A stretch of DNA of 64,000 nt from Rhodothermus bifroesti (GTDB lineage: Bacteria > Bacteroidota > Rhodothermia > Rhodothermales > Rhodothermaceae), in the NCBI RefSeq assembly GCF_017908595.1, contig NZ_JAGKTL010000001.1, forward strand, positions 496,001 to 560,000, given 5' to 3'. Shown piece by piece: positions 1-64,000 of this stretch (the first letter of the stretch is position 1; every line of letters begins with the position of its first letter). The notes under the pieces were generated by a model. It saw only the letters and a program-made list of their open reading frames with translations. It searched no databases and had not been told where the DNA came from. Position numbers and translations under genes: made by a program.

Positions 1-1
1 C

Positions 2-958
2 CAAGCGCTGATGCGGTCCGAAGGGATCCAGGATCCGGCCGAGCTACAGCCATATTTTCTGCAACGGTTTCATCAGATCTTGAGGCAGCGGGGTTTGCGC
101 ACAGCAGGATGGGAAGAAATCGCCCTTGTTAGTACCGAAGAAAACCATCGGCGCGTCCATCGCCCTAATCCACGCTTCCGCAACGAAGGCTTTCTGGTTT
201 ATGCCTGGAACAACATTTGGGGTAGTGGCGCCGAAGATCATGCCTATCGGCTGGCCAATGCCGGCTATGACGTGGTGCTTTCTCTGGCCTCAAACCTATA
301 CTTTGACTTGGCCTACACCAAACACCCCGAGGAAGCGGGGCTCTACTGGGCAGGATTTGTGGACAACGATACACCCTATCGCTTGGAACCTTTCGAGCTG
401 TTTCTAGGCCCCCTCTATGACTGGCTGGGCCGGCCGCTGCCGCCGGAAAGATTTGCGCACCATGAACGGCTGACGCCAGAAGGCCAGCGCCACATTGTCG
501 GCATTCAAGGACAGCTCTGGGGGGAAACGCTGCGCACGCCTGACCGCGTCTTCTACATGGCCCTACCACGCCTGCTCGCACTGGCCGAACGGGCCTGGGC
601 CCGGCAACCCGAATGGAGCCAAATTCAGGACTCCGACGCCCGCCGTCAGGCTTTCGAGAAAGCATGGAATGAATTTGCTAATCGCCTAGGCCAGCGCGAG
701 CTGCCCCGCCTAGATGTGGTGTATCCTGACGCCTCCTACCGCCTACCTCCGCCAGGAGCTGTGGTCGAAAACGGCTATCTAAAAGCCAATGTGGCCCTAC
801 CTGGCCTAGCCATCCACTACACGCTCGACGGCAGCGAGCCCACACCAGCCTCACCCCGCTACACCACGCCCGTTCGGCTCGAAGGCCACGGCGAAGTGCG
901 GCTGCGCACATTCGACACCCGCGGCCGCGGCAGCCGTAGCGTACGCGTTGTTTATTAA
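2..958 (+). CDS. Beta-N-acetylhexosaminidase (GH20), C-terminal part, 5' end outside window
   Basis: This is the tail of a glycoside hydrolase family 20 enzyme, which removes terminal N-acetylhexosamine from chitin- or glycan-type substrates. The frame is open to the left edge, so the true start and the catalytic Asp-Glu pair lie upstream. The visible part has the late barrel segment (VYAWNNIWG, then a NAGYDVVLS strand) and the GQLWGE and LAERAW motifs that close the GH20 substrate pocket. The last 70 residues look like a chitobiase C-terminal beta-sandwich (HYTLDGSEPT). Its stop codon overlaps that of the convergent gene. The family call is firm; the exact substrate is unknown. Confidence 0.88.
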   Translation, partial: QALMRSEGIQDPAELQPYFLQRFHQILRQRGLRTAGWEEIALVSTEENHRRVHRPNPRFRNEGFLVYAWNNIWGSGAEDHAYRLANAGYDVVLSLASNLYFDLAYTKHPEEAGLYWAGFVDNDTPYRLEPFELFLGPLYDWLGRPLPPERFAHHERLTPEGQRHIVGIQGQLWGETLRTPDRVFYMALPRLLALAERAWARQPEWSQIQDSDARRQAFEKAWNEFANRLGQRELPRLDVVYPDASYRLPPPGAVVENGYLKANVALPGLAIHYTLDGSEPTPASPRYTTPVRLEGHGEVRLRTFDTRGRGSRSVRVVY

Positions 959-1662
959 GTACGAAAAAGGCGATCCAAAAGCTGCTCCAAAACGGCATGC
1001 AAAGGCTTATAGGCCTCAAGGGGCTGGGCCAGAAGGGTCTCTGCAGGCTGCACGTAGGCCGAACGCTGCCGGGCAGCATCGAGCTCGGCTCCCCCAGCCT
1101 GGACCAGTGCGGCCACGCTCTCAGGCGTCATTTCCAAGTGAAATTGTAAACCTAAGGCCTGATCGTTCCAGAGAAAAGCCTGGTGGGCATAAGCTGCACT
1201 TTCCATAAGATGCACTGCCCCTGGCGGTAGGTCGAACGTGTCCCCGTGCCAATGAAAAACCATTAGCTGATCCGGAAGATCAACCAGAAACGGACAGGAG
1301 CGACCTTGCGGCGTACGCCATACGGGAAACCAGCCGATTTCGGGCTGCGGGCCGGGATAAACGCGCCCACCCAACACCTCAGCCAACAGCTGTGCTCCTA
1401 GGCATATCCCGAGCACGGGTTTACCAGCCTCAAGCACAGCACGTAAAAATGCTTTTTCTGCACGAAGCCAGCTGTAGCGGTCTTCATCGTAGACCCCCAT
1501 AGGTCCCCCCATGACAATCACCCCGTCGACAGTATCGGGAGCGGGCAAGACATCCCCGGCAAAAAAACGCGTAAACGCAAGGCTATAGCCGCGCTGCTGT
1601 GCCCAAGGAGCAATCTGCGCTGGCCCTTCGAAGGCAACATGCTGAAGCACGTGAAGCTGCAT
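955..1662 (-). CDS. Class I glutamine amidotransferase-like protein (GMP synthase N-terminal type)
   Basis: The 235-residue protein is a stand-alone type 1 glutamine amidotransferase. It has the nucleophile elbow GICLGAQLLAE, an MGGPMGVYDED substrate loop, and a late FQFHLEMTPE segment that supplies the His and Glu of the triad. Relatives hydrolyse glutamine or act as gamma-glutamyl hydrolases, and the acceptor cannot be read from the sequence. The ATG at 1662 (MQLHVLQH) is preferred over an upstream TTG because family members begin at this strand. The gene is convergent with the GH20 gene, and the two stops share the same TTAA. Confidence 0.85.
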   Translation of the reverse strand: MQLHVLQHVAFEGPAQIAPWAQQRGYSLAFTRFFAGDVLPAPDTVDGVIVMGGPMGVYDEDRYSWLRAEKAFLRAVLEAGKPVLGICLGAQLLAEVLGGRVYPGPQPEIGWFPVWRTPQGRSCPFLVDLPDQLMVFHWHGDTFDLPPGAVHLMESAAYAHQAFLWNDQALGLQFHLEMTPESVAALVQAGGAELDAARQRSAYVQPAETLLAQPLEAYKPLHAVLEQLLDRLFRT

Positions 1663-1752
1663 TGTTTCACAGCTAAGGCCTAGGATCAAGGTTAGAAGAT
1701 ACGTTTTTTAGCATCGCTGCGCCGAATTACAGATCCCAAAGGATCGATTGCT

Positions 1753-2670
1753 TCAATGACCCAAAGGCGTTAGCCATACAAAGTCGCCCAATCCCCCATG
1801 CACTTGAGGATCGAAGCGAGAAGGATCGGCAGCGGGCCGCCAGATCAGGACAAGCCCTCGGGTCCCGGGTCGATAGCGCGCAAGCATTTCTGGCGTACCC
1901 AACCCTCCCGCTACATGAAAGGCACCTGTTAGGTGTACTATGAGGGCCTCAGGCTGGCGCATCAGGTGCTTGGCCAAGGTATAGGCCATCATGGCATCTC
2001 GAAGCGCCTGGGCATCGAGCAACCGTTCCGGATCCCCGCCATGCGGACCGCTGTGCCCAGTGCGCTGCATGAAATCTAGGAACTGCTTTCGGTACAAGGG
2101 CGAAGGATTAGGATAAGGCAATGGGGGCAAATAAGCATATGCCCGAGGTGGGAGGTCATTTAAGGCTTGGCGGCCTAGACGGCTAACGCGGTTTACATAG
2201 CGCTGCGGGGCATTCGCGGCCAGGACCGGCCAGCCGTGCAACCGTGCAAATTCTACCAAGGGTCGATAGTCGCGCTCGTAGTTGGACCATGGCCGCGCTG
2301 CTTCCAAAAACTGCGCCTCGGTGATGAGCCCCTGCAGGTACTCGTCGAGCACAAGCTGCACGTCGCACTCAAACATTTCCAGTGAAAGTACCAGTGGTCG
2401 CTCTTCGCCCAAACGGGCCTGGAGCTCCTGAAGCACCTGGAGCTGCAACCGATGGGCCACGGTGTCGTCGTGCTGCTCGCCCAGGAAAACTACTTCTACC
2501 GATGCCATCGCGTCAAGCAGCTCTGGGAGCGAGGCCTGCCGCCCATCACCGAAGAATAATCCGGGTGTTGAGACCTGTGCCGCAGCCGAAAGGCTCCAAA
2601 ATAGCCCAACCGCCCAAACGCCTTTGATCGTAGAAAGGCTTGGGCGTCTGTGTTTACATGGCCATGCCAC
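1753..2670 (-). CDS. ChaN-like (Tiki/ChaN superfamily) secreted protein
   Basis: This gene encodes about 305 residues of the ChaN-like family, related to the Campylobacter haem-binding lipoprotein ChaN and to TIKI peptidases. Diagnostic motifs are FLGEQHDD near the start of the domain and LSLEMFE about 40 residues later. A GTG at 2670 gives a basic N-terminus, a hydrophobic stretch and an AAAQ cleavage site, so a signal peptide is likely. No lipobox cysteine is seen. That start lies 17 bases inside fabG, suggesting translational coupling at the end of the fatty-acid cluster. Haem binding is not established here. The start codon is uncertain. Confidence 0.75.
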   Translation of the reverse strand: MAWPCKHRRPSLSTIKGVWAVGLFWSLSAAAQVSTPGLFFGDGRQASLPELLDAMASVEVVFLGEQHDDTVAHRLQLQVLQELQARLGEERPLVLSLEMFECDVQLVLDEYLQGLITEAQFLEAARPWSNYERDYRPLVEFARLHGWPVLAANAPQRYVNRVSRLGRQALNDLPPRAYAYLPPLPYPNPSPLYRKQFLDFMQRTGHSGPHGGDPERLLDAQALRDAMMAYTLAKHLMRQPEALIVHLTGAFHVAGGLGTPEMLARYRPGTRGLVLIWRPAADPSRFDPQVHGGLGDFVWLTPLGH

Positions 2671-3403
2671 CGTCGACCTGGAGTACGTGGCCTGTGATGT
2701 AGCTGGCTGCTGGAGAAGCCAGAAAGAGCACCGCTTGGGCAACGTCTTCTGGCGTGCCTGGTCGTCCGAGGGGGATGCTGTTTAACATCGCCTGGCGGGC
2801 CTGTTCAGGTAAAGCAGCCGTCATGTCTGTCTCGATGTAACCAGGGGCGACCACGTTCACCGTAATCCCCCGGCTGCCCAGCTCTCGGGCAAGGCTTTTC
2901 GAGAAACCGATAATGCCAGCTTTTGAAGCCGCATAGTTGGTCTGTCCAGCATTGCCCATGATACCGACCACCGAGGAAAGGGTGATGATGCGGCCACTGC
3001 GCTGGCGCATCATGGGACGGTAGACCTGCTTACAAAAGTTAAACACGCTCTTTAGGTTGGCTGCCAGCACGGCGTCCCAGTCGGCTTCGGTCATGCGGAG
3101 CAGCAAGTTATCGCGTGTAATGCCGGCATTGTTTACAAGCACATCGATCGTCCCCCAGGCCTCTAGGATCGCTTCTACAACCCGGCCTGCTGCTTCAAAA
3201 TCGGCCGCATCGGCTTGAAAGGCCAGGACCGCCGTACCATGTTGTTCAAGTTTTCTTTGCAGTGCTTCAGCCTCTTGCACCGAGCTGCGATAGGTAAAGG
3301 CAACGCGAGCGCCCGCCTGGGCAAAGGCCTCCACAATGGCACGCCCGATGCCTCGGGTTCCCCCGGTCACCAGGACCGATTTACCGGAAAAGTCGAATGT
3401 CAT
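2654..3403 (-). CDS. fabG: 3-oxoacyl-[acyl-carrier-protein] reductase FabG
   Basis: FabG performs the NADPH-dependent reduction of 3-oxoacyl-ACP in fatty acid elongation. At 249 residues it has the usual length for this short-chain dehydrogenase. It carries TGGTRGIGRAI for cofactor binding, NNAG, the catalytic Ser in TLSSVVG, and the YAASK Tyr-Lys pair. The C-terminus (GHVLQVDGGMAM) is typical. It starts 3 bases after the fabD stop and is followed by the overlapping ChaN-like gene. The acpP gene that often follows fabG is not here. Confidence 0.96.
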   Translation of the reverse strand: MTFDFSGKSVLVTGGTRGIGRAIVEAFAQAGARVAFTYRSSVQEAEALQRKLEQHGTAVLAFQADAADFEAAGRVVEAILEAWGTIDVLVNNAGITRDNLLLRMTEADWDAVLAANLKSVFNFCKQVYRPMMRQRSGRIITLSSVVGIMGNAGQTNYAASKAGIIGFSKSLARELGSRGITVNVVAPGYIETDMTAALPEQARQAMLNSIPLGRPGTPEDVAQAVLFLASPAASYITGHVLQVDGGMAM

Positions 3404-3406
3404 AGG

Positions 3407-4366
3407 TCAGTGCTTTTGCTGGAGCAGGGTTTCCAATTCCTCGGCTGTACCTACAGTGAGGACCTGAACCTCACGGCCTAAGGTGCGCCGGACCAAACCG
3501 GCTAAGACATTCCCTGGTCCAACTTCCCAAAACGTGGCAATGCCATCGCCTTGCATGCGACGTAGGGTCTGGGTAAAGCGAACAGGAGCCAGCATTTGCT
3601 CCACTAGCCGATCCCGAATTTCACTGGGATCTCGGCTTGGTGCAGCCGTTACGTTGAGATAAACTGGACACCGAGGCACATGCAGCGGCACATGCGCAAT
3701 GGCTTCGGCCAACTGTCGGCTGGCTTCTTCCATAAGCGGCGAGTGAAAGGCCCCACTCACCGGAAGCATCACGACACGGCGCGCCCCCTGTGCTTGGGCT
3801 TTTTCCACGGCCCGCGACACGGCTTTCACCTCGCCAGAGATCACAACTTGTCCTGGCGCATTATAGTTCGCTGGCTGCACCCATCCATATCCCTCGGCAA
3901 CGGTCTCCTGGCAAAGTGCCTCGACCGCTGCGTCTTCTAATCCCAGGATTGCGGCCATGGCACCAGGGTGCTTGTGACCAGCCTGGGCCATCAGCTGCCC
4001 TCGTAGGCGCACCAGGCGGAGTCCCTCTTCAAATGAGAGTGCCCCAGCTGCTGCCAGTGCGCTGTATTCACCCAAGCTATGCCCAGCAACAGCATCAGGA
4101 TAGCAACCTGCCGCCTCAAGCACCGCCACCACCGCTAGGCTATGCACGTAGAGGGCTGGCTGCGTGATCTCGGTCTGAGCCAGCCTTGCGGCGGCAGCTT
4201 CTGGGTCTTCGGTAGCGTTACCGAACATGTAGGCCGTCAGGTCAAACTCGAGCAGCCGATTAGCCGCCTCCAAAAGGGCTCTTGCTTGGGAGAAACGGGC
4301 CCATAGGTCTTGGGCCATTCCTACGCGTTGTGAGCCTTGCCCAGGAAACAACCAGGCCTGCGCCAT
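3407..4366 (-). CDS. fabD: Malonyl-CoA:ACP transacylase FabD
   Basis: FabD transfers malonyl groups from CoA to acyl carrier protein, which supplies fatty acid synthesis. The 319-residue product has the N-terminal FPGQGSQ motif, the nucleophile elbow GHSLGEYSAL, and the active-site His in GAFHSPLM. The ATG at 4366 is chosen over a TTG two codons upstream. It lies 9 bases after the fabH stop and 3 bases before fabG, so the three genes are probably cotranscribed. No strong Shine-Dalgarno sequence is seen. Confidence 0.96.
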   Translation of the reverse strand: MAQAWLFPGQGSQRVGMAQDLWARFSQARALLEAANRLLEFDLTAYMFGNATEDPEAAAARLAQTEITQPALYVHSLAVVAVLEAAGCYPDAVAGHSLGEYSALAAAGALSFEEGLRLVRLRGQLMAQAGHKHPGAMAAILGLEDAAVEALCQETVAEGYGWVQPANYNAPGQVVISGEVKAVSRAVEKAQAQGARRVVMLPVSGAFHSPLMEEASRQLAEAIAHVPLHVPRCPVYLNVTAAPSRDPSEIRDRLVEQMLAPVRFTQTLRRMQGDGIATFWEVGPGNVLAGLVRRTLGREVQVLTVGTAEELETLLQQKH

Positions 4367-4375
4367 AGGCAAAAG

Positions 4376-5410
4376 TTATGCGCTTGTTGCAACGGCAGCC
4401 CTTTCAGCTTCGGCTGCCACTTTGTCGCCATCGTAGGCCCACTTCAGATAGGCAGCACCCCAGGTGAATCCCCCTCCGAAAGCGGCCAAGATGAGGTTAT
4501 CGCCCCGCCGCAACTGTCGCTCCCAGTCGTACAGGCACAAGGGGATGGTTGCCGCCGTGGTGTTCCCATACCGGTCAATGTTGACCATGACCTTGTCGGC
4601 CTCAAGTCCCATGCGACGGGCTGTAGCATCGATGATGCGCAAGTTGGCCTGATGAGGCACCAAGTAGCGCACCATCTCGGCTGTTAGGTTGTTACGCTCC
4701 ATGATTTCGACCGCTACCTGCGCCATGCCTTCAACAGCCAGTTTAAAGACCGACCTGCCCTCCTGATACAGATAATGGAGCTTGCGGTCAACTGTCTCAT
4801 GCGTAGGAGGGTTGAGACTACCGCCACCCAGCATGCACAGCAGCTGCCAGTCGCGACCGTCGCAGTATGCTACCGAATCGATCAGGCCACATTCTGGATC
4901 GGGTTCAAGCAGCACAGCAGCCGCAGCATCCCCAAAGAGAATACAGTTGTTGCGGTCGGTGTAATCCGTGATCGTGCTCATCTTGTCGGCCCCGATTACC
5001 AGCACACGCTCATGTTTGCCGCTTTCGATAAAGCGGGCCGCGGTCGACAGCGCAAACAAAAAGCCACTACAAGCTGCAGACAGATCAAAACCCCAAGCCC
5101 GACGCGCACCCAAGTTGGCTTGGACCAAGCAGGCGGTGGCTGGGAAAAACATATCTGGGGTGACGGTAGCCACGATGATCAGCTCAACCTCGTCGGGATC
5201 CATACCGCGCTTTTGCAGCGCTTCACGCGCGGCTTCTGTAGCCATGTAAGAAGTTGCCTTATCTGGATCCCGAAGGATGCGGCGTTCGCGAATGCCCGTT
5301 CGCGTTCGGATCCATTCGTCAGAGGTATCGACCATCTGCTCTAGATCCGCATTGGTCAGGCGATCTTCTGGCAGAAAGTGGCCAACAGCCGTAATGGCAG
5401 CGTAAGGCAT
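4376..5410 (-). CDS. fabH: 3-oxoacyl-ACP synthase III FabH
   Basis: FabH condenses acetyl- or branched acyl-CoA with malonyl-ACP to start fatty acid synthesis. The 344-residue protein has the complete KAS III triad: Cys in DLSAACSGF, His in VPHQAN and Asn in DRYGNTTAA. It also has the [10 protein letters not shown] motif near the N-terminus. The ATG at 5410 is chosen over a TTG three codons upstream because MPYAAI matches family starts. It follows plsX by 11 bases in the minus-strand lipid cluster. Confidence 0.96.
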
Positions 5411-5421
5411 AGGGTTCAAGT

Positions 5422-6429
5422 TCAGGCTGGATGAAAAGCTTCGGCAATAGAACGCACAACGTCTTGTTCGACCATCTCCGCGGCAGCCCAGATCATACGC
5501 GCAATCGCACGGGCAGAAGAGCTGCCATGTCCGATCACGACGGGACCGTTTACGCCCAGCAGGGGGGCACCTCCGTATTCTTCGTAATCAAAGCGGCGCA
5601 GCACGTTGCGCAACAGTCCCAGTACCAGCCGCTGCTGCGCTTCCTCAAGACCTTGGGCTTTCATTTCCTGCCGTAGCATTTCCACAAAGGCCGTCACCAT
5701 GCTCTCGCCTAGCTTAAGCATGATGTTACCCACAAAGCCGTCGCAAACCACCACGTCGGCAGCATGGTGCATGAGGTCGCGCCCTTCAATATTGCCCCGA
5801 AAGTTAATATCAGGAGCCGCTTGTAAAAGTTCGTAGGCAGCTTTGGTTAGGGCATTACCTTTACCAGGCTCTTCGCCCACGTTCAGTAGCCCTACGACCG
5901 GATGCGGGAGTTGCCACACCCGTTCCACAAACACCGATCCCATCCGAGCAAACTGCAGCAGGTGCTCCGGCTTGCAGTCGACGTTGGTGCCAATGTCAAG
6001 CACCAAGCAGCGGCCACGCGTAGTGGGGAAAAAGCCTACAACCGATGGACGTGCAATCTCTGTTATTCGACCCAGCACAAAAAGCGCCACTGCCATCACT
6101 GCCCCTGTGTTGCCTGCACTGGCAAAGGCATCAGCCTGCTTTTGCGCCACAGCCTGCAATCCCAGGTGGATTGACGAACGGGGCTTGGTCTTTACCGCGC
6201 TGGCCGGCGACTCAGCCATACCGATGACTTCTGGGGCATCGATCAGCACCAAGGCTGCATTTTCCTGCACCCCTCGCTGCTGCAGCTCCGCTTCCAAGAG
6301 GGAACGCGGCCCAAAAAGCTGAATTTGCAGGCGCTCTGGAGCTTCCCGAAGCGCCTGCAAAGCCCCTTCAACGACTACTGCTGGCGCGGCATCGCCGCCC
6401 ATAGCATCTACCGCAACGCGAATGGCCAT
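5422..6429 (-). CDS. plsX: Phosphate acyltransferase PlsX
   Basis: PlsX makes acyl phosphate from acyl-ACP for phospholipid synthesis. The 335-residue protein begins with the family signature [12 protein letters not shown]. It contains [20 protein letters not shown] and CDGFVGN, all conserved in PlsX. The ATG at 6429 is the only sensible start. An 83-base gap separates it from rpmF upstream, and it runs straight into fabH. The yceD-rpmF-plsX-fabH order is widespread in bacteria and links ribosome and lipid genes. Confidence 0.96.
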
Positions 6430-6512
6430 GTGCTCGTTTGCCGTTTAGGTCTACGGCTCGAGGTGCCAAAATACAACGTACCGCCCTAAGATGCGACAGG
6501 GTGGCCCGTGTT

Positions 6513-6710
6513 TTAAGCGAACTCTGCCACGTCGACGACTTTGCGCCCGCGATAGTAGCCGCAGGAGGGGCAGGCGTGATGCCGCAGCCTCATGTTTCCA
6601 CAATTGGAGCACTCCACAAGCGGCAATGAGGCCGTTACAAGTTGGCGATAGTAGACTGCCCGCCGCTTACGCGTGCGCGCCTTTGAGTGTCTACGCTTCG
6701 GATTGGCCAT
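6513..6710 (-). CDS. rpmF: Ribosomal protein bL32 (zinc-binding form)
   Basis: This 65-residue large-subunit protein starts with MANPKRRHSKARTRKRRA, the bL32 N-terminal tail. It keeps a complete zinc ribbon with two CxxC pairs (CSNCG and CPSCG). It is thus the cysteine-containing form, unlike bL28, bL31 and bL33 in this window. It lies 29 bases after the yceD-like gene and 83 bases before plsX, which is the classic arrangement. Confidence 0.97.
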   Translation of the reverse strand: MANPKRRHSKARTRKRRAVYYRQLVTASLPLVECSNCGNMRLRHHACPSCGYYRGRKVVDVAEFA

Positions 6711-6739
6711 AATCCAAAAGGCTTAGATGGTGGGTGTAA

Positions 6740-7234
6740 TTAACAGTTTCGCAATCGTCGCAGTACCTCCCAGCGCGGATCCATCGGCAGAGCTTCTTCT
6801 GGCGATGTCTCTGCAGCGCCAAACTGTGTAGGCAGCGGGAGGGCCTCTGCACCCGGCTTGACCTTCCGCAGCGGAATGGCCAAAAGCAACGTATCCCGCA
6901 CCACGTCTGTTAAATCTACATACCGGTCCGAAGGCCTCAGCTCCCGCACCTCTTCCACATCAGCCCGCGCGATGGCCGTGCCTGGCGGCGCATAAAACAA
7001 CGTATAGCTACCTTCAATGGCCTGTTTAAACAGCTCCAGCGTGCGGTCACACTCTAAGGTAGCTGTGGCTCCCGCCCAGAGGTGCACCAGCAATCGCCCA
7101 TCGTAGTAGTCCAGCGTCAGCTCGACGCGGATATCTTCAAACACAGCTGGGTCTAACTCCAGCGCCTCAGCAGACGGCCTTAGGGTCAGATGCTGGCCTC
7201 CAGGCCGCAATGCCGTTAAATCAAGCCGCACCAT
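6740..7234 (-). CDS. YceD/DUF177 family protein
   Basis: The gene upstream of rpmF encodes a 164-residue DUF177 protein. This family is linked to 23S rRNA processing and accumulation in other organisms. The conserved core around ATATLECDRTLELF is visible. The second usual CxxC-type cysteine region is not obvious, as only one Cys precedes RTLE. The ATG at 7234 is chosen because GGGAGG lies a few bases upstream; the open frame continues further but looks noncoding. It heads the minus-strand lipid cluster. Confidence 0.85.
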   Translation of the reverse strand: MVRLDLTALRPGGQHLTLRPSAEALELDPAVFEDIRVELTLDYYDGRLLVHLWAGATATLECDRTLELFKQAIEGSYTLFYAPPGTAIARADVEEVRELRPSDRYVDLTDVVRDTLLLAIPLRKVKPGAEALPLPTQFGAAETSPEEALPMDPRWEVLRRLRNC

Positions 7235-7822
7235 GACACACCCTCCCAAGCACTGTCGGTAAACAACCGCAAACCAACGAGGTGGAGCATTCAGAGTTCC
7301 CGGAAATATCCAAGTGAAGCCCTCAAAACCCTCTCTACTGCACGGATTTTCTAAGCTATTTTCCCTAGAAACTCGGCAGGACTTCACGCAACAGGCCAAA
7401 CGCCTTGCAAAACGCCGGGTTCAAGACTTTCCCTAAGCAGTAAGGTTCAGCATCGTAACATTACACAGCCCAACTTGCGGTTCAGCATCCGAAGCTGTAG
7501 CATTACTTTACACCCGGGTAACAGGCGCGGGGAGTGCACAAGCCTCTCTAAAACTGTGGATAACTTGTGCAAAACCCCGCCCAAAGTGCACAACTGCCTA
7601 CTTTCTGCTTTTGCCCTGTGGCTTTAGGCAAAAAGACGTGAATTTTAACCACACCTTAACATTACAAGTGTTTATAAAACAAATACTTGTATAAAACGAG
7701 CACATGTGGACAACTTGTGGAAAACATACTGGAGCTATAGCAGAAGCAACCACGTTACCCACAGGAAACCCACAGGTTGTGCATAAGTGGTGTATAACCT
7801 ATGGCGTGCTAAAGCCGTGTGT
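7235..7822. promoter_or_regulatory. Spacer upstream of dnaA with a cluster of DnaA boxes
   Basis: This 588-base noncoding spacer divides yceD and dnaA. It holds one perfect box, TGTGGATAA at 7555-7563 (reverse of TTATCCACA). Further matches to TTWTNCACA on the minus strand are at 7566-7574, 7716-7724 and 7778-7786, and one-mismatch boxes lie at 7705-7713 and 7755-7763. An AT-rich tract lies at about 7641-7700. Short repeats also occur: GGTTCAGCATC at 7444 and 7479, and TAACATTAC at 7456 and 7657. The boxes fit DnaA autoregulation or an auxiliary origin element. Confidence 0.75.
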
Positions 7823-9397
7823 ATGGAGTTTTCTGCGTTGAACACCTTGCCAACATTTGTGACGACACCGCCTGCGGGCATGGAGCGAACACCAGAAGCA
7901 GTCTGGAAAGCTTGTCTCGAGATCATTCGAGACAACGTCAGTCGGCAGAGCTACAAAACCTGGTTTGAACCGATTAAGCCGCTCAGCCTTGTAGAAGAGG
8001 CAGAGCAAATTAAGCTGACGGTACAACTTCCCAGCCGGTTTTACTATGAATGGCTAGAAGAGCACTACTACAGTCTGCTGCGCAAAACCATTACCAAGGT
8101 GCTGGGGCCGCGGGCGCGCCTGTTTTATAAGATTGTAATCGAGAAAGAAGACCCCGAAAGTGGCTTTGAGGGTGCCACAATGAGCCTGCCAGCCCGTACG
8201 ACGGAAGAGCCCCCTCCTGTGCCCCGCCCTGTGGCCTCACGACAAGAACCCTTGGAAGAAACCACCCCTACGGCCCTTTTACCCCCTTCAGCAGCCGAGT
8301 CAAGAAAAGCAGAACCGGTTATCGCCCATCCGTTTGCCATCCCTGGCATCCGCCGCATTCAGGTTGATAGCAATTTGGACCCCGACTATACGTTCGACCG
8401 ATTTATTGAAGGCGACTGCAATCGCTTAGCCCGGAGTGCTGCCCTAGCTATTGCCAAGCAGCCAGGCACGACCAGTTTTAATCCTTTTCTGGTTTACGGC
8501 GGTGTCGGTTTAGGAAAAACCCACCTGATTCAAGCTATTGGGAACTATGCCCGCCAGTACCGCACTGCGGAAACGATCCTCTACGTCTCTAGCGAGCGCT
8601 TTACGAATGAATTTGTACAGGCCATCCAGCACAATCGGATAAGCGAGTTTTCAATGTTTTATCGCCAGATTGATTTGCTTATCGTAGACGACATCCAGTT
8701 CTTTGGAGGCAAAGAGAAAACCCAAGAAGAGTTTTTCCACATCTTCAACGCACTGCACCAAGCGGGCAAGCAGATCGTGCTTTCCGCTGACCGGCCACCG
8801 AGAGAAATTCCCGGCATTGAAGAACGCCTGCTCTCTCGGTTCCAATGGGGACTTACGGTCGACGTGCAACCGCCAGACTTAGAAACCCGCATCGCGATTC
8901 TGCGCCGCAAAGCCGAAGATGAAGGCATTGAACTCAAAGACGAAGTCATCGAGTTCATTGCCCATCACATCAAAAGCAATATCCGCGAGCTGGAAGGGGC
9001 TTTGCTTCGCCTGGTGGCCCATTCTGCTTTCCATAAGTGCGAAACTGACATAAACTTAGCCCGAGAAGTGCTGCGCGATCTGATTAAAGACACCCGTGTT
9101 ACGCTAACGGTTGAGGAAATTCAACAGATCGTCTGTGAGTACTTCCGGATTCCTCCCGACCAAGTGCGGGCCAAAACGCGCAAACGCGAGGTCGTGCAAG
9201 CCCGTCAGGTAGCCATGTACTTTTGCAAACACTTTACCCAGCACTCGCTAAAGTCCATTGGCCTGTATTTTGGCGGCCGAGATCACTCCACGGTCATCCA
9301 CGCTATCCAAAGCGTACAAGACCAAATGGAGACAGATCCTAATTTCCGTGAACTCATCGAAGCGCTGCAGCATAAAATTTCCTTGCGCAGCCGCTAA
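7823..9397 (+). CDS. dnaA: Chromosomal replication initiator protein DnaA
   Basis: DnaA is the AAA+ initiator that binds DnaA boxes and opens the origin. From the ATG at 7823 it has 524 residues. Domain I contains VWKACLEIIRDNVSRQSYKTWF. A Pro-rich linker follows at about 115-175, then the AAA+ domain with Walker A GGVGLGKTH (about 226) and Walker B LLIVDD (about 285). The C-terminal box-binding helix carries GGRDHSTVIHA (about 484). An ATG at 7880 is also possible and would trim 19 residues; an in-frame GTG lies at 7787. Several DnaA boxes sit directly upstream, and dnaN follows by 62 bases. Confidence 0.97.
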   Translation: MEFSALNTLPTFVTTPPAGMERTPEAVWKACLEIIRDNVSRQSYKTWFEPIKPLSLVEEAEQIKLTVQLPSRFYYEWLEEHYYSLLRKTITKVLGPRARLFYKIVIEKEDPESGFEGATMSLPARTTEEPPPVPRPVASRQEPLEETTPTALLPPSAAESRKAEPVIAHPFAIPGIRRIQVDSNLDPDYTFDRFIEGDCNRLARSAALAIAKQPGTTSFNPFLVYGGVGLGKTHLIQAIGNYARQYRTAETILYVSSERFTNEFVQAIQHNRISEFSMFYRQIDLLIVDDIQFFGGKEKTQEEFFHIFNALHQAGKQIVLSADRPPREIPGIEERLLSRFQWGLTVDVQPPDLETRIAILRRKAEDEGIELKDEVIEFIAHHIKSNIRELEGALLRLVAHSAFHKCETDINLAREVLRDLIKDTRVTLTVEEIQQIVCEYFRIPPDQVRAKTRKREVVQARQVAMYFCKHFTQHSLKSIGLYFGGRDHSTVIHAIQSVQDQMETDPNFRELIEALQHKISLRSR

Positions 9398-9459
9398 GCT
9401 TGAACAAAGATTTTTCTATATTTTAGGGGACAACTTCCGAAAGTCTTTCTAGAGGGGTT

Positions 9460-10599
9460 ATGCGTTTCACTGTGAACTCGACCGATTTGCTTAAAGCCCT
9501 TACCACGGTGGCCGGAGCCGTACCTTCCAAGGCCACGATGCCCATTTTAGAGTGTATTCTTTTTGAAGCTAGTGGCGAGACGCTGCTGCTGAAGGCCACA
9601 GATTTAGAAATCTCCATTGCAGAGCGACTCGCGGTCCGCATGGAACCACAAAACGGAACGCTTGGAGCCCGACGCGTCGCCGTACCCGCCCGTCGACTGC
9701 TCGAAACACTGCGTGCCCTACCAGACCAGCCTGTCCAGTTCGCAGCCGACGAGTCCTTTACGGTAACGCTGACCACCGAGCAGGGACATTATAAAATGGT
9801 CGGCTTCGACGGTGCCGACTATCCCGCGTTGCCTGAACTGGAAGAAGCCCATATGATTTCTATTGAGGCACAGCTCATTCGGCGGGCCATCCAGAAAACC
9901 GCGTTTGCAGTAAGTAAGGATGCGCTTCGCCCTGCCATGATGGGCATCTTTTTCCAGATTTTGCCTGAAGAAGGACGCGTTGTCTCCACCGATGGGCACC
10001 GCTTGGTGCGCTTCCGGCTTCGGGAGTTGACCTATCCTAAACCTTTAGCTTTTATTGTACCAGAAAAGGCGACCACGCTGGTGGCACGCTTGGCCGCGCA
10101 CGCCGATGGAAGCCTCACCTTGCGCGTAGGCGAACGTCACGTTGCCTTTGATCTCGGTAGTGCACGCATCCTTAGCCGCCTTATTGACGAAGTCTACCCC
10201 AACTACGAAGCGGTTATTCCGCTGGAAAACGACCGGCGCCTAACCGTAGATCGCAATGCATTTCTGGCTGCCGTTAAGCGCGTAGGCCTATATGCTTCGA
10301 CCACAACCAACCAAGTACGCCTACGCCTAGAAAAAAATCACGTAGAAATTGCTGCCGAAGATATCGAGCGGGCCAGTGAAGCCTACGAGCGCATTCCCTG
10401 TGCCTACGAAGGGGAGCCTATGGTGATCGGCTTTAATGCCAGCTACCTGACCGAAGTCGTAGGGAACGTCGATTCCGATGAAGTGGTGCTGGAGTTTAGC
10501 TCGCCTAACCGTGCAGGGGTGGTTACGCCGCATGACCAGGCCGAAGGGGAAGACCTACTGATGCTGATCATGCCGGTCATGCTCAACACGTACGCTTAA
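9460..10599 (+). CDS. dnaN: DNA polymerase III subunit beta (sliding clamp)
   Basis: The beta clamp encircles DNA and tethers polymerase and repair proteins. The 379-residue product begins MRFTVNSTDLLKAL. It shows the three repeated clamp folds and ends in the conserved LIMPVM segment, where protein partners dock. AGAGGGG lies just before the ATG. It follows dnaA, probably in one transcript. recF does not follow; instead a convergent gene ends on the same TTAA. Confidence 0.97.
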   Translation: MRFTVNSTDLLKALTTVAGAVPSKATMPILECILFEASGETLLLKATDLEISIAERLAVRMEPQNGTLGARRVAVPARRLLETLRALPDQPVQFAADESFTVTLTTEQGHYKMVGFDGADYPALPELEEAHMISIEAQLIRRAIQKTAFAVSKDALRPAMMGIFFQILPEEGRVVSTDGHRLVRFRLRELTYPKPLAFIVPEKATTLVARLAAHADGSLTLRVGERHVAFDLGSARILSRLIDEVYPNYEAVIPLENDRRLTVDRNAFLAAVKRVGLYASTTTNQVRLRLEKNHVEIAAEDIERASEAYERIPCAYEGEPMVIGFNASYLTEVVGNVDSDEVVLEFSSPNRAGVVTPHDQAEGEDLLMLIMPVMLNTYA

Positions 10600-11588
10600 G
10601 ACCGCCGCTCAAGCGCAGCTAAAGCCTCAAGCAGACGCTGGGCTTCTGCCGCATGCGGCCCTTCCAGCTCAACCGCTTGCAAAAAGGCTTGGCGTGCAGC
10701 CGGCACATCCTCCAAAAGCAGTTGCACCTTGCCCAGCAAAAAGGCTGCTTCATGCCGCAGCAGTGGAGAAGCCTCCGGCTGGGAAACGACGTGTAGGAGA
10801 AGCGCTGCGGCCTCTTGAAGCGGCGCTTTGCGGTAATGCGGAAAAAGCCCTAAAACCGAAGTGTATGCTTGACGTAGCTGCGCAACAGCCTGCCTATAAG
10901 CCGCTTCGGGACCAGCACTTTCCAAAGGCTCACCACGATACGTGTCCACCTCCAACAAAACAGGCGCAATAAACCCCAACCGCTCCAGCTCCGACTGCTG
11001 ATGGCGACCCCAGACAAACAGGGCACTGTAGAGCGCAGCAAACCCCACCACCACCAACGCCCCACGCTCTACCCAGCGCCACCGACGCCCTTGCCGACCT
11101 AAAGCGCGAGCAGAGCGGTCTCCCCAATGCTTTGCAACGCGTCCTGAACGAGCTCCCAGCGGTTCGCTACACCTTACCTCTTCCAACGCTTCGGCTTCAA
11201 TCTGGTAACCCGTAAGCGACCCAAAGTGCTGAACGGCATCAAAGCTCCCGATCAACGCCTGCAATCGATCGGCCAGCACCTCGAGCCGCTGCTGCAGTGC
11301 CACGTTGGCCCGCAGCTCGGTTTCCAACGCACTAAAATAGGCCTGCACTTCAAGTGGCAGGGTTCCTGAAAAACGACGGGTCACCAAGTAATAGGCCAAT
11401 AACTCTTCAAACCTGGATTCCCCTGGGTCAGGATGCAAAGGACGTAAAACAGGTGTAAGTTCTTCGATAGCTTCCAGAAGCGGTTGCCACTCTGGCTGCT
11501 CCTCCTGAATCTGCTGAGCAAGGGCCTCCTGTTCTTCCGCAGCAAGCCAAGGATATTGCAAAAGCTTTTGAACCTGGAAATCTCTCAT
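10596..11588 (-). CDS. Single-pass membrane protein with C-terminal TPR-like repeats, probable partner of the adjacent sigma factor
   Basis: I do not recognise a named family. The 330-residue product has an acidic helical N-terminal half, a basic stretch (about 144-172) and one hydrophobic segment (about 176-194, GALVVVGFAALYSALFVW). The C-terminal half is Ala/Leu-rich with TPR-like helices (AAFLLGKVQLLLEDVPAARQ). The layout of cytoplasmic domain, one membrane helix and outer TPR domain resembles large anti-sigma factors. It lies 78 bases downstream of a sigma factor gene on the same strand. The ATG at 11588 follows a GAGGGG motif. The anti-sigma role is inference. Confidence 0.6.
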   Translation of the reverse strand: MRDFQVQKLLQYPWLAAEEQEALAQQIQEEQPEWQPLLEAIEELTPVLRPLHPDPGESRFEELLAYYLVTRRFSGTLPLEVQAYFSALETELRANVALQQRLEVLADRLQALIGSFDAVQHFGSLTGYQIEAEALEEVRCSEPLGARSGRVAKHWGDRSARALGRQGRRWRWVERGALVVVGFAALYSALFVWGRHQQSELERLGFIAPVLLEVDTYRGEPLESAGPEAAYRQAVAQLRQAYTSVLGLFPHYRKAPLQEAAALLLHVVSQPEASPLLRHEAAFLLGKVQLLLEDVPAARQAFLQAVELEGPHAAEAQRLLEALAALERRS

Positions 11589-11666
11589 ACCCCTCACCCC
11601 TCTTTTAAGCAGTTCTTTTCTTTAAAGAAACCTTGCCACAAGTTCCGTAACCTTGGTGCTAGTTTT

Positions 11667-12317
11667 TTACGCTTCAAGCAAAGCCCGAAACTCTTGCAAT
11701 TCCGGATCCGTGCGCAAACGTTCCAATGCGCGGTGCAGATAAACCCGAATCGTAGGCGGTGGTTTACGCAAACTTCGGCTGATTTCCTCATAAGACAACC
11801 GCTCTAGCAAAGCCAATCGCGCCACTTCCCGCAAAAAATTCGGCAGACGCCCAATCGCTGCTACCACTGCGGAAACCCATAGGGATAGATCCTCCGCTTG
11901 CAAGCTATCGATCGGCTCTTCGCTCCCCTCCTCTTCCTCATCGACCAGGGCGTCTGGCCGCATCTGGTGCCGCAGATGGTTTAAAAAAGCATGCCTGCAA
12001 GCACTTGCCACCCACGCCACAAACCGCTCAGGATAGCGCACCGAGTCCAAATTGCTACGCAGCCGCAAAAAGGTCTCTCCCACCAGCGCTTCCAACCCTA
12101 CCACCGAAAGCCTGGGGTTCTGCAGCGCCTTGATGAAAAAATACCGCAACACGTAGCAATACAGCCAAATTTCCAACAACTCTTGTGCCTCAGGTGTTCT
12201 ATGCTGACGCCAGCGCACGTAGAGTTCTCCTACACGCGTGTAGTCGTCCAAGGAAAATGGCAAGCGACGGGCCAGCACATCTATGGACGTCAATTCAGCG
12301 GCAGGCTCCATGTGCAT
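11667..12317 (-). CDS. ECF-type RNA polymerase sigma factor
   Basis: The 216-residue protein has a sigma-70 region 2-like segment at about 55-115 (RYFFIKALQNPR to WVASACRHAFLNHLRH). Its region 4 is a helix-turn-helix at about 150-205 (LPNFLREVARLALLERLSYEEISRSL, then a helix ending YLHRALERLR). An acidic linker, DEEEEGSEE, joins them. The size and absence of region 3 fit the ECF group. The start could be 12317 or the ATG two codons in. It probably forms an operon with the membrane TPR gene downstream. Targets are unknown. Confidence 0.85.
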   Translation of the reverse strand: MHMEPAAELTSIDVLARRLPFSLDDYTRVGELYVRWRQHRTPEAQELLEIWLYCYVLRYFFIKALQNPRLSVVGLEALVGETFLRLRSNLDSVRYPERFVAWVASACRHAFLNHLRHQMRPDALVDEEEEGSEEPIDSLQAEDLSLWVSAVVAAIGRLPNFLREVARLALLERLSYEEISRSLRKPPPTIRVYLHRALERLRTDPELQEFRALLEA

Positions 12318-12542
12318 CAGCTAACAGGTTAGACGTCAGCTACAGGATAAAAACTTTTGCATCAAGAATAAAGGAAGAATAGTATAAGCAGAAAACCTTT
12401 TGTTGTGAATGGCGTGGGAGGGGGAGTCGTTCGTGGAACGGCTACTACATTGACAAACGACAATAGAATCCCTAACTTTTTAAGCTCTGTATGCGGCAGC
12501 TCCAGAGAGCTGAAGCGTTTTTAAGGTTAAGCCAGGGGCGCT
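12318..12542 (+). promoter_or_regulatory. Divergent promoter region and possible rplM leader hairpin
   Basis: This spacer lies between the sigma factor and rplM. At 12497-12512 a perfect 6-bp hairpin (CAGCTC, loop CAGA, GAGCTG) sits 31 bases before the rplM ATG. AGCTCT at 12483-12488 could instead pair with AGAGCT at 12506-12511, which would disrupt that hairpin. Competing folds of this type occur in autoregulated ribosomal protein leaders. The structure is seen in sequence; the function is inference. Confidence 0.4.
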
Positions 12543-12986
12543 ATGGACGTTATCAGCTATAAGACCTACAGTGCAAAACCGGCAGAGATCTCCCGTACGT
12601 GGTACCTTATCGATGCAGAGGGTCAGGTGCTGGGCCGGTTGGCGTCTCGCATTGCGGCCATCCTGCGTGGCAAACACAAGCCGACCTTTACGCCGCACGT
12701 TGATGGAGGCGACTTTGTGATCGTGATCAATGCCGACAAAGTACGTTTGACTGGAAAGAAAGAAACCAAAAAGCTCTATTTCCATCACTCAGGCCAGCCT
12801 GGGGGAGCGCGCTTGCGCTCGCCGGCCTACATGCGCCGGCATCGGCCTGAATTTCTCATCGAGCATGCTGTACGAGGCATGCTGCCCAAGGGGCCTTTAG
12901 GACGCCGCATGTTTCGCAAACTCAAAGTTTACGCAGGCCCTTCGCATCCCCATGGAGCACAGAAGCCCACAGAGCTGACGCTGTAA
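12543..12986 (+). CDS. rplM: Ribosomal protein uL13
   Basis: The 147-residue large-subunit protein has the uL13 motifs [34 protein letters not shown] and [14 protein letters not shown]. It is the usual length. It starts the plus-strand ribosomal run and is followed 13 bases later by rpsI, the standard rplM-rpsI pair. Confidence 0.98.
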
Positions 12987-12999
12987 GGAGCATAAGACG

Positions 13000-13398
13000 A
13001 TGAACGCTACCTTAACGCAGTGGATTGCCGTAGGCCGTCGGAAAACAGCTACAGCGCGTGTGTATTTGCGGCCAGGCACAGGCCAAGTTACAGTGAACCG
13101 CCGTCCCTTTGAAGACTACTTTCCGCTGGAGTGGCGGCGCAAAGTGATTTTAGCTCCCTTGGAGGTGACGGGGACGTTGGGACAGTTCGATGTGTTGGTT
13201 AACGTGCAGGGAGGAGGTCTTAGCGGCCAGGCCGAGGCCGTTCGCCATGGTATTGCCCGCGCATTAGTCGCCTACAACCCGGAGTTTCGCAAGCCGTTGC
13301 GTGAAGCGGGCTTTCTGACACGCGACCCGCGTATGGTCGAGCGCAAAAAATATGGTCAGCCCAAAGCACGCAAACGGTTCCAGTTCTCCAAGCGATAA
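13000..13398 (+). CDS. rpsI: Ribosomal protein uS9
   Basis: The 132-residue small-subunit protein has [17 protein letters not shown] near the N-terminus. It ends with the conserved basic tail [11 protein letters not shown], which reaches toward the P-site tRNA. AAGGAG precedes the ATG, a clear Shine-Dalgarno sequence. It is cotranscribed with rplM; a 110-base spacer with a strong hairpin separates it from rpsB. Confidence 0.98.
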
Positions 13399-13427
13399 TT
13401 TTCTTGTTCATCTCCCATACCTCCCGA

Positions 13428-13500
13428 TGCCTGGTTGGGTGGCTGCAGCGCATGCAGCTTGGCCAGGCAGTAGACGGAGGTAGTGGCCTAACCCAAACCA
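13428..13500 (+). promoter_or_regulatory. Structured rpsB leader (possible autoregulatory element)
   Basis: The spacer before rpsB folds into a two-tier hairpin. The outer stem is TGCCTGG (13428-13434) with CCAGGCA (13463-13469). The inner stem is GCTGCA (13442-13447) with TGCAGC (13453-13458), and the loop is GCGCA. TGGTTGGGT (13432-13440) could also pair with ACCCAAACCA (13491-13500), which ends 8 bases before the rpsB ATG and breaks the outer stem. No U-run follows, so a simple terminator is unlikely. Translational feedback by S2 is inferred by analogy with rpsB leaders in other bacteria. Confidence 0.5.
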
Positions 13501-13508
13501 AGTAAACC

Positions 13509-14375
13509 ATGAATACACCGGAAACTCCAGTCGTCGAAACGACAACCCCTTCAGCGGTAGCTGCTGAAGCCCCTGCGCCTGAAACGCGACATCGCGTGAC
13601 CATTGAAGAACTCCTCAAGGCGGGTGTGCACTTCGGCCACCTGACCAGTCGATGGAATCCCAAAATGCGCCCCTTTATCTTTATGGAGCGCAATGGGATT
13701 CATATTATTGATTTGGTCCAAACGCAGCAACTTCTAGATCGAGCGGCTGAAGCTGCTGCCCGTTTTGCCCGGCAGGGGAAAAAAATCCTCTTTGTAGGCA
13801 CCAAAAAGCAGGCACGCGACATCGTACGTGCCCAAGCCGAGGCCTGTGGCCAGCCCTACGTAGTTGAACGCTGGCTGGGTGGCACCTTGACCAACTTCCA
13901 AACCATCCGCCAGAGCATCCGCCGCATGGAAGAACTGGCCCGCATGGAAGAAGAGGGCATCTTGAGCCAGCTTAAGAAAAAAGAACGGCTCATGAAACAA
14001 CGCGAGCGGGAAAAGCTGGAGCGGACGCTCGGCGGCATCGCGCAAATGGCGCGCCTTCCGGGTGCTTTGTTTATTGTGGATGTGGTGCGCGAGCACATTG
14101 CGGTCAGTGAAGCCCGCAAATTGGGCATTCCGATTATTGCCTTAGTGGACACCAATGCTGATCCAGAGCTGATCGACTACCCGATTCCAGCCAACGACGA
14201 CGCGGTCAGGTCGATCGAGCTCATTACTTCGGTGATCGCCAACGCCATCATCGAGGGCGCCAAACAGCGAGAGCAGGAAGAAGCTGCGCGTAAGGCAGAG
14301 AAAGAAAAACGTGCCCAAGAAGCTGAGGCCACCAAAGAAACCCGCGCCAAAAGACGTTCCAAGAAAGAATCCTGA
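13509..14375 (+). CDS. rpsB: Ribosomal protein uS2
   Basis: The S2 core runs from [23 protein letters not shown] through [29 protein letters not shown]. At 288 residues it is longer than the roughly 240 of E. coli. There is a 27-residue Pro/Ala/Thr N-terminal extension and a charged C-terminal helix rich in Glu, Lys and Ala. tsf follows after 11 bases, the standard rpsB-tsf order. Confidence 0.98.
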
Positions 14376-14386
14376 TCTAGAAACCT

Positions 14387-15217
14387 ATGGCCATCTCGGC
14401 ACAGGATGTTAAACGGCTCCGCGAAATGACTGGGGCCGGCATGATGGATTGTAAGCAAGCCTTAGAAGAGGCTGGAGGCGATTTTGAGGTAGCCATTGAG
14501 CTGCTGCGCAAAAAAGGCCAAAAAGTGGCGGCCAAACGGGCTGAGCGTGAAGCAAAAGAAGGGCTAGTGGTCACGGCCGTTGCTGCCGACGGACGTGCAG
14601 GAGCGATTGTTGAGGTAAACTGCGAGACCGACTTTGTCGCTCGCAACGAGGAGTTTGCCACGTTTGCCCGCCAAGTAGCTGAGCTGATTCTCCAAGCCCA
14701 GCCTTCGGAACTGACAGAGCTCCTGGCGCTTCGCCTGCCAGACGGCCGCACGGTTGAAACAGCCTTGCTGGACCTGACGGGCAAAATTGGCGAAAAGATC
14801 GCTATCCGTCGCTTTGCGGTGCTCACCAGCGATCAGGGTCGCATCATTTCCTATGTGCACCCCGGCTCACGCTTAGGCGTGCTTGTCGAAGTTTTCGGCG
14901 ATGGCCAATTGGAAGAAGCCGGACGGGATGTGGCGATGCAAGTAGCTGCCATGAATCCACTGGCTGTTCGTCGCGAAGAAGTCCCTGAGTCGGTGCGCGC
15001 CAAAGAACTGGAAATTGCCCGCGAAGCCGCACGCAACGAAGGCAAGCCCGAACACATTCTGGACCGCATCGCCCAAGGGAAACTGGAACGGTTCTACAAG
15101 GACCATGTGCTGCTCGAGCAGGCCTTTATCAAGGACGCTACGCTCAGCGTAGCGCAGCGGCTAGCGCAGGCGGGCGTCAATGTGCGACGCTTCGTACGCT
15201 ACGCCCTGGGAGACTAA
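14387..15217 (+). CDS. tsf: Elongation factor Ts
   Basis: EF-Ts is the nucleotide exchange factor of EF-Tu. The 276-residue product has the N-terminal [22 protein letters not shown] helix pair and [16 protein letters not shown], the segment that contacts EF-Tu. The C-terminal part ends [15 protein letters not shown] rho-independent terminator follows within 10 bases, so the ribosomal operon ends here and pyrH has its own leader. Confidence 0.98.
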
Positions 15218-15225
15218 CCCAGCCT

Positions 15226-15256
15226 AACCCGAGCCTCAAACGGTTCGGGTTTTTTT
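15226..15256 (+). terminator. Rho-independent terminator after tsf
   Basis: A 10-bp stem, AACCCGAGCC (15226-15235) with GGTTCGGGTT (15242-15251) and one G-U pair, encloses a 6-base loop and is followed by a T run. Confidence 0.9.
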
Positions 15257-15347
15257 GCGCTGGGCAGCGCTCACAGCTGCCCGGCGCGTTGCCAAACCTA
15301 CCGTTTTCGCGTAGCTTTGGGGCAGCAAACTTGCCGCAGCTTGCAAA

Positions 15348-16133
15348 ATGAACGCCGATGCAGACACGCCGGCGCGTCTTGGACGACCGCGCTACCGCCG
15401 GATCTTGCTTAAACTCAGCGGCGAAGCCCTGATGGGCCAAAAAGCCTATGGCATCGACTGGGATGTGCTTGAAGCCTATGCCCAAGAAATCCGCCAAGTT
15501 GTTCAACTGGGCGTTTCGGTTGGGATTGTCATTGGTGGGGGCAATATTTTTCGCGGTGTGCAAAACGCACGACGCGGCATGACCCGTGCCCATGCCGACT
15601 ACATGGGCATGCTGGCCACCATGATTAATGCCATGGCCCTACAGGATGCGCTCGAACAAGCAGGCCTAGATACGCGCTTGCAGTCGAGCATCAAAATGGA
15701 ACAGATCGCCGAACCTTTCATTCGTCGACGTGCCATTCGCCATCTGGAAAAGGGGCGCGTGGTCATTTTTGGCGCTGGTACTGGGAACCCCTACTTTACC
15801 ACCGACACCGCTGCTGCCCTGCGTGCTTTAGAGATCGAAGCCGACGTACTGCTCAAAGGCACCCGCGTCGAGGGCGTCTACTCCGCAGATCCAGAGCGCG
15901 ATCCCGAAGCCCGACTCTTTACCTCTATCCATGGACGCGAAGTCATCCGGCGCGATCTGAAGGTAATGGACATGACCGCTTTTACCCTCTGCCGGGAAGC
16001 CGGACTCCCTATTGTGGTGTTCAATATGAATAAACAGGGCAACCTGCTACGCGTCGTGTGTGGCGAACCGGTGGGCACGCTGGTCTACTGGACCGAAACG
16101 CCCCCTACTTTCGCCGAAGTGGCCCAAGCCTGA
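15348..16133 (+). CDS. pyrH: UMP kinase
   Basis: PyrH phosphorylates UMP to UDP in pyrimidine nucleotide synthesis. The 261-residue protein has [13 protein letters not shown] for phosphate binding, [10 protein letters not shown], and [17 protein letters not shown], all typical of the amino acid kinase fold UMP kinases. An extra 16 residues precede the core. frr follows after 36 bases, the usual pyrH-frr pair. Confidence 0.97.
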
Positions 16134-16169
16134 ATCCTCGTAATCCATTAAATTCTACAGGAAAGGGCA

Positions 16170-16748
16170 ATGACCACCATACCGGACGAAACCTTACAAC
16201 TGATCTTGGAAGAGGCACGCGAGCACATGGAAAAGTCGCTCGCACACCTGAAATCCGAGCTGGCCGCTCTGCGTGCCGGCCGTGCCACCCCAGCTATGCT
16301 CGAAGACCTTCGCGTTGAGTACTACGGCGCGATGACGCCGCTGTTGCAGCTGGCCAGCATTACCGCACCCCAGCCCGATTTGCTGATCGTGCAGCCCTGG
16401 GATCGCTCCGCCTTAGGGGCCATCGAGCGTGCCATTATGCATGCCAACTTAGGGTTGACGCCCTCAAACGATGGGACGATCATTCGCATCCCCGTGCCTC
16501 CGCTTTCCGAAGAGCGCCGTAAGGAACTGGTCCGGGCAGCCCGGGTCCGGGCTGAGGAGGCCCGCGTGGCTATTCGAAACATTCGCCGCCACGCCAAAGA
16601 GGAAATCAAAAAGGCTAAGGATGAAGAACACTTGCCCGAAGACCTCTGCCACATGGCCGAGGAAGAACTGCAAAAGCTAACCGACGCCTACATCGAAAAG
16701 ATTAATCATCTTTTGGAACGCAAGGAAGCCGACATTATGGAAGTGTGA
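16170..16748 (+). CDS. frr: Ribosome recycling factor
   Basis: RRF splits post-termination ribosomes with EF-G. The 192-residue product has LKSELAALRAGRATPAMLEDLRVEYYG. Later come LLIVQPWD, IPVPPLSEERRKELV and the helical C-terminus of the L-shaped fold. The length is close to the usual 185. A tRNA-Ser gene follows 49 bases downstream. Confidence 0.97.
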   Translation: MTTIPDETLQLILEEAREHMEKSLAHLKSELAALRAGRATPAMLEDLRVEYYGAMTPLLQLASITAPQPDLLIVQPWDRSALGAIERAIMHANLGLTPSNDGTIIRIPVPPLSEERRKELVRAARVRAEEARVAIRNIRRHAKEEIKKAKDEEHLPEDLCHMAEEELQKLTDAYIEKINHLLERKEADIMEV

Positions 16749-16797
16749 GACGCCCAGGAACCCTCACACCGCGCATGCCATAAAGTGGGTGTGTTAC

Positions 16798-16886
<89 letters not shown>

Positions 16887-16891
16887 AATCG

Positions 16892-16924
16892 GCCGGGTTG
16901 CGCATCATTGCAACCCGGCTTTTT
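16892..16924 (+). terminator. Rho-independent terminator after tRNA-Ser
   Basis: A perfect 10-bp stem, GCCGGGTTGC (16892-16901) with GCAACCCGGC (16910-16919), is followed by TTTTT. It ends the transcript of the tRNA, just before yicC. Confidence 0.92.
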
Positions 16925-16948
16925 GTGTCACTTTGCCGCAAAATCGTT

Positions 16949-17827
16949 ATGATTGCCAGCATGACCGGCTTTGGGCGAGGGCAGGCAACAGTGGAAGGCG
17001 TGACGGCCACGGTTGAACTTCGCTCTGTCAATAATCGCTACCTGGATGTCAGCGTTCGTTTGCCGCGCTTGGCTGCAACCTATGAGCCAGAAGTCTTGCA
17101 AACCCTTCGCCAGCATTTCCAGCGCGGCCGCATCACCCTACAGGCCGACCTGAAAGTAGCCGGCGGGCTATCCGGGCTTTCCCAGCTCAACCTTGAACGG
17201 GCTCAGCTATACCTCAAACAGCTCGAAACGCTCCGCGCCCACACAGGCCTGACCGATCCGGTGCGCCTAGATCACTTGCTCGCCTTCCCCGACCTGTTTG
17301 AAAAACCCGAGGAAGGCGAAGCCGACGAGTGCATGCGCCAGGCGCTCATGCAGGCCCTCTACCAGGCCATTGAGGCCTTAAAGGCAGCACGCCTTCGCGA
17401 AGGAATGCTACTCAAGACGGATCTGGAGACACGCTTAGAAACCATTGCCCAGCGTTTGGCAGCCATCGAAGCCCGGGCCCCCGAGCGCTTGGCCGAAGCA
17501 CGCGCTAGACTGCAGGCCCGCGTCCAAGAGCTGCTGCGCGAAACCCCAGTAGATCCGAGCCGCTTAGAGCTCGAAATCGTGCTGCTGGCCGATCGACTCG
17601 ACATCACCGAGGAATGCGTGCGCCTACGGGCGCATTTGCAGCACTTCCGTGAAGTACTCACTTCAACGGAGCCCAGTGGCCGCCGGTTAAATTTTTTGGT
17701 ACAAGAACTCCACCGAGAGGCCAACACCATCAGCGCTAAAGCCAACGACGCAACGATTAGCCTACTTACGGTAGACATCAAAGAAGAACTGGAAAAGCTT
17801 CGCGAGCAGATTCAAAACATCGAGTGA
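16949..17827 (+). CDS. YicC family endoribonuclease
   Basis: The 292-residue product starts with MIASMTGFGRG, the signature of the YicC family, whose members act as endoribonucleases. It shows the conserved SVNNRYLDVSVRLPR near the N-terminus. The C-terminal half has RRLNFLVQELHREANTISAKA. The ATG at 16949 is chosen because the longer frame reads through the tRNA and its terminator. gmk follows after 4 bases, as in many genomes. Confidence 0.93.
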   Translation: MIASMTGFGRGQATVEGVTATVELRSVNNRYLDVSVRLPRLAATYEPEVLQTLRQHFQRGRITLQADLKVAGGLSGLSQLNLERAQLYLKQLETLRAHTGLTDPVRLDHLLAFPDLFEKPEEGEADECMRQALMQALYQAIEALKAARLREGMLLKTDLETRLETIAQRLAAIEARAPERLAEARARLQARVQELLRETPVDPSRLELEIVLLADRLDITEECVRLRAHLQHFREVLTSTEPSGRRLNFLVQELHREANTISAKANDATISLLTVDIKEELEKLREQIQNIE

Positions 17828-17831
17828 CGGC

Positions 17832-18401
17832 ATGCCAGAGCCTCGCCTCGTCGTGCTTACCGCCCCAAGCGGAGCTGGTAAAACCAGCATTGCCCGCCGC
17901 GTGCTCCAAGCGTTTCCCAACATGCGGTTTTCGGTTTCGGCCACGACGCGCCCACCCCGACCAGGCGAGCGCAACGGGGTGGATTACTACTTTCTTTCCG
18001 AAGAGGCCTTTCGCGAGCTGATTCGGGACGGTCAGTTCGTAGAGTACGAAGAAGTCTACCCAGGGCGGCTTTATGGCACACTTCGAAGCGAGATCGACGC
18101 AGCTTCACGTGCCCACCCCGTGCTGCTCGACATCGATGTCAAGGGGGCCCTCCGCATTAAAGAACGTTTTGGTGAGGAGGCTTTAGCGATTTTTATCAAA
18201 CCGCCCTCTCTTGAGGTGCTGGCGGATCGGCTGCGCACGCGGGGCACAGAAAACGCGGCTGCCCTGGCCGAGCGGCTTGAACGTGCCCGCATGGAACTTA
18301 CGTATGAAGATCGCTTCGATGCGGTGGTGGTGAACGATGACCTGGAACGGGCCACGGCCGAAACCCTAAATCTGGTGCGCTCGTTCCTTTCTCGCCCCTA
18401 A
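17832..18401 (+). CDS. gmk: Guanylate kinase
   Basis: Gmk converts GMP to GDP with ATP. The 189-residue protein has the P-loop TAPSGAGKTS, the GMP-binding FSVSATTRPPRPGERNGVDYYF and the DIDVKGALRIK segment. coaBC starts 12 bases downstream. The rpoZ gene that lies between gmk and coaBC in many bacteria is missing here. Confidence 0.97.
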   Translation: MPEPRLVVLTAPSGAGKTSIARRVLQAFPNMRFSVSATTRPPRPGERNGVDYYFLSEEAFRELIRDGQFVEYEEVYPGRLYGTLRSEIDAASRAHPVLLDIDVKGALRIKERFGEEALAIFIKPPSLEVLADRLRTRGTENAAALAERLERARMELTYEDRFDAVVVNDDLERATAETLNLVRSFLSRP

Positions 18402-18413
18402 TGCTACCCGACC

Positions 18414-19637
18414 ATGTCTACAGGCGCAACCCTTTCCTTGGAAAACCGCCGGATTTTGCTGGGCGTCTGCGGCAGCATTGCGGCCTACAAGGCCGCAGAA
18501 CTGATCCGCTTACTAAAACAGGCGGGCGCCGAAGTGCAGGTCATCATGACCCCCGACGCTACCCGGTTTATTACCCCACTGACGCTAGGAACCCTCTCAG
18601 GCCGTGATGTGCTGGTGGATCTTTTTCCGGAAAACGCAGCGCATGCCTGGACCCAACATGTGCATTTAGGGCGATGGGCCGAGCTGGCGCTGGTAGCTCC
18701 CGCCACGGCGCAAACCCTCGCACGCCTGGCACAAGGCTTTTGCGACACCATGCTCGCGGCCACGCTCCTTTCAGCACGCTGCCCAGTGCTGCTCTGCCCG
18801 GCTATGGACCATGACATGTACCATCACCCGGCCACTCAGGCCAATCTAGAGCGGCTACGCCACTACGGCTACGAAATCCTAGCTCCTGCATTTGGTCCCT
18901 TGGCCAGCGGGCTTGTGGGCGATGGCCGCCTGCCTGAACCGGAAACCATTCTGCAACACGTAGCTGCGCTGCTGCAGCGAAAGGCGCAGCTTGCTGGCAA
19001 ACACGTTCTGGTCACCGCTGGCCCTACGCGAGAAATGATCGATCCCGTTCGGTGCCTCACCAACCCTTCAACGGGCACTATGGGGTTTGCGCTGGCGCGC
19101 GCTGCCGCACGCCGCGGCGCACGCGTCACGCTTGTTGCTGGACCCACTTTGCTTCCTACACCCGCCGGTGTCACCCGAATCGACGTCGTTTCGGCCCAAG
19201 AAATGTACGAGGCCGTCGTCCAACACGCCGAAACTGCCGACCTTATCCTTATGGCAGCCGCTGTTGCCGATTACACCCCAGTAGAAACTTCGTCTTCCAA
19301 GCTTAAAAAACATCAAGAAGAGCTGTTGCTGCATCTTCGGCGCACACCCGACATTCTGGCTGAGTTGGGGCGTCGCCGCCGCCCTGGGCAGATTCTGGTC
19401 GGATTTGCTATGGAAACAGACCATCCATTGGAAAATGCGCGGGCTAAGCTGGTGCAGAAACAAGTGGACTGGATTGCGCTGAACTGCCTCAACGAGCCTG
19501 GTGCTGGCTTTGGAACCGGCACCAACCGCTTGACCCTACTTCATCGCGACGGCTACCAAGAAACGCTGCCCTTACTCCCCAAAGAAGAAGCCGCCGAGGT
19601 GCTGCTAGACCGCGTGTTGCAACAAACAACAACGTGA
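18414..19637 (+). CDS. coaBC: Bifunctional phosphopantothenoylcysteine synthetase/decarboxylase
   Basis: CoaBC adds cysteine to 4'-phosphopantothenate and decarboxylates the product in CoA synthesis. The 407-residue protein has the FMN-binding CoaC half (GVCGSIAAYKAAEL, HVHLGRWAELALVAPAT with His82). The CoaB half follows (VTAGPTREMIDPVRCLTNPSTGTMG, FAMET). The usual CoaC PxMN motif reads PAMD (Asp132), and the LACG cysteine position reads LASG (Ser165). From memory, other Bacteroidota have similar substitutions. The gene follows gmk closely. Confidence 0.95.
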   Translation: MSTGATLSLENRRILLGVCGSIAAYKAAELIRLLKQAGAEVQVIMTPDATRFITPLTLGTLSGRDVLVDLFPENAAHAWTQHVHLGRWAELALVAPATAQTLARLAQGFCDTMLAATLLSARCPVLLCPAMDHDMYHHPATQANLERLRHYGYEILAPAFGPLASGLVGDGRLPEPETILQHVAALLQRKAQLAGKHVLVTAGPTREMIDPVRCLTNPSTGTMGFALARAAARRGARVTLVAGPTLLPTPAGVTRIDVVSAQEMYEAVVQHAETADLILMAAAVADYTPVETSSSKLKKHQEELLLHLRRTPDILAELGRRRRPGQILVGFAMETDHPLENARAKLVQKQVDWIALNCLNEPGAGFGTGTNRLTLLHRDGYQETLPLLPKEEAAEVLLDRVLQQTTT

Positions 19638-19709
19638 ATCTCCAAGCGCCTATTGTCCCCAGCATAGAAAGCCCGTACCTTTTCTTAAGGTGCTTTCCTA
19701 GAATCTGCC

Positions 19710-20468
19710 ATGCAAGCCTTACTTGAAGCCCTGCGCGATGTGCTCCGTCAAGAGTACCGGCTCTTTGGGCCCGTGGCTTTCTGGGGAGCATCAGGCTATT
19801 CCCGTTTCTCCTTAAGGACTATGACAACCGCTGCTGCCTCCCCCGCACCTTATGACCGCATTGCCGCCCTCATTCCGCCGGATTCTCCCCTGCATCGCCT
19901 CTCAACCCTGGAAGCGGTGCGCCAGTATGTAGCGCAGACCGTACTGGTTCCGATTGATGCACACCGTCTGCATGCCGTGTTTGGAACAGGAAATCCTAAT
20001 GCCGAGCTGATGGTCATTGGCGAGGCGCCAGGAGCTGAAGAAGATCGGCAGGGCGAGCCTTTTGTTGGACCCGCAGGTCAGCTGCTGACCAAAATGCTGG
20101 GATCGATTGGTTTTAAGCGTGAAGAGGTCTACATCACCAACGTGGTCAAAAGCCGTCCGCCCCAAAACCGAGATCCACTACCTGCAGAAATCGAAGCCCA
20201 TCTGCCGATCTTGTACAAACAGATGGTCCTCGTTAAACCCCGTTTGCTGCTGTGCGTAGGACGCATAGCTGGGGGCGCTTTGCTGGGCCGCGAGCAGTCG
20301 CTGCGCTCGCTTCGCGGGAAGGTGCATGACTTTTACGGCTTGCCGGTTGTCGTAACCTACCATCCCGCAGCGCTTCTTCGTCATCCGCCTTGGAAGCGGC
20401 TGGCTTGGGAAGACCTGCAATTGTTGCGTGCCTGCTACGACGCCTTACAGAATCCTAAGCAGTCATGA
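19710..20468 (+). CDS. Family 4-type uracil-DNA glycosylase without Fe-S cysteines
   Basis: This gene encodes a base-excision repair enzyme of the family 4 UDG type, 252 residues. Motif 1 is [20 protein letters not shown] (about 104-123) and the late motif is YHPAALLR (about 217-224), so the uracil pocket looks intact. Family 4 enzymes normally carry four cysteines holding a 4Fe-4S cluster. By eye alignment with the Thermotoga enzyme these positions are Thr77, Val80, Ser148 and His164. A roughly 60-residue N-terminal extension precedes the domain. dnaB follows after 21 bases. Confidence 0.9.
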
Positions 20469-20489
20469 TGAAATATTGGTCTACGTGCA

Positions 20490-22037
20490 ATGGCTGAATT
20501 TGAGGAGCGTCCTCGGCTAAGCATTGGTTCAGAAGAAACGCCGCCCTACCCGTTAGAGAAGCTAACCGGTCCGGTGCGTCGCGTAGCCCAAGTGCATGCG
20601 CTGCATCAACAAGCCGGGCGCGTCCCGCCGCAGGCCATCGAGGTGGAGCAGGCTGTGCTTGGCGCTATGCTGATTGAACCCTCGGCCATCCCTCGAGCAA
20701 TCGAAATCCTCACTCCCGAAGCCTTTTACGACGGACGCCATCAGCGCATTTATCGGGCTGTAATCCGACTGTTTGAACAGGGTTGCCCGGTTGATGCGAT
20801 CACGGTGACCGAAGAATTGCGGCGCTGCGAAGAACTTGAGCAGGCCGGTGGTCCGATTTATTTGGGCGAATTGACCAGTAAGGTCGCTTCAGCCGCCAAC
20901 GTCGAATATCATGCCCGCATTCTTGCAGAAAAGGCGCTCCTGCGGCGCATGATCGAAACCATGAGTCTTCTTATTGGCCGTGCTTATGAGCCCGGCGCGG
21001 ATGCTTTTGAACTCCTCGATCAAGCCGAAGCCGAAATCTTTCGCCTCTCAGACGCTCAGCTTCGGAAACCAGCCCGCTCCATGAGTGAGGTGGTTAAAGA
21101 AACCATCGAGCGGCTGGAGGCCATTCATGGGCGACCGGGGGGCATTACCGGTGTGCCTAGTGGCTTCCATGGGCTCGACAGCTTAACCGGCGGCTGGCAA
21201 CGCAGCGACTTAATCATTATTGCCGCCCGGCCTTCTATGGGGAAAACCGCTTTTGCCTTAAGCTGCGCCCGCAACGCAGCACTGCACCCGCACTACGGCA
21301 CAGGGGTGGCTATTTTTTCCCTGGAGATGGGGGCGGAACAACTTGCGCAGCGCCTGCTGACTGCTGAAGCCCGCGTCGATGCCCAAGCGGCCCGCACCGG
21401 CCGCCTACGCGACGAGGATTGGCGCCGCTTGGCCCGAGCAGCCGGTCGGCTCTCCGACGCCCCCATCTTTATCGACGACACGCCCGCCCTAAACGTCCTG
21501 GAACTGCGCGCCAAAAGCCGCCGCCTTAAGGCTGAGCACGACATTGGGCTGATTATCATCGACTACCTTCAGCTCATGCGGCCAACCCGCCTGTCGCGCA
21601 ATGCGAACCGCGAGCAGGAAATTGCCCAGATTTCACGTGCGCTTAAGGCGCTGGCCAAAGAGCTCAACGTTCCTATTATTACGCTCTCGCAGCTCAACCG
21701 GGCCGTGGAAACGCGCGGCGGCGACAAACGACCGCAGCTTTCAGACCTGCGCGAAAGTGGTTCTATCGAACAAGACGCCGATGTCGTTATCTTTATTTAC
21801 CGTCCTGAACGCTACGGAATCACAGTCGACGAGCACGGAAACCCAACCGACGGTATTGCCGAAATCATTATTGGCAAGCAGCGCAACGGTCCTACCGGTA
21901 CCGTTCGTTTGGCATTTATCGACCAGTACGCCCGCTTTGAAAACCTGACGACGCACTATACTTCGCCCCTAGCTACAAGCAATCCGACGGGAGCGCTAAG
22001 CGATGTGGCACCAGAAGCGGAAGAAGCCCCTTTCTAA
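20490..22037 (+). CDS. dnaB: Replicative DNA helicase DnaB
   Basis: DnaB is the hexameric fork helicase. The 515-residue product has the N-terminal domain (PPQAIEVEQAVLGAMLIEP) and the linker. The RecA-type motor carries Walker A ARPSMGKTAFAL and Walker B LIIIDYLQLM, then LSQLNRAVETR and DLRESGSIEQDADVV. No intein is present. It follows the glycosylase gene closely and ends just before a convergent tRNA-Cys. Confidence 0.97.
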   Translation: MAEFEERPRLSIGSEETPPYPLEKLTGPVRRVAQVHALHQQAGRVPPQAIEVEQAVLGAMLIEPSAIPRAIEILTPEAFYDGRHQRIYRAVIRLFEQGCPVDAITVTEELRRCEELEQAGGPIYLGELTSKVASAANVEYHARILAEKALLRRMIETMSLLIGRAYEPGADAFELLDQAEAEIFRLSDAQLRKPARSMSEVVKETIERLEAIHGRPGGITGVPSGFHGLDSLTGGWQRSDLIIIAARPSMGKTAFALSCARNAALHPHYGTGVAIFSLEMGAEQLAQRLLTAEARVDAQAARTGRLRDEDWRRLARAAGRLSDAPIFIDDTPALNVLELRAKSRRLKAEHDIGLIIIDYLQLMRPTRLSRNANREQEIAQISRALKALAKELNVPIITLSQLNRAVETRGGDKRPQLSDLRESGSIEQDADVVIFIYRPERYGITVDEHGNPTDGIAEIIIGKQRNGPTGTVRLAFIDQYARFENLTTHYTSPLATSNPTGALSDVAPEAEEAPF

Positions 22038-22060
22038 GAAAAGACCCATGTTCAAGAAGA

Positions 22061-22131
22061 GGTGACGGGCGGATTCGAACCGCCGTACGAGGCTTTGCAG
22101 GCCTCTGCCTAGCCACTCGGCCACGTCACCT
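22061..22131 (-). tRNA. tRNA-Cys(GCA)
   Basis: The minus-strand cloverleaf of 71 bases has acceptor GGTGACG/CGTCACC, anticodon loop CTGCAAA (GCA) and T arm GGCGGTTCGAATCCGCC. The discriminator is T (U73), as expected for cysteine tRNA. CCA is not encoded. Confidence 0.95.
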
Positions 22132-22241
22132 TTGGCGAGAATATGTTACGAAAGATGGCGCGCAGAGATCCTTAAGGAAGGGAATCAACGTCACGCTAGC
22201 CCACCGTGTTTCGCGTTTTCGCGTAGCTTTTGCACAGCACC

Positions 22242-23945
22242 CTACGGCTGGCAGATCCAGAGCTGGTGTGCTGCGTTAGCCCCCGCCCGAAGCTGCACCA
22301 GGTACACACCGGCAGCTAGCATAAGCGGCAGGGTTGTCTGCCAACGGCCAGCCGGTTGTAGGCCTGCTTCATAGCGGAACACCTGGCGCCCTAGCAAATC
22401 CCAGATTTCTACCACTACGGGTGCCGGTACGGCTAGCGTTGCCGCAACCGTTAGTTGTCTTGTCCCTGGGTTAGGGAAGAGCTCTAGCGCCAAGGGCAGC
22501 GCGGGTTCTTCTGGCTGCTTTGCTTCAAGCACATAGGTCCGCCACTCCGGCAGCTCCTCACGCGTTAGGACGCGTTCGCTATGGTAGGCGCGTCGCAGGC
22601 GTTCGGGATCAATTCCTCGAAGAAAGTTATCGGTCCAGATCGAAAACCAGCTCCACCAGATGCCGTAGTCGGTGATGATTTCAGGGTCAGGTAGCGTACC
22701 CGATTCGGTTAGCGCTATCAGCTTGCGGCCGCCAAAAAGCTGCTCAAGCTCTCGCCAATCCTCTCGCATGAGCGCTTGCGGATCGTTGGCATACACGTCG
22801 CGGCCCACCACATCCACATACGCATCGCCAGGGTACCAATCGACGGCTGCAGGCTCGTGCGTATAGACCCAGATCAAGTGGTGCAGACCATGGTGATGCA
22901 CGAGCCGGTGGTAAAGCAGTCGCCAGAGCTGCTTAAACGGCTCCGGGCCTTTTGCACCCCACCAGAACCATCCACCGGCTGCTTCATGAAGCGGCCGCCA
23001 AAGCACCGGCACATCAGCTTCTTGAAACTTTCGCAATTGCACTGCAATGGCATCGATATCGCGCAGCAACAGTCGATATCGCTCAGAAGTGGTGTCGGCC
23101 AGCGCAGCCGCGACATCGAACGTAGTGCAGCGCGTGTAAAAGCCATACCACCAGTAACAGTCGCGCGCCGGATCCTGAATGAGGTCGGTTGGGGCATTCC
23201 AGTGCCACATGAGCGAGACAATCCCGTCCTGCCCAGCCCAGGCAATCCAATCTTCTGGCCTTTGGTGATGCACAACACCATACTGCTCACGCGAAGGAGA
23301 GTAATCGATGAGATCAAACGAAACCAATGCCGGCTGCTTACCAGTCACCTGCTGAACATAATCGATCGCGTCAAAGTCCGAGCGATACGGGTTTTGCTGC
23401 TGTCCGGATAGAACGTACCGGCCATAGACATCCCGTAAAAACGCAAACAACGCCTGTGCTGAAGCCGTAGCCAGCGAGTCGGCAAGGCGAGCAGGCGGCT
23501 TTGTCGGGGGTGGATAGGCAACAGGCTCTAGGCGAATATAGTCTACTGCAGCCCCGTTTACCCAAAGGGCCAAGGTGTGCTGCCCGTGATCCAGCCAGAT
23601 CTCACCGGCGGAACTTTCCTGAAAACCAGCACCACGCTTAAAAAAACTTCCAGTACGCTGCACGCTATCCACACGCAGCCCGTAAGCCACAAAACGCGGC
23701 GCAAAGGCTACGCGCACCCAAAGCCGATACACACCCCGGGAGGCTTCAAACGAAAAGCGTACACTATCCCCCGAGGCCTCAAAACCCGTGACATATCCCC
23801 ATCCAGAAAATCCTGTTAGCGTAGAATCCACATGCACGTTCCCAAGGAGCTCGGCATCCTCAGCTTCAAATTGCACCTCGCTAGCAGTCCCCCAGACCGA
23901 AAGCCAAACCAATAGGAATATCATGTCCAAGCTCCATTTGTCCAT
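22242..23945 (-). CDS. Secreted GH26 beta-mannanase with CBM35-like module and T9SS-type C-terminal domain
   Basis: The enzyme is probably an endo-1,4-beta-mannanase secreted to degrade mannan. The 567-residue product has a signal peptide (1-22). A CBM35-like module follows at about 24-140 ([10 protein letters not shown] to VDYIRLEP), then a GH26 barrel at about 165-470. The acid/base is probably Glu321 in [15 protein letters not shown] and the nucleophile Glu414 in ALTESG. The last 80 residues ([11 protein letters not shown] to GVYLVQL) are a type A sorting domain for type IX secretion. Rhodothermus marinus has a known GH26 mannanase. Confidence 0.92.
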
Positions 23946-24058
23946 TGAATGGATGAAATATAGGCTTGGGGAACTATTTCAGACAAATCTTGAAAGATGA
24001 AGGTAGTCGTTGGCGTGGTCAGCGCAGATTTTCATATTTTCATCAAAAAATCGGTGCC

Positions 24059-25378
24059 ATGTGGGGGCTGCTTTTGGGGCTTACGCTTTTGGCGGAAAGC
24101 CCGCCCATCGTTTACCGGGTGGTTTTGGCCGATGAGCCGATCTCGCCGGCTACAGTTCGGCTGCTTGAACGCAGCTTGCGGGAAGCCCAGCAAGCGCAGG
24201 CCACTTGTTTGATTATTGAACTGGACACCCCAGGGGGACTGGTTGCGTCGACGCGGGATATTGTTCAGCTGCTGCTGCGCAGCTCTATACCCGTGGTGGT
24301 GTACGTAACGCCTCCAGGCGCCCGGGCAGCTTCGGCCGGTGTTTTTATTACCCTGGCAGCGCATGTAGCAGCCATGGCACCAGGAACCCATATTGGCGCA
24401 GCGCATCCTGTGCAACTGGGCGGAGGATCGGCTGCACCTTCCGACACGGTCAGCGACCCCATGTCCGAAAAGATCCTCAATGATGCCATAGCTTGGGCGC
24501 GTGCCTTAGCCCAGTATCGGGGGCGAAACGCCGACTGGGCTGCCCGGGCTGTTGCTGAAAGCCAGACGCTTACAGCGCACGAAGCTTTCGCCCAAGGGGT
24601 TATCGACCTGGTGGCTTCCAGTCTGGATTCCCTACTGCAGCAACTTGACGGGCGAAGCCTCACCATAGGCGACCAGCCGGTGAAACTGCAGACTGCTGCA
24701 GCCTCGGTGCATACGGTTGAACGTTGGTGGGGCGAGCGCCTACTGGCCGCTTTGTCTAACCCCAACATTGCTTTCTTGCTCTTAATTTTGGGCTTTTACG
24801 GCTTGCTTTTTGAGCTTTACACACCGGGCTGGGGCATCCCAGGAACGCTAGGCGCTATTTTCTTGATGCTAGGTTTCTACGGCCTGTCGATTTTGCCGGT
24901 CAATTATGTGGGTTTGGGGCTGCTGCTCTTGGGATTGGGGTTGCTGGCAGCTGAAGCCTTTGTGTCGAGTTTTGGCCTACTCACGCTAGGAGGGGTCGTG
25001 TGTTTGGTATTAGGCGGCCTGATGCTGATCGAAAGCCCTATGGGGTTTCCACGCCTTTCGGCCGCGCTCGTTGTGCCTGTAGGTATTGCCACCGGACTGA
25101 TCGCGCTGTTTTTGATTGGGAATGCGTTGCGTGTTCGACGGCAACCTTCTCCGGTGGGCGACGATGCGCTCCTGGGGCAGCAAGTCGTGGTGCACGAAGC
25201 GTTTACTCCTGAGGGAGAACGCTACCGAGGCTTTGTTTTTGTGCATGGTGAGTGGTGGCAAGCCATCAGTGCTACGCCTGTAGCTGCCGGACAAGTGCTT
25301 CGCATCATTGGTCGCGAGGGCTTGCATTTGCTAGTGCAGCCGCTGGAATCGCATTCGGATCCCCAACCGCAGGTGTAA
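24059..25378 (+). CDS. NfeD-type membrane serine protease (ClpP-like plus NfeD domains)
   Basis: The 439-residue protein joins a periplasmic ClpP-class protease domain to membrane helices and a C-terminal OB-fold NfeD domain. The nucleophile Ser is in ARAASAGVFI and the general-base Lys is likely in MSEKILNDA. About four or five membrane helices follow at about 235-360 and the soluble NfeD domain closes the protein. The ATG at 24059 starts a signal-like segment; the longer frame has no coding look. The slipin partner follows after 20 bases, a widespread pairing for membrane quality control. Confidence 0.9.
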   Translation: MWGLLLGLTLLAESPPIVYRVVLADEPISPATVRLLERSLREAQQAQATCLIIELDTPGGLVASTRDIVQLLLRSSIPVVVYVTPPGARAASAGVFITLAAHVAAMAPGTHIGAAHPVQLGGGSAAPSDTVSDPMSEKILNDAIAWARALAQYRGRNADWAARAVAESQTLTAHEAFAQGVIDLVASSLDSLLQQLDGRSLTIGDQPVKLQTAAASVHTVERWWGERLLAALSNPNIAFLLLILGFYGLLFELYTPGWGIPGTLGAIFLMLGFYGLSILPVNYVGLGLLLLGLGLLAAEAFVSSFGLLTLGGVVCLVLGGLMLIESPMGFPRLSAALVVPVGIATGLIALFLIGNALRVRRQPSPVGDDALLGQQVVVHEAFTPEGERYRGFVFVHGEWWQAISATPVAAGQVLRIIGREGLHLLVQPLESHSDPQPQV

Positions 25379-25398
25379 ACTAAACCTAAGGAGCTGCC

Positions 25399-26172
25399 AT
25401 GATCTCTTCACTGGGTATCGTTATCGGCATCATTGGACTTTACCTGATCAGCTGCATTCGGATTCTGTATGAGTACCAACGCGGGGTTGTCTTTCGGCTA
25501 GGGCGGGCCTTACCCACGCCAAAGGGGCCAGGTATTTTGTTTATTTTCTGGCCAATTGATCGCATGGTACGCGTGAGCTTGCGCACGTTTGTGCACGACG
25601 TTGCTGAGCAAGACGTGATCACGCGTGACAACGTATCGGTGCGTGTCAATGCGGTGGTCTACTTCCGCGTGGTAGACCCCATGAAGGCTGTGCTGGAGGT
25701 GGAAGACTATCGCTATGCCACAACACAGCTCTCCCAGACGACGCTACGTAGCATTGTGGGACAGGTTGAGCTAGACGAGCTTTTGGCAGAGCGAGACAAA
25801 ATCAACCGGAGGCTGCAGGAAGTGCTAGATAAACAGTCAGACCCCTGGGGCATTAAAGTGTCGCTTGTAGAAGTGAAGCACGTCGATCTTCCAGAACACA
25901 TGAAGCGCGCTATGGCCAAACAAGCCGAAAGCGAGCGTGAACGGCGGGCGAAGATTATTCATGCAGAAGGTGAATACCAAGCCGCACAGCAACTGGCCAT
26001 GGCTGCAGCTACCTTAGAACCCCATCCGATGGCCATGCAGATGCGGTTTCTGCAGACGCTGCTCGAGGTAGGCTCGGAAAACAATACCACCATCGTGTTT
26101 CCGCTGCCATTGGACCTGATTACACCCTTCCTCCAACCGGTCCGGTCTCGCCGCACGCAAAAGAAAAGCTGA
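25399..26172 (+). CDS. Slipin family protein (SPFH/stomatin-like)
   Basis: The 257-residue protein has one N-terminal membrane segment. An SPFH domain follows ([43 protein letters not shown]), then a coiled-coil tail rich in Ala, Glu and Arg. AAGGAG precedes the ATG. It pairs with the NfeD protease upstream. This association is known to process or scaffold membrane proteins; the substrate here is unknown. Confidence 0.93.
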
Positions 26173-26212
26173 TTAGGAGCAACGCGGGGTTGAAAAAGCA
26201 CACACTCCTCGG

Positions 26213-26286
26213 TGCCCCGGGCAGGACTCGAACCTGCAACCGGCGGCTTAGAAGGCCGCTGCTCTGTCCGGTTGAGCTACCGGGGC
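26213..26286 (-). tRNA. tRNA-Arg(TCT)
   Basis: The minus-strand 74-base cloverleaf has acceptor GCCCCGG/CCGGGGC, anticodon loop CTTCTAA (TCT), T arm GCAGGTTCGAGTCCTGC and discriminator A. CCA is not encoded. It lies 14 bases downstream of tRNA-Pro. Confidence 0.95.
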
Positions 26287-26300
26287 GCCGCCAAGCTATG

Positions 26301-26375
26301 TCGGGGCGGCCGGATTCGAACCGGCGACCTTCTGCTCCCAAAGCAGACGCGCTAACCGGGCTGCGCTACGCCCCG
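26301..26375 (-). tRNA. tRNA-Pro(GGG)
   Basis: The minus-strand cloverleaf has acceptor CGGGGCG/CGCCCCG, anticodon loop TTGGGAG (GGG), T arm GCCGGTTCGAATCCGGC and discriminator A. CCA is not encoded. It sits 58 bases downstream of the DUF4295 gene. Confidence 0.95.
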
Positions 26376-26433
26376 ATGGCAAAAAGCAAAATGAGCCTAC
26401 TCCCTGAGCAGGGCACTACTTAAACGGACCGTC

Positions 26434-26598
26434 TTAGAGATTTTTAACGGCCTGCGGCACTTCTTCCAACGGCACAATCCGCTCCCGAAACCGAATTTGC
26501 CCATTGGGCTTTTTTTCGGCCACAACGATCTTGGCCACCTTGACCTGCTGGCGCACTTTTACACGGTCCGTACGCTGGTTCTTGCTAACCTTTGCCAT
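26434..26598 (-). CDS. DUF4295 family small basic protein
   Basis: This 54-residue protein begins MAKVSKNQRTDR. It has the core KIVVAEKKPNGQIRFRERIVP, which fits DUF4295, a short family found in Bacteroidota directly after rpmG. It starts 4 bases after the rpmG stop. From memory, a protein of this type was seen in the Flavobacterium ribosome and named bL38, so a ribosomal role is plausible. Family call from pattern and position. Confidence 0.8.
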   Translation of the reverse strand: MAKVSKNQRTDRVKVRQQVKVAKIVVAEKKPNGQIRFRERIVPLEEVPQAVKNL

Positions 26599-26602
26599 AG
26601 TT

Positions 26603-26776
26603 TTACTTCACCTCCCGATGCAACGTATGCCGGCGAAGTACCGGATTGTACTTTTTCAACTCTAACCGTTCGGGCGTGTTGCGCCGGTTCTTCGTTGTCG
26701 CATACCGCGACGTTCCTGGAGCTTCGGTGCACTCCAGAATGATCTTTACCCGGTTTTCTTTCGACTTCTTGGCCAT
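26603..26776 (-). CDS. rpmG: Ribosomal protein bL33 (without zinc cysteines)
   Basis: This 57-residue protein begins [21 protein letters not shown]. It continues with [21 protein letters not shown], the bL33 signature. Only one cysteine is present, so it is the zinc-free form. A GGGAG motif precedes the ATG. It lies 19 bases after rpmB and 4 before DUF4295, the Bacteroidota arrangement. Confidence 0.97.
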
Positions 26777-26795
26777 TGCACTTCTCCCGGATGAT

Positions 26796-27032
26796 TTAAA
26801 GCTTTATCCCTTGGCGGCGGGCTTCATCCAACACGGCTTTGATCCCTTTCTTATCGATGGTCTTGATCGTTTGGGTCGAAACCCGCAGGGTAACCCATCG
26901 ACCTTCTTCGGGAATGTAGAAGCGTTTCTTTTGCAGGTTTACCTGAAACCGACGCTTGCTTTTGTTGTGGGCATGCGAAATGCTATGCCCCGCAACCGGC
27001 CCTTTTCCCGTCAGTTGATCTCTGCGCGCCAT
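26796..27032 (-). CDS. rpmB: Ribosomal protein bL28
   Basis: The 78-residue protein has the bL28 start [29 protein letters not shown] and the [18 protein letters not shown] segment. It has no cysteines, so it is the zinc-free type. It is first in the rpmB-rpmG-DUF4295 cluster. Confidence 0.97.
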
Positions 27033-27155
27033 GATCGTTTGGGTCTTTCTTTAAGAATGCGAAGTTAACCGCTGTTTTTTTGCACAGGCAAGGCACAGCG
27101 CCTATAAAGCGTAGCTTCTAAGCCCGCGCACCGGCAAAGGTTTCGCAAAATATGC

Positions 27156-27953
27156 TTAAGTAACGCTGCCGACAGCGCTCGGGGCGTTTTTCGCCAAGAG
27201 ATACATTTCCTGTAGCGTATCGGCGCGCAATCCGTACCGCAGCGTCTCAAGCGGAAGCACTTCTTCTGGGGCAATATTGCCTAAGTTGACATTAGGTCCC
27301 AGACGTCGAACAAACCATACCTGTTGGGCTTTTTGTGGTGCCTCAAAAATAAGATAAGAAGGTTCCACCTGAGCAATGAGTGCTTCAACCAATTCCTCGC
27401 GTACTTCGCCCGTTGGATGGTACAAGCCTACGGTTCCACTTTCTCGCGCTTCGCAGATCACCTTCCAGCTTCCGGCTTTCAGCTCGGCCTGCACAGCCTC
27501 CACCCAGGCAGCGGGCGGAAGTGCTGCACGAGCATCTTTGGTGCCTACCTCGCTAAGCACCCGGAAGTGAAGGCTTAGATGCCGAATAAGCCGAAGCTTC
27601 TCTTCAAGCGGAAGGGTTATGGTGCCATTGGACACTTCCACGTACTGCAGGCCAAGCCGGTCTACAAGCCGGCAGTAGGCATCTAAACAGCCCCGCAGGT
27701 AGAAGGCTTCAAAGAGCGTACCGCCTAGATAGACCGGAACGTTTGCTGCGCGATAGCAGGCCAACTTTTGCTCTAAAGAAGGTGTAAGCAGGGAAGTGCC
27801 CCATCCTAATTTAACCAAGTCAATATAGGCCCCGGCCACCTCTAGGATATCCTCGGCCTGTCGCACCGAAAGCCCTTTGTCGAGCATCAGCGTCAGGCCG
27901 CAAGTTCGGGGTTTTGGGGGTCGGGTCGGGAGCGCAGGGAGGCAGTCAAGCAT
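27156..27953 (-). CDS. comA: Phosphosulfolactate synthase (ComA-like)
   Basis: ComA adds sulfite to phosphoenolpyruvate, giving (2R)-phospho-3-sulfolactate. The 265-residue product aligns by eye with the Methanocaldococcus enzyme. Shared blocks are GLTLMLDKGL, DLVKLGWGTS, VYLGGTLFEAF, CEARESG, FEAPQKAQQVWF and NLGNIAPEEVLPLETLRYGLR. In archaea it starts coenzyme M synthesis. In Bacteroidota a role in sulfonate or sulfonolipid synthesis is suggested. It follows a LolC/E-type permease by 11 bases. Confidence 0.9.
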   Translation of the reverse strand: MLDCLPALPTRPPKPRTCGLTLMLDKGLSVRQAEDILEVAGAYIDLVKLGWGTSLLTPSLEQKLACYRAANVPVYLGGTLFEAFYLRGCLDAYCRLVDRLGLQYVEVSNGTITLPLEEKLRLIRHLSLHFRVLSEVGTKDARAALPPAAWVEAVQAELKAGSWKVICEARESGTVGLYHPTGEVREELVEALIAQVEPSYLIFEAPQKAQQVWFVRRLGPNVNLGNIAPEEVLPLETLRYGLRADTLQEMYLLAKNAPSAVGSVT

Positions 27954-27964
27954 GGCACAAAAGA

Positions 27965-29218
27965 TTATTCTTCCAGGTGTACGGCTCGGGCTGGAGCGAT
28001 GGCTGCTGCTCGAGCTGCGGGATACATGGCTGCCAGCATGCAGAGCACGACGGCCGCCAGCAAAACGCCCAGCACATCCAACGGCTCAACAGCCACAGGA
28101 TAGGCATGGATTAGAAAGGCTTCAGATCCTGCCAAAGGGACCAGCTGAAACTGTTGTTGCAGTAGGGCTAGCCCTACCCCCAGTACGCATCCTAACCCTG
28201 CACCGGCTAGGCCAATAAGCAACCCTGCTGTCCAGAATACCTGTCGGACACGCCTGCGGGAAAGTCCCATCGCCTGCAACACACCAATATCCCGCCGCTT
28301 TTCAATTACGACCATCGTGAGCGCGCCCAAAATGCTGAATGCGGCTACTACAACAATGAGTGCCAAAATAAGAGAAGCCCCCCATTTTTCTAGACGCATT
28401 ACTTCGTACAAGCCGCGCTGGAGGTCGTACCATGTTTGCACACGGTATTGGGTAGGATCCAGCTGCTGTTGCAGTAAGGTCTTAATAGTCTCGGCGCGAT
28501 CGAGGTGGTCCAGCCTCAGCTCAATGCCGTCAATGCGTCCAGGCATGCGAAACAGCCGTTGCGCCTCTTCCAGAGCGATAAAAACATAGCTTTCATCATA
28601 GCCCGAAGCCAGCTGGTACAGTCCTCGTACTTCAAAGCGGATCAAGGGAGGTGGCGAAAGCGGGGACATCAAAAGTTGCTCCAGTGCTGGCGCCGAAAGC
28701 AACCCGACCTGGCTGGCCGGCTCGGTAGGACTCCCTGGTAACAGCCCCAGGCGTTGGGCCAGAGGCATGCCCACTAAGACGCCAGGCCGTCCCTCCTTTT
28801 GCCCTCGCAAATCAACACTGCCGAAAACATGCGTTAATGCCTTGAGGGCCTCAGGTTCCACCCCACGTACAATCACCACTTTGTTCGCCTCACTACTGCC
28901 TTCGTAAAGCAACAGCGCCTTGCCTTCGATATAGGCTGTAACCTGCCGCACATGGGGCAGCTGCCGCAATGCTTGCTCCAGCGAGTCCGAAGCGGGAATA
29001 CCTCCTGGCGCTACGCCAACAATCCGCACGTGTGGATCCACCGAAACAAGCAGATCGCGCACTACCCGATAAAATCCATTCATCACCGAAAGCACCACAA
29101 TAAGCGCTGCTACGCCTACGGCAACGCCCAGCACAGAAATCCCTGTGATGACGGCTATCAGTGTCACCTGATGTCGTGAAACGAGGTACCGCTGCGCTAA
29201 TAACAACCGCACGTCCAT
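27965..29218 (-). CDS. LolC/LolE-type ABC transporter permease
   Basis: The 417-residue inner-membrane protein begins with the LolC/E pattern AQRYLVSRHQVTLIAVITGISVLGVAVGVAALIVVLSVMNGF. A large periplasmic domain follows (about 45-260), then three C-terminal helices, giving the FtsX/MacB topology. LolC/E release lipoproteins toward the outer membrane with a LolD ATPase. No ATPase is adjacent. The start codon abuts the stop of the upstream lipoprotein gene with no spacer, behind a GGAG motif. Confidence 0.9.
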   Translation of the reverse strand: MDVRLLLAQRYLVSRHQVTLIAVITGISVLGVAVGVAALIVVLSVMNGFYRVVRDLLVSVDPHVRIVGVAPGGIPASDSLEQALRQLPHVRQVTAYIEGKALLLYEGSSEANKVVIVRGVEPEALKALTHVFGSVDLRGQKEGRPGVLVGMPLAQRLGLLPGSPTEPASQVGLLSAPALEQLLMSPLSPPPLIRFEVRGLYQLASGYDESYVFIALEEAQRLFRMPGRIDGIELRLDHLDRAETIKTLLQQQLDPTQYRVQTWYDLQRGLYEVMRLEKWGASLILALIVVVAAFSILGALTMVVIEKRRDIGVLQAMGLSRRRVRQVFWTAGLLIGLAGAGLGCVLGVGLALLQQQFQLVPLAGSEAFLIHAYPVAVEPLDVLGVLLAAVVLCMLAAMYPAARAAAIAPARAVHLEE

Positions 29219-30061
29219 TTATTTCTCCTGGGCTCCAAGTCCCAAAATAGGCAGAGGGTTGGCAAACCAAGCTTCAGGAACCGTCCCTGGAAAGGTTACG
29301 TGATCGGTAAGGATCACCAAAGGCCCATACAAAAACGCCTTTTGTGTAGCCCAACGTACGATCCCATAGGGCGTTTGCCATTGCTGGTAATCCGTCCAGC
29401 GATACTGGGCTAGCAGCGCCCGCGGATTGTCGTGCATGGGGTAGGCCCATTGAAGCACCAGGCTCGTTTGCCGATCTGCATACAGCCAGTAACGCGCAGC
29501 AGGCAACCCCTCAGCCTGCTGCAGCTCAATCCGTAGCACTTCATACGCTGCGGTACTCGAATCGGCTTCATAGAATCGCAAAACTCCTGCTTCAAAAAGC
29601 TGAACCGGAGCCAACAGCCAGAAACTATCGTTGCGATAGCGCCGGTAAGCTTCTTCCAGCAGCCGTTGACTGACCTTAGCGGCTAGGGGCTGACCATGAT
29701 GGTACACCTGCCCCTCGCGCGTATGCACATTAAAAAGCGCTACGTAGAGCGAGTCCCCCCTTTGCCATTCCAGCCGATAGCGGCCACTAGGCCGATGCCA
29801 AAGGTGGCGCGCTACCAACTGGCGCATACCGTCATGAACCACAGCAAAGTCAAAACGAATATAGGCCAGCCGTGCCCAAACTTCTGGCCCACCCCAAGCG
29901 CGATATATGCGCATCGCTAGGGAATCGGCACGGGTTTCTACTACAGGTAGGGCCTCCGGTGGAAGCGTAGCTTTGGGAGATTGCATCTGGCATCCCCCAA
30001 ACCCGAGGAGCAGCACCCCAGCCCTAAAAAACCTCCAGAAAAATACGCTTGTGTAATTCAT
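29219..30061 (-). CDS. Putative lipoprotein of unknown function
   Basis: I do not recognise a family. From the ATG at 30061 the 280-residue protein has a signal sequence ending in a lipobox, LLGFGGC, so it is likely lipid-anchored. The rest is beta-rich with repeated aromatic strands (HLWHRPSGRYRLEWQRGDSLYVALFN, VYHHGQPL). This faintly resembles the LolA/LolB cargo-binding fold. Its coupling with a LolC/E-type permease supports an envelope lipid or lipoprotein role, but that is inference. Confidence 0.7.
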   Translation of the reverse strand: MNYTSVFFWRFFRAGVLLLGFGGCQMQSPKATLPPEALPVVETRADSLAMRIYRAWGGPEVWARLAYIRFDFAVVHDGMRQLVARHLWHRPSGRYRLEWQRGDSLYVALFNVHTREGQVYHHGQPLAAKVSQRLLEEAYRRYRNDSFWLLAPVQLFEAGVLRFYEADSSTAAYEVLRIELQQAEGLPAARYWLYADRQTSLVLQWAYPMHDNPRALLAQYRWTDYQQWQTPYGIVRWATQKAFLYGPLVILTDHVTFPGTVPEAWFANPLPILGLGAQEK

Positions 30062-30197
30062 CCGCAAACCGAGACCTAAGCTTACAGGAGACACTTTTTT
30101 GAATTCCCTTTTAAGAAAAGAAATAAACTTTTGCAAACATCGCCACAGTGCTTTATTCCATTGTATGGACGAATTGGAATCATCCTGCGCTTTTCCT

Positions 30198-31268
30198 ATG
30201 TCCCGCTACTTGCTCCTATGGGTCTGGGTCATGCTTTCGAGCTCGGCATTCGCCCAACCGCAAAAAGTTGATGACGTAGTGATCGACACCACGCACGCAC
30301 CAGCCTCCCCGCCTCGCACGTATTCACTTCCTTTCGTGCGTGTTGAAGGCAACCGTTTTGTCGACGAAAACGGCCGCACGCTCGTTTTCCGAGGCGTATC
30401 GATTGCCGATCCTGACCGACTGGAGCGCATTGGCAAATGGAATAAAACGCTTTTTGAAGTGATCAAAAAAGACTGGAATGCCAACATTGTCCGCATTCCG
30501 GTCCACCCCCAAGCTTGGCGCGAGCGTGGCGCGTCGGCGTACCTAAAACTTCTCGACCAAGCGGTTGCGTGGGCTAATGCGCTGCAGCTTTACTTGATCA
30601 TTGACTGGCATAGCATTGGTAACTTGCGCACAGAGCTCTTTCAGCACCCGATGTATAACACCACCAAAACGGAGACTTTCCGTTTCTGGAAAACCATTGC
30701 AGAGCACTTTCGCCATAATCCGATCGTGGCTTTCTATGAGCTTTTTAACGAACCCACCCATTTTAACGGTACGCTAGGTCGCATGTCTTGGGAAGAGTAC
30801 AAGGCCATTATAGAAGAAATCATCTACATCATCTACGCGCACGACCAGACCGTCATCCCCCTGGTAGGGGGCTTTGATTGGGCCTACGACCTCACTCCGG
30901 TTCGTGAGCATCCCATTAACTTTCCCGGGGTTGCCTACACGGCGCATCCCTATCCTCAAAAACGCCAGCCCCCTTGGGAAGAAAAATGGGAGCAAGACTG
31001 GGGATTTGTGGCAAACACGTATCCGGTGTTTGTTACCGAACTGGGGTTCATGAGCGCAGACGGCCCTGGTGCCCACGTTCCAGTAATTGGCGATGAGACG
31101 TATGGTGAAGCAATCCTTCGCTACATGGAACAAAAGGGGATTTCTTGGACGGCATGGGTATTTGATCCCGTTTGGTCCCCGCAACTCATCGCCAATTGGG
31201 ATTTTGAACCTACACCTCAGGGCCGATTTTTCCGTGACAAAATGCGCCAGCTTAACCCACGAAACTAA
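30198..31268 (+). CDS. Secreted GH5 glycoside hydrolase (cellulase-like)
   Basis: The 356-residue enzyme has a signal peptide ending AFAQ (about 1-20) and a GH5 barrel. The segments are FRGVSIADPDRL, NIVRIPVHPQAW, LIIDWHS, ELFNEPTH (acid/base Glu185) and FVTELGF (nucleophile Glu281). It likely cleaves beta-1,4-glucan or mannan. The ATG at 30198 is chosen for the signal peptide; an ATG at 30165 would add 11 residues. No sorting domain is attached, unlike the GH26 protein. Confidence 0.92.
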   Translation: MSRYLLLWVWVMLSSSAFAQPQKVDDVVIDTTHAPASPPRTYSLPFVRVEGNRFVDENGRTLVFRGVSIADPDRLERIGKWNKTLFEVIKKDWNANIVRIPVHPQAWRERGASAYLKLLDQAVAWANALQLYLIIDWHSIGNLRTELFQHPMYNTTKTETFRFWKTIAEHFRHNPIVAFYELFNEPTHFNGTLGRMSWEEYKAIIEEIIYIIYAHDQTVIPLVGGFDWAYDLTPVREHPINFPGVAYTAHPYPQKRQPPWEEKWEQDWGFVANTYPVFVTELGFMSADGPGAHVPVIGDETYGEAILRYMEQKGISWTAWVFDPVWSPQLIANWDFEPTPQGRFFRDKMRQLNPRN

Positions 31269-31326
31269 TTTGAAATGCTGTCTTAAGCTTTAAGGGGTTG
31301 ATTTAAGGACCTGAAAACCGTTTGCG

Positions 31327-32043
31327 ATGCGTGCTCCTGCGGGGTGGGTAGGGTGGATGGTGCTGCTCCTTCCGGCTTGGCAAGCCTGGGCTCAGCAAGC
31401 TGCCGATAGTAGTCGCGCAGACCCATACGGAACGGGCTTAGGCTTTCAGATTTTGTTGACCAACAGTGGATTTGGGCTTGGCGGCTATTATCACCGTTCG
31501 ATAGCTACAGATGTGCAGTTTTTGATCGATTTGAGTTTAAGTGCGGGCAAAGACGAGCGCGAGCAGAAGTTTTACAACCCGATTACGGGTGCCAGTTACA
31601 TTCAAAACAAGGCAAACTATCTCCTTCTCCTTCCTTTTCAAGCAGGGGTGCAACGGCGCCTTTGGCGTGAGCAGATTGCAGATAACCTGCGTCCTTACGT
31701 GCAATTTTCTGCAGGACCGACGCTGGGGTGGGTTTATCCCTACTTTGACGATCGCAACAAGAATAATCGCTATGAGCCTGAGCTAGGCGAGCGTATTTAT
31801 GATGTATTTCAAGCGCTGCCCAAAGGCCGTTTGCACACCGGTATTGGAGGTATGGTGGTGTTTGGAGCTTATTTTGGCAGTAGCCATCGGGCAGCCCAAG
31901 GCATACGCTTCGGCTATATGCTCCACTATTTTCCTCGTCCAGTTCAACTATTAGAAGGCAACACACCCCCGCAGCGCTTTTTTGGAACACCCATAATCAG
32001 CCTAACCTTTGGCCGGCTTTACGACCCACGGTTTAGACATTAA
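31327..32043 (+). CDS. Secreted protein, probable outer-membrane beta-barrel
   Basis: I do not recognise a named family. The 238-residue product has a signal peptide ending AWAQ. Alternating strands rich in Gly, Tyr and Phe follow (GTGLGFQILLTNSGFGLGGYYH, LRPYVQFSAGPTLGWVYP). A DDRNKNNRYEPE loop resembles calcium-binding insertions. It ends in an aromatic strand, typical of small outer-membrane barrels. It overlaps the end of convergent ychF by 11 bases. Confidence 0.65.
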   Translation: MRAPAGWVGWMVLLLPAWQAWAQQAADSSRADPYGTGLGFQILLTNSGFGLGGYYHRSIATDVQFLIDLSLSAGKDEREQKFYNPITGASYIQNKANYLLLLPFQAGVQRRLWREQIADNLRPYVQFSAGPTLGWVYPYFDDRNKNNRYEPELGERIYDVFQALPKGRLHTGIGGMVVFGAYFGSSHRAAQGIRFGYMLHYFPRPVQLLEGNTPPQRFFGTPIISLTFGRLYDPRFRH

Positions 32044-33133
32044 ATCGAAACAGCATCACGTCACCGTCTTGCACCACGTATTCTCGGCCTTCCGAACGCA
32101 GCAAACCTGCCTCTCGGGCAGCTACTTCCGAGCCGCAGCGCACGTAGTCCTCGTAAGCGATCGTTTCGGCGCGAATAAAACCCCGTTCAAAATCACTGTG
32201 AATCATCCCCGCGGCTTGGGGCGCCTTAGTGCCACGGCGGATGGTCCAAGCCCGCGCTTCTTTAGGGCCCACCGTGAAAAACGTGATTAACCCCAGCAGG
32301 TCATAGGCTGCCCGAATCAGCCGCTCTAGCCCGGACTGTTCCAAACCTAATGCACGGAGAAACGCCTGGCGTTCATTGTCGTCCAGCTCGGCAAGCTGTG
32401 CTTCCAACTCGGCACAAATGACCACGACCGAAGTCCCTTCCTGCGCTGCAATCTCTCGTACCTTGGCGACATGAGGATTGCCCTCTCCTTCAGGCAAGTC
32501 AGACTCGGCTACGTTGGCCACATAGAGCACAGGCTTTTCCGTTAGCAAAAACAGCGAGCGCATCCAAGCCGACTCGGCGCCGGTTGTCGTGAAGCTGCGC
32601 GCTGGCTGGCCGCTGCTCAGCTTTTCGCGTAGCTGCTCATAAAAAGCCAACTCTTCACGCAACTTTTTATCTCCGCTTTTGGCAGCGCGGGCCGTGCGCT
32701 CGATGCGGCGCTCTACAGTCTCCAGATCCTTGAGCAGCAGTTCGGTCTGTATGATCTCGATGTCGCGCGCAGCATCAACGGCCCCAGCGACATGAACCAC
32801 ATCGGGGTTTTCAAAGCAACGAACGACGTGTAAAATGGCATCTACCTCGCGAATATGCGCCAGGAACTGATTACCCAACCCTTCTCCCTTCGAAGCGCCA
32901 GCGACCAAACCTGCAATATCCACAAACTCGATCGTTGTAGGAGTGACTTTGGCCGAGCCTGCAAGCTCTGCCAGTCGCCACAGTCGCGCATCCGGTACTG
33001 GTACTACGCCTACGTTGGGCTCAATCGTACAAAAGGGGTAGTTTGCTGCTGCTGCACCCGCGCGACTAAGTGCATTAAACAGGGTAGACTTGCCCACATT
33101 AGGCAACCCTACAATTCCGCAACGCAGAGGCAT
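32033..33133 (-). CDS. ychF: Redox-regulated ATPase YchF
   Basis: YchF is an Obg-related P-loop ATPase bound to ribosomes. The 366-residue protein has CGIVGLPNVGKSTLFNAL, FVDIAGLVAGASKGEGLGNQFL and a C-terminal TGS-like domain (LITFFTVGPKEARAWT, IHSDFERGFIRAE). The ATG at 33133 gives the family start MPLRCGIVG; an upstream TTG is unlikely. It is convergent with the barrel gene and divergent from a small secreted protein. Confidence 0.96.
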   Translation of the reverse strand: MPLRCGIVGLPNVGKSTLFNALSRAGAAAANYPFCTIEPNVGVVPVPDARLWRLAELAGSAKVTPTTIEFVDIAGLVAGASKGEGLGNQFLAHIREVDAILHVVRCFENPDVVHVAGAVDAARDIEIIQTELLLKDLETVERRIERTARAAKSGDKKLREELAFYEQLREKLSSGQPARSFTTTGAESAWMRSLFLLTEKPVLYVANVAESDLPEGEGNPHVAKVREIAAQEGTSVVVICAELEAQLAELDDNERQAFLRALGLEQSGLERLIRAAYDLLGLITFFTVGPKEARAWTIRRGTKAPQAAGMIHSDFERGFIRAETIAYEDYVRCGSEVAAREAGLLRSEGREYVVQDGDVMLFRFNV

Positions 33134-33225
33134 ATGGCACAACTTTCGTGAAATAAACCAGTAAAAGCCAGCCGGTCCCTATCGACGCAGAAGAACAATT
33201 GTTCCTTTGGCCCTCTGCAGCAAGA

Positions 33226-33723
33226 ATGCATCGCAGTGTTTTTTTGATAACCTTTTTTTTGGTTTCAACAGTATGGGCCCAGCCTATCCCGCCCGATGAG
33301 GGACGCTTTTTACAACTCGGTTTGGCTGTAGCCCCTGGTTTAGGCGTGCAGGTCGGATATGTAGGGCCAAGGAGCATCTATACCATCGAAGGCATGAGCT
33401 ATGCAGACGCCTCGCCTTCGTTTGCAGGTGGTGAAAAAAGTCTGCAGCTTTCGGCAGCCTTCGGGGCTGCACTGCGGCTTACCGGTATGCTCCGAACGCT
33501 GGGTAATGCACCTCTGCCGTACGATCTGGATATTGGCCTGCGGGCAGGACCCAGCTTACTGTTTACATCAAATGAAACACGCGCCCAAAAAAATCAGCGC
33601 TTTGGTCTGTTTCTAGAGCCTTTCTTTCGAGCAATCTCCGCCTTCGGAAAGCGGCAGTTCTTCTTTGGCGAGTTTGGCCTGCACCGCCCCTTTTTACGTG
33701 CTGGATTGTGGTTTGCATTTTGA
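33226..33723 (+). CDS. Small secreted hypothetical protein
   Basis: No family is recognised. From the ATG at 33226 the 165-residue product has a clear signal peptide (MHRSVFLITFFLVSTVWAQ). About eight short amphipathic strands follow, ending LRAGLWFAF, so a small outer-membrane barrel is possible. It is divergent from ychF and ends 11 bases before the convergent phosphatase gene. Confidence 0.6.
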   Translation: MHRSVFLITFFLVSTVWAQPIPPDEGRFLQLGLAVAPGLGVQVGYVGPRSIYTIEGMSYADASPSFAGGEKSLQLSAAFGAALRLTGMLRTLGNAPLPYDLDIGLRAGPSLLFTSNETRAQKNQRFGLFLEPFFRAISAFGKRQFFFGEFGLHRPFLRAGLWFAF

Positions 33724-33734
33724 CGCAACCTTTG

Positions 33735-34391
33735 CTAGACCAAATCCTGGCGTGGAATCGAGAGAAATACGCGTTCCGGCAAGCGCACAGCAGTCAGCCG
33801 TCCCAGCCCGGGATGCGAGTAAACGCACCCCGTATCGATTGCAATAAGTCGTTCTCGATTGAGAGGCTCGGCAACCGGCGTATGCCCACAAACAACCGTT
33901 TTTTCCCAAGCCAGACGCGGAGCATTTAGGTGATCCCGCTCCCAAAGAAAAAGCTCGGTGTGGGCATAACGCTTCAGGTTTTCAGCAATGGTCAAATCTG
34001 GCTTTAGCCCCCCATGAACAAAAAAGAACTCTGGGGTATCATAATACAGCTGCGTTTCCCGAATAAATTGCTCATGGGATTCAGGAATGCGTACGCCATT
34101 TCCACGGTAACTGTTAAGGGTGGTTAGCCCTCCATTCATGAACCACAAGTCCACCTCTCCCCGGTCCAGATATTGGAGCATCAGGGCCTCGTGATTTCCA
34201 CGCAAAAACACACACGATATTTCCTCGCGCAAGCGAAGGAGCCGTTCAATGACCCCCCGGGCATCAGGCCCCCGATCCACATAATCCCCGATAAAAATCA
34301 GCTGATCTTCTGTGGTGGGAGCGAGTTGCTCCAGCAAAGTCTCCAGCGTACGCACGCATCCATGAATGTCTCCAATAGCAATCAGGGCCAT
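33735..34391 (-). CDS. PPP-family metallophosphatase
   Basis: The 218-residue enzyme has the three metal-binding motifs GDIHG, GDYVDRG and GNHE, and the later HGG and CGHTP histidines. This fits small PrpA/PrpB-type serine/threonine phosphatases or symmetrical diadenosine tetraphosphatases; the substrate cannot be settled from sequence. It follows nusB by 5 bases, so the two are probably cotranscribed. Confidence 0.9.
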   Translation of the reverse strand: MALIAIGDIHGCVRTLETLLEQLAPTTEDQLIFIGDYVDRGPDARGVIERLLRLREEISCVFLRGNHEALMLQYLDRGEVDLWFMNGGLTTLNSYRGNGVRIPESHEQFIRETQLYYDTPEFFFVHGGLKPDLTIAENLKRYAHTELFLWERDHLNAPRLAWEKTVVCGHTPVAEPLNRERLIAIDTGCVYSHPGLGRLTAVRLPERVFLSIPRQDLV

Positions 34392-34396
34392 GCCTG

Positions 34397-34894
34397 CTAT
34401 GATTTAGACTGTTGCTGGGCTGCCAGCCGTTGAAGCAGGGTCTCGATGCCAATCAGGCCACGGCCAGATTTTTTTAAGCGCCCTTGCCGTTGCAAATCAA
34501 GTACCACGGCATCTAAAACCCCGTTGACAAACGATCCACTTTTTTCCGTGCTATACCTTTTGGCTAGTTCAATCGCTTCGTTCATAGAAACCTTAGGGGG
34601 GATATCTTCAAAAGTTAGCAATTCGCAAATAGCCATTCGGAGGAGTAAGCGATCGATTAAAGCAATACGGGTTAAATCCCAATTTTGGACATGCGCTCCA
34701 ATGAGGCGGTCCGCTTCTTCACTATAATCTAACGTGCGTAGAAAAAGACTAATGGCAAAACGCAGTGCCGCGGCATCTTCTTTTAGAGCAGGACGCAAAA
34801 TGGTCTCGATGACGTGCTCGGCCGTGTCATGACCGACCTCATAGGCATAAAGGGCCTGCAACACCCGCTCTCGAACCTCACGTCGACGAGGCAT
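34397..34894 (-). CDS. nusB: Transcription antitermination factor NusB
   Basis: NusB acts with NusE in rRNA antitermination. The 165-residue helical protein has RRREVRERVLQALYAYEVG at the N-terminus, then WDLTRIALIDRLLLRMAICEL and NEAIELAKRYSTEKSGSFVNGVLDAV. All are strongly conserved. The extra C-terminal tail of about 25 residues is Gln-rich. It is divergent from comEC across 159 noncoding bases. Confidence 0.96.
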   Translation of the reverse strand: MPRRREVRERVLQALYAYEVGHDTAEHVIETILRPALKEDAAALRFAISLFLRTLDYSEEADRLIGAHVQNWDLTRIALIDRLLLRMAICELLTFEDIPPKVSMNEAIELAKRYSTEKSGSFVNGVLDAVVLDLQRQGRLKKSGRGLIGIETLLQRLAAQQQSKS

Positions 34895-35053
34895 GGCCGT
34901 TTGCTTTAAAGAACACCTTTAGGACGTTTACAGCTTTGCTGCAATTCTTCAACCTTAGGAAGGTTCTGGCTAAAGCGCGGGATTCACAGCTTGTTTGCGG
35001 CACGAGTTACAAGAGAGACGCACCAGTGTCTTCTAAAAATGGGCTAGATCCTT

Positions 35054-37453
35054 ATGCCCGTGGGCATGTTTCGCAATGCACCGCTTGCCTGGACGGCTAT
35101 TTGCCTGAGCCTGGGGATATTGCTTGCCGATCGGTTAAGCTGGCCAGTTTTGGTTTGGCTTGCCGTAGCTGCAATCGCTGGGGGGATCACGCTGGGTTTG
35201 CTTTTTAGGAAACATCGCTCGCTGTTTTTAGCCCTTCCTTTAGGGCTGCTGTTTTTAGGCACGGGTGCAGCTCACTGGCAATTGTGGTTTTCTCCTAGGC
35301 CGAACTCGATCCCCACCGATACTACCGCGATCGCATGGGTTACTGTGCGTAGCGCGCCACAACCTACCTCTTATGGCTTACGCTTTAGGGCAGAGGTGCA
35401 AATGCTCCTGGTGGGAAAAGACACGTTGCGCCTTCCTTTTTTTCTGGAAATCGTGGTGTCTGGGGTAGACACTTTACAGCATGGTCTGCCTGAGCTCCGT
35501 TGCGGCGACCAGATATTTGTGGGTGGACGCTTAGAGCCTCTTCCAGCCCCTCGAAATCCGGGACAGATAGACCACCGGCCGCGGCTGCGTCGCCAAGGTG
35601 TTGTTGCTCAGCTAAGGGTTCAAGACCCCCGACTTTTACAACCTATAGTCTCTGGCCAATGCTTCCCCTATAGCTGGCTGGAGCCGCTAAAACGCCGCAT
35701 CAAGCAGGACCTTACGCAAGCCATTCCAGATCCGGAAGCGCAATCTATCGTGCAAGCCCTTGTGCTAGGGGATCGATCGGGCTTGCACTGGGAAACGCGT
35801 GGGCAGCTAGGTCGGGCTGGCCTGGCCCACCTGCTGGCAATTTCTGGGCTGCATGTGATGTTTGTTGGTTTGGTTCTTTATGCGCTTTTGCGGCCGCTTC
35901 TGCTTCGCTTAGGTTTAAGCTGGTGGGGCATGGAATGGACGCGTACGCTACTTACACTGCTCATTGTTCTCGGCTACGTATGGCTAGCAGGAGCTCCTGC
36001 CTCGGCCGTGCGCGCTTTGGTTATGACAGGACTGCTGCTAGGCGCTACGCTCCGGCAGGTTCCTGCGCATCCTTTCAACTCCCTAGGTGCAGCCGCGCTG
36101 CTTATCCTTCTTGTGGATCCATCACAGCTTTTTGAACCAGGGTTTCAGCTTTCCTTTGCCGCTGTCTGCGGGCTGATTGGTGGACTTGGCTCACTACAGC
36201 AGCATTTACCCAAACGCCTGCTGCGATCCAGCATAGGACGCTACCTAACCGGGAGCTTACTGGCCACCTTGACAGCCACGTTGGCTACAGCTCCTTTTAT
36301 GCTTTTGCATTTTGGCTATGTATCTTGGGCTGGACTTCCCTTAAACCTTATAGGTATTCCACTGGGCTCAGGTGCTCTAAGCGCTGGACTGCTTACTGCC
36401 CTAAGCGCGCTGCTAAGTCCTGCGGTAGGACAACTGTTTGGCGGTGCAGCTACGCTGTGTGCTCAAGGGCTGCTTTGGCTAGGTAGTTTGGCCGACAAGG
36501 CGTTTGCCGGGTGGGTTATGTACTATCCCCATCCTCCTTTATGGCTCTTGCTGCTGCCTCCGTTGCTTTTAGGCCTGCTTAGCCGCTCTTTTAAATTCCG
36601 TCGCCTTGCTTTGGGTCTGATGCTTGGCTGCAGCTGTGCCGGGGTGTGGCTTAGCCGACCTGTTTCCCCCACCCTAGATGTGGTGTTTTTTGATGTAGGA
36701 CATGGGGATGCCACCCTGATTCGCACCCCAAACGGCCGACACCTGCTTATCGACGTCGGCGGCTATGCCTTTGAAGAAGCAACTCTCTATTGGAATGTGC
36801 TTCCCTTTCTACGTTGGCAAGGCATCCATTACTTAGATGTGCTCTTACTTACCCATCCTGATGCTGACCATATTGGCGGTGCACCGACGCTTTTACGCCG
36901 CATCAAAGTTGGACGCGTGCTGGACAACGGCGCTTCCGACACTTCTCGCATCGCTCGAGAAGTGCAGCAGGTACTGGATAGTCTAGGACTTGCTCGCTAT
37001 CCCTTAGCGGCAGGAGACACGATTCACTTGGAAGATGCCGTTGTGCTCCAAGTACTGGCTCCGGGTGTTGCTTCGATGCAGCCGTCTGATAACGAACGCT
37101 CTGTAGTACTGCGCATGGTCTATGGCAACACCCGTTGGCTTTTTCTTGGGGATGCTGAAGCAGGGTTAGAAAGCCAGCTTGTTCGAGCCTACGGCGCACT
37201 GCTTCAAAGCGACGTGGTCAAAGTTGGCCATCACGGATCTTCAACCAGCAGTACACCAGCCCTGGTGGAGGCAGTCTTTCCAGAAACCACCCATGCTGGG
37301 TGGGCCGTCATCAGTACCGGATGGCGCGGTGTAAGCCCGCAGGTACATCAGCGATGGCTCCAGCAGAAAGCAAAAGTATGGATCACGGCAACTTCCGGTG
37401 CACTTTGGCTACGCAGCGATGGGCGGCACATTTGGCCTGTCAATCAGTGGTAA
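35054..37453 (+). CDS. comEC: ComEC/Rec2 DNA uptake channel protein
   Basis: ComEC forms the inner-membrane channel for transforming DNA. The 799-residue protein has N-terminal helices and a soluble OB-like segment (DUF4131, about 40-210). The polytopic competence domain starts at GLAHLLAISGLHVMFVGL. A C-terminal metallo-beta-lactamase domain (about 545-799) has FFDVGHGDATLI, THPDADHIGG and KVGHHGSSTSS. All three regions are intact, so natural competence is possible. The 3' end overlaps the convergent stress protein gene by 10 bases. Confidence 0.95.
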   Translation: MPVGMFRNAPLAWTAICLSLGILLADRLSWPVLVWLAVAAIAGGITLGLLFRKHRSLFLALPLGLLFLGTGAAHWQLWFSPRPNSIPTDTTAIAWVTVRSAPQPTSYGLRFRAEVQMLLVGKDTLRLPFFLEIVVSGVDTLQHGLPELRCGDQIFVGGRLEPLPAPRNPGQIDHRPRLRRQGVVAQLRVQDPRLLQPIVSGQCFPYSWLEPLKRRIKQDLTQAIPDPEAQSIVQALVLGDRSGLHWETRGQLGRAGLAHLLAISGLHVMFVGLVLYALLRPLLLRLGLSWWGMEWTRTLLTLLIVLGYVWLAGAPASAVRALVMTGLLLGATLRQVPAHPFNSLGAAALLILLVDPSQLFEPGFQLSFAAVCGLIGGLGSLQQHLPKRLLRSSIGRYLTGSLLATLTATLATAPFMLLHFGYVSWAGLPLNLIGIPLGSGALSAGLLTALSALLSPAVGQLFGGAATLCAQGLLWLGSLADKAFAGWVMYYPHPPLWLLLLPPLLLGLLSRSFKFRRLALGLMLGCSCAGVWLSRPVSPTLDVVFFDVGHGDATLIRTPNGRHLLIDVGGYAFEEATLYWNVLPFLRWQGIHYLDVLLLTHPDADHIGGAPTLLRRIKVGRVLDNGASDTSRIAREVQQVLDSLGLARYPLAAGDTIHLEDAVVLQVLAPGVASMQPSDNERSVVLRMVYGNTRWLFLGDAEAGLESQLVRAYGALLQSDVVKVGHHGSSTSSTPALVEAVFPETTHAGWAVISTGWRGVSPQVHQRWLQQKAKVWITATSGALWLRSDGRHIWPVNQW

Positions 37454-38280
37454 ATAAAAAGAGGCAAAGTCGTTTTTTCCAAAAGCGCCGAGGTAGAGGA
37501 TCCAAAAAGCCAACGCTTTAAACCACTTGTGGCATACGCACCAGCAACAACCAAGTCGGCCTTGACCTCTTCAGCAAAACGAACAATCTCCTCAGCAACA
37601 CTTTCGCTACTACGGACTGTAGTATTAAGAATAAACCCATGTTCTTGAAGGTATTCTTCCATAAGTGAAAGCATAAGGCGTGCTTCAGAAGTGTCCTCTG
37701 AGATGGTAAGGACTTCTAGCGCAACCTCAGTTCCAAAAGGCTTAAGCTGAGCAAAACGCTGGATTGCTCGAGCTGCTGCAGCGCTGCCATCATAGGCTAT
37801 AAGCACGCGATGAATTGCGCGGTATACCTCACCGACCACAAGTACAGGGCCGACGCTTTCGTGTACCACCCGGACGAGCGTTTTATTTTTCTCTTCGGGA
37901 TGGCTGTAAAAAAAGTGGGGCTCTTTACCTACCACAAGCAGGTCGTGATACTTCATGTCTTCTATAATCCGCTGAAAAGGCACCCCTTCAGCGACGGTAT
38001 TGCGGTGCCGTAAGCCCTCTTCATCGGCAACGGCGTCAAATTCCTCAATAAGCCGACGGGCTACCAGATGGGCTTCTTCGGTGAGCTGTTCACGTAGCTT
38101 TACGGCATAATACATACTTCCAATACCTCCTCCGCGAATGCTAGCTTCGATGTGGCCCGTGTCAACAACAGCCAGTCCAGTTACGCTGGCACCATGACGG
38201 CGAGCGAGTTCTGAAGCGTAGCGAACGGCAGTTCGCGTATCGGTGTCTGGATCAAGGGCTACAAGGATACGCCGGATCAT
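37444..38280 (-). CDS. Tandem universal stress protein (UspA family)
   Basis: The 278-residue product has two Usp domains. The first begins IRRILVALDPDTDTRTAVRYASELA and the second HRVLIAYDGSAAAARAIQRFA. The second domain keeps an ATP-binding-like end, VVAGAYATSGLKRWLFGSSTSALLEKT. The first has a longer insert (GGGIGSMYYAVKL). The ATG at 38280 is chosen because the open frame beyond it enters the DnaA-box block. It is transcribed away from that block. Confidence 0.92.
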   Translation of the reverse strand: MIRRILVALDPDTDTRTAVRYASELARRHGASVTGLAVVDTGHIEASIRGGGIGSMYYAVKLREQLTEEAHLVARRLIEEFDAVADEEGLRHRNTVAEGVPFQRIIEDMKYHDLLVVGKEPHFFYSHPEEKNKTLVRVVHESVGPVLVVGEVYRAIHRVLIAYDGSAAAARAIQRFAQLKPFGTEVALEVLTISEDTSEARLMLSLMEEYLQEHGFILNTTVRSSESVAEEIVRFAEEVKADLVVAGAYATSGLKRWLFGSSTSALLEKTTLPLFIYH

Positions 38281-38774
38281 AGACTGCTTAACAGCTTGTG
38301 GAAAGGTTAGCCTGGAGGTAAAAGTAAGCGTTTTGATACCACTGCACAAATGCTCTTGAGGCGGTGAAAGCAGCTTTTTCAACAATAGGTTTTTTTAAAA
38401 AAGCAGTGTTGTCGTTGTTATAGCACGCTGTGGAAATGTGGAAAGTGAAGTTGTGCACAGCGACTTTATAGCTTTGTGGATAAACAGCCCAACTATTCCA
38501 CCACTTTATCCACAAAGCCTTTGGTTCAAAGGTCATTTTTGAGCTTTTTAAGGCGTTTATTTACTGTTTTCCACGTTTCCACATCAATTCATGGCTAACG
38601 CCAAACGTTCAGCGTCCACGTTATCCCCCATTGTCCACATCGTGGAAAAGCGGGGATAACGTGGGGAAAGTGGGGAGGTTTTGTACACCTAAGCTGTGCA
38701 GCAAAACTTTTCCCCGACTTATCCGCAGCGTTATCCCCTGCTATCCACAGGTAATCCACGTTGTGCATAATAGC
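38281..38774. other. DnaA-box cluster, candidate chromosomal origin of replication (oriC)
   Basis: This 494-base noncoding block lies between usp and pgi. Perfect boxes are TGTGGATAA at 38475-38483 and TTATCCACA at 38506-38514. TGTGCATAA at 38762-38770 also fits TTWTNCACA. Boxes one or two bases off include 38429, 38437, 38451, 38567, 38575, 38631, 38641, 38719, 38741 and 38752. TTATCCCC/TTTTCCCC variants lie at 38621, 38651, 38708 and 38731. AT-rich tracts lie at 38388-38425 and 38533-38566. The + strand shifts from C-rich to G-rich across the block. No gene or promoter function explains this density. Origin function is inferred. Confidence 0.75.
38471..38518. repeat. 14-base inverted repeat containing two perfect DnaA boxes
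   Basis: GCTTTGTGGATAAA at 38471-38484 is repeated in inverted form at 38505-38518 with a 20-base spacer. Each arm carries one perfect consensus DnaA box, the two facing opposite ways. No T run follows, so it does not look like a terminator. Confidence 0.9.
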
Positions 38775-40049
38775 TTAGGCGTGGCCGAGAAGCCGGTACA
38801 TTTCCCGTTTATAGGCCTCAACGCCAGGCTGGTCGAAAGGATTGACCCCAAGTAAGTAGCCGCTGATGGCTACGGCATGCATAAAGAAGTACAGGCAGGC
38901 GCCTAGAGCGTTTGGGCTAAGGTGCTCTAGCCAGATCGTTGAGACTGGAACGCCACCTTCAGCATGAGCTTTACGGGTGCCTTCGTAGGCGATGCGGTTG
39001 ATCTCTTGAAAGGAACGGCCAGAAAGGTAGGCTAGACCATCTAAGTCATCTCCGGTGTCTGGAACCAGTAGGGGGTCAGGTTCGCGTTCAACCATCAGGA
39101 AAGTTTCAATTAGATGTCGCCTTCCTTCCTGGACATACTGTCCTAACGAGTGTAGATCCGTTGAGTACTGAACTGTGTCGGGATAGAGTCCCTTACCTTG
39201 TTTCCCTTCGCTTTCTCCAAAAAGCTGCTGCCACCAAGCGCCAATGCCGCTTAGGCGAGGTTCAAAGACAGCAAGGAGTTCGAGGGCGTAGCCGCGTTCA
39301 TAAAGCAAGTAGCGCAGTGCAGCGTAGTTGAGGGCAGGGTTATCGAGAGGATTGGAGAGTCGTTCGCAGGTCTCGACAGCACCGTAGAAAAGCGAGCGAA
39401 TGTCAACCCCAGCTACAGCGATAGGTAGCAAACCAACGGCAGTTAAAACAGAAAACCTTCCGCCTACATTCGGTGGGATGGCAAAGCGTGGGTAGCCGTA
39501 AGTACGGGCCATCTCAAGCAGACGGCCATGGGCAGGATCGGTGGTCACAAGAATACGTCGGCTGGCATCGGGAAAGCGGGCTTCCATCCAGGGACGAAGC
39601 ACGCGAAAGGCCAACATTGTCTCAAGGGTAGTTCCACTTTTAGAAACAACGTTGAGGTACACCGATTTGCCTTCAAGGTAGTTGAGGAGTGCTTTGAGAT
39701 AGCTTCCACTGAGGTGGTGACCAGCGAAGAGGATTTCGGGCGTAGGAGCAAGGTGTCTAAAAGAGGGGGTAAGGGCTTCAATGACAGCGCGTGCCCCTAA
39801 GTAGGATCCGCCAATACCCAGACACAAAAAGACGTCGGCCTGCTCGCGAATTTCGGCAGCAGTAGCATCGAGCATTTCGAGCAGTGCGTCGTCGGGTTTG
39901 CGTAATAGCTCACGCCAGCCAAGCATTTCGTGCCCAGGTCCTGTGTGCTCCAAAAGCATCTTTTGGGCGGCTTCGAGGCGTGGATGTATAGCTTCCCAAT
40001 CGTGGGGTTCTAAAAAAGCCAACGCGGGTGCATAGTCGTAGCGGAGCAT
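38775..40049 (-). CDS. pgi: Glucose-6-phosphate isomerase
   Basis: Pgi interconverts glucose 6-phosphate and fructose 6-phosphate. The 424-residue protein is of the shorter bacterial type. It has LGIGGSYLGARAVIEAL, VVSKSGTTLETMLAFRVLR, IPPNVGGRFSVLTAVGLLP and GESEGKQGKGLYP. These segments bind the sugar phosphate. Its stop directly borders the DnaA-box block. Confidence 0.96.
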   Translation of the reverse strand: MLRYDYAPALAFLEPHDWEAIHPRLEAAQKMLLEHTGPGHEMLGWRELLRKPDDALLEMLDATAAEIREQADVFLCLGIGGSYLGARAVIEALTPSFRHLAPTPEILFAGHHLSGSYLKALLNYLEGKSVYLNVVSKSGTTLETMLAFRVLRPWMEARFPDASRRILVTTDPAHGRLLEMARTYGYPRFAIPPNVGGRFSVLTAVGLLPIAVAGVDIRSLFYGAVETCERLSNPLDNPALNYAALRYLLYERGYALELLAVFEPRLSGIGAWWQQLFGESEGKQGKGLYPDTVQYSTDLHSLGQYVQEGRRHLIETFLMVEREPDPLLVPDTGDDLDGLAYLSGRSFQEINRIAYEGTRKAHAEGGVPVSTIWLEHLSPNALGACLYFFMHAVAISGYLLGVNPFDQPGVEAYKREMYRLLGHA

Positions 40050-40117
40050 AACTCGCAGAAGTTCGTGAATATCTTTCAGTCAAAGATCTGATTTTTTTAA
40101 GAGCGCAACCGAAAATC

Positions 40118-41341
40118 ATGCGCGAATTTGTTTCTGTAGATGAAGCCCGGGCATTGATTTTAGATCATGTCAAGCCTTTGCCTGTTGAGCAGGTGCCTTT
40201 AGCCCAGGCATTGGGTCGGCGTTTAGCCGAACCAGTGGTCAGTCACGATAATATTCCGCCGTTTCCCAATGCCGCGATGGACGGCTATGCGGTTCGGCAA
40301 GCGGATATTGTTCAGCTGCCGGCCCTGTTGCGGGTGGTAGCCACGGTAGGTGCTGGACAGCTGCCCCCGGAGGTAGTGCCTAAAGGGGCTTGTGTGCAAA
40401 TTATGACTGGCGCTCCGCTGCCTCACTGGGCCGATGCCGTTGTGCCCTTAGAATGGACCGAAGTCGATTCAGAGGGTAGGGTGCGCATTTTGCAGCGACC
40501 GGCGGCAGGAGAAAACATCCGTCCATCCGGACAGGACGTCCAGGCAGGTCAGTTACTCTTTGCCCCAGGGCAGCCTATTACGCCGCCAGTAGTGGCCATG
40601 TTGGCTACGATAGGGGTTGCCCAAGTTCCTGTGTTTCGCAGACCGCGATTGAGGGTGGTGGTTACAGGAGATGAACTGGTCGATCCCTCTCAAGCGCTAA
40701 CGCCGGGGCATATTCGGGACTCTGCTGGCCCAGGACTTACAGCGCAGGCTCAATGGGCCGGTGCAGAAGTGCTACCACCGCTTCGCGTACCGGATGATCG
40801 TCAGAAGCTGGAGAAAGCTGTGGTGCAGGCACTTGAGGCCGATGTGCTGGTCTTTTCTGGAGGGGTTTCGGTTGGGCTTTATGATCTTGTGCGTCAAGTG
40901 CTGGATGCTTATGGCACGGCATGGCTTTTTTGGAAGATTCGCCAGCGACCTGGCAAACCAATGGCTTTTGGTTTGCTAGAAGGGAAACCCGTGTTTGGGC
41001 TGCCTGGAAATCCAGTCTCTTCTGCCTTGTGCTTCGACCAGTACGTTGTGCCTGCGCTTCGGCGCATGCAAGGGCAACAGTCTGTGCTGCGGCCGCGCTT
41101 TCCAGCTGTACTCGAGGCGCCTACACCGAAAAAAGCCGGCCTCTATTTCTTCACCCGAGGGGTAGCCCGTGCCGCAAATGACGGCAAACTTTACGTGCAC
41201 GATACCGGTCCGCAAGGTTCTAACCTCTACCATTCCATGGTGCGAGCCAACTGCCTGATCCATTTGCCCGAAGCCCTTGAAAAAGCTCCAGCTGGGCTTG
41301 AGGTGTTCATCGAATGGCTTCCTTGGGCAATGGAACCTTAA
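40118..41341 (+). CDS. moeA: Molybdopterin molybdenumtransferase MoeA
   Basis: MoeA inserts molybdate into adenylylated molybdopterin. The 407-residue protein has PPFPNAAMDGYAVR, VPLEWTEVD, RVVVTGDELVDP, HIRDSAGP, SGGVSVGLYDLV and GLPGNPVSSALCF, covering all four MoeA domains. No other molybdenum cofactor genes are in the window. It is divergent from pgi. Confidence 0.95.
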   Translation: MREFVSVDEARALILDHVKPLPVEQVPLAQALGRRLAEPVVSHDNIPPFPNAAMDGYAVRQADIVQLPALLRVVATVGAGQLPPEVVPKGACVQIMTGAPLPHWADAVVPLEWTEVDSEGRVRILQRPAAGENIRPSGQDVQAGQLLFAPGQPITPPVVAMLATIGVAQVPVFRRPRLRVVVTGDELVDPSQALTPGHIRDSAGPGLTAQAQWAGAEVLPPLRVPDDRQKLEKAVVQALEADVLVFSGGVSVGLYDLVRQVLDAYGTAWLFWKIRQRPGKPMAFGLLEGKPVFGLPGNPVSSALCFDQYVVPALRRMQGQQSVLRPRFPAVLEAPTPKKAGLYFFTRGVARAANDGKLYVHDTGPQGSNLYHSMVRANCLIHLPEALEKAPAGLEVFIEWLPWAMEP

Positions 41342-41400
41342 AGGTGTTTGTTGTCGTTCATACGCTATTCATAAACTGTTTAACCTTTCCTAGAACGACC

Positions 41401-42018
41401 ATGAAGCGCAAACCTTTCTGGTTAGGGGTTGCTGGACTGCTAGGTTTAGCACTTACGGTTTCTGGCCCCGAAAAAGAGCTAGAGATTGGAAGCAAGGCCC
41501 CGTTGATCGACTTAAAAATGCGCGACGTATCGGGACAAATGCTCTCGTTACGCGACGTTGCGGGTAAAAATGGCCTGCTGGTTATTTTTTCGTGCAATAC
41601 ATGCCCTTGGGTAAAGGCTTGGGAAGATCGGTATTTGATTGTGGCGCAGAAAGCCAAGGAACTAGGCATTGGCATGATTGCCGTGAACCCTAACGAAGCC
41701 TATCGAAATCGGGGTGACGGTTTTGAAGACATGCAGCAGCAGGCAAAGGAAAAAGGCTATACCTTCCCATACGTCCTGGATGAAGGATCCAGGCTGGCTG
41801 ATGCCTTTGGGGCAACCCGCACGCCCCATGTGTTTCTCTTTAATAAGGACTTGGTGCTGGTTTACCGGGGTGCAATTGATGATAATGCCCGCAATCCCGA
41901 GGCCGTGCAACAGCCCTATTTACTCAATGCCATGGAAGCAATGGCCGCAGGTAAGCCGATCCCAGTAGCTACTACGCGCTCTATTGGCTGCACGATTAAA
42001 CGGGTAGAAAAAAGTTGA
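41401..42018 (+). CDS. Exported thioredoxin-like (AhpC/TSA-type) protein
   Basis: The 205-residue protein has a hydrophobic N-terminal segment, suggesting export or membrane anchoring. The thioredoxin-like domain has IGSKAPLIDLKMRDVSG and VIFSCNTCPWVKAW, a CxxC pair. YVLDEGSRLADAFGATRTPHVFLF supplies the cis-Pro. This architecture is common in Bacteroidota redoxin-like proteins; the partner is unknown. The ATG at 41401 is chosen over an upstream in-frame ATG that overlaps moeA. Confidence 0.88.
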   Translation: MKRKPFWLGVAGLLGLALTVSGPEKELEIGSKAPLIDLKMRDVSGQMLSLRDVAGKNGLLVIFSCNTCPWVKAWEDRYLIVAQKAKELGIGMIAVNPNEAYRNRGDGFEDMQQQAKEKGYTFPYVLDEGSRLADAFGATRTPHVFLFNKDLVLVYRGAIDDNARNPEAVQQPYLLNAMEAMAAGKPIPVATTRSIGCTIKRVEKS

Positions 42019-42094
42019 AGGATGTGTCTAAATTTTGAAGCCACCATTCCAGGAGGCTTCCTTTTTAGATTAGAACCTATTTAGAACCTAGGAT

Positions 42095-42736
42095 ATGATG
42101 GCTATGAGCCTACAGGCGATAGGGGTCTTGAGCTTGGCACTGCTATGTTCGGGCTGTCTTTCGCTGGCGGCGTTTCAGGGACCAGATGTGCTACCTCAGG
42201 GAAAAACAGAAGTAGGGGTTGGAATCACCGGTGCTGGGGCCTTAGGAGATGATGAAGGAGGAGGCGTAGGGCTTATAGAGCTTTACGGCCGCTATGGTGT
42301 ATCGCCACGTTTTGAGATTGGGGCTAGAACAACCGGGTTTCTGGCTGCAGAAGGTATTGTTTTGGGGGCAGTTATGATGGAGGGAAAGTACCAATTCGTT
42401 ACCCGTTCTCCCCAGGTAGCTGTAGGAATGGGCATTTCCTATTATGGATTGGAGTTAGAGAATGAACGGTTTAGTACGGTGGGTCTGTATCCTTCCCTGT
42501 GGGTAGGTTCACCGCGCCTATATACGGGTGCACGGATGCTTATCGTGACCATGGGTTCTACAGGCTCTGATGAGGTGGGTACAGGATCTCTGGCTGGCGT
42601 AACCGTTGGCGGGGTTATAGGAAATCGCATGCGTTTGCGGCCGGAGCTTACGCTCTACAAGCCGCTATATGAAGGCGGCAATGGATGGCTTTGGGTTGTG
42701 GGGCTAGGTATGGCCTTGCGTTTGGGAGGGCAATAG
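42095..42736 (+). CDS. Putative lipoprotein, beta-barrel-like
   Basis: No named family is recognised. The 213-residue product has an N-terminal hydrophobic segment ending LLCSGC, a possible lipobox. Gly-rich alternating strands follow (KTEVGVGITGAGALG, RFEIGARTTGFL, VAVGMGISYYGLEL, LWVVGLGMALRLGG). This suggests a short barrel or outer-membrane strand protein. It ends 3 bases before a Nudix gene. Confidence 0.6.
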   Translation: MMAMSLQAIGVLSLALLCSGCLSLAAFQGPDVLPQGKTEVGVGITGAGALGDDEGGGVGLIELYGRYGVSPRFEIGARTTGFLAAEGIVLGAVMMEGKYQFVTRSPQVAVGMGISYYGLELENERFSTVGLYPSLWVGSPRLYTGARMLIVTMGSTGSDEVGTGSLAGVTVGGVIGNRMRLRPELTLYKPLYEGGNGWLWVVGLGMALRLGGQ

Positions 42737-42739
42737 GCG

Positions 42740-43444
42740 ATGCAGCTGTTAGGGCCGTTACTGCTTCCTTCAACAGCTCCACAAGTATTTGTGACTTGCC
42801 TTTCGGACCAAGCGGGTAGGCAAGGTTTAGCAGCAGGAACGCGGCTATGGGAGTTTCCTGAAGCGGTTCCCCAGGAATGCTGCTGCACGCGGCTCGGCGT
42901 TGTAGCGGTGCCGCCAGGGGGAGCTGAGGCCTGTAAAGGTTTTTGGGAGTTGCGCACAGCGCTACCGGCTTCGGCATTTTGTAATTTTTCTCCTTACCGT
43001 CCGCCTGTCGGCGTGCAAGCTGCCGGGGGCGTTATCCTTCGGGCTGCTGCGTCAGCGCCGGAGGTGCTCCTGATTCATCGACGGGGATGCTGGGATTTGC
43101 CCAAAGGCAAATGTAACCCGGGTGAAGCGGTCGAAGCTTGCGCCTTACGGGAAGTGGCCGAAGAGCTGGGCATCCCGCCTGAAGCGCTTCGGTTACTGAC
43201 ATTGTTGGGGCATACGGTGCATGCCTATCCCCTAGATGGCCACTATGCGGTGAAGGTGACCTGCTGGTTTCTGATGGAGACGACGGCCGAGACGTTTGTG
43301 CCACAGCCTGAGGAAGGCATTGTGGCTGCAGCTTGGGTTTCAGTGGCGCAAGCTCAAAAGCAGGTGGGCTATGCCACGCTCGAGGCTGTGCTTGCGGCGC
43401 TCAAACGCCGATTTGCTCAGCAGGTGTCGTCGCCAAGAGCCTAA
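42740..43444 (+). CDS. Nudix hydrolase
   Basis: The 234-residue protein has a perfect Nudix box at about 123-145: GKCNPGEAVEACALREVAEELGI, fitting Gx5Ex7REUxEExGU. A roughly 90-residue N-terminal domain of unknown type precedes it. Nudix enzymes split nucleoside diphosphate derivatives; the substrate is not predictable here. A second Nudix gene follows in the same direction. Confidence 0.92.
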   Translation: MQLLGPLLLPSTAPQVFVTCLSDQAGRQGLAAGTRLWEFPEAVPQECCCTRLGVVAVPPGGAEACKGFWELRTALPASAFCNFSPYRPPVGVQAAGGVILRAAASAPEVLLIHRRGCWDLPKGKCNPGEAVEACALREVAEELGIPPEALRLLTLLGHTVHAYPLDGHYAVKVTCWFLMETTAETFVPQPEEGIVAAAWVSVAQAQKQVGYATLEAVLAALKRRFAQQVSSPRA

Positions 43445-43506
43445 GGGGAGCCTTTCAAGAAGTAGGATCGTTTGCTTTCCCTGCACTTGGAACCAGAGAA
43501 ACTTCT

Positions 43507-44070
43507 ATGTTAGGGCCTTGGAAGTGCTTGCATCGAGAAGTGCTGGCCGATTACAAGGTGTTTCGCATCTGGCGTGAGCAGGTGCAGCCGCCGCGGGCCA
43601 CTAAGCCGTATGATTTTTATCTGCTCGAAGCGATCGACTGGGTGAACGTCATTCCAGTCACGCCTGAAGGACAGATCGTTTTTGTGCGGCAGTATCGCTA
43701 CGGCACCAAAGAGGTTTCGCTTGAGATTCCTGGTGGTGCTGTAGATCCCGAAGACCCTTCGCCCCTAGAGGCCGCGCGTCGTGAATTGCGGGAAGAGACC
43801 GGCTATGCTCCAGAGCACTTAAGGTATTTAGGTGCGGTCGCGCCTAACCCAGCCATCCTCACCAATCGCTGCCACGTATTTCTAGCAGAAAACGTTCGGC
43901 TGGTGGGAGCGCAGCAGTTGGATGGGGCGGAAGAGATCGAAGTGGTGTTGCTGGAGGTAGGGGAGATTCCGGAGCGGATTATGCGGGGGGAAATTACGCA
44001 CGCGCTAGTGCTTGCTGCGCTTTATCTCTACATGCTAGGGCAGCAGGGTCTAGCGCAGCCATCGCGTTGA
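43507..44070 (+). CDS. Nudix hydrolase, ADP-ribose pyrophosphatase type
   Basis: The 187-residue protein resembles ADP-ribose pyrophosphatases. It has VRQYRYGTKEVSLEIPGGAVDPEDPSPLEAARRELREETGY, which contains the Nudix box, and a later PNPAILTNRCHVFLAENV. The ATG at 43507 gives a standard N-terminus. The 3' end overlaps the convergent PAP2 gene by 21 bases. Confidence 0.9.
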   Translation: MLGPWKCLHREVLADYKVFRIWREQVQPPRATKPYDFYLLEAIDWVNVIPVTPEGQIVFVRQYRYGTKEVSLEIPGGAVDPEDPSPLEAARRELREETGYAPEHLRYLGAVAPNPAILTNRCHVFLAENVRLVGAQQLDGAEEIEVVLLEVGEIPERIMRGEITHALVLAALYLYMLGQQGLAQPSR

Positions 44071-44745
44071 GAGCGCCCACACGGCACGTAGATAGCGGCG
44101 CCAGGCCATACCTAAATGCATTCCAGCTGTTCCTGAAAGATAGCCCCAGAGCAAGCCAGCGCCGACATCGATTACGCCATGTTGTTTTGTGAACAAGGTG
44201 CTGAGCGAAACCAAAACGACTGTTGCGGTTCCGATAAGCCAACTGGCGCGCTGCGTAGCTGGTGAGGCGTTCGAAAGAGCTATTTGAAGAAAGTAAGCGA
44301 CCAGCACGGTGCTTGCAACGTGCAGACTGGGAAACACGTGGGTAGGGGGATCGGCCTCGTAGATTTGGCGCATTAGCCAGATTGAAGCCCCACCGGTTTC
44401 GGGCAGATCGGGGCGCGGCATGTAGGTTGGAAACAGAAAATGGATCGACCAGCCGCCTAACTGCATGAGCGTCCCTCCGGCGAGGAACTGGTAAGGGTAG
44501 AGCCCATGCTCCCGCATGCGCCAAAGCGCATAGCCGCTTCCGAGAAAGAGAAATAGCAGCCAGAAAGGCATATAAATCCATGCCCAGATCGGTTCAAAAG
44601 GAATCCAATGGTCAATAGGAAATGAGATGTCGACGGGCAGACGCCATAAGGGGAAGAGCTTAACGCAGAAGTCCAGGCTGTAGAGCCCAACCCCAAACAG
44701 CCAAAAAAGCAGTAGTCGTCGGGTCAATCCGCTATGCCCCTTCAT
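44050..44745 (-). CDS. PAP2-family membrane phosphatase
   Basis: The 231-residue protein has about six membrane helices and the PAP2 motifs FPSLHV and TKQHGVIDVGAG, holding the catalytic histidines. An additional R-x-D-type motif appears in MPRPDLPE. Relatives act on lipid phosphates such as phosphatidate or undecaprenyl diphosphate. It is divergent from the following UDG-like gene. Confidence 0.88.
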   Translation of the reverse strand: MKGHSGLTRRLLLFWLFGVGLYSLDFCVKLFPLWRLPVDISFPIDHWIPFEPIWAWIYMPFWLLFLFLGSGYALWRMREHGLYPYQFLAGGTLMQLGGWSIHFLFPTYMPRPDLPETGGASIWLMRQIYEADPPTHVFPSLHVASTVLVAYFLQIALSNASPATQRASWLIGTATVVLVSLSTLFTKQHGVIDVGAGLLWGYLSGTAGMHLGMAWRRYLRAVWALSTRWLR

Positions 44746-44834
44746 GCCCTTGAAAAGGGGTAAAGGTTTTACCTTAACGTTAAGCCGTGCAGTCCAACGC
44801 CAAGGGGTTCGGCCAGGTTCAACGGGTTATCGTT

Positions 44835-45473
44835 ATGGTGCCAGCTATAGCGTCACTTTGGGCATTGTGCGAAGCGCAGCTTTTTGCTACGCCTTCAAGC
44901 GAGCGACTTTTTAATCTTTATAGTGATCGTCATCCTGAGCTGGATCGGGAAGAAGCTCCAGCAATTCGCCGGAATAACTTGAAGCGGTATTTTGCTGCTT
45001 ATGCAGCGGTGCCCTCGGTGTTACTTTTGGCTGAGGCGCCAGGACCTTGGGGCTGCCGTTTTTCTGGCGTGCCGCTCACGAGCGAGGCGCAACTGCTTGA
45101 TCCCGAATTCCCGCTGCAGGGCGAGGCTTCTAGTGCAGCCCCTCGACCGCATCACGAATACAGCGCCCGGATTTACTGGCGCGTTATGCGGCCGTACTTT
45201 CCGCGATTTTTTACGTGGAGTGCAGTGCCATTGCATCCCCATTATCCAGGTGCGCCGCTTTCGATTCGCACGCCTACGCAGCAGGAAGTGCGCTCCTGGC
45301 TGCCGTTTACCGCAGCCATTGTTGAAATTTTATCGCCTGAGCGGGTGATTGCTGTGGGTCGCAAAGCGGAGTTTGCGTTGCAGGCGCTGGGCATTCCCTA
45401 TACCTATGTGCGTCACCCTTCGCAGGGAGGGGCACGGCAGTTCGAAAGTGGGATTCGCGCGCTTTTTAGTTAA
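44835..45473 (+). CDS. Uracil-DNA glycosylase superfamily protein
   Basis: The 212-residue protein has [23 protein letters not shown], matching the first UDG superfamily motif. A late [12 protein letters not shown] gives the HPS motif. [16 protein letters not shown] lies between them. The subfamily and activity are unclear; some members act on other damaged bases. The ATG at 44835 is preferred; a GTG at 44787 is possible. It differs from the family 4-like gene at 19710. Confidence 0.8.
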
Positions 45474-45561
45474 GCGGCCTGTGGTCGCTAAGCCATTGCA
45501 GCGTAAGTTAGTGAGCTGTAGTTTGCACTTAGCCGCCAAACGAACCTTTTGGGCAATCGTT

Positions 45562-47070
45562 ATGCAGAAGCATGTTGTACGCGTCTATCCTTCCAAAGCG
45601 CGCCTGCCTCGTGAGGAACAATTGGCTTGGAAGCTTGCCCAAGTAGCTACCGATGAAGCCCCGTTGGATGCAGCCGCAGTCGAAATGGTGATAAACCGCA
45701 TCATCGACAATGCAGCAGTTGCGGTGGCTGCGCTCAACCGTCGTCCGGTAGCTAATGCGCGCACGCAGGCGCTAGCCCACCCGAATCCTGCAGGCGCAAC
45801 GCTTTTTGGTCTGCCGGCAACGCAGCGGTTTAGTTGTGAATGGGCTGCTTGGGCCAATGGTGTGGCGGTACGTGAGCTGGATTTTCATGATACTTTTTTG
45901 GCTGCCGACTATGCGCATCCGGCAGATAACATCCCGCCTATTCTGGCTGTGGCGCAGCAGACAGGGCGGAGAGGCATGGATGTGTTGCGGGGCATTTTGG
46001 CGGCCTATGAGGTGCACGTTAGTCTGGTGAAAGCCATCTGTCTGCACAAGCACAAAAAAGACCACATTGCGCACTTGGCGCCGGCGGCCACTGTTGGCAT
46101 TGGTGCGCTGCTTGCCCTTCCTACGGAGGTGATCTATCAGGCCGTGCAGCAGGCTGTGCACGTGTCGTTTCAAACGCGCCAGTCGCGTAAAGGGGAGATT
46201 TCCAGCTGGAAGGCCTATGCGCCGGCTTTTGCTGGCAAGCAAGCCATTGAAGCGATTGACCGGGCGATGCGCGGCGAAACGTCGCCTTCGCCCATCTACG
46301 AAGGCGAAGACAGCGTGATCGCCTGGATGCTCGACGGGCCTGAAGCCCTCTACGAGGTTGCGCTTCCTGAGCCTGGCGAGCCGAGGCGTCAGATTTTAGA
46401 GACCTATACCAAAGAGCATTCGGCGGAGTATCAAGCGCAGGCCCTAATTGACTTGGCTTTTCGCATGCGCGAAAAGATTGATGACTTTGAGAAGATCAAA
46501 GAAGTTGTCATTTACACAAGCCACCACACGCATTATGTGATTGGCTCAGGTTCAGGCGATCCGCAGAAGTACGACCCCGAGGCGAGCCGCGAGACGCTCG
46601 ATCACAGCATCATGTACATCTTTGCTGTGGCTTTGCAAGACGGCAGCTGGCATCATGAGCGTAGCTATGCGCCAGAGCGTGCCCGGCGGTCCGACACGGT
46701 GCGGCTTTGGCGGAAGGTTCGTACAGTTGAAGATCCGGCGTGGACGGCACGCTACCACCATCCAGATCCTGCTCAGAAGGCCTTTGGTGGGCGCGTGGAA
46801 ATAATCTTTGAGGATGGGCGCGTGCTGGTTGATGAGCTAGCTGTCGCCAATGCGCATCCCAATGGTGCGCGGCCATTCGATCGGGAAGACTACATCCGCA
46901 AATTCGATGTGCTTACCGACGGGATTGTTACGCCTGCGGAGCGCGACCGGTTTTTAGCGTTGGTAGCGCGTTTGCCCGAGCTTTCGCCGGAAGAGGTGCA
47001 GCAGCTCAACGTCGAGGTGCCTTTGTCTTGGCTTACCTATAGGGAGCGCGACCGGAGAGGGATTTTTTAA
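45562..47070 (+). CDS. MmgE/PrpD family protein (2-methylcitrate dehydratase-like)
   Basis: The 502-residue protein has the PrpD fold blocks [52 protein letters not shown] and [14 protein letters not shown]. PrpD dehydrates 2-methylcitrate in propionate breakdown, but no other methylcitrate cycle genes are near. The substrate therefore remains open. A TPP riboswitch starts 40 bases downstream. Confidence 0.9.
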
Positions 47071-47110
47071 AACAGGGAACGCCGAGCGTTGCGTCGCGTT
47101 GGCGTTGGCA

Positions 47111-47200
47111 GACCGTGGGGGTGCTCTGTCCGCACAAGGGCAGGGCTGAGAGCATACCCTTTGAACCTGATCCGGGTAATGCCGGCGCAGGGAAACGGTC
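47111..47200 (+). promoter_or_regulatory. TPP riboswitch (THI element) of thiC
   Basis: The conserved core is present: GGGGTGC, then GGCTGAGA, then ACCCTTTGAACCTGATCCGG and GTAATGCCGGCGCAGGGA. P1 is closed by GACCGT (47111-47116) with ACGGTC (47195-47200). This aptamer binds thiamine pyrophosphate and lies directly upstream of thiC. Confidence 0.96.
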
Positions 47201-47238
47201 ACCGATCGCGCCTGTCGCATTGGTGCCTTTCCGCTGCC

Positions 47239-49160
<1,922 letters not shown>

Positions 49161-49250
49161 GGCGGCTGGCAAAGCTTTTGAGATGGAACTGTGAGGTTGT
49201 ATGAGCGTTACCCTGCCTTCAAGGCAAAGCAAACGCGGACAGGGGTTGCC

Positions 49251-49484
49251 ATGAAAAAAGGCCTGCATCCTGAATACAAATTGATCACTGTGCGGCTGGC
49301 CGATGGCAGTGAGTTTCAGATTCGCTCAACGCTACCAGGCCCAGTTTACGTTTCCGATGTGGACGCAACGAATCATCCTTTCTATACGGGTGTGCGGCAG
49401 TACGTTGACCGCGCTGGCCGGGTAGAGAAGTTTATGCGCCGTTACGGCACCATTACTTCGGAGGGCATCAAGAAGGGTAAGTAG
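49251..49484 (+). CDS. rpmE: Ribosomal protein bL31 (cysteine-free)
   Basis: The 77-residue protein starts MKKGLHPEYKLITV and continues HPFYTGVRQYVDRAGRVEKFMRRYG, matching bL31 type A. The cysteines of the zinc-binding form are absent. The ATG at 49251 is chosen; the open frame extends 20 residues upstream without bL31 similarity. A strong terminator follows. Confidence 0.95.
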   Translation: MKKGLHPEYKLITVRLADGSEFQIRSTLPGPVYVSDVDATNHPFYTGVRQYVDRAGRVEKFMRRYGTITSEGIKKGK

Positions 49485-49508
49485 GCTCTTTTGGCTAAGC
49501 TTCCAGAG

Positions 49509-49537
49509 GGGCTGCTCTCGATGAGCAGCCCTTTTTT
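49509..49537 (+). terminator. Rho-independent terminator after rpmE
   Basis: A perfect 9-bp stem, GGGCTGCTC (49509-49517) with GAGCAGCCC (49523-49531), has a TCGAT loop and is followed by six T. Confidence 0.93.
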
Positions 49538-49627
49538 GTTTTTGTCGATGTCTTAGCTTTGGGCAGAGGATTGCACCTTTGGCCATGAATGTGCATTTTG
49601 GGTTTAGCGAACAGATCCTTCTTGTTT

Positions 49628-52150
49628 ATGATGCGCAACGCGATCCTTTGTCTCTGGGTTGTTTGGATGCTGCCGAAAGGAGCAGCTTATAGCCAGCAGT
49701 CGGGGTTTGTGCTGAACGAGCGGGGGTATTTCGAGCGCGAGGGGATAAGCGTTATGGTATTCCAAGATTTCTACCCAGAAGGACATCAAAGCGGCGTGAC
49801 GCTTATTCAGCATGGCGAGCGCGTAGCGGCCAACGGCGATGTGCGCCTAGAAGCCACTCCCGGACAATGGCAGCCTGTCCCGCGGCTTCTTCGACGCGAA
49901 GTGCACCGAGCGCAAAATGAAATTGTAGCTTATCTAGCCTATCCAGATACGGCCCAGCATCGAAAGGGTTTTAACCCGATCTTTTATCCCGACCTAAAGC
50001 TTTCGTATCGTGTTTGGGTGCGGGGCGAGGCTGAAGGGGTGCGTATTGGAGTGGATTTGGATGCTCCTCTTCCGGAAGCATGGGCAGGTCGCGTTGGATT
50101 TAACTTGGAGTTGTTCCCTGGCGCGCTTTTTGGCCATGGATGGTACATGGACAGCACGGCAGGTATTTTCCCTCGGCAGCCCCATGGGCCGGTTCAGGTC
50201 AACGCGTTTGGGGAGGTAGAGGCCTTGCCGTTGGCTGTAGGGCGGCGGCTCGTTATCGCGCCGGATAATGAAGCCCTTCGACTAGAGATAGAAAGCTTGA
50301 CGGGAGAGCTAGCGCTCTACGATGGGCGCGTCCAGCACAACAATGGCTGGTTTGTGGTACGCACGACCTTTGCTGCTGGCGCTGCGCAAAGAGCGGTCGA
50401 ATGGGTGTTGCGGCCACACGTGCTTGCGGGATGGCGTTATGAGCCGGTGATTCAGGTTTCGCAAGTGGGTTACCATCCGGCTCAGCCTAAAGTGGCTGTT
50501 TTGGAGCTAGATGCCCGGGATAGCCTGGAAGGAACCGTGCGTCTTTTGCGTCTTACCGAGCAGGGAGGGGTCGAAGAGGTGCTAGCGGGTCCACCTCAGC
50601 CCTGGAAAGGGCAATTCTTGCGCTACCGGTATGCCCAGTTCGATTTTAGTCGAGTTACGCGGGCAGGGCTGTATGTGCTCGAATTTCGAGGCCGGCGAAC
50701 CCATCCTTTTCGGATAGCTCCTGATGTATACCAACGCGACGTTTGGCAGCCCACATTAGAATTTTTCCTGCCCGTGCAAATGTGCCATATGCGGGTTGAA
50801 GAGCAATATCGCCTATGGCACGGAGCCTGTCATTTGGATGATGCACGTATGGCACCACCGGACACGAACCATTTCGATGGATATGTCCAAGGTGCAACGC
50901 TACTTACCCATCATGCTCCTGGTGCCCACGTTCCTGGTTTAGACCGAGGAGGATGGCATGATGCAGGGGACGACGACTTGCGCATCGAGTCGCAAGCCGA
51001 CGAAGTATACATTTTGGCAGCAATGTATGAGCTTTTTGAAGTGTTGAAGACGTACGACAATACTACAATCGACCAGGAGCGTCGTCTAGTGCAAATTCAT
51101 CAGCCCGATGGGAAACCAGATGTGCTTCAGCAGATCGAGCATGGGGTTCTAACCATTTTAGGAGGATATCGGGCTTTAGGACGCCTTTACCGTGGAATTA
51201 TTACACCAACGCTTAAGCAGTATGTGCTCATTGGGGATCCAGCCGGGAGCACAGATAACCAGATCTATGATCCCGCAACGCCCCTGCAGGTGCGCTCAGC
51301 CTTGCGTGTCGATGCACGTGATCCCCGATGGGTAGTTACTAATGCCGATGATCGTTGGGTATTTACTGAAGAGCATCCCGGGCATGAGTACAAAGGCATC
51401 GCTGCTTTAGCTATTGCTGGGCGCGTGCTTCAAGGGTATAATCCCGTGCTGGCGCATGAATGCATAACGGTTGCCGAAGCGCTTTGGCAGCAAAAGCGGG
51501 ATACTACGCGAGGGTTAGACGAGCGCGTTGTTGCTGCAGTTGAGCTTTTGCGTACAACCGGGAAGCCGATCTACCGAGAAGTCTTGCTAGCTGCCCGAGA
51601 CCGGATTATTGCCCATATTGAGGATCTGGGTTGGGCTGTAGGGCAGGCTTTGCCGCTTATAGACGATACGGTCTTTGCTACAGCCGTGCGCACGGCTGTA
51701 GCCCACTACATCGCTGAAGTCGATGTGCTTCAGCAAGAAAATCCCTATAGCGTGCCGTATCGCCCACGTATTTGGGGTGCTGGATGGGAAATCCAGCGCT
51801 TCGGTGTGCAGCAGTATTTCTTGCATCGCGCCTTTCCAGAGCTGGTTAGTCCGGTGTATGTTTTCAACGCGTTAAACTTTGTGCTAGGAGTGCATCCAGG
51901 TCGCAATACGGCCGCTTTTGCCTCAGGGGTTGGTGCGCGTTCCGTGACGGTAGCCTATGGATTTAATCGGGCCGACTGGACCTACATTCCCGGGGGCGTT
52001 GTTTCAGGAACGGCGCTAATTCGTCCCGATTTCCCTGAGCTCAAGGAGTTTCCTTATCTCTGGCAGCAGGTGGAGTACGTTATGGGCGGTGGAGCTACCC
52101 ATTTTATGTTTTTGGTATTGGCTGCCGACCAACTGCTAAATAAGGTGTAG
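49628..52150 (+). CDS. Secreted GH9 glycoside hydrolase with extra N-terminal domain
   Basis: The 840-residue protein has a short signal sequence, then a roughly 265-residue beta-rich N-terminal region I cannot name. An Ig-like CelD_N domain follows (VIQVSQVGYHPAQPKVAVLEL, about 280-370), then a GH9 alpha/alpha barrel. GGWHDAGDDD holds the catalytic base aspartates (Asp445, Asp448). The general acid is probably Glu816 in QVEYVMGGG. GH9 enzymes cleave beta-1,4-glucans or related sugars. No T9SS domain is attached. Confidence 0.88.
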   Translation: MMRNAILCLWVVWMLPKGAAYSQQSGFVLNERGYFEREGISVMVFQDFYPEGHQSGVTLIQHGERVAANGDVRLEATPGQWQPVPRLLRREVHRAQNEIVAYLAYPDTAQHRKGFNPIFYPDLKLSYRVWVRGEAEGVRIGVDLDAPLPEAWAGRVGFNLELFPGALFGHGWYMDSTAGIFPRQPHGPVQVNAFGEVEALPLAVGRRLVIAPDNEALRLEIESLTGELALYDGRVQHNNGWFVVRTTFAAGAAQRAVEWVLRPHVLAGWRYEPVIQVSQVGYHPAQPKVAVLELDARDSLEGTVRLLRLTEQGGVEEVLAGPPQPWKGQFLRYRYAQFDFSRVTRAGLYVLEFRGRRTHPFRIAPDVYQRDVWQPTLEFFLPVQMCHMRVEEQYRLWHGACHLDDARMAPPDTNHFDGYVQGATLLTHHAPGAHVPGLDRGGWHDAGDDDLRIESQADEVYILAAMYELFEVLKTYDNTTIDQERRLVQIHQPDGKPDVLQQIEHGVLTILGGYRALGRLYRGIITPTLKQYVLIGDPAGSTDNQIYDPATPLQVRSALRVDARDPRWVVTNADDRWVFTEEHPGHEYKGIAALAIAGRVLQGYNPVLAHECITVAEALWQQKRDTTRGLDERVVAAVELLRTTGKPIYREVLLAARDRIIAHIEDLGWAVGQALPLIDDTVFATAVRTAVAHYIAEVDVLQQENPYSVPYRPRIWGAGWEIQRFGVQQYFLHRAFPELVSPVYVFNALNFVLGVHPGRNTAAFASGVGARSVTVAYGFNRADWTYIPGGVVSGTALIRPDFPELKEFPYLWQQVEYVMGGGATHFMFLVLAADQLLNKV

Positions 52151-52161
52151 ATCGCGCTTAT

Positions 52162-53499
52162 ATGCCCGAGGCTGTTACGTTGATCATTAAAAAGCGCGAT
52201 GGGGGAAGTTTGCAACCGGAAGAAATGCGCTGGTTGGTTGAGGCCTACACGTGGGGTAAGGTCCCCGACTATCAGATGAGTGCATTTCTTATGGCGGCTT
52301 TTCTTCGTGGGCTTAGCGATGCAGAGATGGATGCCCTAACGCAAGCCATGCTGCATTCTGGCCAAGTGCTGGATCTGTCGGATATTCCGGGGCGCAAGGT
52401 AGACAAGCACTCAACGGGAGGTGTGGGCGACAAGGTTTCGTTGATTTTGGCGCCGCTCGTCGCTGCTTGTGGGGTACCGGTGCCGATGATTTCAGGTAGG
52501 GGATTAGGGCATACTGGAGGCACGCTAGACAAGTTGGAATCGATCCCAGGGCTCCGCACTGATCTTTCTATCGCCGCGTTTCGTCGCCAACTCCGCACAT
52601 GTGGTGTCGTGATGATTGGGCAAACCGATGAGATTGCGCCGGCCGACCGTAAGCTGTACGCTTTGCGCGACGTGACGGGCACAGTGGAGTCTATTCCGCT
52701 TATTGCTGCTTCAATCTTGAGTAAGAAGCTTGCCGAAGGGGCCGATGCACTTGTGTTTGACGTTAAATGCGGTCGCGGGGCCTTTATGCAGCGCGAGGCT
52801 GATGCGCGTCGCTTGGCCGAGACGCTGGTGGGCATTGCCGTTCGGGCAGGCAAATCGGCAGTGGCCTGGCTGACCGATATGAATGTGCCGTTGGGGCGCG
52901 CAGTAGGCAACTGGCCTGAAGTGGTCGAAAGCCTTCGTTGTTTGAAAGGGGACAGTGCAGGTATAGAAGATGTGCTGGAGGTTACGTTGGTGCTAGCGGG
53001 AGAAATGCTCTGGCTGGGTGGTGTAGCGCCAACGCCAGCGGCTGGGCGCGAGCAGGCACGCCAGGCGCTGATGAAAGGATGGGCCTTTGAGCGTTTTTGT
53101 GCCATGGTACAAGCCCAGGGCGGTGATGTGCGCCTGCTGGAGCATCCGGAAAGACGCCCTGGAGCAGAACCTGCGGGTGATGTTTTTGCCCCCGAGATGG
53201 CTCAGGGCTACGTAGCCGACCTAGACGCCCGGGCTGTTGGGCGCTTGGCGGTGCGTTTGGGTGCAGGCCGTCGTGTTAAAGAGGAAGCGGTTGATCCCAC
53301 AGCTGGCCTGGTGCTCCACCGCAAGCCAGGCGATCTTGTAGCGCCTGGTGATGTTCTGGCCACACTCTATACCCAGCAGCGCGATCAGCTCGAAACCTTT
53401 CGCCAGGAGCTACTTGCGGCGTATCGTTTTGGTGCAACCCCCCCTGCTCCCCGCACGCTTTTGCTGGACCGCTATGCCGAAGGGCGATGGGCGAAGTAG
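52162..53499 (+). CDS. Thymidine/pyrimidine-nucleoside phosphorylase
   Basis: The 445-residue enzyme cleaves pyrimidine nucleosides with phosphate. It has the phosphate-binding KHSTGGVGDKVSLILAP, SGRGLGHTGGTLDKLESIPG and ASILSKKLAEGADALVFDVKCG, diagnostic of the family. The choice between DeoA and Pdp is not settled. It ends 3 bases from the convergent M14 peptidase gene. Confidence 0.95.
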   Translation: MPEAVTLIIKKRDGGSLQPEEMRWLVEAYTWGKVPDYQMSAFLMAAFLRGLSDAEMDALTQAMLHSGQVLDLSDIPGRKVDKHSTGGVGDKVSLILAPLVAACGVPVPMISGRGLGHTGGTLDKLESIPGLRTDLSIAAFRRQLRTCGVVMIGQTDEIAPADRKLYALRDVTGTVESIPLIAASILSKKLAEGADALVFDVKCGRGAFMQREADARRLAETLVGIAVRAGKSAVAWLTDMNVPLGRAVGNWPEVVESLRCLKGDSAGIEDVLEVTLVLAGEMLWLGGVAPTPAAGREQARQALMKGWAFERFCAMVQAQGGDVRLLEHPERRPGAEPAGDVFAPEMAQGYVADLDARAVGRLAVRLGAGRRVKEEAVDPTAGLVLHRKPGDLVAPGDVLATLYTQQRDQLETFRQELLAAYRFGATPPAPRTLLLDRYAEGRWAK

Positions 53500-53502
53500 G
53501 CT

Positions 53503-56013
53503 TTACTCCCTAAAAAACACAGCATTGGTAAATAAAAGTTGGCCAGCATACCAGAAACCCCGAAAGAGCGGGTTATCTACAAAGTAAACGATGGATCCTT
53601 TGCCCCAAGGTTGCGTCCCCGCAACCAAGGTTTGGGTCAGCTGGGCCGAAGTGCGATAGCCTGCAAAGCCACTACGTGGGCGACCCGCTTCAAGCCAGGC
53701 CACATTCCACCCTTCCTCGAGCAGCTCATAGGATTGCGCCCGTTGTTTGAGCGTAAAGTATCTGTCCAAGCCAAAAGCCAGCGGATGGGTTGTGTCGAGC
53801 TGGGTTGGATAAATTGCCCCTAGTACTTGACGAGAAAGGACGGTGCGTTCGCGTTCTCGGTAAAGCGAGGGCTGCTTGAGGTCACGCTCTTCTGGCTCGT
53901 TTCGGCGTTTTAGGGCGATGCCTTTTTGGCCAACGAGCAACTCCAGCGCTCCTTCCAGTGCAATTAGGCGGGCTCCGCGGCGTACGCCCTCTAGTAAGGG
54001 TTCTATGGCAACAGCCCGTGAGCTGTAGCTACCATCGGGCAGGATAAGCACATCGCCATCCTCGAGCACAAGCCCACCAAGCTGATCGGCAGTGAGCAGG
54101 GTGGCTGGATAGTGCAGGACCTGCTCAAAAAAATGCCATACCTCACCTACGGCTGTGGCCTTAGCCGGTGGTCCAGCCAGTATGTATACCTGGGGTCGCT
54201 TGATGAGGCGGATTTGGGTAGAGCCTAGATCGGGGCCGTCTTCAGCTAGTCCGGATGCTATGGCATAAGTAGGCACGCGATAGTGTGCAGCAGTTTCTTG
54301 TACCATTTGGTCAAAGTGCGATCCCAGGTGGGCATTGCCTGCCCGGGTTAAGATGAGCGTGCCTGCTTCAAAGCGCTGGCCGCCAAGGCGTAGGGGTATG
54401 GTAGCCACGCGTACATTGACGCCTGCGGTAAGCAGAGCCGAAAGAAATCGAGCGGTATTTAAGCCGCTCCAGCGAACCAGGTAGGCGTAAGGTTGGCTAT
54501 GAGCGTTTGAGGGTATAGGTCTGGAGATCCACGGCTGATCTGGATCAAGCCGCGTGGTCAGGGCATAGGCTTCCAGTCCAAAAGCAAAGGGGAGCGCCCA
54601 GCTGGTAATGTCGTAGGTGAGCGAGTCGGGCAGCGAGGGCTCTGGGTCAAACAGTACTTGTGCCAGCACGCCGGCGGGTTGGTAGACGCTGACCACGAGG
54701 TCGCCGGGTTGGGCTTCAAGCTGCTGTCGCAAGCCAGTCGCATAATTGATGCCTTCGACGCGGCGTGGCCGAGAGAGGGTGCCGTAGCGAATCCCCTGGC
54801 GGTCTAGCAGCGCGGTTAAGGCTTCTAGGCGGTCAGAGGAAGAGGTGTGGCGGAGGAGAAAAGCCTGATATGGGCCTCGAGGCTGCGTCTGCGCTTGGGC
54901 AAAGTAGTGGATAAACTGCGTAAGCAGCACGTTGCGCAGGCGGACAGCGGCTTCAATTGTGGAGAGGGCCGTCATGTAGTGGTTGCGGATGCGGGCGGCA
55001 AGCGTGAGCGTGTCTCCTTCAGGCAGGCGAACCGCTAGGCCAGCGCGCGCGCCACCGCCTTGCTCGTAGGTCATGCCGATGGCCCCATTGAACGAGGGCC
55101 AGGTATCTCCATAGCCGGGGTAAAAGAGGTCGAAGACTTCTCGGGTGAAATAGAGCTGAGCAGAGGCGTCGAAGTAGCGGGCATGATTGCGACCAATGGA
55201 GTCCTGCAAGGCACGTTGCCAGTCGGCAATAAGCGCATGAATAGGTCGAGCCGCTGGGGCAAAGTAATAGGGTTCTTCGATCCCCTGCTCATGAAAGTCC
55301 ACGTGAACCTGGGGCATCCATTGTAGGTAGAGGGCAAGGCGTGCCTGTGTTTCTTGCTGCGTGGCCCAGGCCCAGTCGCGGTTTAAGTCAAAATAGTAGT
55401 GGTTGGTACGACCACCAGGCCAGGGTTCATGGTGCTCGCGGGCCAGGGGGTTAGGGTCGGGCCGCACGCCTTGGGTTTGGTGATACCACTGCACGTAGCG
55501 TTCGCGCCCGTCTGGATTAAGGCAGGGATCCAGGAACACAACGGCCTGTTGGAGCCAGCTTCCGGTGCGTTGGCTGTCGGGATGGGCTAAGGCATAGAGC
55601 GTTTGGAGTGCAGCCTCGGTGCTGGCCGCTTCGTTGCCGTGCACGTTGTAGCTCAGCCAAATAAAGACCGGGCCTTCTGGGTGAGGCGTGCCGGGTAGCC
55701 GTCCAGCCCGTCGCAGGTTGTCGGTACGTAGCGTTTCAAGGCGGGCCAAGTTTTCTGGCGAAGAAAGGATTGCTAGCAGTAGCGGACGGCCTTCGTAGCT
55801 TTCGCCATAGCGCAGAAGCTGCACGCGCGGCGACGTTCGGGCCACATATTCCACGTAGGCTACCACCTGAGCGTAGGGGGTAAAGCGACTGCCTAGGGGA
55901 TAGCCCAGAAAAGCTTCTGGCGAAAGCAGCGGCACTTGTGCTGCAAGCCTGAGTACAGGGAGTACAGGAAGGAGTAACCCAAACAAGCCGCTTACGAACC
56001 GATTAAGTCTCAT
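53503..56013 (-). CDS. Secreted M14 family zinc carboxypeptidase
   Basis: The 836-residue protein has a signal peptide and an M14 domain at about 40-380. Zinc ligands are His125 and Glu128 in SYNVHGNEAAS and probably His241 in HVDFHEQG. The catalytic Glu317 is in MTYEQGG. A long C-terminal region (about 400-836) with a LILPDGSYSS segment resembles a glutamine amidotransferase-like fold often fused to these peptidases. The ATG at 56013 is chosen; the longer open frame covers the atpD promoter region. Confidence 0.9.
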   Translation of the reverse strand: MRLNRFVSGLFGLLLPVLPVLRLAAQVPLLSPEAFLGYPLGSRFTPYAQVVAYVEYVARTSPRVQLLRYGESYEGRPLLLAILSSPENLARLETLRTDNLRRAGRLPGTPHPEGPVFIWLSYNVHGNEAASTEAALQTLYALAHPDSQRTGSWLQQAVVFLDPCLNPDGRERYVQWYHQTQGVRPDPNPLAREHHEPWPGGRTNHYYFDLNRDWAWATQQETQARLALYLQWMPQVHVDFHEQGIEEPYYFAPAARPIHALIADWQRALQDSIGRNHARYFDASAQLYFTREVFDLFYPGYGDTWPSFNGAIGMTYEQGGGARAGLAVRLPEGDTLTLAARIRNHYMTALSTIEAAVRLRNVLLTQFIHYFAQAQTQPRGPYQAFLLRHTSSSDRLEALTALLDRQGIRYGTLSRPRRVEGINYATGLRQQLEAQPGDLVVSVYQPAGVLAQVLFDPEPSLPDSLTYDITSWALPFAFGLEAYALTTRLDPDQPWISRPIPSNAHSQPYAYLVRWSGLNTARFLSALLTAGVNVRVATIPLRLGGQRFEAGTLILTRAGNAHLGSHFDQMVQETAAHYRVPTYAIASGLAEDGPDLGSTQIRLIKRPQVYILAGPPAKATAVGEVWHFFEQVLHYPATLLTADQLGGLVLEDGDVLILPDGSYSSRAVAIEPLLEGVRRGARLIALEGALELLVGQKGIALKRRNEPEERDLKQPSLYRERERTVLSRQVLGAIYPTQLDTTHPLAFGLDRYFTLKQRAQSYELLEEGWNVAWLEAGRPRSGFAGYRTSAQLTQTLVAGTQPWGKGSIVYFVDNPLFRGFWYAGQLLFTNAVFFRE

Positions 56014-56230
56014 GCTGCACGGTGCTCCATGTCTGTTGGGCGCAAAGTACGACCTGCCATCTACGGGTGCAACGGCATAGCCTGTTGCCACGAGCAGAAG
56101 AAAGCCTAAATTTCCCAGATTCTTTGAGATCAATCTTGATGCCTTTGCCGTTGCACGCCCTGCTTTAAAGGGAAAGAATGTTGTATCTTTTTCCATTGAG
56201 CCCGTCAATCTAGGGGGCAGGAGCCATTAA

Positions 56231-57754
<1,524 letters not shown>

Positions 57755-57755
57755 G

Positions 57756-58184
57756 ATGGCACGGACGCTTTTTGTGGAAATCGTAACCCCAGACCGGCGG
57801 GTTTTTCGGGGCGAAGCGCTCAGTGTGCGGGCTCCAGGGGTAGAGGGTTCTTTTGAAGTACTCTATAACCATGCGCCTATGGTGGCCGCTATTACTGTTG
57901 GGCCACTTTTCGTTACCACCCCTTCTGGGGAGCGGATCACATTTGCTACCAGCGGCGGGTTTGTAGAGGTGCTGGGCAATCGGGTAACGGTGCTGGCCGA
58001 GACAGCCGAACCTGCTTCGGAAATTGACGTCGAGCGTGCCCGAGCAGCCGAGCAGCGAGCCTTAGACCGGCTGCATAACGCCCAGTCGGCTGAAGAGCGT
58101 GCTGAAGCTGAAGCGGCTTTAGAACGGGCCCGCAATCGCTTGCGGATCGCGATGGGACAAGTGGGCCAGCGCATGCATCCTTGA
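57756..58184 (+). CDS. atpC: F1 ATP synthase subunit epsilon
   Basis: The 142-residue epsilon subunit has the N-terminal beta sandwich (FVEIVTPDRRVFRGEALSVRAPGVEGSFEVLYNHAPMV). The C-terminal helical pair ends RARNRLRIAMGQ. Coupled with atpD by a 1-base gap. It regulates ATP hydrolysis. Confidence 0.95.
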   Translation: MARTLFVEIVTPDRRVFRGEALSVRAPGVEGSFEVLYNHAPMVAAITVGPLFVTTPSGERITFATSGGFVEVLGNRVTVLAETAEPASEIDVERARAAEQRALDRLHNAQSAEERAEAEAALERARNRLRIAMGQVGQRMHP

Positions 58185-58193
58185 AACCAGGCC

Positions 58194-59348
58194 ATGCTGC
58201 TCGAGCATCTGCCTACACCGGTTGCCTTAATTGACCGGAAACGCCTCGAGCGCAATGTGGCGCAGATGCAAGCGCGGGCCAGGGCGCAAGGGGTGGCGCT
58301 ACGCCCGCACATCAAGACGCACAAGTCGATCCATTTGGCGCAGCTGCAGCAGGCGCAGGGAGCACAAGGGCTCACGGTAGCTACCCTCGAGGAAGCCGAA
58401 GCGTTTGTGGCAGCAGGTTTTTCAGATGTTCGGTTGGCCTATCCTACGGTTGGCCTCGATCGCTACCAGCGTGTACGTGCCCTTATGGCGCGTGCACGCG
58501 TTTCGTTTTGCCTAGATACCCCTGAGGCGATTCGCCAAGCTTCGGATTTCTTTGCAGCGCAAGAAGTGCGTGCCGAGGTGCTTTTGGAGGTCGATACAGG
58601 CCAGGGGCGCACGGGAGTGCGTTGGGATGACGCCCATCGCTTACAGCTCTGCGCTCGCCTTGTCCAAGAAAGCCCTGGTTTGAAGCTTATTGGCCTACTT
58701 ACGCACGCGGGTCATGCCTACCAAGGCCCCTTGGCTGGGGAAACGCCGCGCGAAGCGCTGTGTCGTGTGGCGGCTGAGGAGCGCGATCGGCTTTTGGCCG
58801 CGGCTGTTGTGCTGCAGCAAGCCGGGCTGGCCAGGCCGGATGCGTTTGAGCTCAGCATCGGCGCTACGCCCACCGCACACGTGTTCGAAAACCGTACGCA
58901 AAGGGGCTTCCGCATTACGGAAATTCGCCCGGGGAATTATGTGTTTCACGATGCCATGCAGGTCGCCTTGGGAAGCTGCACGCTTGAGGACTGCGCCCTG
59001 ACCGTCTTGGCGCGTGTGGTTAGCCGCAAGCCGGATGGCCGTGGGGGATGGTGGCTATTTCTGGATGCTGGGAAGAAGGCGCTTTCGACCGATCAGGGCT
59101 ATGGCACGCAAGGCTATGGCGTATTGCTTTATCACCCAGCCCGTCGGGTGCCCTTACCGCATGCCACACTGGAGCAGCTTTCTGAAGAGCATGGCTGGGT
59201 TCACTTCCGCGGAGGCGCCACGCTACAGGTAGGAGATCGGGTACAGGTGATTCCTAACCATGCTTGTCTGGTGGCGCCCCTACTGCGTAGGTTTTTCGTC
59301 ATCGAAGGCGACGAGGTCCAGGCCGAGTGGCCTGTCATTGGGCATTAA
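58194..59348 (+). CDS. DSD1-family PLP enzyme (D-threonine aldolase/D-serine dehydratase-like)
   Basis: The 384-residue protein has an alanine-racemase-like N-terminal barrel with the PLP lysine in RPHIKTHKSI. A C-terminal beta domain holds VIPNHACLVA, whose His and Cys bind metal in D-serine dehydratase. D-threonine aldolase and D-serine dehydratase are equally likely. The stop overlaps the convergent RluA-type gene at TTAA. Confidence 0.9.
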   Translation: MLLEHLPTPVALIDRKRLERNVAQMQARARAQGVALRPHIKTHKSIHLAQLQQAQGAQGLTVATLEEAEAFVAAGFSDVRLAYPTVGLDRYQRVRALMARARVSFCLDTPEAIRQASDFFAAQEVRAEVLLEVDTGQGRTGVRWDDAHRLQLCARLVQESPGLKLIGLLTHAGHAYQGPLAGETPREALCRVAAEERDRLLAAAVVLQQAGLARPDAFELSIGATPTAHVFENRTQRGFRITEIRPGNYVFHDAMQVALGSCTLEDCALTVLARVVSRKPDGRGGWWLFLDAGKKALSTDQGYGTQGYGVLLYHPARRVPLPHATLEQLSEEHGWVHFRGGATLQVGDRVQVIPNHACLVAPLLRRFFVIEGDEVQAEWPVIGH

Positions 59349-60001
59349 TAAACGGGGTGTAGCGCATCGAGTACGTGCTGGAAACTTTCGGGCAGGGGGG
59401 CGGTCAGTTCCAGCTCAGGTCCTTCGGGATGGGGGAAGCGTAGCGTCAGGGCATGCAGCATGAGGCGAGGAAAGGCCTGTTGCTTAGACCGATCGCCATA
59501 GCGCAAGTCGCCAACGATGGGGTGGCCCAAGTGGTAGCAGTGCACGCGAATCTGATGGCGGCGGCCTGTGAGCGGCAATGCTTCCAGGAGGGTATAGGCG
59601 TTGCCTACGTAGGCTAGCACGCGGTAGCGCGTTTCGCTAGGTTTGCCGCGTTGAAAGTCAACGCCCATGCGACCCGAGCCAAAAGCCCGAATAGGGGCCT
59701 GAATTTGGCCTTGCTCCGGCGAAACGCATCCATGTACCAGTGCGCGGTAGATTTTGTGCACGCGACGCGTGGCAAACAGCGCGTTTAGATAGCGATGGGC
59801 TTCAGGCGTACGTGCAAAAAGTAAGACCCCTGAAGCTTCTTTGTCGAGCCGGTGTACGACAAACAGCCGTTCCCCTCGAAACGTCTCCAGCAGTTGCCGT
59901 GCCGATGGCTGTGCAGGGTCCCGTTCCGGAATGGCAGCCAGGCCTTCGGGTTTGTGAATCGCCAGCAGGTAGGCATCTTCGTAGAGTACCGGAAGCTTCA
60001 T
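59345..60001 (-). CDS. RluA-family pseudouridine synthase
   Basis: The 218-residue enzyme has the catalytic motif HRLDKEASGVLLFA, with the active Asp, and LPLTGRRHQIRVH. An S4 domain is absent, as in short RluA/TruC-like members. It modifies rRNA or tRNA uridines; the site is unknown. It starts 3 bases after the ABC ATPase stop and could be cotranscribed with the efflux genes. Confidence 0.92.
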   Translation of the reverse strand: MKLPVLYEDAYLLAIHKPEGLAAIPERDPAQPSARQLLETFRGERLFVVHRLDKEASGVLLFARTPEAHRYLNALFATRRVHKIYRALVHGCVSPEQGQIQAPIRAFGSGRMGVDFQRGKPSETRYRVLAYVGNAYTLLEALPLTGRRHQIRVHCYHLGHPIVGDLRYGDRSKQQAFPRLMLHALTLRFPHPEGPELELTAPLPESFQHVLDALHPVY

Positions 60002-60004
60002 AAC

Positions 60005-60754
60005 TTAAGCCGTCGACATGCTTAGGTCCAAGCCAGCCAAAGCGGGCTGGGCCACGGGTTCGTCGTACTCAATGCGTCCATCACGCAGGTGAATGATGCG
60101 GCGTGCGTGGTGAGCGATGTCGGCTTCATGCGTCACAACAAGCAGCGTATGGCCTTGGCGGTAGAGCAGCTCAAACAGGCGCATGATTTCCTCACCGGTT
60201 TTGGTGTCCAGGTTCCCTGTGGGCTCGTCTGCCAAGAGAATCGATGGGTTGTTGACCAGGGCACGGGCAATGGCTACGCGTTGGCGTTGTCCGCCCGAAA
60301 GTTCACTCGGCTTGTGGTGCATCCGGTCGCCCAGTCCTACACTGCGCAACGCCGCTTCGGCCAATTGACGCCGTCGGTTTTTTGGCAAGCCTGCATAAAT
60401 GAGTGGCAACTCAACATTTTGTAGGCAATTGGCCCGTGGCAACAGGTTGAACGTCTGAAAGACAAACCCCACTTCTTTGTTGCGGATGCGTGCCAGTTCA
60501 CTCTCTGAGAGATGGCTGACGTTGCGTCCGTTCAGATAGTACGTACCTTGGGTAGGGGTGTCCAGGCATCCAATGATGTTCATCAGGGTAGACTTGCCTG
60601 ATCCCGAAGGCCCCATGATGGCTACGTACTCATTGGGATAGATGTCCAAAGAAATGCCATCCAGGGCCCGCACGGGCTGTTCTCCCATCGGATAGATTTT
60701 GGTAACGTGGCGCAATTGGATCAGGGGTCGTTGGGCATTGGGTGTGGTGTTCAT
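60005..60754 (-). CDS. ABC transporter ATP-binding protein (MacB/LolD type)
   Basis: The 249-residue ATPase has Walker [11 protein letters not shown]-loop [10 protein letters not shown], signature LSGGQRQR, Walker [13 protein letters not shown] and switch His VTHEAD. The sequence type is that of ATPases serving FtsX/MacB or LolCE permeases. It follows a MacA-like adaptor by 17 bases. No permease gene is present beside it. Confidence 0.95.
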
Positions 60755-60771
60755 GGCGAGGCTCAGGCGAA

Positions 60772-62136
60772 TTATTGTACGGTAGCCATGAGGCGTGGCG
60801 TGCGTTCGGGTGGTCGAATACGCACAGGCATGCCTGGCCGCAGCGTTTGGCTGACGGCCCGGTACGGACCGATAATGACCGTTTCGCCACCTGCAAGCCC
60901 GGCCGTGATTTCGATGTGCGTATCATCGGCAATCCCGGTTTGCACCTCGACCATTTTGGCCTTGCCGTTTTCGACCAGAAAAACCACTTTCCGCAGGTCT
61001 TCCTTAAGCACCGAGGGATTTTGTGCGGTATCGGCAGGAGCAGTTTGCCCTTCAGGACGCACGCGGTTAAAGTCGCGCACGGTGACCGCTTGGATGGGAA
61101 CAGCAACTACGTCGAAAACCGTTTTGGTATAGATGTCCACTGTGCCGCTCATGCCTGGCCGCAACGGTGGCAGCAATTCGGTCGTTGTTGGCACTTCTTC
61201 GCTGACCACCGGTCCGGAAGCAGCAGTGGCTGTCGGCAGGGCCACACTGCCCAGAATGCGAACCTTGACGGGAAAGTTGGTTACCTGCTCCTGTGTACCC
61301 TGATTGGCAATGCGGGCCGAGTTAGCGATTTGGGTCACCAGGCCTCGGAAGGTGCGCTCAGGATAAGCGTCGATATGCACGGCCGCCGTGTCTCCGATCG
61401 AGATGTTCACCACGTCGTTTTCGTTTACATCGACCTCGATTTCCATTTGCTCTAGACGGGCAATGCGCATCATCTCGGTTCCGGCCATCTGGCTGGTGCC
61501 GACCACGCGTTCACCCAGTTCAACATTTAACTTACTGATAATGCCGCTCATAGGAGCATAGATCACGGTTTTGGCCAGCTGCTCCCGGGCTTCGCGGAGT
61601 TGAGCTTCGGCACTTGCTACAGCGTGGCGCGCGGCCTCTAAAGCCGACTTAGCGACTTCGTATTGGCTGCGCGCAGCATCAAAGTCGCTTGCCGAAATGG
61701 CGTTGCGCTCAAAGAGCATCTGTTGGCGTTTGTATTCCGCTTCGGATCGGATCAGGTCGGCTTCCCGTTGTTTCATGACAGCTCGGGCCTGGGCTACGCC
61801 GGCTTCAGCCTGTTGCACCTGCGCCTCATAGAAGTCTGGACGGATGCGGGCTAGCAACTGGCCGCGTACAACGCGGTCCCCTTCCTTTACCGGAAGTTCG
61901 ACAATTTCTCCGGACACGTCCGGGCTAATGGTCACTTCCACTTCGGGCTGCACGCTTCCTGAAGCGGTGACAACCTGCGTGATGCTGCGCCGCGTAGCCT
62001 TATCGACCTCGACTTCGAGTCCTGTATTGCGGGAAAAAAGACCTAGCGCAGATCCTACCGCGCTAATACCCAGCAGCAGACCGATTAAGGCCAGCATTAC
62101 GATGAGTAAACGTCGGGTTGCTCGCGTAAGCGCCAT
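60772..62136 (-). CDS. MacA-like periplasmic adaptor protein
   Basis: The 454-residue membrane fusion protein has one N-terminal membrane helix ([23 protein letters not shown]). A lipoyl half follows ([31 protein letters not shown]), then a long coiled-coil hairpin (about 90-185) and beta-barrel and membrane-proximal domains. It links an inner-membrane transporter to TolC, forming a macrolide-type or other ABC efflux system. It follows tolC by 15 bases. Confidence 0.93.
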
Positions 62137-62151
62137 GGCTTGTTTGGGGTT

Positions 62152-63504
62152 TTATCGGGCTACGTTTTCTAGGTCCAAGGTGCCTGCGTAGTAGTCGATC
62201 AACTTTTGTCGGAATAGCAGCGTGTAGCGGGCGCGCACCAGGTCCGATTCGGCACGGACGAACGTTGCGCGGGCTTGGGAGAGCTCAACCCATGTCGCTG
62301 AGCCTACATTGTAACGCTCCTGATAGGCTTCAAGCGCCAGGCGTGCAGCTTGTAGCTGAAGTTGGGCCGTTTGGTATTGTTGCCAGGCTGCCTCGTAGTC
62401 TAAAAAAGCTTGCCGCACTTGGGTGGCAATTTCTTGCCGCAGCTGTTGGAGCTGCAAGCGCACGTTTTCCAGTTCTACGCGGGCTTGTTGGATGTTGTGG
62501 CGCGTGGTAAACCGGTCGAAAATGGGAAACGTCAGGCTTAGGCCGATCGACCCACGCCGGTTACGGTTGAAGAACTGCTCGTCAAAGCTTAACGGTGCCA
62601 GGTCGGTATAGCTTGAACCGTAGCTTAGCCTCAGGGCAATGGTGGGCCAGTAGGTAGACTGGGCAATCCGAACACCATAGTCCGCTGCCCGGAGTTGTGC
62701 TTCTAGGGCTTGGAGGTCTGCCCGACGCTCGAAGGCAGCTTGAAGCAGCGTCTGCACCTCGTAGGAAGGCGCGCTTAGGGCCAGCGTGTCTAGCTCAGGA
62801 AGGACAAATTCGTAGGTTCCAAACGGATCAAGCTGTAAGAGTTGAATGAGGTTGGCTGTTTGAAGCTGCTGATTTCGACGGGCATTGATGAGCTCTAGTT
62901 CAGCCGCGGCAACCTGAGCCTGTTGCTGGTAGAGATCGGCTACGGGTCGGCTTCCTACTTGCACAAAGGCTTCAATTTGCGCCAGCAAGGCCCGTTGTGC
63001 AGCGAGGTTTTCTTCCTGGATGCGAACCTGCTCCTGGGCCTCGATAAGCGACAAGAACGTGGAGGCCACGTTAAACAGCACGGTTTCGCGCTGGCGCGCC
63101 TCGTTGCGTTCACTGGCAGCCACTTGGGCGTGGGCTTGGGTGACGGTATGGATATCGCGAAACCCGTTAAACAGGTTGATGCTGGCTGAAAAGCTGGAGC
63201 TTAGGTAGTGCGTGGTTTGATCTACGACGCGTCCCTCATCGAAAACGAAGTTGCGGCCGTAGTCTCGAGAACCGCTTACCGAGAAATTGAGATCGGGCAG
63301 AAAGTTGCTGCGGGCACTGGCCAGTCCGATTTCGCTGCGTGTCCGCTGGTGAACTGCTTGCAGCACCAAGGGATTGCGCTTCAAGGCCAGTCGAAGCGCT
63401 TCGTCGAATGTGATGCGTTGCACGGGCTGAGCCATCGCAGCGAGAGGCAACAGCAGACCCCACAGGGAAAGCCATATCTGCCGTCGCGTTGGGATTGCGC
63501 TCAT
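62152..63504 (-). CDS. TolC-family outer-membrane efflux protein
   Basis: The 450-residue protein has a signal peptide ending AMAQ and the duplicated TolC coiled-coil fold. Visible segments are TFDEALRLALKRNPLVLQAVHQ, the second repeat RRADLQALEAQLRAADYGVRIA and YNVGSATWVELSQARATFVRAESDLV. It is first in the efflux set. A terminator and a tRNA lie upstream on the same strand. Confidence 0.94.
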   Translation of the reverse strand: MSAIPTRRQIWLSLWGLLLPLAAMAQPVQRITFDEALRLALKRNPLVLQAVHQRTRSEIGLASARSNFLPDLNFSVSGSRDYGRNFVFDEGRVVDQTTHYLSSSFSASINLFNGFRDIHTVTQAHAQVAASERNEARQRETVLFNVASTFLSLIEAQEQVRIQEENLAAQRALLAQIEAFVQVGSRPVADLYQQQAQVAAAELELINARRNQQLQTANLIQLLQLDPFGTYEFVLPELDTLALSAPSYEVQTLLQAAFERRADLQALEAQLRAADYGVRIAQSTYWPTIALRLSYGSSYTDLAPLSFDEQFFNRNRRGSIGLSLTFPIFDRFTTRHNIQQARVELENVRLQLQQLRQEIATQVRQAFLDYEAAWQQYQTAQLQLQAARLALEAYQERYNVGSATWVELSQARATFVRAESDLVRARYTLLFRQKLIDYYAGTLDLENVAR

Positions 63505-63590
63505 GAGGACAGCAGGGGTTGTACAAAGCCGTTTGATTTCGACGTCGAAAGTAGACGAGGCAGAGAAGAGATTTGTTACATCTGCTTAAA

Positions 63591-63619
63591 CAAAAAGCCG
63601 ATCCCTTGGGAGATCGGCT
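63591..63619 (-). terminator. Rho-independent terminator after tRNA-Ser(TGA)
   Basis: Read on the minus strand, AGCCGATC (63619-63612) pairs perfectly with GATCGGCT (63603-63596) around an 8-base loop and is followed by TTTTG. It separates the tRNA from tolC. Confidence 0.88.
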
Positions 63620-63655
63620 GGTGTCATCGAGGCGCTAGGCGATCAGTTTCAGGGG

Positions 63656-63744
63656 CGGAGGGGGTGGGATTCGAACCCACGGTGCCCGCCAAAGGGCACG
63701 CCGGTTTTCAAGACCGGTGCATTCAACCACTCTGCCACCCCTCC
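63656..63744 (-). tRNA. tRNA-Ser(TGA)
   Basis: The minus-strand 89-base cloverleaf has acceptor GGAGGGG/CCCCTCC, anticodon loop CTTGAAA (TGA) and a long variable arm GTGCCCTTTGGCGGGCAC. The T arm is GTGGGTTCGAATCCCAC, as in tRNA-Ser(GGA) at 16798. The discriminator is G. CCA is not encoded. Confidence 0.95.
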
Positions 63745-63759
63745 GAAAATGCGGAAAGG

Positions 63760-64000
63760 CTAACGCGCGCGCCTATGCTTGAGATCCAGAGGGCGACGGG
63801 CACACACCACGACAAATCCTCCTTCGCCGTAACCTTCACGCACGGGGTCAGCTTGCTGGAGCACCTCTGGATTTGAAAAGAGCGTCTGTCGCCAGTTCAG
63901 GTTGGTAAAGCCAACGGTCTGCAGCAAGTGTTTCACTTCATCGGCTGCGAGCAAGCGGGCGTCTCGATAGAACGGATGCGTATGTTGAAGGGCGACGTAT
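63760..64000 (-). CDS. SAM-dependent methyltransferase, C-terminal fragment (5' end outside window)
   Basis: The reading frame is open to the right edge, so only about 79 C-terminal residues are seen. They include LLAADEVKHLLQTVGFTNLNW and a VREGYGEGGFVVVCARR strand pair. This matches the end of class I methyltransferases, where a helix is followed by antiparallel strands. The SAM-binding motif would lie outside the window, so the call is tentative. Confidence 0.6.
   Translation of the reverse strand, partial: YVALQHTHPFYRDARLLAADEVKHLLQTVGFTNLNWRQTLFSNPEVLQQADPVREGYGEGGFVVVCARRPLDLKHRRAR

Follow-up and report, generated by a model that had tools for sequence, protein, structure and literature searches.

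The 494-bp spacer between the genes pgi and usp, at positions 38281-38774, is very probably oriC of the Rhodothermus chromosome, a single bidirectional DnaA-dependent origin (probability about 0.95, judged from sequence). The DNA analyzed here, referred to as the window, is a stretch of 64,000 nucleotides corresponding to C1:496001-560000 of its own genome (G000), a Rhodothermus assembly of 2.88 Mb in 8 contigs. A sequence-only reading had proposed the same assignment, and it is supported by the cluster of DnaA boxes, the switch in GC skew at the spacer, a skew minimum only 140 bp off in the complete congeneric genome G001, and the occurrence of a box-rich spacer across the order. Among the features by which an oriC is recognized, the whole pgi/usp spacer combines an intergenic cluster of DnaA boxes beyond chance, a minimum of cumulative GC skew (as sampled in its own genome of 8 contigs), an AT-rich and easily melted element beside the boxes, and a position that is conserved in relatives. 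Adjacency to dnaA, a common but not defining trait of oriC, is absent. As a kind of element, the dnaA-unlinked bacterial oriC is already known. The open-access papers searched contain no description of the Rhodothermus origin, and a deposited DoriC prediction may exist. Under this assignment, chromosome replication in Rhodothermus, and by homology in much of the order, would begin at pgi/usp and not at dnaA, the gene at which the sequence record of the complete congener G001 starts. Such a placement fixes strand assignments and supplies a fragment from which origin plasmids for a thermophile could be built.

The gene order at the locus is pgi, spacer, usp and comEC. Both conserved neighbors, pgi for glucose-6-phosphate isomerase (38775-40049) and usp for a universal stress protein (Pfam Usp; 37444-38280), are encoded on the minus strand. 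Since usp starts at 38280 and pgi ends at 38775, the spacer between them is exactly 494 bp long, as originally reported. The next gene past usp is comEC (35054-37453, plus strand). The replication initiator gene dnaA (7787-9397, plus strand), with dnaN next to it (9460-10599), starts 30.5 kb from the spacer, in agreement with the earlier estimate of about 30 kb. A conserved block upstream of usp at 38290-38335 (CTGAACAGCTTGG ... CTAAAAGTACGAGTTTT in congeners) is possibly the usp promoter.

The spacer contains two exact DnaA boxes (TTATCCACA), four boxes with one mismatch (38631, 38719, 38741, and 38762) and twelve with two mismatches, or cumulatively 6 boxes with at most one and 18 with at most two mismatches. 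The numbers expected by chance are 0.003, 0.11, and 1.5 for boxes with 0, 1, and 2 mismatches, respectively, and the observed counts were reached in none of 2000 first-order Markov simulations for any mismatch class. The sequence-only reading had listed three consensus 9-mers, of which those at 38475 (minus strand) and 38506 (plus strand) are exact, but the third, at 38762 (minus strand; TTATGCACA), fits the looser pattern TTWTNCACA and differs from the strict consensus at one position. The spacer is AT-rich as described, with 56% AT vs. 44% in the window. Only 15 exact boxes are present genome-wide in the window's own genome, and a scan of 699 kb of this genome, of the kind that had been proposed as a check, found three or more boxes per 494 bp only in the pgi/usp spacer and upstream of dnaA. 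A close pair of exact boxes occurs at just one other place in the genome, C1:277051-277178, where two boxes 119 bp apart form a possible titration site.

The exact boxes at 38475-38483 (minus strand) and 38506-38514 (plus strand) are located in the left and right arms, respectively, of a 14-nt perfect inverted repeat (38471-38484/38505-38518). The tandem boxes TTTCCACA-TTTCCACA (38429-38445, minus strand) face the unwinding element. Within them, TGTGGAAATGTG (38429-38440) is invariant across the seven Rhodothermus genomes, and in other families an equivalent tandem box pair precedes the DnaA-trios. The tandem degenerate boxes TTTTCCACG-GTTTCCACA (38567-38583, plus strand) are conserved in the genus. 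A further inverted repeat, CCACGTTATCCCCCATTGTCCAC/GTGGAAAAGCGGGGATAACGTGG (38616-38664), carries boxes at 38621 and 38631 (plus strand) and at 38641 and 38651 (minus strand). The array at the pgi end (38719-38770) consists of boxes at 38719, 38731, 38741, and 38752 (plus strand) and at 38762 (minus strand), and its sequences TTATCCCC and TCCACAGG are invariant in the genus. Overall, conservation among the Rhodothermus spacers is 0.91 in box-core columns vs. 0.77 in the linkers (rotation p 0.0014).

The GC skew points to the same location. The cumulative skew of the 64-kb window has its minimum at 38193. For the own genome, skew was sampled in stretches of 5-10 kb across contig C1. Between 30 and about 534 kb these samples show negative skew, and between 536 and 868 kb they show positive skew, so that the switch coincides with the spacer, with weak exceptions in the first 5 kb (+0.036) and in one near-zero sample at 830 kb. 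A genome-wide minimum elsewhere, which had been named as evidence that would speak against an origin here, did not appear in this sampling. The hand counts that originally suggested the switch are exact (C 40 and G 18 in 37501-37620; G 38 and C 27 in the pgi lines), but they were small selected samples and the true effect is smaller. Over whole genes, the plus strand contains C 220 and G 199 in usp and G 380 and C 305 in pgi, which is the same direction as in the hand counts. At four-fold degenerate sites between dnaA and the spacer, plus-strand skew is -0.108 in plus-strand genes and -0.142 in minus-strand genes, and to the right of the spacer it is +0.138 and +0.235, respectively. Because the sign switches in genes on both strands, gene orientation does not explain the change, a point that had been argued before and holds here. 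A break in four-fold skew at 38.5 kb yields a log-likelihood gain of 66.7 vs. 5.4 for a break at dnaA. The best single breakpoint is at 34.5 kb (gain 75.1), 4 kb to the left of the spacer, which counts against the assignment; this offset is perhaps due to the little skew in comEC.

Related genomes show similar patterns to differing degrees. In G001, a complete Rhodothermus genome in one contig, the skew of the first 60 kb reaches its minimum at 31161, adjacent to the homologous spacer at 31301-31798. Most skew samples of this genome up to 1.6 Mb are positive, and most of those from 1.8 Mb back to the start of the circle are negative, which puts the skew maximum about half a chromosome from the spacer. 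In G038, which belongs to a different family and has dnaA 30 kb off, the minimum is at 237346 and the sign changes at pgi. The skew of G012 is noisy, with a local minimum at 1154690 at the box cluster. In G016 and G036, which could have discriminated between the two sites because dnaA is far off, the skew is too weak for a decision, and G016 possesses just a local minimum inside the spacer.

As in many bacteria, the origin might instead be a box cluster upstream of dnaA, in which case the spacer would be a DnaA-titration or regulatory site. Such a second cluster is present in the dnaA promoter region at 7555-7786, where 232 bp of AT-rich DNA contain six boxes that are exact or have a single mismatch. 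Its density is similar to that of the spacer, a point the earlier note did not weigh, and it includes the window's least stable 50-mer (7645). Moreover, the congeners have two conserved pairs of tandem boxes upstream of dnaA, with about 150 bp between the pairs and every box on the minus strand. However, skew is negative on either side of dnaA, and since there is no skew break at this gene, the cluster was rejected as the origin. In G001, the skew remains below zero between dnaA and about 30 kb, where it changes sign, and samples around dnaA in G012 and G038 are mostly negative on either side. The boxes upstream of dnaA also drop to 0-2 in several other families. An origin at dnaA is thus very unlikely. 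From general knowledge of dnaA promoters, the cluster at 7555-7786 probably serves dnaA autoregulation rather than acting as the skew origin.

The position of the spacer beside pgi and usp is conserved across the order. All six congeners and several other families retain the order pgi-spacer-usp. Each of the seven Rhodothermus spacers has 6-9 boxes with no more than one mismatch, and the spacers of other genomes that keep the pgi/usp pair have 1-8, vs. zero in pgi itself. When usp is not beside pgi (G012, G038, G029, and G019), the boxes can still adjoin pgi, and when pgi has moved or was not found nearby (G011, G014, G024, G025, G026, and G035), the module can stay beside usp. In G012, where usp is missing from the locus, a ComEC-like ORF, identified by eye from its translation, adjoins the putative oriC. 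The distance to dnaA is 30 kb in the window, G001, and G038, 36 kb in G033, 70 kb in G016, 110 kb in G017, 229 kb in G012, and 410 kb in G036, and box-rich pgi/usp spacers recur in the order even with dnaA 70-410 kb off. When 114 genomes of the order were searched for the box-trio motif TCCACA-N3-6-CTACTAYTA, 23 of them proved positive, with one match each. In 22 of these, representing nine families, the match is beside pgi and/or usp, and the remaining match is near a contig end. The comparison of spacers among relatives that had been suggested thus showed that a box-rich spacer next to pgi/usp is conserved throughout the order and that many families have the canonical box-trio module. Phylum-wide matches outside the class look like chance, with 0-1 boxes and no pgi/usp.

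These comparisons also bear on two further explanations. The boxes upstream of dnaA and the pgi/usp spacer could be joined by a 30-kb DNA loop, forming a stretched version of the bipartite origins of the Bacillus or Helicobacter type. Both regions are box-rich, and they are the only two such clusters in the 699 kb scanned. However, the distance between them is not conserved, ranging from 30 to 410 kb, the boxes upstream of dnaA are lost in several families, and dnaA autoregulation accounts for their presence, so that a split origin appears extremely unlikely. That the boxes regulate usp transcription and the skew switch has another cause, such as an old inversion boundary, has an almost negligible probability: the spacer is upstream of usp and includes the conserved promoter-like block at 38290-38335, but the boxes persist in the genomes without usp next to pgi (G012, G038, G029, and G019), and one would not expect such a boundary to reappear at this location in different families or to be accompanied by a skew maximum half a chromosome off.

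Within the proposed pgi/usp origin, the probable duplex-unwinding element is at 38374-38423 and includes a T7A6 tract (38390-38402) and a period-3 run (38407-38419). This element is the least stable 50-mer of the spacer, with -1.186 kcal/mol per step vs. a window mean of -1.489. It ranks as one of the window's six least stable separate sites, and its position fits that expected of an unwinding site. In most families, the pgi-to-usp strand at this end of the spacer possesses tandem boxes, a short GC-rich gap, CTACTACTA, and AT-rich DNA. Where other families have CTACTACTA, the window genome possesses a single CTA trio (3'-GAT-5'; 38421-38423, minus strand), preceded by GTG and followed by the non-canonical (A/G)AC run AACAACGACAAC and TTTTTTAAAAAAA (minus strand). 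Reduced trios are also found in the congeners, CTTCTACTA in G002 and TTACTATTCCTG in G003. In 38403-38423 and in the spacers of G001-G006, an (A/G)AC period-3 run on the minus strand is located next to a T/A tract at the trio position.

This layout resembles the basal unwinding system (BUS), which consists of DnaA boxes, a short GC-rich spacer, and DnaA-trios, as in incC of Bacillus subtilis (Richardson et al., 2019, PMC6669920; Pelliciari et al., 2021, PMC8287927). A BUS has been predicted in the origins of 85% of 2070 species (PMC6669920, PMC8287927). The window spacer shares with it the dense boxes, the tandem pair facing an AT-rich element, and the strand order, and other families possess the textbook form, with the CTACTACTA run 4 bp from the second box and 12 bp from the first. 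The BUS rule calls for a DnaA box with at most two mismatches within 16 bp of at least three NAN trios (PMC8287927). G002, G003, and most other families have this combination at the homologous site, and in many genomes the frequency of an equal match among shuffles is zero or close to it. The combination is absent from the trio position of the window genome, which counts against the oriC assignment, and a match elsewhere in the window spacer is at chance level, being equaled in 31% of shuffles. Because only GTG-CTA is left before the (A/G)AC run, the window genome falls outside the strict BUS; a second difference is that its origin is not beside dnaA. Despite the degenerate trios, the boxes, AT tract, layout, and position of the melted element are retained. 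The degenerate trio run is the most unusual point of the Rhodothermus origin. Relatives with an intact unwinding motif and one genus with a degraded version together form a natural series. A rather doubtful explanation is that the module has drifted in Rhodothermus, with the CTA trios of relatives replaced by the (A/G)AC run beside the T/A tract, and that its DnaA either recognizes an altered single-strand code or opens the origin in a different way.

Origins unlinked to dnaA are on record, for example in Synechococcus lividus PCC 6715, where a DnaA-box cluster is likewise far from dnaA and dnaN (DoriC 10.0, PMC6323995). In contrast to that case, the alternative site of Rhodothermus at pgi/usp is kept across an order. 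Melioribacter roseus, a deep relative in the Bacteroidetes/Chlorobi, also has a single skew-defined origin with DnaA boxes, but there oriC lies between dnaA and dnaN rather than between pgi and usp (PMC3534657). In a sister order of the same class (family f18; L355-L365 and L367-L370), origin-like BUS loci possess the same box-trio module and box clusters as the pgi/usp order but have other neighbor genes in the three loci read, indicating that the site of the origin differs between the orders. These three are flanked by a dtd-like gene and, at the opposite end, by a DinB-like or PurM-like ORF, as identified by eye.

In the mechanism proposed for the pgi/usp origin, DnaA made 30 kb away would load onto the box array that occupies 38429-38770. 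Facing usp, the tandem boxes at 38429-38445 would guide DnaA onto single-stranded DNA just past the pair, where the AT-rich stretch 38374-38423 is predicted to melt and the helicase to be loaded. Following initiation, two forks would depart, one through usp and comEC toward dnaA and the other through pgi. Elsewhere in the window, a TPP riboswitch (Rfam RF00059, 71.7 bits) is located at 47107-47211, ahead of the ORF at 47283-49160.
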